DNA of 34,686 nucleotides from Planctomycetota bacterium (lineage in GTDB: Bacteria > Planctomycetota > B129-G9 > JAJDCN01), in NCBI GenBank assembly GCA_029260815.1, contig JAJDCN010000072.1, positions 1-34,686 on the forward strand, given 5' to 3'. The notes beneath the pieces were generated by a model. That model saw only the letters and a program-made list of their open reading frames with translations. It was not told where the DNA came from and made no database searches. Positions 1 through 34,686 of the stretch are shown one piece after another (positions within the stretch are counted from its first letter, which is position 1; the number at the start of each line of letters is the position of its first letter). The position numbers and the translations under genes were made by a program.

Positions 1-222
1 GATTGCTAAACTGATTTTCGTAAAGCGACCTCTTCTCATGTGCTATAGCCTCCTTGAGGTAACAAACAATTTTTCTTCATCGTGATCACGACACTACGTA
101 GCGTAAGCAAACAAATTTGTTTTTCCATTCTTTTGTTTATCTCTTTTCTTATGTAACGGTCTCGACCTCCTTTCGTCTAAACAATTCACCTAAATCTTAA
201 GCATGACTATCTTTTAATCGCA

Positions 223-1494
223 TCAATTCCCGGCTTCGGCTCGCACCAGTTCCTCGTTAATCTTTGCGCTTGAGCGCAGGGCCATGCGGGCATTTAAAAT
301 CGCAGAAATCTGTTGCCCACTGAGCGAATCGCCTTCGACCTCTTCCAGCGTCGCCAAGGCCCGTGAGGACTCCTCCGAGTCAATCGATCCCAGCTTTACG
401 ATGGCCATGCTGCGAATTTTCGGGTTGTCGTCCTTGCGCTCCAGGATGGTCACCAACTGAGATACGACCGCCTGCTGCAATGCCACGGCCGGTGCGTGCT
501 TTTTATCAGATATGAAGCCTCGTTCGTGGACCGGCAACATGCGCGAGCCCATGCTTCCCAAGGCGTTCAGCGCTGCCAATCGTATTTCAAAGTCAGTGCT
601 TGTCTCTTCTAATTGGGCCAGATGTTTGAAGCTCTTTTCGGTCCCGATTTTTCCCAGCGTCAGGATTGCCAGCTTCGCGTACATTGGCCGGGCCTCGTCG
701 GGAACGTGAATAGAGGCAAAAGTTTTTTGTTCGGTCGCCAAGTCCCCCAAGAAATCTCGCACTGCTTCGGTACGGACAAATCTCATGTTCTCGATCGCCA
801 TCACGCGCAATCGGCCGGGAAATCCTTCGGATCGGTTCTGGGCCAATGCAAGCAGAATCTTGTCTGCCGTCGCGCTTGCCGAGGGGGTTTGGGGGTTCTG
901 TGCCATCAAGGCCACCGAGCGGACCGTACGCTCAAGCAGCAACTGGACCTGCTCATCATCCGCGACCGGCTCGTTAACGACCCTCTGAAAATGCTCCCAT
1001 ATCGCATCCTCCGCCTCGGGGGTGCCCATCTGGGCCAACAGCGACAAGGCATGGCTCTTCATGTCGATGCGCAGCGTTTCGCTTCGCAGGCGGTCATCGA
1101 AAAACGCGATGGCCTCGTCCTTGTCCTGGATCTTGGCGACTCGTTTGTAAAGGCTGATCTCGTCTTGTAGCGTAAGGCCCTCTTCGCCCAGAAGATTTTC
1201 AATCGCTTGAATCTGGTGATCCCCCTCTACCTTCTGCTGAGCCAGGACCTCTTCCTGGTGCAGGAGGCGATAGTCGATCCCCATCTCCCGCGCCATTTCC
1301 TCCTTCTCCGCGAGAATCCCTTTGACCAGGGAACGGCCGCTAAAGGCAGCTTCAATTGGTGGGGTGTCTGGAACTCTGGTAACTGTAGGGTGGTTAGTGT
1401 CGGTCAAGAGAACAACGCCAGCACACACGATACATATCGCGCAGCCTAGGACGATAAGAAGAGTTCGTTCTCCCTTCACGGCTTGTCCTCGCAT
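223..1494 (-). CDS. HEAT-repeat-like protein with N-terminal signal/TM segment
   Basis: 423-aa ORF; hydrophobic N-terminus (TLLIVLGCAICIVCAGVVLL); repeated helical units typical of HEAT/PBS repeats (LAILTLGKIGTEKSFKHLAQL, IRLAALNALGSMGS, IRSMAIVKLGSIDSEESSRALATLEE); consensus promoter upstream. Confidence 0.8.
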   Translation of the reverse strand: MRGQAVKGERTLLIVLGCAICIVCAGVVLLTDTNHPTVTRVPDTPPIEAAFSGRSLVKGILAEKEEMAREMGIDYRLLHQEEVLAQQKVEGDHQIQAIENLLGEEGLTLQDEISLYKRVAKIQDKDEAIAFFDDRLRSETLRIDMKSHALSLLAQMGTPEAEDAIWEHFQRVVNEPVADDEQVQLLLERTVRSVALMAQNPQTPSASATADKILLALAQNRSEGFPGRLRVMAIENMRFVRTEAVRDFLGDLATEQKTFASIHVPDEARPMYAKLAILTLGKIGTEKSFKHLAQLEETSTDFEIRLAALNALGSMGSRMLPVHERGFISDKKHAPAVALQQAVVSQLVTILERKDDNPKIRSMAIVKLGSIDSEESSRALATLEEVEGDSLSGQQISAILNARMALRSSAKINEELVRAEAGN

Positions 1495-1546
1495 TAACTT
1501 CAGTCAGGTGATGTAGACAATGGATCCCCACCGACTACAACCCCCG

Positions 1547-1575
1547 ATTATAGGCTTTAAGTCCGATATTGTCAA
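1547..1575 (-). promoter_or_regulatory. Perfect-consensus sigma70 promoter (TTGACA-17-TATAAT) for the HEAT-repeat gene
   Basis: Minus strand reads TTGACA (1575-1570), 17-bp spacer, TATAAT (1552-1547), about 50 bp upstream of the 1494 start. Confidence 0.75.
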
Positions 1576-1601
1576 GGGAATTTCCAACCATCGTCCAGCA
1601 C

Positions 1602-1647
1602 AAAACGGGCGCCCACAGGTGTGCTTGAAGAACCTGCGGACGCCCGT
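1602..1647 (-). terminator. Rho-independent terminator downstream of the S8 protease gene
   Basis: 16-nt arms 1605-1620 and 1632-1647 with an 11-nt loop. The two non-Watson-Crick positions become G-U pairs only in the minus-strand RNA, which is followed by UUUU. Lies 36 bp past the 1683 stop. Confidence 0.75.
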
Positions 1648-1682
1648 CATTATAAGCGCTTCTTTTACGTGCGATAAAACGC

Positions 1683-4600
1683 CTAGTTGGCGGTCAGGTG
1701 ACTGACCGCTGCTGTACCAGACGAATTTCCAGCCTCATCAAAGACACGCACACCGAAATGGTAGGTGGTTGCAGGGTTTAGGCCGGTCACAGTAATGCTT
1801 TGAGCCGAGAACGGTGAACTGGGGCTGGGAAGGCCTCCGGTTGCCAGAATCGCCTCGGAGGCGGTCCCTTGACCGATCGGCTGGAAACTTTGGACAATCT
1901 CGTAGTGCGCCGCACGACCCGACATGCCATCGTCGCCAACAGCAGAGAAGTGCAAGGTGACGCTATTGGTGGCATCGGTATCAATCACACCGACCTTGAC
2001 GTGACTGAGCGCCGCGGCAATCTTGCCGGTTGCCGGGTCGACCGAACCCTTGAGTATTCGGATGCCCACATAGCGTGCGGTCACCGGCCCAAACGAGAAG
2101 TCGTGCCAATTGTACCGATTCGGGATCTGATATCCGTTTACGGCATGGGCAAGGTCCCAGGAGACCATGTCTCGGCTCGTCAGGATCTCAAAATCAACCG
2201 GGAAGAAACTGTGCGTCGACACGAACGGGAAGATCCGGAGCATAGAGACGGAGTGCTCTTGGTTCAGATCATAGATAATATGATCCGTTTTATAGCTGGA
2301 GCTCGTCGATGTGCCCCAGGCCGTATAGATATTGGCGTCCACCGAACTGGCTGGGCCAAAGGCCGGGGAGAACGAAGAGGTGGCCTGAAGCGCCGTGACG
2401 GCGGGCAGGAACTGGATGTGTTCGCTCCCTGCGATGGTGGCCAGATCAGAGATCGTCGCCGGAGCAATCGTATCGGCCACGCCGGAGGTCGTATAGACCA
2501 CCACGTTCGAAATCGGCGAAGCTCCGGAGTCGTTCAGACTCTTGATTGCCAGATAGCAGGTTGTCCCGACCGGAAGTGTCGTGGCCTGATAGGTCATTTG
2601 CGCAGAGGCCGCCGGGACAGAGGCTACCTGAACCGCGCTATAGAAGTTGGATTCGGTGAGAGGGGCGGTCGAGCAGCGAAGATCATAGCTCGCAACCTCC
2701 GCGGTCGCCGGGACACTCCAACTGAGAATGGCATCTGTGAGCGAGGTGTCGTGGGTAAAAGCGGCTCCGACTTCGGTAAAGCATGCCCGGTAGATCCCAA
2801 TCGGATCCTGACGTAACTGAGGCATCCAGAAAACCACGTAGCGGCAAACCGTTGTGGGAACGTTCCAGACGCGCCAATCGTCTGCTGGAGCCGTCATATC
2901 GCTCTCGCTCACCAGGTTGGTCCACTGACCCAGGGAATCTCCCGCAAAAACATCCAGCTTCTTGGGCAACGGCAGGGCCGGATCTAAGGATTTCCGAACT
3001 CCCAGGATGTCAATCTCCCGCTCGTAACCCATATCAAGCAGGACCCACTCCGGCCGGCTCTGTGCGCCCCCTGCGCTCGCCCAAAAAGTGCTCGTATTGG
3101 CATCGACCGTCTGATCGGGACTGTGGACCGCCTGATGGGAAGACGAGGACGCTCCCACCGATTGCATAACCTGCAAGGTAATCTGCGGGGCCGTCGCGAG
3201 CAAGTCGCTTACCGTGGGCGGAGGCGATACGGAACCGCCGGGAATCTGGGCCACGATTCCGGTCACGTCCACGCGACCCTGCCCGTGTTGATTGTCCCGG
3301 CCCGCAGGACCGCGATCGATCGCGGCGTCCACGATCATCTGCTCGGCCGCATCGTTGGCAATCCCCGGGAAGGCGGCCTGCACCATCAAGCCAATCCCTG
3401 CCGCCAGAGGGGTCGCCATGGACGTCCCGCTCCAGGTCACATAGGTCCCGCCCGGATAAGTGCTGATGATCCCGCTGCCCGGCGCTGTCAGGTCCACGTG
3501 CGCGCCGGTGGTCGAGTAGGAGGCGATTGTATCGGAAGAGTCGGTCGCCCCCACGCCGATTGCATGATCGCATGCGGCGGGGTACATCAGCTCTTCTTTC
3601 CCGGAGTTGCCTGTCGCCGCAAAAACCATCACGTTGCGGTTCCATGCATAGGTGACTGCGGATTGCAGGGTCGTAGAAGCTCCGCCGCCGGCCAGGCTCA
3701 TGTTGATCACCGTCGCGCTGTTGTCCGCGGCGAAGGTAATTCCCTGGGCGATGTTGAAGTAAGAGCCGCTGCCGGAAGAATCCATGACCTTGATCGGCAT
3801 GATCTTCGCATCCCATACGGCACCGGCCACGCCGATTCCGTTGTTGCCGGCTGCGCTGATAATGCCCGAAACGTGCGTTCCGTGTCCATGATCGTCGTCG
3901 GCATTGGTATCGCCCGCCACGAAGTTGTACCCGGCGACCATACGGCCCGAGAATTCCGTGTGAGACCCGTCGACGCCCGTGTCAATCACGGCCGCCACAA
4001 GGTTGCTCGCGCTGATACCTCGGTCCCAAAATTGCTCCGAGCCCACCATCGAATGCGACCATTGATTGCCGTATCCGGGGTCGTTGGGCGCTGCGACGAT
4101 CTGCGCCACAAAGTTCGGCTCAACCGCCGCAAACATCCCGCTGTCGATTAGTTCCTCAACAGCGGCCAGAACATCCAGCCCTTCAGGGCCCACCAACCGG
4201 TACACACCAATCCCGGCGATATAATTGACGACACGAAGTTTTTTGTCTTTCAGCAGTCGAGCAATACCGTCCCGATCAACGTCGGGAGCCACGCGAACGA
4301 CGACTTCGCGCGCATAGAAGCGGGCGGGTCGATCATTGTATTGTCTGGTGATGATCTGTCTGGTTTTCGGTGTGGCCTTCGACGCTCGCCCCTCCAGGGT
4401 AACGTCGAACGGAAGCAACGACTCTTCCGCCATGGCCCCGTCGTCCTGAGCCGTCGGAAGTCTCTCCTCCGTCGCTTCGCCTTGGGCTTGCGTGGTCAGA
4501 TTTTGGCGGACAATCGCATTAAGCTGGTCGACTGTCGGAAAATCATCTGCCCGATTGGGTGCGTCCAGGGCGCTCGACGGCCTATCGACCGGTCCATCGG

Positions 4601-4709
4601 AAGGAGAATTTCCCGGAATGGAAAATAGAAAGAGTAAAGTGACTACACTTGCGCCAATCAGAAGAGAGTTGCGAGCGCGATTTCGGCTGTTGCCAGGGTG
4701 CCTGTTCAT
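1683..4709 (-). CDS. Secreted S8 (subtilisin-like) serine protease with discoidin (F5/8 type C)-like and fibronectin III-like domains
   Basis: Catalytic motifs VAAVIDTGVDGSHTEF (Asp), DDHGHGTHVSGI (His), SGTSMATPLAAG (Ser); N-terminal propeptide-like region; C-terminal Fn3-like segments and two discoidin-like segments (ILGVRKSLDPALPLPKKLDVFAGDS..., VSMLRIFPFVSTHSFFPVDFEILTSRD...). Confidence 0.92.
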   Translation of the reverse strand: MNRHPGNSRNRARNSLLIGASVVTLLFLFSIPGNSPSDGPVDRPSSALDAPNRADDFPTVDQLNAIVRQNLTTQAQGEATEERLPTAQDDGAMAEESLLPFDVTLEGRASKATPKTRQIITRQYNDRPARFYAREVVVRVAPDVDRDGIARLLKDKKLRVVNYIAGIGVYRLVGPEGLDVLAAVEELIDSGMFAAVEPNFVAQIVAAPNDPGYGNQWSHSMVGSEQFWDRGISASNLVAAVIDTGVDGSHTEFSGRMVAGYNFVAGDTNADDDHGHGTHVSGIISAAGNNGIGVAGAVWDAKIMPIKVMDSSGSGSYFNIAQGITFAADNSATVINMSLAGGGASTTLQSAVTYAWNRNVMVFAATGNSGKEELMYPAACDHAIGVGATDSSDTIASYSTTGAHVDLTAPGSGIISTYPGGTYVTWSGTSMATPLAAGIGLMVQAAFPGIANDAAEQMIVDAAIDRGPAGRDNQHGQGRVDVTGIVAQIPGGSVSPPPTVSDLLATAPQITLQVMQSVGASSSSHQAVHSPDQTVDANTSTFWASAGGAQSRPEWVLLDMGYEREIDILGVRKSLDPALPLPKKLDVFAGDSLGQWTNLVSESDMTAPADDWRVWNVPTTVCRYVVFWMPQLRQDPIGIYRACFTEVGAAFTHDTSLTDAILSWSVPATAEVASYDLRCSTAPLTESNFYSAVQVASVPAASAQMTYQATTLPVGTTCYLAIKSLNDSGASPISNVVVYTTSGVADTIAPATISDLATIAGSEHIQFLPAVTALQATSSFSPAFGPASSVDANIYTAWGTSTSSSYKTDHIIYDLNQEHSVSMLRIFPFVSTHSFFPVDFEILTSRDMVSWDLAHAVNGYQIPNRYNWHDFSFGPVTARYVGIRILKGSVDPATGKIAAALSHVKVGVIDTDATNSVTLHFSAVGDDGMSGRAAHYEIVQSFQPIGQGTASEAILATGGLPSPSSPFSAQSITVTGLNPATTYHFGVRVFDEAGNSSGTAAVSHLTAN

Positions 4710-5133
4710 CTGAGTAACCTCGTCTCAAGAACTTGGTTCTGTGTCCAACGATCGGAGCAAGCAATCTCACTCGCGATCCTGGGACTAAACCATTTGGCCC
4801 CCTTCGACTGACCGAAGGAACAACTTCTCGTGGGATTTTCAATAGATTGGAGCGTGAAGCTCCGCGTGACCCATTTTCTGTTTCGCACTGATAGGTGCTG
4901 ATTGGAATATCGGCATTGCTCGCCCGAACATTGAAGATTTTTCATACACTAGGACGACATCGTCATCGTCGCCCCTCACGCGTGCTCTCCCTGCCCACGA
5001 TATTATCGGACGCTTTTTTGCGAATTGGATAGTCATTTAGCATAACAAGCGCAATCCGTCCAATTATTTCTTATTAATCCCCGAATCTCCAGTCACCGCA
5101 CAAAACCCGAATTGCTGTTCTCCTCCAAGCTGA

Positions 5134-5162
5134 TTGCGTCGCCATCGTAACTCTGATAAAAT
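5134..5162 (+). promoter_or_regulatory. Putative sigma70 promoter (TTGCGT-17-TAAAAT) for the DUF58 gene
   Basis: -35 at 5134-5139, -10 at 5157-5162, 17-bp spacer, GGAGG ribosome-binding site and ATG at 5180 just downstream. Confidence 0.5.
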
Positions 5163-5179
5163 TTCTCTTCGGAGGCAGG

Positions 5180-6064
5180 ATGGCAAACAAACCCCACTTT
5201 GACGCGGAGTTTCGAAAAAAGGCGGAGTACCTGAGCTTCGTCGCGCGAAAAATGCTGGCCGGCCTTCTCCATGGGTCCGGACCCAGCCCGCGCAAGGGGC
5301 ACACTATCGAGTTCGATGATTTTCGCAGCTACGCCCCGGGAGACGATTTCCGAGACATTGACTGGAACATCTTCCGACGACTGGACACCTTGTTCGTGAA
5401 GCTCTTCAAAGGCGAGCAAAACATACGTTTGACGGTGCTGCTGGACGTGAGCGCGTCCATGGACTACGGCAGCCAAAACAAGCTGGTTTACGCCAAGCAA
5501 TTGGCGGCCGCATTGGCCTATATCGGCCTGACACACTTGGACCGTGTGGATATCATTCCCTTCGCCGAGAACCTGCACGAGGGGCTTCACGGCTTGGTTG
5601 GCCGACGAAACATTGAGCGTCTATTAGACTACCTCCAGCGATTGGAACCCGGCGGAGCCACAAACCTGTCAAACGTCTTCCGCAGCTATGTCACCAGCAA
5701 CCGCAAAAGGGGCCTGATCCTGGTGATTTCCGACGTGTTCGACCTGGAGGGATACCCTACCGCTTTTCGGTATCTCCGCTCGCAGCAGCACAATGTTTAC
5801 GTGCTTCACGTCATCGATGCGGACGAGCAGGCCCCGAGCCTGACCGGGATCGCCCGTCTCACCGACTCGGAATCAGGACAGGTTCGGGAATTCACCCTCA
5901 CCGATCGCCTGCTCACCCGCTACCGCCACCTGTTCGAAGGCCATTGCAAGGCCGTTGAGCACTTCTGCCGCGCCCGCGATATTGGTTACGTGGGTGCCCG
6001 CACAGAGATTCCCTTCGACGAATTGATCCTCCGGGTCTTGCGCAAAGGCGAGTTCATTCGGTAG
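5180..6064 (+). CDS. DUF58 domain-containing protein (vWA-like)
   Basis: Motifs HTIEFDDFRSYAPGDDFRDIDWNIFRRLDTLFVKLF and LTVLLDVSASMDYGS are typical of DUF58; GGAGG 5 nt before the ATG. Confidence 0.93.
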   Translation: MANKPHFDAEFRKKAEYLSFVARKMLAGLLHGSGPSPRKGHTIEFDDFRSYAPGDDFRDIDWNIFRRLDTLFVKLFKGEQNIRLTVLLDVSASMDYGSQNKLVYAKQLAAALAYIGLTHLDRVDIIPFAENLHEGLHGLVGRRNIERLLDYLQRLEPGGATNLSNVFRSYVTSNRKRGLILVISDVFDLEGYPTAFRYLRSQQHNVYVLHVIDADEQAPSLTGIARLTDSESGQVREFTLTDRLLTRYRHLFEGHCKAVEHFCRARDIGYVGARTEIPFDELILRVLRKGEFIR

Positions 6065-6193
6065 CCGGGTCGCCGGGATGTGACGAAAGGCTCGGATTTT
6101 GCTACATTGTGCTCTGCTGGGGTGTTACCGTTTGGCACCGTTGCTGGAGCCGCCTCCCCGGATAGCCGCGTAAGTCCTTATGGAGATGAAGTT

Positions 6194-9100
6194 GTGAACC
6201 GAACCCTCGTCAGTCTCTGCCTTTTGTGCATTGCGGCCGGTGCCGGCGCAACCCGCGCCGAGGCCGACTCGCTTGCCAACGTTGTCGTCATCCACCAACT
6301 CGCCAATCCGAAGGAAGTCGTCCAATTGGAGTACTTGGAAACCGCGGACCCGGAGCAAGCGATTCGAAAGTATCAAGATTTGATACAGGCCGCCGGTACG
6401 GAGGAGTTGCGCTCTCAGTTGCTGCCTCCGAGAGATAAGAACCGTGTCTTTTGGGGTTTACGTGGCTACGCGATCGAGCGGATCAAAAAAATGCCCAACG
6501 GTCACGCTCTGTACCAAGAGCTGTTCGACCCCGCGGCCCAGGCCGAGTTGGCCGAGGCGATTCCTATCAAAGATGTCGACCACCTTGCGCAAATCGCAGC
6601 CGTTTACCCGCTCAGCAAGCCTGCCCGTCAAGCCCTGGAAATCCTGGGAAGCATTGAATTTGAGCGAGCCCGCTTCGACCGGGCTCTCGCCTACTGGGAG
6701 CGCTGCTTGGCTACATTTCCAGAGGGACGCCCCTTGTCGGCTCTCCATTTGGCCGAAGCGGCGTATATTGCTTCGTCGGAGTTCAGCCCCGCGGCGCTGG
6801 ATCGACTTATACAATGCGCAAAGAAAAACTATACCGACGATCGGGTTGGAATCGGTGGACAAAAAGTCAAGCTGGTGGATTATGTCCTTGGCCTGAGTAA
6901 AAACAAAGGAGCGCGGATTTCTCCACTGGTAAACCGTCTCGAGTGGCCGCACCCGGGAGGAAATGACGCCCGTTCGAGGATCGCCGGCGCGGATGTGGAT
7001 CTGGATGCCCGCCGGTGGCTGTTGTCGGATCTTCATCTCCGGCAGATAGAACCCGATCCGATTTATCGCAACCGGAAGCCCTATCCGAGCAACACCGGAG
7101 CTCCCGCGCCACCCGAATTCTGGGGTGTCAAAAACTCGTCGTTTGATAAAAAACATCGACCCTCTTCAGTCTTTCCTATCATCAAAGGGGGGGGCGTCTA
7201 TATCAATACGGGACGAGCCGTCGTTGCCATGGCCCTGGAGGGCGAAGGCCAGCCGCTGTGGCAAGCTCCGGTTCTGGCGGAAACCTCTCCCCATCGCCTG
7301 ACACAGCATGAAGACTGTATATACGCCTGCACGATCGAAGACGGGCTCCTTTATGCAAACCTTCTTTTGCCCGGCCCCGACAACAAAATCATGATCCGCA
7401 GGGGCAAGCGTGCAAAGAAGACCCAGATTTACTCCGAACTGTTCGCTCTGCCCAACCGCTTGGCCTGTATCCGGGCGGACACCGGTCAAATCCTGTGGCG
7501 GACCGACAAGGAACTCGCCCCCTTTGGATACGTCTCGCCACCGATCAAGCGGGGTGGGCGGTTGTACGCCATGGCGGTTGAACGGGTCCGGCCCAAGACC
7601 CGCATGATCTTGATCGCCTTGGATGCCGAAAACGGCAAACTGTTGTACAAAACATTTCTCGCCGGTCTCCATGAAACCCAAGCCCAACTTCGTAGCCGAC
7701 AGATGGCGGCCTCACCTGCGGCAATCCCTTCCAACCTAGCGGAATCCGCCGGTCGATTGTACGTCTGCACCAATGCGGGCGCGATTACATGTATCGAAGC
7801 CCAGACCGGCGATATCCTCTGGTCAAAACTGTATACGCAAAACCGCCTCGACCGATACCGCCAATTGAATCCTACCGGCGCCCATCGGGGCCCCCGATGG
7901 TTTAACAACGCACCGATCCTTCATGAGGGCGTCCTGTACGTAACACCCACAGATTCCTCGTATCTGTACGCCATCAATGCCGCGAATGGACGCATCTTGA
8001 ACAGCGTCGAAGTCGACGGCGGAACCGGCATCTATACCGTCGGCATCAGCCAAGACAAGCTGTTCGTGGCCGGCCACCGGCTGACGGCTCTGGCGCTGGG
8101 CGGCAAGATCCCCACAGAGAAGGCCGGCGCCGCGAAAGGGAACATGCCGCTCCAAAGTCTTTGGTCTAATCCGTTGAACGTGAGCTTAGCAGGGATTCCC
8201 GCCTTGAGCTCTGAACGTCTCTATCTCCCGGGCGTGCACGGCATGGTCGTATTCGACCAACGCAATGGCCAGGAACTCAAGAGGCTTCGCTGGGCGGACT
8301 TGGTCACGCCGGATGACCGGCGCCACGCCCGGCGACTGGAAACCACCACCGGCGGCAATGCCACACTCCTCGGCGGCGCTCTCCTGTTGACCAACAATTT
8401 CGAAATTTCGTTACTCCACAACGTCAAAGAGCATGTCGCGTCTCTCACGGACGAGCGCTTCCAGGGCAACTCGAATCGAGCGCGGGCAGATGCACGAATC
8501 GCTCAAACCTTCTTGCGGGCGGGACAGTTTCAAAAAGCCCACCAGCAGCTTGACAAAGCGCTGGCCGCGATCGACCAGCATCGCGGACCGGAACCGATGC
8601 ACGAAGACGGTTCCGTTCTTGACAAACAGCGCGGCCAATTCGTCTATCAGCCGGTTCGCATTCCGCTGCGCGACAAGCTAATCACCGACCGGATGGCCGC
8701 GGCTTATGAGCTGGGCCGTCAGAGGGTCAACGAGCGGAAGCTCGACGAGGCTCAAGACTATTTTGAGACCATGACAAAGGCCTTGATTCAGAAACACGAA
8801 ATGCTCCGGCAGATAAAGTTCGACTCGACAGGAGCAACCTCTCTCCCAGACGCCGTGACCCCGACCCAAATCCGTTATGCACTACTGTCTAAAATGGGAC
8901 AAGGTGGAAAGGCTCTGGTGCAAAAGACTCGATCCGACGGTCTCCTGCTCGAAGAGAAATACGATGAAGCTCAAGCCGAATACAAACGACTGAAGACGCT
9001 GTGGGCCGACCACGATGCCTTTGTCGGCCTCCCCCCATTTCGCCGAGCAGTCCCTCGGGAGTCGAGTCTGTCGGAGGACCTGGTCGAAGCCGGGCTCGTG

Positions 9101-9604
9101 GCGGCCGAGTTGTTGCCCCATACGTGGGAAGGCCTGAAATTGATCCAGGCGGGAAAAATCACCGAAGGAACCACGCGACTCCAGCAAGGGGTTGTAAAGA
9201 CAACCTATCCGGTTCCGAGCGGCAAACAGATGCCCACGTTCCGGATCATCGGCCTGAAAGAAACAAGTTTCTCCACATTCGTCCACGAGGCTCGAGCAGC
9301 GCGGGTTCAAGCCGAACTGGATCGCTTCGAATCGTTGATGGGGCAAAACGCGCCTGGCGCAAGACTGCACCTGGATCAGGCGCTCGATATCGCCGCGACC
9401 CCTCAGGAGAAGATTAAGGTCTTACTCGAGAGCTCCGGGCTTTACGAGCGGCTCGGCCATGTAACGCAAGCGGCGGAACTCCTGAAGCGGATGAAAGACG
9501 GGCATGGGAAGTTGGAATACCCGTTCAAAGGCGGAACCGTCGCGGTGGCCGAGTATGTGACCAAGCAGTTGACGCGACTGGAAGCAAAACCGAAGGCCCC
9601 GTAG
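6194..9604 (+). CDS. PQQ-binding-like beta-propeller repeat protein with TPR-like segments, secreted
   Basis: Within the 6080-9604 ORF, an in-frame GTG at 6194 follows GGAGA and opens a signal peptide (VNRTLVSLCLLCIAAGAGATRAEA). Repeats such as LACIRADTGQILWRT, LIALDAENGKLLYKT, ITCIEAQTGDILWSK and LYAINAANGRILNSV are PQQ-like blades. Confidence 0.85.
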   Translation: MNRTLVSLCLLCIAAGAGATRAEADSLANVVVIHQLANPKEVVQLEYLETADPEQAIRKYQDLIQAAGTEELRSQLLPPRDKNRVFWGLRGYAIERIKKMPNGHALYQELFDPAAQAELAEAIPIKDVDHLAQIAAVYPLSKPARQALEILGSIEFERARFDRALAYWERCLATFPEGRPLSALHLAEAAYIASSEFSPAALDRLIQCAKKNYTDDRVGIGGQKVKLVDYVLGLSKNKGARISPLVNRLEWPHPGGNDARSRIAGADVDLDARRWLLSDLHLRQIEPDPIYRNRKPYPSNTGAPAPPEFWGVKNSSFDKKHRPSSVFPIIKGGGVYINTGRAVVAMALEGEGQPLWQAPVLAETSPHRLTQHEDCIYACTIEDGLLYANLLLPGPDNKIMIRRGKRAKKTQIYSELFALPNRLACIRADTGQILWRTDKELAPFGYVSPPIKRGGRLYAMAVERVRPKTRMILIALDAENGKLLYKTFLAGLHETQAQLRSRQMAASPAAIPSNLAESAGRLYVCTNAGAITCIEAQTGDILWSKLYTQNRLDRYRQLNPTGAHRGPRWFNNAPILHEGVLYVTPTDSSYLYAINAANGRILNSVEVDGGTGIYTVGISQDKLFVAGHRLTALALGGKIPTEKAGAAKGNMPLQSLWSNPLNVSLAGIPALSSERLYLPGVHGMVVFDQRNGQELKRLRWADLVTPDDRRHARRLETTTGGNATLLGGALLLTNNFEISLLHNVKEHVASLTDERFQGNSNRARADARIAQTFLRAGQFQKAHQQLDKALAAIDQHRGPEPMHEDGSVLDKQRGQFVYQPVRIPLRDKLITDRMAAAYELGRQRVNERKLDEAQDYFETMTKALIQKHEMLRQIKFDSTGATSLPDAVTPTQIRYALLSKMGQGGKALVQKTRSDGLLLEEKYDEAQAEYKRLKTLWADHDAFVGLPPFRRAVPRESSLSEDLVEAGLVAAELLPHTWEGLKLIQAGKITEGTTRLQQGVVKTTYPVPSGKQMPTFRIIGLKETSFSTFVHEARAARVQAELDRFESLMGQNAPGARLHLDQALDIAATPQEKIKVLLESSGLYERLGHVTQAAELLKRMKDGHGKLEYPFKGGTVAVAEYVTKQLTRLEAKPKAP

Positions 9605-9613
9605 GGGGCCTTC
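9592..9613. terminator. Hairpin between convergent genes, stop codon in loop (putative bidirectional terminator)
   Basis: GAAGGCCCC (9592-9600) - GTAG - GGGGCCTTC (9605-9613), perfect 9-bp stem. The TAG stop (9602-9604) of the upstream CDS is in the loop. Minus-strand RNA continues GGUUUUGC. Confidence 0.6.
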
Positions 9614-9654
9614 CCCAGTTACGTTTGTCGTGCTTCCAGGCCAAGCAACGTGTC

Positions 9655-10653
9655 TTATTGATCGCCGTATGCGCGATAAAGAATGTCCCCGACACCCACC
9701 AACCGCCCCTCCGAATCGGGCATCAGAATCTTGTGGGGCAGCCACAAGGGACGCGTGCGCAAATCTTCGCTGTCTCCTGGATTGCGGACAAAAACCGCTT
9801 GGCCTTTGAGCCGAACAGGCTGGATCTCTTTGTCCTTAAACGCGACGGCATACTCAACGTCGGCTGTGGCCCGCATCTCTTCGAACACCGCCTTCAGGTT
9901 AACCACCTGAATACTTGAAACGGCGTATCGGGTTCTGATGATTTCAAAAGCGCTTTTCCGAAAGAATGTCGCGGGTTCTATATGATTCTTACTTTGGCCG
10001 ATCTCAAACCACCAGCCTGGATAATAAAGCTCCAATTGCTTCTCGTTGCCTTGAACCAGGATTTCCCCGATCGTTTTCAACGTGGTTTTCAGCCGGTCTT
10101 CCGGCGAGGGCCGAAATTTTGGGAGCCAGTTGTTTGAAAAACCGGCCTTCCCCGCGTTGAGCCGAGGCAGGAGTGCCGCGATCGGACTCTTTGCACCAGA
10201 CGCATCCACGATCTCGATGTTGGTGATCTTCCATTCCGGTGCCGCGCCGGCATCCAACCGAGGCCGTTCTTTAGCGAAGTAGACCGTCGCTTCGACGGTC
10301 CATTGCTTGTCGTCCTCGGCGGAGTAACAAATCGCTCGGATATCGGACCGTCCAACGTCACCCTCCAGTGTGGAATCCAAGCTTAAGATTTCGATAGCGT
10401 TCAGATTTGCAAAGCTCAGAACGACCCAGGCGTTGTCGGTAAACGATTTCCACTCGGAATCCATGAGATTAAAGCGTCTCGACAAGTGATCCATTATGGC
10501 TTTCTGATCGGTGACCAGCATTCTTGTCAGCTCATGCATCTCGGCGTCAATCGCATTCTCAGGGGCCTGGAGGGCAACACTCCAATACAACACCGCGGCC
10601 AGGACAATAAAAAGGGCGATGCCAACACTCCATCTCATCAACTTACTCTCCAA
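9655..10653 (-). CDS. Membrane-anchored hypothetical protein
   Basis: 332 aa with N-terminal TM helix (WSVGIALFIVLAAVLYWSVAL); lies 25 bp downstream of gatB on the same strand; no family recognised. Confidence 0.7.
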   Translation of the reverse strand: MESKLMRWSVGIALFIVLAAVLYWSVALQAPENAIDAEMHELTRMLVTDQKAIMDHLSRRFNLMDSEWKSFTDNAWVVLSFANLNAIEILSLDSTLEGDVGRSDIRAICYSAEDDKQWTVEATVYFAKERPRLDAGAAPEWKITNIEIVDASGAKSPIAALLPRLNAGKAGFSNNWLPKFRPSPEDRLKTTLKTIGEILVQGNEKQLELYYPGWWFEIGQSKNHIEPATFFRKSAFEIIRTRYAVSSIQVVNLKAVFEEMRATADVEYAVAFKDKEIQPVRLKGQAVFVRNPGDSEDLRTRPLWLPHKILMPDSEGRLVGVGDILYRAYGDQ

Positions 10654-10678
10654 CAGCCATGGATCGAGGTTCCAAATT

Positions 10679-12118
10679 TCAAGGTTGTAACGCCTTCATC
10701 GCCGTTTCCAGCAACGGCCCGACAACTTTGGGATTCCCCTTGCCTTTGGTTTCACGCATGACCTGCCCCATCAGGAAACCGATCGCCGATTTCTTTCCGC
10801 TCAAATAGTCGCTCACGGGTTTTGGATTGTTCACGATCGCCCGCTGAATCGCCTCTTCGATGGCCTCTTCGTCGTTCACTTGGGCCAAACCCTTTTCGTC
10901 CACGATCGCCGCGGCGCTACGGCCGGTGTCTACCATCTGGACGAAAACGGCTTTCCCTGTGTTAGGGTTGACCTTGCCCGATTCGACCAAGGCGATCAGT
11001 TCGACAAGATTTTGTGGCGACACGCCAAGCTGTTTGATCTCGAGCTTTCGCTCGTTCACCTCGCGCAAGACCTCGCCCATGATCCAGTTGGACACGACCT
11101 TCGCGTCGGAGCCCGCCTGCAGGCACGCCTCGAAATAATCGGCAATCGGCCGCTCCGCGGTTAACACCCCCGCCGCGTACTCGGTAAGTTCGAAACGGGA
11201 GATAAGCCGGGCCTTGCGCGCCGCCGGCAACTCCGGCAGAGACGCCTGAACCTCGGCCATCCATCCGTCGCGCAGCTTCAGCGGGCCTAAGTCAGGCTCT
11301 GGAAAGTAGCGGTAATCCATTGCCTCTTCCTTGGAGCGCATGACTTCGGTCACACCGCGCATCGCGTCAAAGAGGAGCGTTTCCTGGACGACGATGCCGC
11401 CTTCATTCAAAACCTTTGTTTGCCGTTCGATCTCGTAGGCCAGGGCCCGTTGTACGTTCCGGAAGGAGTTGAGGTTCTTAACTTCCGTACGGGTTCCAAG
11501 CGGACCCGAACCTTCCGGTCGGATCGACAAGTTCACATCGCACCGCAACTGCCCCTTTTCCATGTCGCAATCGGAGGCACCGATATAGCGGAGAATTCGC
11601 TTGAGACCTGTAAGGTATTCGTGGGCCTGTTCCGGCAACCACATGTCTGGTTCGCTGACGATCTCCGCCAGTGGCACGCCGGCTCGGTTGAGGTCCACCA
11701 GCGAGAAGTCCTCCCCTTCGGCATGAACCAGCTTGCCTGCATCTTCCTCCAGGTGCAACCGCGTGATGCCTACGCGCAAGGGTTTTCCCTCCGATTCGAT
11801 CTCGACGACTCCGCGGGATCCGATCGGCGTGGCGTACTGGGTGATCTGATAGTTCTTTGGGATGTCCGCGTAGAAATAATTCTTTCGCTCAAAGGAGGAG
11901 ACCGGCGCAACCTCGCACCCCAAGGCAAGGGCCGCCATCAAACCCATCTTGACTGCTTGCTCGTTGACGACCGGAAGCGAGCCAGGAAGCCCCAGACAGA
12001 CCGGGCAGGTGTGGGTATTCGGCTCCGCCCCGTATTCATTGCGACAGGAGCAGAACATCTTGGTTTTCGTGGCCAACTGCACGTGGACTTCCAGGCCAAT
12101 CGTGGCAATGTAGTTCAT
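10679..12118 (-). CDS. gatB: Asp-tRNA(Asn)/Glu-tRNA(Gln) amidotransferase subunit B
   Basis: In-frame ATG at 12118 gives MNYIATIGLEVHVQLATKTKMFCSC, the canonical GatB start; also HTCPVCLGLPGSLPVVN and DYRYFPEPDLGPL. The ORF-track extension to 12667 is over-extended. Confidence 0.97.
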   Translation of the reverse strand: MNYIATIGLEVHVQLATKTKMFCSCRNEYGAEPNTHTCPVCLGLPGSLPVVNEQAVKMGLMAALALGCEVAPVSSFERKNYFYADIPKNYQITQYATPIGSRGVVEIESEGKPLRVGITRLHLEEDAGKLVHAEGEDFSLVDLNRAGVPLAEIVSEPDMWLPEQAHEYLTGLKRILRYIGASDCDMEKGQLRCDVNLSIRPEGSGPLGTRTEVKNLNSFRNVQRALAYEIERQTKVLNEGGIVVQETLLFDAMRGVTEVMRSKEEAMDYRYFPEPDLGPLKLRDGWMAEVQASLPELPAARKARLISRFELTEYAAGVLTAERPIADYFEACLQAGSDAKVVSNWIMGEVLREVNERKLEIKQLGVSPQNLVELIALVESGKVNPNTGKAVFVQMVDTGRSAAAIVDEKGLAQVNDEEAIEEAIQRAIVNNPKPVSDYLSGKKSAIGFLMGQVMRETKGKGNPKVVGPLLETAMKALQP

Positions 12119-12804
12119 TTCTTTTGCTTTCCGTACTTCATCCGCACTTTTGCCTTGGCCCTTTGCACGCTCAGTTTTTCTTCCCGCCGCTCGTCCACCC
12201 AACGCCCCGTGGTGATCTGCATGACCATCCCGATGAAGAACAACACGTAAAAGGCCAGCCAGATCGCCCAGGTCCGTTGGTACAGCCATTCCAACGACGC
12301 CGGGCTCTTCGCCTGAAACGTGATCAGCCAGCCCGCACAGACCAGGGTCGAACCTTGCACCGAGAAGGCAAAGGTCACCATCAACCGAAACAACCACACC
12401 GACAAGACCGCACACCCAACGAAGGCCAACACCACCACGGCCCCCTTGTTCAGATCGCTCCAGCGCAGCCGCTGTACCAAGGCGTACACCGCCGCGGCGC
12501 CTGCCGCGCCGGACGACAGAACCATCGCAGCCTTGACCAACGGGATTGCCAGTAATCCCAACAGCAAGCCGCCCGCCAAGGCCGGATATCGCGGATCTGT
12601 CTTCAGGTGGTAAGCCGCCAACGTCCCGAGGGCCACCCCACACAGCATACCGGACACGACCAAACAAGGTCGGTACAGATTCCAGCCAAAAACCAACAAC
12701 AGCACTCCGGCCAGCACTGCCGCGCCGCCCACTTCCCAGTGATAGCCCACGGTCTCCGCTCGGAACCGATCGAGCAGATCCGCAGTGGTGCTCACGGCGA
12801 TCAT
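12115..12804 (-). CDS. Multi-pass membrane protein, DUF4203-like
   Basis: 229 aa with several hydrophobic segments (GGAAVLAGVLLLVFGWNLYRPCLVVSGMLCGVALGTLAAY; LAGGLLLGLLAIPLVKAAMVL); overlaps gatB start by 4 bp (ATGA). Confidence 0.75.
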   Translation of the reverse strand: MIAVSTTADLLDRFRAETVGYHWEVGGAAVLAGVLLLVFGWNLYRPCLVVSGMLCGVALGTLAAYHLKTDPRYPALAGGLLLGLLAIPLVKAAMVLSSGAAGAAAVYALVQRLRWSDLNKGAVVVLAFVGCAVLSVWLFRLMVTFAFSVQGSTLVCAGWLITFQAKSPASLEWLYQRTWAIWLAFYVLFFIGMVMQITTGRWVDERREEKLSVQRAKAKVRMKYGKQKK

Positions 12805-12810
12805 GGCACC

Positions 12811-14238
12811 CTAGGTCTGTTCCACCGCCGCGGCCAACCGCAGCAGCTCCGGCTCTCCGAAACCGGGGCCGAGAATCTGTAACCCAACCGGCAGGCCGGC
12901 GGCATCGCGACCGCAGGGAACCGAGATTCCCGGAATCCCAGCAAGATTCGCCGAAACAGTGAGCACGTCGCAGGCATACATTTTTAATGGATCTTCCAAT
13001 CGCTCACCGATCCGAAAAGCCGTGATGGGCGAGGTGGGGCAAACGACTGCGTCCACCTTTTCAAATACCTGATCGAAGTCTTTCTGAATCAGTCGACGGA
13101 CTTTCGAAGCCTTCAGGTAATAGGCATCGTAGTACCCAGCGCTCAAGACGTAGGTGCCCAGCTCGATCCGTCGTTTGACCTCGGTGCCCAGCCCATAGCC
13201 GCGCGACCGGGCAAACAGATCCGACAGATTTTCGCCTTCTTTGCGCGCGCTGTAGATCACCCCGTCATAACGGGCCAAGTTGCTACTGGCCTCGGCGGTC
13301 GCGATGATCTGGTAGGTCGCGTTGGCATATTCCGTATGGGGCAGAGAAACCTCTTGTACTTCTACCCCGAGCGCGGCCAGCTTGGCGATCGTCGCTCGGA
13401 CCGCCGCCTCAACGTCTGCATCCAGATCCACCGCAAAGTATTCCTTGGGCACGCCGATGCGCAGCCCCGCAACACCCGCCTCCAGCGGCATGAGCCCACC
13501 GATCGGTCGGTCGACACTGGTAGAATCTCGCCGGTCCCAGCCGCCGATTGCTGCAAGGCCCAGGGCGCTATCCTCGGCGGTTCGGGCGAACACCCCCACC
13601 TGGTCCAGAGAAGAGCCGAAGGCGACCAAACCGTAGCGAGAGACGCGCCCGTAGGTCGGTTTGAGCCCCATCACGCCACATAGGGCCGCTGGCTGACGGA
13701 CCGAGCCGCCGGTATCGGAACCCAGAGCCAGGGGGACCATCTCGGCGGCGACGGCCGCGGCCGAACCGCCCGACGAACCGCCGGGAATCCGCGTAGTATC
13801 GCGCGGGTTGAGAGTCGGATGGAATGCGGAATGTTCGCAGGAGGAACCCATGGCGAATTCGTCCAGATTGGTCTTACCCACGATCACCGCGTCTTCCGCC
13901 TTCAAGCGCTCGACCACGTGGGCGTCATAGGGCGCGACAAAATTCTCCAGCGACTTTGAGGCGCAAGTGGTCGTTTGACCCTGGATGGCGAGGTTGTCCT
14001 TCACCGCGACCGGAACGCCCGCCAGCAGGCCACAGCTTTGCCCTTCTTTGATCTTGGCATCAACCGACTTGGCCTGTGCGATCGCTTCCTTCTCGAAGAT
14101 GGTCAGGAATGCACGCACTTCCGGGTCCGCCTCGCGGATTCGCTCCAGGGCGGCGCGCGCCGCCTGCTCTGCGGTGATCTCGCCGCTTTGGATTTTTCGG
14201 CGCAAGGCGGTGGCGGTCAAGACGTGCAGGGGGGTCAT
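12811..14238 (-). CDS. gatA: Asp-tRNA(Asn)/Glu-tRNA(Gln) amidotransferase subunit A
   Basis: Amidase signature GGSSGGSAAAVAAEMVPLALGSDTGGSVRQPAALCGVMGLKPTYGRVSRYGLVAFGSSLDQVG. Confidence 0.98.
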   Translation of the reverse strand: MTPLHVLTATALRRKIQSGEITAEQAARAALERIREADPEVRAFLTIFEKEAIAQAKSVDAKIKEGQSCGLLAGVPVAVKDNLAIQGQTTTCASKSLENFVAPYDAHVVERLKAEDAVIVGKTNLDEFAMGSSCEHSAFHPTLNPRDTTRIPGGSSGGSAAAVAAEMVPLALGSDTGGSVRQPAALCGVMGLKPTYGRVSRYGLVAFGSSLDQVGVFARTAEDSALGLAAIGGWDRRDSTSVDRPIGGLMPLEAGVAGLRIGVPKEYFAVDLDADVEAAVRATIAKLAALGVEVQEVSLPHTEYANATYQIIATAEASSNLARYDGVIYSARKEGENLSDLFARSRGYGLGTEVKRRIELGTYVLSAGYYDAYYLKASKVRRLIQKDFDQVFEKVDAVVCPTSPITAFRIGERLEDPLKMYACDVLTVSANLAGIPGISVPCGRDAAGLPVGLQILGPGFGEPELLRLAAAVEQT

Positions 14239-14537
14239 GTGCTCTGCTCGATCACGCGTGGAACTTTGATCTGATTGTCCTGCCGGGCGTGGGTGTTGGA
14301 CAGTGCAACCTCGACGGGCAACGATGCAGCGGGTTCGTCCTTGCGAAACAGGCTGATCTCTCCATGGGGCTGGGTCAGGGGCTCGACCCCCCGAGTATCG
14401 ATTTCGTTCAGTTTTTCCACAAATGCCAGGATTCGTTCTAGATGGGTTCCTAGTGCGGCCAGCTCTTCCTCGGACAAATCCATGGCAGCCAGTCGCGCGA
14501 TCTTCTGCGCTTGTTCTTTTCCAACACCCACAGGCAA
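14235..14537 (-). CDS. gatC: Asp-tRNA(Asn)/Glu-tRNA(Gln) amidotransferase subunit C
   Basis: 100 aa: KIARLAAMDLSEEELAALGTHLERILAFVEKLNEIDTRGVEPL; 4-bp overlap with gatA. Confidence 0.95.
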   Translation of the reverse strand: MPVGVGKEQAQKIARLAAMDLSEEELAALGTHLERILAFVEKLNEIDTRGVEPLTQPHGEISLFRKDEPAASLPVEVALSNTHARQDNQIKVPRVIEQST

Positions 14538-14563
14538 CTCTCCAACACTTGATAACGTATTGA

Positions 14564-14591
14564 ATTATAGCTTTTCTGCCTCCAAAATCAA
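14564..14591 (-). promoter_or_regulatory. Putative sigma70 promoter (TTGATT-16-TATAAT) for the gatC operon
   Basis: Minus strand TTGATT (14591-14586), 16-bp spacer, TATAAT (14569-14564), upstream of gatC. Confidence 0.55.
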
Positions 14592-14665
14592 ATCATTTCC
14601 CGCGGAGCGGGACAACGCTGTACGTCAGAACCTGATTGGGCCAGTCCGCTACCTCCGGTGCCGCG

Positions 14666-14694
14666 TTGACGTTTTTAGCAAAATTGTGTATAAT
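14666..14694 (+). promoter_or_regulatory. Sigma70 promoter (TTGACG-17-TATAAT) for the radical SAM gene
   Basis: -35 14666-14671, -10 14689-14694, 17-bp spacer. Confidence 0.7.
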
Positions 14695-14728
14695 CTGGAG
14701 TTAATTGTCGGAATACGCCGTGAACTTC

Positions 14729-14750
14729 AAGGCCACGTTCCAGTGGCCTT
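14729..14750 (+). promoter_or_regulatory. 5'UTR hairpin upstream of the radical SAM ribosome-binding site
   Basis: AAGGCCAC-GTTCCA-GTGGCCTT, perfect 8-bp stem; AGGA SD at 14757-14760, ATG at 14768. Confidence 0.6.
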
Positions 14751-14767
14751 TCATATAGGATCCGTAA

Positions 14768-15961
14768 ATGAGCAGACACCCGCTGACCCGTTTTGCTGCG
14801 AAGGCCTTTCGGCTTTTCGAGCACTTGTACGTGGAAATCCCCTACCGCCTGTCAAGGGACAAGCGATGGTCCTTTCCGCCCACGCACCTGTTTGTCTCTC
14901 CGACCTTGCGCTGCAACATCCGTTGCGAATTCTGTTTCGAAATCGAGGACATCGAGGACAAGGCCTACGTCGATGACGAACTGACCCTGGAACAATGGAA
15001 CGAGGTCATCGACCGGATTCCCCCGCGAACGCTGATTACGTTTATCGGCGGCGAGCTGTTCATGCGCAAGGACGCATTCGAACTGTTCGCCCGGAGTGCG
15101 GCCAAACACCGGATCACAATCTGCACCAACGGCACCATGATCAGCCCCGAGATTCTGGACAGGCTGTGGACGCTGGTCCCCAAACGCCCGTGGAAAGCCG
15201 GCCTGCTGGAGATCGGCTACTCTCTGCAGGGCGGAGAGGCCGTCCATGACGATATCGTGCGGATCAAGGGATCTTACCAGCGAACGGTTCGCGGGCTGGG
15301 CTACCTGCAAGAGGCGAAGAAAAAATACGGCAACAAGATGCTTCCATTCACAACCCTGCGCACCACCATGCAGCCGAAGAACATGAACGACCTGGTTCAC
15401 ATGTACGACCTGGCAAAACGCTTTGAAGTCGATACGCTCGATCTTCAGGTTCTGCAAGACGCCCGTACGGTCCGAGAGGGCTGGGAACATTTCGATGACG
15501 CGGCCGAGCTGACCTCCTACGAAGAGGAAATGGATTTCGACCGGTTCCGGGAGATCCTCGAGGACCTTACCACACGATCCGACGGCCCCATGGTCAGCTT
15601 CACACCCGCGGACATCCCGGTGGAAGAGGTGGTCAAAATCTACAAGCGAACCGCCGACCTGACCCAGTATCGTTGCGTGTTCCCATGGACACAGCACGCG
15701 ATCCATCCGGATGGAGGCCTTTCACCCTGTTTACAGGCGGTCTTCCCGGATTCCAACATCAAAGGGACCACGATCGGCAAGGCCAATCAATCCGACTTGT
15801 TCCGTAATTTCCGTCATCAGATTGCGACCCATGGATTGTACCCGACGTGCATGGGATGCTGCGGCAGTCGCTACATCGGCCCGAAACACAAGGCCACCGA
15901 GCGGTCCACCGTCGCCGTTCGGCATGAAAGACCTGAGCCCACCGAAGCACCCACCCCGTAA
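14768..15961 (+). CDS. Radical SAM protein with C-terminal Cys-rich (SPASM/twitch-like) region
   Basis: CNIRCEFC (CxxxCxxC) after SPTLR; FIGGELFM (GGE motif); C-terminal CVFPWTQHAIHPDGGLSPCLQ and CMGCCG cysteines. Confidence 0.9.
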   Translation: MSRHPLTRFAAKAFRLFEHLYVEIPYRLSRDKRWSFPPTHLFVSPTLRCNIRCEFCFEIEDIEDKAYVDDELTLEQWNEVIDRIPPRTLITFIGGELFMRKDAFELFARSAAKHRITICTNGTMISPEILDRLWTLVPKRPWKAGLLEIGYSLQGGEAVHDDIVRIKGSYQRTVRGLGYLQEAKKKYGNKMLPFTTLRTTMQPKNMNDLVHMYDLAKRFEVDTLDLQVLQDARTVREGWEHFDDAAELTSYEEEMDFDRFREILEDLTTRSDGPMVSFTPADIPVEEVVKIYKRTADLTQYRCVFPWTQHAIHPDGGLSPCLQAVFPDSNIKGTTIGKANQSDLFRNFRHQIATHGLYPTCMGCCGSRYIGPKHKATERSTVAVRHERPEPTEAPTP

Positions 15962-15973
15962 CCCTCTTTGTCG

Positions 15974-16003
15974 TTGACACCTGACCGCCGTGTGCCGTAC
16001 ACT
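15974..16003 (+). promoter_or_regulatory. Putative promoter (TTGACA-18-TACACT) for DUF1858-recG
   Basis: -35 15974-15979, -10 15998-16003; the downstream ATG is at 16015. Confidence 0.5.
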
Positions 16004-16014
16004 GGCCACCGGAA

Positions 16015-16221
16015 ATGACCAGCAAACCGTTTACTCCTGAAAGCCTGATCATTGACGCCTTGGAGGCCCACCCCAAGGTTAAGGACGTGTTTCTAAAATA
16101 CGGCCTGCCCTGTTACCGATGCTGGGTGGCCGAGGTGGAAACCATCGAGACCGGGGCACGCAGCGAAGGCCTCGACTTCGAGCCGATCGTACAGGATATC
16201 AACGAGCTGCTTTCACAGTGA
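16015..16221 (+). CDS. DUF1858 domain-containing protein (redox-disulfide type)
   Basis: 68 aa: LIIDALEAHPKVKDVFLKYGLPCYRCWVAEVETIETGARSEGLDFEPIVQDINELL; CxxC after GLP, DUF1858/TIGR03980-like. Confidence 0.85.
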   Translation: MTSKPFTPESLIIDALEAHPKVKDVFLKYGLPCYRCWVAEVETIETGARSEGLDFEPIVQDINELLSQ

Positions 16222-16244
16222 GTCCCAACACGGACCGTGGGGCT

Positions 16245-18368
16245 ATGTCCTCTCACTTGAAACCGACAGGAAACGCCAGGGCCGAAGGGGCCCGTGCATT
16301 GCGTGATTCTCCGCAATTCGTCAAGGGGGTCGGTCCAGCCCGTGCCCGGAAGCTGGAGCGCCTGGGCATTCTGACCCTCGCTGACTTACTCTTCTACTTC
16401 CCCCGAAAATACCTGGATCGCTCAGAGGTGGTCTCTATTTGCGACGCGCCCCTCGACGCCCAGGTGACCTTGTGCGGAACCGTGATCAAGCGGGTACGGC
16501 GCAAGCCGCGCGGGCGGGCCGGCCTGACCCAGGTGACCCTTCGCGACAACACGGGTGAAGTCCAGGCAACCTGGTTCAATCAGCCGTGGATGTTCGATCA
16601 ATTTAAAGAAGGCCAAACCGTTTTGGTGTGGGGCAAGCTGACTTTCTATCAGAGCCTTCAGATCGCTAACCCGGAATTTGAATTTCTCGATGACGCGGAC
16701 GCCGGTGACTTCTCGGGAACACTTCCGATCTACAGCCTGACCGAGGGACTGTCCCAAAAGCAGTTGCGCACCATTCTTGCCCACGCGCTGGAAAGCCATG
16801 CACCCGCGGTTGAAGAAATCTTCAACCCGGCGACCCGAAAAAAGAAAAAGCTCCTCGGCATCGCCGCCGCCCTGCGCACCATTCACTTTCCCGACTCCCC
16901 CGCGGCGCTGGCAAAAGCGATACGGCGGTTTAAGTATGAGGAGCTGTTTCTGCTGGAGCTGGGCATGGCCCTGCGCCGCCGCGCGCTCAAAGCCGGTCAG
17001 CAAGGACGCAAGGTCAAGATCACCCAAGCAATCGATCAACGCATCCGCCGCCTGTTTCCTTTCGACTTTACCGCGGCCCAGGAGCGGGCGATCGACCAGA
17101 TCCAAACCGACTTGGCGGACCCCAGTCCCATGAATCGCCTGGTCCATGGCGACGTCGGGTGCGGGAAAACCGCGGTGGCTGTTTACGCGATGCTTGCCGC
17201 GGTGGCCAACAAGCTACAGGTGGCCTTCATGGCCCCCACTGCCATCCTCGCGGAGCAACATTACCAAACGATCGGTTCCTACCTGGAAAAGGCGCGGGTG
17301 CGCACCGCTTTGCTCACCGGTGGTCTGCGCAAGAAAGAACGGGCGGCCTTGATCCGCGACATTCAGAAGGGCCAGTACGACATCATCGTGGGAACGCATG
17401 CCCTGATCCAGCAAGATGTAGACTTCCACAATCTCGGCTTGGTCATCGTGGACGAGCAGCACAAGTTCGGCGTAGTCCAGCGAGGCATCCTGCGCGAAAA
17501 AGGACTGAGCCCCGACGTACTGGTCATGACCGCGACCCCCATTCCGCGAACGTTGAGCCTGACAGTCTTCGGCGACCTGGACGTGACGCAGATCGACGAG
17601 CTGCCGCCCGGCCGGGGCAAAGTCGAGACCTTTGTAGCGGACAACACCGACCGGGACCGGCGCGAAAAGATGCTCGCATTTGTCGAACGAAAGCTCGCCG
17701 AGGGCCAACAAGCATTTTTCGTCTACCCCCGTGTGGAAGAATCCGAAGATTCCACTTCGGACTTGAAAAACGCCACGACCATGGCCAAAGCGTTGGCTTC
17801 CGGCCCCCTGGGCCGGCACGGCGTTCAACTTCTCCACGGCCAGATGAAAGAAAAGGAAAAGACACAAATCGTCGCGGCGTTTCACGAAAAAGAATTTCGT
17901 GTATTAGTTGCCACCATCGTCATCGAAGTCGGACTGGACATCCCCAACGCCACGGTTATGGTGATCGAAAATGCCGAGCGATTCGGTCTCGCTCAACTGC
18001 ACCAGCTGCGCGGTCGGATCGGGCGCGGGAGCCAAAAATCCTTTTGCATTCTGCTCGGCGATACCACATCGGAAGAGGCCAGTAGGCGCCTGGAGGTCCT
18101 AGAGAACACCACTGACGGTTTCAAGATTGCCGAAGAAGACCTGCGCATGCGCGGACCGGGCCAATTTTTCGGCACCCGGCAACACGGACTGCCGGAGCTG
18201 AAAATTGCCAATCTGATCGACGACTACGAACTCTTGGTAGCAACGCGAAAGGATGCTTTTCGGCTCGTGGAAAACGACCCAGGGCTGAGCCAACCCGCCG
18301 TACAGCCGATCCGACGCACGGTTTTTGACAAGTACGGTGCGGTTTTGGAGCTGGTCGATGTTGGGTGA
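16245..18368 (+). CDS. recG: ATP-dependent DNA helicase RecG
   Basis: Wedge/OB N-terminal region; LVHGDVGCGKTAVA, MAPTAILAEQH, VIVDEQHKFGV, MTATPIPRTL, QLHQLRGRIGRG. In-frame ATG at 16245 preferred over 16119, which overlaps DUF1858. Confidence 0.96.
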   Translation: MSSHLKPTGNARAEGARALRDSPQFVKGVGPARARKLERLGILTLADLLFYFPRKYLDRSEVVSICDAPLDAQVTLCGTVIKRVRRKPRGRAGLTQVTLRDNTGEVQATWFNQPWMFDQFKEGQTVLVWGKLTFYQSLQIANPEFEFLDDADAGDFSGTLPIYSLTEGLSQKQLRTILAHALESHAPAVEEIFNPATRKKKKLLGIAAALRTIHFPDSPAALAKAIRRFKYEELFLLELGMALRRRALKAGQQGRKVKITQAIDQRIRRLFPFDFTAAQERAIDQIQTDLADPSPMNRLVHGDVGCGKTAVAVYAMLAAVANKLQVAFMAPTAILAEQHYQTIGSYLEKARVRTALLTGGLRKKERAALIRDIQKGQYDIIVGTHALIQQDVDFHNLGLVIVDEQHKFGVVQRGILREKGLSPDVLVMTATPIPRTLSLTVFGDLDVTQIDELPPGRGKVETFVADNTDRDRREKMLAFVERKLAEGQQAFFVYPRVEESEDSTSDLKNATTMAKALASGPLGRHGVQLLHGQMKEKEKTQIVAAFHEKEFRVLVATIVIEVGLDIPNATVMVIENAERFGLAQLHQLRGRIGRGSQKSFCILLGDTTSEEASRRLEVLENTTDGFKIAEEDLRMRGPGQFFGTRQHGLPELKIANLIDDYELLVATRKDAFRLVENDPGLSQPAVQPIRRTVFDKYGAVLELVDVG

Positions 18369-19587
18369 TTACCTACTTCTGGCGTGCCTGCTGGTCCTTT
18401 CAGGATTCTTCTCCAGCTCGGAAACTGCCTTCTTCTCCTTGAACCGGGCCGCCCTGGCGGAGTTGAAAAAGAAGGGCCGCTTGGCCGCTTTGACGGTCTC
18501 CTTGGCCTCCGACCTCCATGCCTTGTTGCTGGTCATCCTGTTTGGAAACATGATCGTCAACGTCTCCTTTTTCGCTATTTCCTTCGCCTTGGGTGCGCGA
18601 CCCGGCGGTCCTGGGCCGGCGGTGACTGGCGCAGTGGCCCTCTTGGCGATTATCCTGCTCGGCGAGATCCTACCCAAACTCGTGGCGGCCAAGGCTCCGT
18701 TCTTCTGCGCCCGAATGCTGGCGATACCGCTGTATCTGTTCTCGCGGCTGTTTCGCCCGATCGCGCGCGTGCTGGAACGGTTTCCGATCGCGCAGCCGAT
18801 TCCTGCACGCGACAACCACCTGAGCACCGAAGAAATGAAAACGTTGATCGAAATGACCGAAAAGGCCGGCCACATCGACGCGGCCGAGAGTGACCTGTTC
18901 AGCGAAGTAGTGGAGTTCGCCGAGGTCATCGTTAAAGAAGCCATGGTGCCGCGGGTCGACATGGTCGGCTTCGAGCTTCCCGGCTCGCGGGAGGCGGTCT
19001 TGCGCATGATCAAACAAACCGGTTCCACCAAAATTGCCGCATGGGAAAAGACCCAAGACAACATCCGCGGCTACGTGGACGGTAAAGACCTCTTGCTGGA
19101 GCCCGACCAGCCCTTGTCGGAATTGCTGCGACCCGTGGTGATCGTCCCGGAGACGAAGCGGGTCGAAGACCTACTTCGCGAATTCATCCATGAAAACACA
19201 CGGTTTGCAGTGATCGTCGACGAATACGGCGGCACCGAAGGGATCGTGACCTTGGAACATCTACTGGGAGAGATCGTCGGCGAAATCGAAGACGAAGGAC
19301 AACCAACCGAAGCGCCGGCTGTGGTGGAACTGGAGCCAGGCCGCTACCTGCTTCGTGGCAATTTGAGCCTTCGCGATTGGGCGGAACTGTTCGACATCGA
19401 CGTCGATGCACCGCAAGTGGGCACCCTTGCCGGCTTCGTAACCAAGCTGCTGGGCCACGTGCCGAAGCCCGGCGATGCCGTCCGCTGCGGCGATCTTTTG
19501 ATGACTGTTAAGGAAGTGCATGGACACCGGGTCACTCGGATTCTTGTAGAAGGCTCGGATCTCCATAAGGCCGGAGGTCTTCCGTGA
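18358..19587 (+). CDS. CNNM/CorC (hemolysin C-like) membrane protein: DUF21 + CBS pair + CorC_HlyC domain
   Basis: MLGDYLLLACLLVLSGFFSSSETAFFSLNRAAL; VPRVDMVGF; FAVIVDEYGGTEGIVTLEHLLGEIVGEIEDE. Start at 18358 overlaps the recG end by 11 bp. Confidence 0.93.
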   Translation: MLGDYLLLACLLVLSGFFSSSETAFFSLNRAALAELKKKGRLAALTVSLASDLHALLLVILFGNMIVNVSFFAISFALGARPGGPGPAVTGAVALLAIILLGEILPKLVAAKAPFFCARMLAIPLYLFSRLFRPIARVLERFPIAQPIPARDNHLSTEEMKTLIEMTEKAGHIDAAESDLFSEVVEFAEVIVKEAMVPRVDMVGFELPGSREAVLRMIKQTGSTKIAAWEKTQDNIRGYVDGKDLLLEPDQPLSELLRPVVIVPETKRVEDLLREFIHENTRFAVIVDEYGGTEGIVTLEHLLGEIVGEIEDEGQPTEAPAVVELEPGRYLLRGNLSLRDWAELFDIDVDAPQVGTLAGFVTKLLGHVPKPGDAVRCGDLLMTVKEVHGHRVTRILVEGSDLHKAGGLP

Positions 19588-20564
19588 GCGCCGTGGAGAC
19601 AATCGCCGCGACGGCCGGGCTTCTGACCAGCCTGCTCGGAAGCTGGTTCTTCTCCGGTACCGAGACAGGAATCTACAGAACCAATACACTGCGCCTGAAG
19701 CACAGAACCGCGCAGAACGATCCGCGCGCGAAAACCCTTTCCGCTCTCTTGTCCCACACCCGCCAGGTGATTTGCACCATCCTGGTCGGCAACAACCTGT
19801 GCGTCTACACCGCCACAATGTTCTTCAGCCTCCTGGTCGCGCACCGGCTGGGGCTCAACGAACATTGGACCGAGGTCGTGACGGTTGTCTTTTTAACGCC
19901 GGTCCTGTTTCTCTTCGGCGAGATTTACCCGAAGAACCTGTTCAACGCTCGGGCCGACACGCTGATGTACCGGTTAGCCCGACCGCTTCAAACCCTGCGC
20001 ATCCTTTTGTTCCCGGTTACAGCCTTGCTCATGGAAGCCGTTCGAGTCCTTGAAAAATTCACGCCGCTCAGCGAGGACCTCAATGTGACACCGTTCTCTC
20101 GGAAGAGCTTGAAGTATTTCTTTGTTGAGAGCGCGCGTGAAGGCGCGCTCAGCCCAAGTCAAAAGCTTATGGCGGACAACATCCTGCAGCTTCAGCAGCG
20201 CACCGTGGCTGACGCGATCGTACCCATGCACCGGGTCGCCGCCATCGAACAAGGAGCCGATGCGCAGACATTGCGATCGATTCAGATGGAGCGTCGTTAC
20301 GCACGCGTACCCGTATACCACGGCGCCCGTAACCATGTGGTTGGGCTCTTGAACCTTTTCGACATCGAGGACTGGACGATCGAGGACGTCACGAAGCACA
20401 TGAAGCCCCCTTCCTATCTGCGCCAGAACATGCCCATCGACGATGCCATCCACTTGATGCGGCGCAACCGCACGCCACTGGTGGTCGTGATCGACAATCA
20501 CGGCAACGCACTGGGCATCGTGACCGTGAAAGATCTTGTGGGCCAGATCGTGGCGGGGCTGTAA
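19584..20564 (+). CDS. CNNM/CorC-like membrane protein, DUF21 + CBS pair, lacking the CorC_HlyC tail
   Basis: LLGSWFFSGTETGIYRTNTLRLKHR; DAIVPMHRVAAIEQ; TPLVVVIDNHGNALGIVTVKDLVGQIVAGL at the C-terminus; 4-bp overlap with the upstream paralog. Confidence 0.9.
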   Translation: MSAVETIAATAGLLTSLLGSWFFSGTETGIYRTNTLRLKHRTAQNDPRAKTLSALLSHTRQVICTILVGNNLCVYTATMFFSLLVAHRLGLNEHWTEVVTVVFLTPVLFLFGEIYPKNLFNARADTLMYRLARPLQTLRILLFPVTALLMEAVRVLEKFTPLSEDLNVTPFSRKSLKYFFVESAREGALSPSQKLMADNILQLQQRTVADAIVPMHRVAAIEQGADAQTLRSIQMERRYARVPVYHGARNHVVGLLNLFDIEDWTIEDVTKHMKPPSYLRQNMPIDDAIHLMRRNRTPLVVVIDNHGNALGIVTVKDLVGQIVAGL

Positions 20565-20593
20565 TTGACAAAACCTTGCGGGATACCTAAGAT
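20565..20593 (+). promoter_or_regulatory. Sigma70 promoter (TTGACA-17-TAAGAT) for the MOT1-type transporter
   Basis: -35 20565-20570 immediately follows the stop codon of the preceding gene; -10 20588-20593; 17-bp spacer. Confidence 0.65.
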
Positions 20594-20609
20594 CGGACCT
20601 TCTATTTTC

Positions 20610-20626
20610 AAGAACATGCTGTTCTT
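20610..20626. promoter_or_regulatory. Inverted repeat AAGAACA-TGC-TGTTCTT just past the predicted start site
   Basis: Perfect 7+3+7 inverted repeat about 17 bp downstream of the -10; operator or weak terminator/attenuator. Confidence 0.5.
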
Positions 20627-20668
20627 TTCGGAGCTTTTTGTGGCACCAAAGGCAACAAAGACACTGTC

Positions 20669-21868
20669 ATGAGCCTGATTTCCATCCAAGCCCACTTTCG
20701 CCGCGCCGTTCGGTTCGACCGCAACGAGTTTTCGGGTGCCTTTGGGGATATCGGAACCGATTTTCCCCTGGTGGTTGGTATGATCCTTGTCGGCGGGCTC
20801 GACGCCGCGAATGTTTTGATCCTTTTTGGGGCGATGCAGATCTTCGCAGGCCTGACTTATGGCATCCCTATGCCCGCCCAGCCACTCAAGGTGATGGCGG
20901 TGCTCGTCATTACAAGCGGGGGCCAGATTACCGGGCCGATCCTCTACGGCGGCGGCTTGGCGATTGGTGCGATCATGTTGCTACTCACGGCCAGCGGCCT
21001 GATCGACGCCCTGGCCCGGGCGATCCCCAAGTGCGTCATCCGTGGAATCCAGTTCGGGCTGGGTCTGAAGTTGGCCCACATGGCGTTGCAATACATGCAG
21101 GGGACAGGCCAGGCGGGGTTTGGCCAGGAACAAAGACTTCATGCGTATATCTTGGCGACGCTCGCCTTCGCGTTGACGCTGAGCCTGATGGGCAATCGGA
21201 AGATTCCGCCGGCCCCCTTCGTCATCCTGCTGGGTGTGGTCTACGCCCTGATCTTTAAGACCGACGCCCACACGTTCCAAGACAATGTCCGGTTTGCCGT
21301 GCCCAGCTTCCAGGCGCCAGGGTGGGAAGATATCTGGCAGGGATTCTACCTGCTGGCTCTCGCGCAAATCCCGCTGTCCCTGGGCAACTCGATTCTTGCG
21401 ACACGCCAGGTGGCACAGGATTTGTTCCCCGACCGGGCGCCCAGCGTTCGAAAAATCGGTCTGACCTATTCATTGATGAACCTGGTCAGTCCGTTTTTCG
21501 GCGGGATCCCAACCTGCCACGGCTCCGGCGGCATGGTCGGCCATCATGCCTTTGGCGCGCGAACTGGTGGATCCGGCGTTCTCTACGGTTCGTTTTACCT
21601 GGTCTTGGGACTGGTCTTCAGTCCAGGATTTTCGAAGCTGATCCAGTTCTTTCCGCTCCCGGTTCTCGGCGTAATTCTTCTGTTCGAAGGGCTCTATCTG
21701 ATGCGCATGATACGCGACCTTACCGACACCTCCAAGCGATTCGCGATCGCGCTATTGGTCGGCCTGATCGCCTTCGGCCTTCCCTACGGCTACGTCATCG
21801 GATTGGTGGTGGGCACGGTCTTGGCGTATGTGGCTCGGCGCAACCTTGTCGGCCTTGAACAGGAATGA
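20669..21868 (+). CDS. MOT1-family molybdate/sulfate transporter-like protein
   Basis: 399-aa polytopic protein; NEFSGAFGDIGTDFPLVVGMIL, GIPMPAQPLKVMAVL, GGIPTCHGSGGMVGHHAFGARTGGSG are typical of the MOT1 (PF16983-type) family. Confidence 0.9.
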   Translation: MSLISIQAHFRRAVRFDRNEFSGAFGDIGTDFPLVVGMILVGGLDAANVLILFGAMQIFAGLTYGIPMPAQPLKVMAVLVITSGGQITGPILYGGGLAIGAIMLLLTASGLIDALARAIPKCVIRGIQFGLGLKLAHMALQYMQGTGQAGFGQEQRLHAYILATLAFALTLSLMGNRKIPPAPFVILLGVVYALIFKTDAHTFQDNVRFAVPSFQAPGWEDIWQGFYLLALAQIPLSLGNSILATRQVAQDLFPDRAPSVRKIGLTYSLMNLVSPFFGGIPTCHGSGGMVGHHAFGARTGGSGVLYGSFYLVLGLVFSPGFSKLIQFFPLPVLGVILLFEGLYLMRMIRDLTDTSKRFAIALLVGLIAFGLPYGYVIGLVVGTVLAYVARRNLVGLEQE

Positions 21869-21926
21869 GGCTGATGACAAAGATTGTCAGCGATCTTAAG
21901 TTCAATCAGTATCGATGCGCCAGGGC

Positions 21927-21955
21927 TTGACGATCTTACGCACCGCAGGTATACT
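21927..21955 (+). promoter_or_regulatory. Sigma70 promoter (TTGACG-17-TATACT) for the nfu operon
   Basis: -35 21927-21932, -10 21950-21955, 17-bp spacer. Confidence 0.65.
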
Positions 21956-21999
21956 CAATGTTCGGTGGGTGGGTACCGATAAATGAGGTGGGGAACTCA

Positions 22000-22016
22000 T
22001 GACTGCGGAGCAGTCA
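22000..22016 (+). promoter_or_regulatory. Hairpin abutting the nfu Shine-Dalgarno
   Basis: TGACTGC-GGA-GCAGTCA, perfect 7-bp stem with 3-nt loop, directly followed by AAGGAG and ATG at 22029. Confidence 0.6.
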
Positions 22017-22028
22017 AGGAGAACAGCG

Positions 22029-22250
22029 ATGCGAGAACGGGTTGAAGAAGTGCTGAACCAGATTCGTCCCGCCCTGCAACAGGACGGCGGTGACGTAGAA
22101 CTGGTTGATATCACAGCGGATGGCGTCGTCCAGGTACGGTTGGTCGGCGCCTGCGGCGGATGCGACATGGCATACATGACGCTGAAGTCCGGCATTGAGC
22201 AGCAATTGATGGAGCAGATTCCCGAAGTCCGGGAAGTCGTCTCCGTCTAG
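22029..22250 (+). CDS. NifU C-terminal-domain (Nfu-type) Fe-S scaffold protein
   Basis: MRERVEEVLNQIRPALQQDGGDVELVDITADGVVQVRLVGACGGCDMAYMTLKSGIEQQL with CxxC. ATG at 22029 has an AAGGAG SD; the 21999 start would put the hairpin inside the CDS. Confidence 0.93.
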   Translation: MRERVEEVLNQIRPALQQDGGDVELVDITADGVVQVRLVGACGGCDMAYMTLKSGIEQQLMEQIPEVREVVSV

Positions 22251-22272
22251 TTTCGTAGGTAGATCCCGAATC

Positions 22273-22905
22273 ATGTCGCCCACAATTGAAATCACCCGAG
22301 CCAAATGGCTCCAGAGCAAAGTCAAGCTCGCCCACTCCAGACAACAAGCGATCTCCGCGGCCTTTCTGACACGGTTCGGCCTGGAGGCCACGCGCGCCAT
22401 GGCCGCGCTGCCGCTGCCCAAGGCCCACCCCAAAACCATCGAGGACAAGATTGCCGTGGTAGAGACCCGGGAGGCCTCGCTGATCGCCACGTTCATCAGC
22501 ACCTTCGGCGGCCGGGCACGGGCCGTGGCTTCCGAAGCGGCTCGCAAGCACGGCATCGAAACGGGGCGGTCGGCAACCAAAGTCATCCATGCAACTCACA
22601 CCACGCCCGAGCATATTTACAGTGCTTTGCGCTATTTCCTCCTGGATGGCGGGCCCGAGGCGCCCGAGCCGGTAATCATGGAAAACACGCCCAAGCGGTT
22701 TACATGGTCGCGAATCGTCTGTCCAAACCACGCATACTGGTCCGAGGACACGGCAAACTACCTGTTCCTTGTACAAATTGAAGCCGAATGGATTAGCGGC
22801 TTTGTCGAAGGGTATTGCTATAGCGCGTCGCACACCCGTGACATTTACATGAATATCGGTCCCGCCTCCTATTGCGATACAATTGTTGTCGAAAATCTAA
22901 AATAG
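22273..22905 (+). CDS. Hypothetical protein, weakly resembling L-2-amino-thiazoline-4-carboxylic acid hydrolase/V4R-like folds
   Basis: 210-aa ORF in a tight gene cluster; terminal GPASYCDTIVVE loosely resembles GdpyCxfxi motifs. Family assignment is weak. Confidence 0.5.
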   Translation: MSPTIEITRAKWLQSKVKLAHSRQQAISAAFLTRFGLEATRAMAALPLPKAHPKTIEDKIAVVETREASLIATFISTFGGRARAVASEAARKHGIETGRSATKVIHATHTTPEHIYSALRYFLLDGGPEAPEPVIMENTPKRFTWSRIVCPNHAYWSEDTANYLFLVQIEAEWISGFVEGYCYSASHTRDIYMNIGPASYCDTIVVENLK

Positions 22906-22923
22906 CTCCGAAAGTAGGCCCAC

Positions 22924-23805
22924 ATGGAGTGGGAGAAGCAATCTGAAATCTTGTTGAATCGGGTCCCTTTCTTCGTCCGCAAGATGGTGCGAAGAAAGGT
23001 CGAGGAATACGCCGTGTCCGTGGGCGCACAGACCGTCACGCAAGAGCACGTGCATGCGGCCAAGCAGAAGGGCCGGCCCGTCGGGCCGGCTGTCGATCCG
23101 AACGATCGCTTTTCTGTGATCCGACGGATCGAGAATATCCCGGCCGACCAGGAATCTATCCCCATGTACGCAGTCGAGGCCTGTCAAGCTGATGGGATCG
23201 ACTGCCCCATGTCCGTCGCGGAGGGGCACCGGCTCACCGAACAGATCCATCAAATTCTGGAAAAAAGCGGCCTCACCGACTTCATTACCAATTCTGTATC
23301 GGGCCCGCTATTGCCCCATCATCGCTTTAAAGTCTCCATCTCCTCCTGCCCAAACTCCTGCTCCCAAGCCCAGATCAAGGACGTTGGGATCATCGCCCAG
23401 CTCAAACCCAAACTGAACAATGGCGAATGCTCTCAGTGCGGGCAGTGCGTGGAGGCTTGCCGCGAAGGCGCCATTGCCCTTCAGGATGAAGATCCAGGCA
23501 TCTGCCTCGATGCGGGCCAGTGCGTCTACTGCGGTGTCTGTATCCGTGCATGCCCGACCGACGCTCTGGACGAAGAGGAGGGCTGCGGGTACGCCTTATA
23601 CCTCGGTGGACGACTGGGCCGTCGACCGCGCCTGGGAGAGAAAGCGGCTGACCTGCTTTCCACACGGCAGTTGTTGGCAGTGTTTGAACGGATCGTTTCG
23701 TTTTACACGACCCACGCCCAACCCGGCGAGCGCTTCTCCCATGTGGTCGAACGTCTCGGCTTGCAAGATGTTGCTGCGGGTATCGAGCTTCCGTTTCGTC
23801 CATGA
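22924..23805 (+). CDS. PCP_red domain + nitrite/sulfite reductase-like 4Fe-4S domain + 2x[4Fe-4S] ferredoxin fusion
   Basis: N-terminus EKQSEILLNRVPFFVRKMVRRKVEEYAVSVGAQTVTQEHVHAAK is PCP_red-like; CQADGIDC and SSCPNSCSQAQIKDVGI resemble a siroheme/4Fe-4S cluster half; CSQCGQCVEAC and CVYCGVCIRACPTDAL are ferredoxin motifs. Confidence 0.85.
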   Translation: MEWEKQSEILLNRVPFFVRKMVRRKVEEYAVSVGAQTVTQEHVHAAKQKGRPVGPAVDPNDRFSVIRRIENIPADQESIPMYAVEACQADGIDCPMSVAEGHRLTEQIHQILEKSGLTDFITNSVSGPLLPHHRFKVSISSCPNSCSQAQIKDVGIIAQLKPKLNNGECSQCGQCVEACREGAIALQDEDPGICLDAGQCVYCGVCIRACPTDALDEEEGCGYALYLGGRLGRRPRLGEKAADLLSTRQLLAVFERIVSFYTTHAQPGERFSHVVERLGLQDVAAGIELPFRP

Positions 23806-24515
23806 CCACTGCGGTGATGAGTGCGCTTCCTGAAGAAACCGCATCAATTCTGAATTCCATGTCCGACAGAACCCCGCTGTACGTCGGTTTACCGAAAACC
23901 TTTCGTGGCACCGTCGCCGGCCGGGAAGTCGTTCACGCAATCGTGGGCGTGGGCCCATGCCGTTCTGCCCGTTCCGCCCGAATCATTTTGGAGAAAGTTG
24001 GTCCCAGCCGTGTGATCGTCTGCGGCTTTGCCGGCGGCCTGGATACAACGGCGCCGCCCGGCACAGTGATTTTGGCAACGGATTTCGTTTTGGAAGAACG
24101 CCTGAAACAATCGCGTTCGCAACTGCTTCGGCGTCTGTTGCCATATCTTCCGCGACGGATCGGCCCTCTGTGCGAGCCGGTGGTTGCCGACCGCAAGCTA
24201 CTTGCCACAGCCGGGCAGGTCATCGCCCAAGCCCCCGTGGCCTCGGGCCGAATGGTCAGCACATGGATTCCCGTCCTCAATCCAGCGACCCGCGCCTCCT
24301 TGCGTACTGCGTCGAGGGCGATCGCGGTGGATATGGAGTGCGCCGCCGTGGCTCAGGTGGCCGCCCAGCACGGCATTCCCTGCCTTGGGATCAAGACCAT
24401 TTCCGACCGAGCCTCCTGGGCGGGCGGGCTTCAATTTCGCCGCAACGCCGCCCGCTGGGCCGGGCGGCACCAGTCGATTGTCCTTCAATGGCTCCAACAG
24501 GACGACGACCTGTAG
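23802..24515 (+). CDS. Nucleoside phosphorylase/nucleosidase-like protein (MTAN/PNP superfamily)
   Basis: VCGFAGGLDTTAPPGTVILATDFV, AIAVDMECAAVAQVAAQHGIPCLGIKTISDRA; 4-bp overlap with the PCP_red gene. Confidence 0.82.
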   Translation: MTTAVMSALPEETASILNSMSDRTPLYVGLPKTFRGTVAGREVVHAIVGVGPCRSARSARIILEKVGPSRVIVCGFAGGLDTTAPPGTVILATDFVLEERLKQSRSQLLRRLLPYLPRRIGPLCEPVVADRKLLATAGQVIAQAPVASGRMVSTWIPVLNPATRASLRTASRAIAVDMECAAVAQVAAQHGIPCLGIKTISDRASWAGGLQFRRNAARWAGRHQSIVLQWLQQDDDL

Positions 24516-24526
24516 AAACAAACGGT

Positions 24527-24554
24527 TTGAATCCTGTTTGACGTCCGGTATAAT
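24527..24554 (+). promoter_or_regulatory. Sigma70-like promoter (TTGAAT-16-TATAAT)
   Basis: -35 24527-24532, -10 24549-24554, upstream of the 24597 gene. Confidence 0.55.
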
Positions 24555-24575
24555 TCCGACAGTCTAGCGTCGGAA
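24554..24575. promoter_or_regulatory. Inverted repeat TTCCGAC-N8-GTCGGAA across the predicted start site
   Basis: Perfect 7-bp arms 24554-24560 and 24569-24575, overlapping the last base of the -10. Confidence 0.5.
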
Positions 24576-24596
24576 AAGGTTATTGAGCACAACACT

Positions 24597-26705
24597 ATGA
24601 AAAAATGGATCTTTGTCTTGGTCATCGTCTTGATGGTCGCCGGTGGCGGCTATCTTGCTTACACCAAATTTATTGCCAAAGAGCCCGTCACCGTCGAGAC
24701 CTCAGACGAGACGGTTGAAGAACCTCCACAGACTCAGAAAGGCGACAAACTGAAAACGGATGTCCCCAAAGAGGAGAAGCCGACCAAGGCTGAAGATAAG
24801 CTCTATTGGGAGCCTTTGCGGGAGTTCGAGATCACTGCGGGCCGGCTAACAGAGCGCAAGTCGATTGAATTGCCCATCCTAGGTCGCGCCTTCGCCGAGC
24901 TTTTCGTCACGCCGCATACCGACGATTCTATCCTCCCGTGGGAAGGAGTGGTCCCGGAAGACGAGGCGAAGCGCCTGTTGGACGTTTCACTTGCGCTTTT
25001 CCGGTTCAACCCGTTGGCCATTGGAAATCGCGGCAAGTCCCTCAACTATCTGAAAATCGCCCTCACTGTTTCCGACCCTGCGGGCAACCAAGTTGCCCAA
25101 GCCACCCTCGTGCCAACACGCGGCATTACAGCCGGACACATGGGCACCGTTGTCGTCCCGAAAGATAAGTTGCAATTCTCTTTTTCCATCGTCCCCGAAG
25201 ATCTGCCGGGAAGCCGCCCCGTCGCTGCCAGCACAACCGCTGAGATAACCCCAACAGAGCTGACATTCGTCGTCGACACCGCATCAGAGGTTCTCGCGAC
25301 GGGAAAAACACCACTCGATCCCCGCCGTCTGGACGCCCAGTACGTGATCACATTTCCACCCGGCCAAGACGGTGCTCCGCAAAGCGTCGATATCTATATT
25401 AACCTGTTGACGGAAGAGACCAAAATCCGCATGACCGGCTTCATCTTCGGTCGAGACAACGCACAAATCCTAGGGATCCAGGGACACGGCACGATGGAGG
25501 GTGGATGGGCCTCTCTATGGATCGAAGGAGCCGACTATTGGGGAAAGATTCAATTCGCACTAAAGGAAGGGGTGCGCAGCTTTGAGGGACTTTTTCAGTA
25601 CGGCGGCTACCCCTCCACCGTACCGGCCACCGCACCCGTTCGGTGCAACATTCAGCGCGTCACAACGGAATCCAGACCTAATGCGAAAAAACCGGGAGGA
25701 CTCGCGGCGGCCCGCTATCAACAACTTGGCGATCCAGAAGGCTCAAATTCTTTTGCCTACCTGGTTCCCATGGGGCACGAAGAATACTCGCTGCGCTGGT
25801 ACCGCTTCGAGCAGACGCGACTCAAAACTCTGTGGGTCGGCGCCGGCTCGGTGGACCAGGGCTTGCTCTCACTGCAATTGGAAGAGCCCGACGGGAAAAA
25901 AGCCTTGGCCGAGACTTTTATGGGGTCGGACTCCGCCCAACTGGTCTTCAAAGTAAAATTCGAGGATTCGGACGCATGGGAAGACTTCCGTTTTGTCCGC
26001 TCCGACCAGGTTGCCGTTGTGGAGAGCGAGATTCGGAACACCGGTCGCTCCGGCTATTACGTGGCCGCTCACGTGGAAGGCGCGGAAATCCTTCCAAAAT
26101 TCGATATTCAATTTTCAGGTCCGTATGTATTCCTTTCCGGCTCGATTCGCGTAGGAGACGAAACGATTGAAAACCTTTCCGGTTTCGCGATCTACGAACC
26201 GGCTCATACGATTGTCGAATGGATCTCCGAAAAGGGTCTTGGTGTTACCGAGCTTCTCACGCCCCCCGACGAGGAAAATGTTTTGATTGCGCGCACACAG
26301 GCGCCCCTGCTGCCGGCCGCCTGGATCCGACAACAACTGAACAAGGTGGAGCCTCCAAAGGACCTGAGCGCACCTTACAAGGCACTCGAAACTGGTACGT
26401 GGTCGTATACGGTCCAGCCGCTGAATGGCCAATCCACCGTGTTTGACGTCACAGTGTCCAAGACGGAAGCGGGGATAACGATTAACCAGTCCGGTCGCGG
26501 CAAGGCCTACCTTTCGTTCGGTACGGACCTGTTGCGAGCCATATGGGATCAAGAGGGAACACGCGCTGCGGTCGTTTTGGAGATCCGGTTGTTTGACCCG
26601 AAATCGGACAAGCCGATCCGCGGCCGCTTGCGAACGGAGACAGCCAACAACTCGAACTGGGTAGAAGTCGAGTTGCAGCCGAAAAGCTCATCTACATCGC
26701 CATAG
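24597..26705 (+). CDS. Large membrane-anchored hypothetical protein, probably beta-rich
   Basis: 702 aa; MKKWIFVLVIVLMVAGGGYLAYTKFI TM anchor then acidic/Pro-rich linker; no recognisable family. Confidence 0.75.
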   Translation: MKKWIFVLVIVLMVAGGGYLAYTKFIAKEPVTVETSDETVEEPPQTQKGDKLKTDVPKEEKPTKAEDKLYWEPLREFEITAGRLTERKSIELPILGRAFAELFVTPHTDDSILPWEGVVPEDEAKRLLDVSLALFRFNPLAIGNRGKSLNYLKIALTVSDPAGNQVAQATLVPTRGITAGHMGTVVVPKDKLQFSFSIVPEDLPGSRPVAASTTAEITPTELTFVVDTASEVLATGKTPLDPRRLDAQYVITFPPGQDGAPQSVDIYINLLTEETKIRMTGFIFGRDNAQILGIQGHGTMEGGWASLWIEGADYWGKIQFALKEGVRSFEGLFQYGGYPSTVPATAPVRCNIQRVTTESRPNAKKPGGLAAARYQQLGDPEGSNSFAYLVPMGHEEYSLRWYRFEQTRLKTLWVGAGSVDQGLLSLQLEEPDGKKALAETFMGSDSAQLVFKVKFEDSDAWEDFRFVRSDQVAVVESEIRNTGRSGYYVAAHVEGAEILPKFDIQFSGPYVFLSGSIRVGDETIENLSGFAIYEPAHTIVEWISEKGLGVTELLTPPDEENVLIARTQAPLLPAAWIRQQLNKVEPPKDLSAPYKALETGTWSYTVQPLNGQSTVFDVTVSKTEAGITINQSGRGKAYLSFGTDLLRAIWDQEGTRAAVVLEIRLFDPKSDKPIRGRLRTETANNSNWVEVELQPKSSSTSP

Positions 26706-26724
26706 GGCCGACGTCGCTCGCTGG

Positions 26725-28641
26725 TTATTGAACCGACGCAGAGGCTCGGGCCTCGTGAATCATATCTCGTAGCGTGCGCGCCGCTCGAGCCTCCAGATCA
26801 TCACCAGGAATCTGTTCGACCCCGCCGCCTCCAGAAATCGCACCGAGGAGGCAGTCCACAAGCGGCATCCGCCCCCGGTTGGGCTCCAGTTCTGCGACGA
26901 GGTGAAGGGCTTGATCCTGCCCGCCCTCCACGTAAAGAACCCCGGCATAAAACCCGGAGACGAGATATCTTGTGTATTCGTCTTCCACTTTTTCCGTAAG
27001 CTCCAGGCATTTGGCGAGAGCTTTCAAGTCACGCTTGCCGGTTAAGATTCTCAGAAGGGCGGAAGTGAAAAACTCGCTCAAAGCCGGGCGTTCACGGTGT
27101 CGGTCTTCCAAGAACTTCCCATACTCAAAATGCGCCCGCGGATCCAGGGCGTCAGCGCGCAGCCCTTGCTTAAAGTATCGCTCGGCCGCTTCCATCTCGC
27201 CCAAGCGTTGATGCATTTCTGCCAACCAAAAGTGACAGTCGGCATCTTCAACATTCAGCGCGATTACCGCCCGCAATTTCCGGATCGCCTCTTCGGTCTC
27301 TCCCAGCACGGCAAGCTCCAGGGCCTCTCGTTTCACATCGGCTCCAGGCATAGCAACCGGTGTTTCCTGCTCGATCGCGGAGGGAGTCTCGCCTACCTCG
27401 CCCGACGCCGCCTCGCCACTCAGAAGTGGAAATTCATCACAATATGCGGACAGGCAGGGATGGCAGCCCTCTTCGTCGGTTTTAGCAGAAAGCGCTTCGA
27501 AACATTTTTGGCTCTGGTCGCTCGCTTGTTCGTGATAAAGCTGGAGCCCGGCCAACCACAGCGCCTGAAGGTGATTCCCGGATAGCAAGAACTTCACGAT
27601 TTCTTCCACCCAATCGTCTGTGCTCTCAGAAAGCTGAGAAAAAACCCTGTCGCTAACCACAAACCTCCCAGCCTCGTAGCCCACATAACTGTTGCTGCGA
27701 ATCCCGGCAGCAGCGCGGGGGTATTGCGCGTCCGGACAAATCGACTCGTAGAGTTCTTGACTAAGCGCTTCGGTCAAAGGCAGGTTCAGCCGACGCATGG
27801 CCTTGAGACACAGAAGAAGTTGTTTCTCCGGTTCACTGAGGTTTTTGTATCGTTGTCTCAGCCGACGCAGGGGCATCAAAGCATCCAAGGGGCGCTTTTC
27901 GGAGGCTTCCTTGAGAATATCCTGACAACTGGTTCGCTCCGCGAGGGCCTCCAGATCAGCCTTGGACATGGGACCAACATGCACCTCTTCCAGTTTTCCG
28001 AAGTGCTTCCCGTAGCGCTCGTACCGAGCCCGCCCGCGACTTTGATTCAGGGTACCGATCGTCACCAATTCGTCGCCGCACCCGCCCAGTTTCTCCAATA
28101 GGCCCGCTACGCTATGATAGGGATCACAAAACCGATCGATGTCGTCCAGCACAAGGATGTAATTTCCCTTGGGCGGATGCAGTTGTTCCAACAAAGCCGG
28201 ATACAGAGGACCGGTAAGGGCAACCACCCAGTGCTCCTTCAAATCCGGGCATGCCCGGAGAGCCTCCCATAGACTGCGGCTTTTACCGGAACCGCCGGCG
28301 CCGGTCAACAGAACGGAGCTCCGCGCCGTCAAATGCTCGCGCAGTTTTTCATCAAGCTCGGGTCGGGGACCGTAATAGGAGTAGTACCGCTGGATATTCA
28401 GGTCACTGGGCACTAAGTGGCCGACGCGAATCGGGCGGAAGTCGCCCGCAAAAAGGTCCTCTACCGAGCCGGCATTCGGGTTGTTCAAATTACGCCGCTG
28501 GAAGTCCCGAAGTACCGCGCGCGCGGACCAGAGGACGACGCCAAAGGCTGCGACAATGACCAATACGAGCAACCAAGTCAACGTCGGACTTCCAGCGGCC
28601 CATACGGGAACCGTCTCGGTCGGCAAAACGAACTTGCCCAT
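26725..28641 (-). CDS. Membrane-anchored P-loop NTPase (STAND/AAA-like) with C-terminal TPR-like repeats
   Basis: N-terminal TM (PTLTWLLVLVIVAAFGVVLWSA); Walker A GAGGSGKS; Walker B-like YILVLDDIDRF; LGTLNQSR-like sensor region; TPR-like DADCHFWLAEMHQRLGEMEAAERYFKQGLRADALDPRAHFEYG; GGAGGAG SD. Confidence 0.8.
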   Translation of the reverse strand: MGKFVLPTETVPVWAAGSPTLTWLLVLVIVAAFGVVLWSARAVLRDFQRRNLNNPNAGSVEDLFAGDFRPIRVGHLVPSDLNIQRYYSYYGPRPELDEKLREHLTARSSVLLTGAGGSGKSRSLWEALRACPDLKEHWVVALTGPLYPALLEQLHPPKGNYILVLDDIDRFCDPYHSVAGLLEKLGGCGDELVTIGTLNQSRGRARYERYGKHFGKLEEVHVGPMSKADLEALAERTSCQDILKEASEKRPLDALMPLRRLRQRYKNLSEPEKQLLLCLKAMRRLNLPLTEALSQELYESICPDAQYPRAAAGIRSNSYVGYEAGRFVVSDRVFSQLSESTDDWVEEIVKFLLSGNHLQALWLAGLQLYHEQASDQSQKCFEALSAKTDEEGCHPCLSAYCDEFPLLSGEAASGEVGETPSAIEQETPVAMPGADVKREALELAVLGETEEAIRKLRAVIALNVEDADCHFWLAEMHQRLGEMEAAERYFKQGLRADALDPRAHFEYGKFLEDRHRERPALSEFFTSALLRILTGKRDLKALAKCLELTEKVEDEYTRYLVSGFYAGVLYVEGGQDQALHLVAELEPNRGRMPLVDCLLGAISGGGGVEQIPGDDLEARAARTLRDMIHEARASASVQ

Positions 28642-28675
28642 GATCTCCTCCGTGAGCCAACAGGCCGATGCGACG

Positions 28676-28864
28676 CTATCGCTTCTTCGCGTCCCGTTCC
28701 TTCAATGCAATCTGACCGATCGCAAAGGACTCCAGATCGCGCGAAAGCTTCAGGACCGCTTTCAGATCCTGCACACGAATCGCACTGGAGCTGGATCTCA
28801 CTTCCTTGAGCAATTTGTTGAGATCGTCTTGCAATAGCGCAAGGCGCTCTTTCAAATGATCCAT
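28676..28864 (-). CDS. Small coiled-coil/helical protein
   Basis: 62 aa MDHLKERLALLQDDLNKLLKEVRSSSSAIRVQDLKAVLKLSRDLESFAIGQIALKERDAKKR; has its own promoter; 34 bp upstream of the NTPase gene. Confidence 0.65.
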   Translation of the reverse strand: MDHLKERLALLQDDLNKLLKEVRSSSSAIRVQDLKAVLKLSRDLESFAIGQIALKERDAKKR

Positions 28865-28901
28865 TGGCTTCGCGCCCCCTCTGTCGATACCCTCTCAGCT
28901 G

Positions 28902-28930
28902 ATTCTAAACAGCAACCTCCGGATCGACAA
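28902..28930 (-). promoter_or_regulatory. Putative sigma70 promoter (TTGTCG-17-TAGAAT) for the 62-aa/NTPase pair
   Basis: Minus strand -35 28930-28925, -10 28907-28902, AT-rich UP-like sequence (AATAATTTTTCGCAAAAAAGCG) immediately upstream. Confidence 0.5.
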
Positions 28931-29141
28931 CGCTTTTTTGCGAAAAATTATTGACCGCGCCCAAAAGGGCCGAGCCGGAAGCCGACTCCACAACGCAGAC
29001 GTGCGCCACAACGCCCACGCATCCTTGAAAAGGCGATAAACCTCGACAATTATCCACAATGAAAGACCGGTAGACCAGGCCGGAGCCACCCGGAACAAGG
29101 TTAGACGACCGCTTCTCGGGCTCGAGTTGCGAAACGGCCCT

Positions 29142-31049
29142 TTAGGGTTTTTCTGGCAGGTCGACGGAAAATGAAGAAGGTTTCATCTCCGCATCAATGA
29201 CAAGGTCGATTCGATCCTCGTCGCCGACCACCTTTACGGTTTGTTTCTGCAGTACGCCACGGATTGGTCCGGCGTGGGAATCGGTCAGGTCGACCACGGA
29301 GATTGCGTAGGTGCCCGGCTGGATGTGCTGGATTGTGAATGTGCCGTCGGCCTGAGTACCGGCCTCTGCGATGGCACCCGCACTGAGGAAATCGACCAGA
29401 AGAATACGGGAAGGAACAATTTTACCGCCCTTGCGAAGAACAACCTTGCCATGTAGCGTGACCCCTTTTTTGATTTCAAACTTGACCGGAACCGGCTCCT
29501 TGCCCTTGAGCGTGTCGGCGTTGAGCCGACGCAACGTATAGAGTCTACATATCGGGCTGGAATAGTACTTCACGCCGAGCACCACGTCCGTGGCCGGGAC
29601 ATTTTCGACCACACCACGACCAGTTTGGGACAAACGGGTAAGCCAGGCGATCTCGGCGTTGACATCATATCCCAACGCCCCTTTGGTGGCAGGCATGAGA
29701 AGGGTCGACATGGGCGATGAAAATACAATATTCTGTCCAGACATCTCAACTCGGACTTTTTTTGTCTCAACTTGTTGGAGAGTTACTGGACCCACATTGC
29801 CTGCTTCGGGAAGATCGGCGTATTTTCCGAGGACCAAGTCTGCATCGTGCATCCGAATAAGATAGGCGCCCGGCATTAGGTCTTCAAAACGATACCTCCC
29901 GTTCTTGTCCGTAAAGACCGATACTGAAACATCCACTTTCATAGACAGTGGCTTAAACGTCGACCGCTCGAAGAGCAGGTGATTGGCGGTAACCTGAACA
30001 CCGAACGAAGGCTTTCCATCGAGTCCGGTCACCACGCCATGGAGCGTTCCATTCTTGTGTCCGCGGATTTGAACTGTTTCCGCCTTTCCAGCTTGGATGC
30101 GGAACTTCTCTTGCGCCTGAAAAATGCCTCGTTTTTTGTCTCGGCTGAGCCAGGTGAAGAAGTAGATGTAGTCGCCTTCCTCCAGCCCTTTGGCATGAAA
30201 GGTCCAATCTTTATCGATTGGGATCGATCGCCATTGGACACGTATGAAGCGTCCGCCGGAGCCTGTGACCAATCGGCCAACCGACAAATCAAATTGATTC
30301 GGTTCAATGCCCTTTCTATCCATCTCCACCGTGCCCGTTAAGTCGCCGGTGGGAATTCTCTCTACAATGATCTCATTGAGGGATCGGTTTTCGCCGGGCT
30401 TCAAGTCCTCCACACGGAAGTAACGGTCCCGATGTGCCGTATTGTAGGCAATGAAGGAGATCGGCCCCGGAGGCAAATCCTGCAGGACGAAGCGCCCGTT
30501 TTTGTCCGACAGGACCTCGCGGGAAGGGCTCAGCATGTACATGTTATCCGTCAAAGGGTGAGCGTCGTTGAGCAGAGCCTCCACATGCATATTATGAATC
30601 GGGACGGATTCCTTGTCCCGCCGTTCGATGAGTCTGCCGGACAGGACACACAGCCTGCGAAGGGTCACGGCCATTGGTTTCTTTAATCTCTCCTGTGGAG
30701 CCGTAAACCTCAAGAGTGTAGCAACCGTATACCCTTCTTTGAAGATCTTGATGTTGATCGCGATGCCGCTCTTGCATTGCATCACGCCTATACCGCGCTC
30801 GTTCGTCACCGCTTTCCCACGATCGCCCGCGGGACCGTACCGACCCAACCCTTTGTCGGCCTCGCGGTTGATTATAATCGCTCCTTTGATCGGTTTCCCC
30901 GCTTCATCCACAACGCGGAACAGCACGCGCAACACAATCGGCCGCGCATGAGCAACAGGCACGGCTCCACCCAGGAGAAGAACCCATAGGATCGCCCACC
31001 AACGGCATCGGGCTGACAAAGCACAAAAACCGACGATTGCTCTTTCCAT
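29142..31049 (-). CDS. Secreted protein with repeated carboxypeptidase-regulatory-like (CarboxypepD_reg/Ig-like) domains
   Basis: Start at 31049 gives a signal peptide (MERAIVGFCALSARCRWWAILWVLLLGGAVPVAHA). Repeats: GKPIKGAIIINRE, TDKNGRYRFEDLMPGAYLIRM, SDKNGRFVLQDLPPGPISFIAY, TQADGTFTIQHIQPGTYAISVVDL. The longer 31562 start is over-extended. Confidence 0.82.
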   Translation of the reverse strand: MERAIVGFCALSARCRWWAILWVLLLGGAVPVAHARPIVLRVLFRVVDEAGKPIKGAIIINREADKGLGRYGPAGDRGKAVTNERGIGVMQCKSGIAINIKIFKEGYTVATLLRFTAPQERLKKPMAVTLRRLCVLSGRLIERRDKESVPIHNMHVEALLNDAHPLTDNMYMLSPSREVLSDKNGRFVLQDLPPGPISFIAYNTAHRDRYFRVEDLKPGENRSLNEIIVERIPTGDLTGTVEMDRKGIEPNQFDLSVGRLVTGSGGRFIRVQWRSIPIDKDWTFHAKGLEEGDYIYFFTWLSRDKKRGIFQAQEKFRIQAGKAETVQIRGHKNGTLHGVVTGLDGKPSFGVQVTANHLLFERSTFKPLSMKVDVSVSVFTDKNGRYRFEDLMPGAYLIRMHDADLVLGKYADLPEAGNVGPVTLQQVETKKVRVEMSGQNIVFSSPMSTLLMPATKGALGYDVNAEIAWLTRLSQTGRGVVENVPATDVVLGVKYYSSPICRLYTLRRLNADTLKGKEPVPVKFEIKKGVTLHGKVVLRKGGKIVPSRILLVDFLSAGAIAEAGTQADGTFTIQHIQPGTYAISVVDLTDSHAGPIRGVLQKQTVKVVGDEDRIDLVIDAEMKPSSFSVDLPEKP

Positions 31050-31078
31050 AGTCACCGTCCAATCTCGAATGTTCAGAC

Positions 31079-31948
31079 CTATTTGCGTTTTTGGTTCTTC
31101 ACCACCGCGGTAGGCAACGCCTCTAGGAGGTCTGAGGCAATCACCGAATGTTCCCCCACCGCCTGCCGGGCGAGATCGCCCGCCAACCCGTGCACGTGAG
31201 CTCCGAAAATAGCCGCATCCATTGCATCCATCCCCTGGGCCAAAGCCCCGGCAATGATCCCGGCGAGTACATCGCCGCACCCCGCGGTGGCCATCCCTGG
31301 ATTGCCCGTCTTGTTTTCGTAACATCGCTTTCCATCGGTCACGACCGTCCGATGGCCCTTGAGCAACATGACCGCACCGTGCTTTCCGGCAAAGGCCGCT
31401 GCCGCGGCGATGCGCTCGGTGGTCGTTCGGCCCGGCCGCACACCAGTGAGTCGTTCGAATTCGCCCGGGTGCGGTGTCAGAACGGCACGTCCACCAAACT
31501 GGACACGCCTCACCATCCGCATCGCCGCCAGGGCGTTGAGGCCATCCGCATCGACCACGCACGGGATCTCACAGCGGGCAAGGACCTTGCGTGCCAGCGC
31601 GGCGGTCTGCGGCTGCTGCGACAGCCCCGGACCGATGGCTAGTACGTCGCCCTCGATCAACAACTGCTGGATCGGCAAAAATGCCGACGCCGCCAGCGCT
31701 CCTTCAGCGGTTTCCGGGAGCGGCCGCGTCATTGTCTCGGTCAGCTTTGCCTCCAGGATCCCGTTCAACGACTTGGGGATGCCCAAGGTCACCAGCCCCG
31801 CTCCCACACGCAAGGCAGCCTGACAGGTGAGGGCTGCCGCTCCGGTCATGCCACGAGACCCGGCGAGGACCACGACATGGCCGAAGTCGTTCTTGTGTGC
31901 CTCTCGCGGGCGGGTCGACAGCTTGGGGATCGCTCTAACGGTCTTCAT
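31079..31948 (-). CDS. nnrD: ADP/ATP-dependent NAD(P)H-hydrate dehydratase
   Basis: HKNDFGHVVVLAGSRGMTGAAALTCQAALRVGAGLVTLG; VLTPHPGEFERLTG; GNPGMATAGCGDVLAGIIAGALAQG. Only the dehydratase domain is present. Confidence 0.92.
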   Translation of the reverse strand: MKTVRAIPKLSTRPREAHKNDFGHVVVLAGSRGMTGAAALTCQAALRVGAGLVTLGIPKSLNGILEAKLTETMTRPLPETAEGALAASAFLPIQQLLIEGDVLAIGPGLSQQPQTAALARKVLARCEIPCVVDADGLNALAAMRMVRRVQFGGRAVLTPHPGEFERLTGVRPGRTTTERIAAAAAFAGKHGAVMLLKGHRTVVTDGKRCYENKTGNPGMATAGCGDVLAGIIAGALAQGMDAMDAAIFGAHVHGLAGDLARQAVGEHSVIASDLLEALPTAVVKNQKRK

Positions 31949-32693
31949 CGGTCCGGTTGATCAGAGAGGCCACATAACCGGCGCCAAATCCGTTGTCGAT
32001 ATTGACCACGGTTACACCGGCGGCGCAGGAATTGAGCATTGCCAACAACGGTGTGATCCCCCCAAAGGCGGCTCCATAGCCCACCGAAGTGGGCACCGCA
32101 ATGACCGGGCGGGCGACCATGCCCCCAACCACCGATGCCAAGGCGCCCTCCATTCCAGCTACGACGATCAGCACGTTGGCCGCTTGAATGCCAGGCGAAT
32201 TGTTGATGAGCCGATGGATTCCGGCCACGCCCACATCGAACAGAGTCTCCACTTTGTTTCCCATGATTTCGGCTGTGACCCGCGCCTCTTCGGCCACCGG
32301 GATGTCGGAAGTTCCCGCCGAGACCACCAGGATCGCTTTCCCCGACGGTTTCGACGGAGCCTTTTCGTACGTAATCGCGCGAGCAACCTTATGGTATTTC
32401 GCTTTCGGAAGAACCTTCTTCACCGCGGTGTACGCCGCCCGGTCTGCTCGCGTGGCCAATAGCTTGTCGGCGTGTTTGAGAATCTCTTTTGCGATGCGTG
32501 CGACCTGGACCGGGGTCTTGCCCTGGCCGAAGATCACCTCAGGAAACCCGCAGCGAAGGTCGCGGTGGGAGTCGACCCTGGCGAAAGAGACGTCCTGATA
32601 GGGCGGCGCTTTGAGGGCGCCCACGGCGTCGGCCACGGAAGTCTTTCCGCTTTTCACGTCGTCGAGCAGTTTTCGAAGGTGCTTTGCGTTCAT
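31935..32693 (-). CDS. larB: Nickel pincer cofactor biosynthesis protein LarB
   Basis: AILVVSAGTSDIPVAEEARVTAEIMGNKVETLFDVGVAGIHRLI, VVAGMEGALASVVGGMVARPVIAVPTSVGYGAAFGGITPLLAMLNSCAAGVTVVNIDNGFGAGYVA: hallmark LarB (AIR carboxylase-like) sequence. Confidence 0.94.
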   Translation of the reverse strand: MNAKHLRKLLDDVKSGKTSVADAVGALKAPPYQDVSFARVDSHRDLRCGFPEVIFGQGKTPVQVARIAKEILKHADKLLATRADRAAYTAVKKVLPKAKYHKVARAITYEKAPSKPSGKAILVVSAGTSDIPVAEEARVTAEIMGNKVETLFDVGVAGIHRLINNSPGIQAANVLIVVAGMEGALASVVGGMVARPVIAVPTSVGYGAAFGGITPLLAMLNSCAAGVTVVNIDNGFGAGYVASLINRTDEDR

Positions 32694-32704
32694 TGAAGCC
32701 GCTT

Positions 32705-32717
32705 CCTCTTGAAGAGG
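32705..32717 (-). promoter_or_regulatory. Short hairpin containing the putative larB Shine-Dalgarno
   Basis: Minus-strand RNA CCUCU-UCA-AGAGG; AGAGG lies 11 nt before the larB ATG (32693). Confidence 0.4.
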
Positions 32718-32740
32718 TTTCGATGCATTGCCAGATAGAG

Positions 32741-32769
32741 ATTATAAGGGATAGGGCTGCAGCAGGCAA
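32741..32769 (-). promoter_or_regulatory. Putative sigma70 promoter (TTGCCT-17-TATAAT) for larB-nnrD
   Basis: Minus strand -35 32769-32764, -10 32746-32741, 17-bp spacer. Confidence 0.6.
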
Positions 32770-32795
32770 GGCGGAGCCGTCATTTTCGAGTCGAC

Positions 32796-33470
32796 TTATT
32801 TCTTCCGAACCATGAGCCGGAGGTTGTCTGCTGTGTTTTCCGCATGGTCCGCAATTTTTCCCAGAGCCACAAAGAGCTTCGTATAGAAGAAAATGGTCAC
32901 CGGATCCAACTGGTCTTCGATGGCAAAGGTCTTGATCGACAGGGCCCGCCGCATTTGATCGGTTTCCCATTCCATCCGGCTGATGTCTTTACACAAATCC
33001 ACGACCCGATCCGCTTCAGAGCCCTGGAACTTCTTCTCCAGGGCGCGTTGAAACGAGCGCGAAGCCTCGACAAGCTTTTCACTGGTCTCGATGACCTTGA
33101 GAACATAGGCCATCAAATCCGCTTTGAGATCGGCATGCACCGTGGTCTTGCGCATGATCAACAAGACAGCTACGTCTTCAGCGGTGTCGGCAATGCTGTC
33201 CTGCTCTTTGAGAAACCGGATCAGGGTCGACCGATCGACTGGAAGAAAAATCGTGCGGGGCATTTGTTCGCGGACGTCGTTCTTGAATCGATCCGCTTCA
33301 TGCTCGAGCCCGGAGATTTCATCGTGCAGCACTTTCAAGCGCGCATGATCTTCCGCCAGCAGAGCCTCAAACAGATCTCGAATCCGCGAGACGCACTCAT
33401 GAACTTTTTCAGTATGGCCCGCCAAGGGGCCGAAGGGGGATTCCGCGAACAGCTTTCCAATCGATGTCAT
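32796..33470 (-). CDS. DUF47 family (PhoU-like, TIGR00153-type) protein
   Basis: LFAESPFGPLAGHTEKVHECVSRIRDLFEALL; HDEISGLEHEADRFKNDVREQMPRTIFLPVDRSTLIRFLKEQDSIADTAEDVAVLL. Confidence 0.92.
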   Translation of the reverse strand: MTSIGKLFAESPFGPLAGHTEKVHECVSRIRDLFEALLAEDHARLKVLHDEISGLEHEADRFKNDVREQMPRTIFLPVDRSTLIRFLKEQDSIADTAEDVAVLLIMRKTTVHADLKADLMAYVLKVIETSEKLVEASRSFQRALEKKFQGSEADRVVDLCKDISRMEWETDQMRRALSIKTFAIEDQLDPVTIFFYTKLFVALGKIADHAENTADNLRLMVRKK

Positions 33471-33579
33471 CGAGGGTCAACCTTCAGAGAACGCTCCAAG
33501 TCGTCCAGTGGCGTGGTACCAACCCAACGGCTTTCCCAGTCTCTGTGGCAGCAGACGGTTTTCATTCAACTTGCAGGCG

Positions 33580-34176
33580 CTAGTACTTGCGCAGCACACC
33601 AACGACAACGCCGCGGACTTCTACCTTGTTGGTAATCACTGGCGGGTAGTTTTGATTGGCCGGCTGTAGCCGAATATGGCCGTTTTCGCGATAGAAGCGC
33701 TTGAGCGTTGCGTCCTCATTTTCCAGGATCGCCACAACAGTTTCTCCGTCGCGGGCCTGCGACCGCCGCTCGACGATCACGTAGTCGCCGTCGCGAATGT
33801 GGTCATCGATCATAGAATCCCCTTGAACTTTCAGAGCGAAGCACTCTTTCCCCGATGACACGATCTTGGATAGGTCCAGCTTCTCGTGCGCTTCGATCGC
33901 TTCAATCGGCTTGCCCGCAGCGATCACACCAACCATGGGGAGGGCGCCCCCGTTGTTCTCGCTCAACTCAGGATCGATTACCTCAACGGACCGCGATCGG
34001 CCTTTCACGCGGGTAATTGCGCCCTTTTTCTCCAGAGCTCCAACATGCTCAAAGATAGTGATTTTCGACACCTTGAAGTGCCGCCCGATTTCCTCGAGCG
34101 TGGGCGACACGCCATGTTCCTTCCGATACTGCAAAACATGCTTGACGATCGCCAATTGTTTCGGGGTGTAGTACAT
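33580..34176 (-). CDS. lexA: LexA-type SOS repressor
   Basis: N-terminal wHTH (TPKQLAIVKHVLQYRKEHGVSPTLEEIGRHFKVSKITIFEHVGALEKKGAI); cleavage-site context VGVIAAGKP (Ala-Gly); catalytic GDSM and downstream Lys in EDATLKRFY. Confidence 0.94.
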   Translation of the reverse strand: MYYTPKQLAIVKHVLQYRKEHGVSPTLEEIGRHFKVSKITIFEHVGALEKKGAITRVKGRSRSVEVIDPELSENNGGALPMVGVIAAGKPIEAIEAHEKLDLSKIVSSGKECFALKVQGDSMIDDHIRDGDYVIVERRSQARDGETVVAILENEDATLKRFYRENGHIRLQPANQNYPPVITNKVEVRGVVVGVLRKY

Positions 34177-34417
34177 GAATCAACGCCTCCCTTGCAACTC
34201 CCATGAACGAATTGGAAACCTACACGCACCGCAACGATCGGAGGTTCCTTTCCGCTCGCTCTCCAAAGAGAATGTTTCCGAACCCATGCACGTTTCTGCC
34301 GCCCCTCAACAATTGATTCGTGCTGCCGATCCTGAGTTGGTATTCGTGGCGTTTGGGAGAGAACGTGACAGATAAACAACCCGACATTCTGACGTGCATG
34401 TTATCCCCTCAGGAGAT

Positions 34418-34446
34418 TTTATAGCACATCGATCCCGACCGATCAA
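34418..34446 (-). promoter_or_regulatory. Putative sigma70 promoter (TTGATC-17-TATAAA), possible distal lexA promoter
   Basis: Minus strand -35 34446-34441, 17-bp spacer, -10 34423-34418; would give a leader of about 235 nt. Confidence 0.4.
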
Positions 34447-34686
34447 GGAATTTCTTGCGACGCGCCGGTGCACCCTCGACCCACGCAAGTTTTGAGAATG
34501 GAGACGTTATGAATACTTTGCAGGCAACTGGAAAAGGCCGTTGGGCCGGCTGCTTACGAGTCCAACATTGCAAAGATCCGTCCGATGCGCGCCTGTACGC
34601 CCCGGCATTGTCGAACCTCCATCCGCCCGTCCGAAAAGCCAATCGACGCGAACGGTTGGCCTTCCCAAGAACCCTTGTCGGTACAG

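Follow-up and report, generated by a model that had tools for sequence, protein, structure and literature searches.

What would a 293-aa protein do that joins a PCP_red domain, known from subunit B of DPOR (BchB/ChlB), to half of a sulfite reductase and to two 4Fe-4S motifs, in a planctomycetotal genome and away from any photosynthesis genes? The gene, here called T, lies in a contig of 34,686 nucleotides from a Planctomycetota bacterium; the window denotes this whole stretch.

Domain architecture of T

The open reading frame was confirmed from its ATG start onward, and the following features are needed below.

22924-23805, + strand: T gene, 293 aa, with PCP_red, half sulfite reductase and 2x[4Fe-4S] (open reading frame and Pfam, homologues, model)
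22930-23064, + strand: PCP_red domain, residues 3-47 (Pfam PF08369, genome HMM coordinates, 2kru fold match)
23182-23205, + strand: first cysteine pair, C87-X6-C94, of the siroheme-[4Fe-4S] motif, with Tyr82 ahead of it where sulfite reductases have Arg (sequence; reference residues from PMC10229431)
23203-23793, + strand: NIR_SIR (PF01077) sulfite/nitrite reductase half, split by a ferredoxin insert (Pfam, fold match)
23347-23361, + strand: second cysteine pair, CPNSC, C142-X3-C146 (sequence, alignment)
23416-23571, + strand: inserted ferredoxin with two 4Fe-4S motifs, about residues 165-216 (Pfam, Fsr alignment, fold match)
23802-24515, + strand: nucleosidase of the PNP_UDP_1 family (MTA/SAH or futalosine type) whose frame shares 4 bp with T

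In Pfam, PCP_red (family consensus MxW..A...KKVPFFVRKxVRxRVE) was matched at E=2e-14 and 53.6 bits against a cut-off of 32.5, NIR_SIR spanned residues 94-289 at 3.5e-20 and 72.5 bits against 27, and both Fer4 and Fer4_7 exceeded their cut-offs within residues 165-216. Together with the structural matches described below, these assignments bear out the initial annotation, which had read PCP_red, a sulfite reductase segment and two 4Fe-4S motifs from this one protein. Its remark that the window holds no chlorophyll or dsr genes also agrees with our inspection: neither BchB/N/L nor dsr was apparent among the window ORFs inspected, part of which were run against Pfam. An HMM search revealed T to be the sole PCP_red gene of its 3.5-Mb genome, and the only other NIR_SIR gene there encodes an ordinary sulfite/nitrite reductase of ~560 aa on a separate contig. 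T and the overlapping nucleosidase, which scores under every specific NCBIfam cut-off, are probably co-translated.

A predicted sulfite reductase fold without its sulfite site

The AlphaFold model of T, built with 45 homologues (mean pLDDT 88.5), matched the sulfite reductase domain of Fsr (Foldseek 1.3e-15) and the Dsr subunits (about 1e-11), while its N-terminus matched 2kru, the NMR structure of PCP_red (TM 0.76 by target length, E 0.008). A search of the viral structure library with the model gave no match. Fsr is the closest solved relative (phmmer 3e-27, Foldseek 1e-15), and its C-terminal domain shares with T the NIR_SIR half, the CPNxC motif, the predicted fold and the inserted 2x[4Fe-4S] ferredoxin, which sits at the same position in Fsr, AsrC and Dsr. 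Unlike Fsr, T has no F420 oxidase domain and no NIR_SIR_ferr half-domain, and carries an N-terminal PCP_red domain instead. AsrC and the AsrC-like small sulfite reductases resemble T in length and in combining NIR_SIR with two ferredoxin motifs, but T adds PCP_red and lacks PF03460 (NIR_SIR_ferr), which was absent from it at E<=1; two AsrC-like paralogues from related genomes, used as positive controls, have both PF03460 (about 1e-20) and PF01077. The best NCBIfam match of T is the AsrC model TIGR02912, which it fails (81.1 bits against a cut-off of 324.1). The likeness to BchB/ChlB is restricted to the 45-aa PCP_red domain, for which 2kru and 2ynm were matched by sequence and 2kru by fold; Pfam detected no nitrogenase-like catalytic domain, and the BchB model aligned to residues 2-49 only (39.5 bits against 490). 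A DPOR relative was thus rejected as the identity of T, this small domain alone being in common.

In MjFsr, sulfite is bound by Arg355, Arg423, Lys460 and Lys462, which are perfectly conserved across sulfite reductases (PMC10229431). We compared these positions in an alignment of 45 sequences of the T family. Given the absence of the NIR_SIR_ferr half-domain, the Arg355 region would be missing from T, with PCP_red in its place. The Arg423 position, five residues ahead of the first cysteine, is Tyr82 in T and aromatic in 43 of the 45 members; that of Lys460 is Arg134 in T and Glu in 34 of the 45; and that of Lys462 remains Lys136 in T, or Arg among members. T has therefore lost two or three of the four substrate-binding residues. 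In contrast to these losses, the four cluster cysteines are invariant across the 45 sequences, as are His132, Gln150 and Asp153, and the family hardly varies in CPNxCS..QIxD, in GGxxGR and in His132, near the cluster cysteines. The spacing of the first pair is C-X6-C in T and its anammox relatives and the canonical C-X5-C in most other members. The phrase "half-siroheme site" in the initial annotation is apt, with the four cysteines kept and the companion half-domain gone. With the metal site retained and the substrate residues and half-domain lost, T resembles a sulfite reductase scaffold preserved for the metal site and no longer used on sulfite.

That T might simply be a small sulfite reductase of the AsrC/Fsr type is a reading to which the kinship with Fsr and the shared ferredoxin insert lend some appeal. 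It is very improbable all the same, because PF03460 is lacking in T and present in both AsrC-like paralogues, the substrate residues are lost, and the role is already taken by a separate AsrC-like gene in Brocadiaceae and by the ~560-aa reductase in the window's genome. The domain and residue losses against the positive-control paralogues led us to reject it. Judged by its sequence, T is not classed as a member of the sulfite reductase family, as it fails two defining tests, NIR_SIR_ferr and the four basic substrate residues. Of the two substrates that the initial annotation had proposed for a compact redox module, tetrapyrrole-like or sulfur, the latter is disfavoured by these same losses.

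T belongs to a recurrent family

A single-sequence scan of genome contigs with T found zero relatives, and an alignment-based scan found 271, of which the best 80, all full length, were taken. These best 80 are mostly from Desulfobacterota and also include Alkaliphilus, another clostridium, deltaproteobacterial MAGs labelled Myxococcota by the tree tool, and Planctomycetota, among them Ca. Brocadia and Ca. Scalindua. Relatives that match T along nearly its whole length at 31-40% identity, and keep its domain order, come from three or more phyla, so the fusion is not a matter of chance. An assembly artefact was ruled out as its source, as the same fusion is found in independent genomes, including single-contig chromosomes. 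The fusion is no isolated oddity but marks a recurrent family of Desulfobacterota, Bacillota and anammox Planctomycetota. A search of plasmids gave partial matches only, mostly of AsrC type.

The Ca. Brocadia and Ca. Scalindua versions of T share 85% identity with members of two families in the phylum of the window, f43 and f93; by this protein identity the families would be Brocadiaceae and Scalinduaceae, respectively, and the phylum Planctomycetota. The tree unites the anammox proteins in one clade (100/99), whereas the window's T stands apart, weakly adjoining a Bacillota clade (80/83). Members in two further families, f74 and f97, have no PCP_red, f97 representing the minimal form, and none of four f74 genomes searched has PCP_red as a separate gene. 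The domain is therefore accessory, and dispensable, within the T family.

T is encoded with siroheme decarboxylase in anammox bacteria

The genomic context of T was most consistent in Planctomycetota. The order T-ahbA-ahbB, with ahbA directly behind T, was found in all 29 readable carriers of Brocadiaceae, Scalinduaceae and f74, a count taken from gene coordinates, with full gene maps for a subset. The T and ahbA reading frames share 4 bp in Brocadiaceae, and in one genome (G051) the genes downstream of T score over the NCBIfam cut-offs for AhbA and AhbB, that is, siroheme decarboxylase. The substrate that had been left "of unknown identity" can be narrowed through this operon link. In a phylum sample of 392 planctomycetotal genomes, with AhbAB scored by PF17805, this family was present in 31 of the 32 T carriers and in 66 of the 392 genomes overall (Fisher p 2e-26, a value inflated by relatedness and operon structure); in the sole exception, the contig stops right after T. 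Two of the carriers lie outside the three families, the window's genome and G353, and both have ahbAB, unlinked to T (p=0.01).

In the window's genome, AhbA and AhbB are encoded in one fused ORF (246 and 253 bits against cut-offs of 140 and 125) that lies on another contig and that T does not adjoin. AhbD (525.6 bits against 500) and an AhbC/NirJ1-like enzyme (503 and 493 bits, with cut-offs of 650) are encoded on contigs different from that of T. Six planctomycetotal genomes were tested for an AhbC-family protein; each has one, and in five it exceeds the cut-off. The fused gene (L065:7907-8920, contig C257) lies beside a radical SAM gene and a MoaE-like gene, as read by eye, and the AhbC/NirJ1-like gene shares 4 bp with a gene for a SagB-type dehydrogenase (L167:4645-7283, contig C211).

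Strict as it is in the three families, the linkage of ahbAB to T was not seen in the window's genome or at the loci inspected from Desulfobacterota and Bacillota. PF17805 was present in 13 of 13 tested genomes among the contig-scan relatives. Since the Ahb pathway is expected widely in sulfate reducers (PMC11306076), co-occurrence with T there says little. The link is not absolute, because the Bacillota carrier G762 has T, and neither PF17805 nor AhbC was found in this genome, which may be incomplete. In four anammox genomes (G121, G327 and G365 of Brocadiaceae, G373 of Scalinduaceae), an AsrC-like paralogue alone was found, and neither T nor PF17805; such co-absence is weak evidence, because operon genes get lost together. 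One of the four genomes is 100% complete.

T is not homologous to AhbA, AhbB, AhbC or AhbD. The accessible portions of PMC3942049, PMC7242693 and PMC11306076 contain no fourth Ahb component resembling it. The open-access papers searched yielded none that links anammox bacteria to siroheme decarboxylase or to siroheme-based heme synthesis, and nothing relevant on PCP_red combined with sulfite reductase.

PCP_red outside T and outside photosynthesis

Anammox and related genomes carry PCP_red in several other proteins:

L177:733-2793 (G051), L179:817-2715 (G088), L178:1542-3302 (G353): AhbD/NirJ2-like radical SAM enzymes fused to PCP_red (copies in G088 by eye)
L180:1172-2518 (G051), L178:219-1541 (G353): tandem universal stress protein with C-terminal PCP_red
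L183:1180-2034 (G353): protein of 284 aa combining a rubredoxin-like knuckle with three PCP_red domains

The AhbD/NirJ2-like proteins are radical SAM/SPASM enzymes with two or three copies of the domain, scoring up to 343 bits against a cut-off of 500. This fusion, together with the ahbAB operon, supports the tetrapyrrole part of the substrate proposal in the initial annotation. PCP_red as a tetrapyrrole-specific marker is weakened by its occurrence in the universal stress protein and rubredoxin-like fusions. Taken across these genes, PCP_red recurs in anaerobes as a general module that has one strong connection to the Ahb pathway, and its presence should not be taken to signal photosynthesis. 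The universal stress protein gene of G051 lies just upstream of genes that look, by eye, like subunits of a nitrite oxidoreductase type.

Possible functions of T

We tentatively favour, at somewhat under an even chance, the reading that T would be a redox partner of the siroheme-to-heme (Ahb) route that handles siroheme or another iron tetrapyrrole. Such a role would account for the operon and for the two domains related to tetrapyrrole enzymes, and it would explain why the metal site was kept while the sulfite site was lost. The T-ahbA-ahbB order, the co-occurrence with AhbAB, the PCP_red domains on the AhbD/NirJ2-like enzyme of the same anammox genomes, and the derivation of both NIR_SIR and the DPOR domain from tetrapyrrole enzymes count for it. 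Against it count the position of the window's T away from ahbAB, the other contexts described below, G762, and a PCP_red domain that is neither tetrapyrrole-specific nor indispensable. At the four-cysteine site, an iron tetrapyrrole may lie next to a [4Fe-4S] cluster, the two ferredoxin clusters could wire this site to a soluble donor or acceptor, and the PCP_red helices might serve to dock or shield either the tetrapyrrole or a partner protein. T may thereby hand siroheme to AhbAB, or give or take electrons at the AhbC/AhbD steps.

Elsewhere, T keeps other company. Among the best 80 of the 271 relatives, 19 loci have hcp, frdX-like ferredoxin, HD or Crp-family genes in the vicinity of T, and the arrangement hcp-HD-frdX-T recurs at several of them. 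Hcp and FrdX are the targets after which HcpR of sulfate reducers is named (PMC5701242); flavodiiron genes are near T at 7 loci and HAO-like multihaem cytochromes at 3. Three Bacillota genomes have a run of nrfA-like, resB-like and ccsB genes followed by T. These contexts are compatible with the heme route provided that heme must be supplied or protected in them, as for multihaem NrfA and HAO-like proteins, and they fit at least as well the main rival, a diverged siroheme-[4Fe-4S] reductase that detoxifies a nitrogen oxide (nitrite, NO or hydroxylamine) with ferredoxin electrons passing through the two built-in clusters. The metabolism of anammox bacteria runs on nitrite, NO and hydroxylamine. 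Small sulfite reductases are known or suspected to reduce nitrite (PMC10949509). We consider this reading rather improbable: T lacks the half-domain that bears one substrate-binding Arg in sulfite reductases, the exchanges of Arg423 and Lys460 run through most of the family, and the strict ahbAB operon of anammox bacteria is left unexplained. Another possibility, which we judge unlikely, is that T only transfers electrons through its [4Fe-4S] clusters, the siroheme site being vestigial and PCP_red and the half-reductase scaffold docking AhbC/AhbD, Hcp/FrdX or cytochrome maturation proteins. Invariant cluster cysteines beside lost substrate residues, varied redox neighbourhoods that would suit a general donor, and the minimal form retained in f97 speak for this, but the near-invariance of CPNxCS..QIxD, GGxxGR and His132 goes beyond the needs of a vestigial pocket.

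Within the Ahb reading, a more specific proposal is possible, albeit doubtful: T may take part in bacterial siroheme-dependent heme synthesis as a component so far overlooked in anammox bacteria and other anaerobes, either a siroheme carrier or a tetrapyrrole redox enzyme derived from sulfite reductase, with PCP_red as a docking module common to DPOR and the AhbD-like radical SAM enzyme. If true, this would support an exchange of parts between siroheme-using reductases and enzymes that consume siroheme as a heme precursor. On present sequence comparisons, the proteins are best described as a family of degenerate, PCP_red-bearing relatives of sulfite reductase whose genes are strongly linked to those of siroheme decarboxylase. 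Cytochromes are abundant in anammox bacteria, whose demand for heme is high. The T-ahbA-ahbB operon offers a direct, testable way into heme making in these organisms and suggests a redox or carrier protein missing from the Ahb pathway, whose electron flow is not settled with regard to AhbD radical quenching (PMC11306076).

Other genes around T

A 210-aa ORF directly upstream of T (window 22273-22905) is without a Pfam or NCBIfam match, and two genes upstream lies a MOT1-type molybdate transporter gene (20669-21868, PF16983). A protein resembling LarB by eye is encoded 8 kb from T (31935-32693, - strand), and LarB-like genes, also by eye, lie at most about 6 kb from T in several Brocadiaceae loci (L046, L048, L056, L057); their recurrence near T in the window and in Brocadiaceae could be residual synteny.
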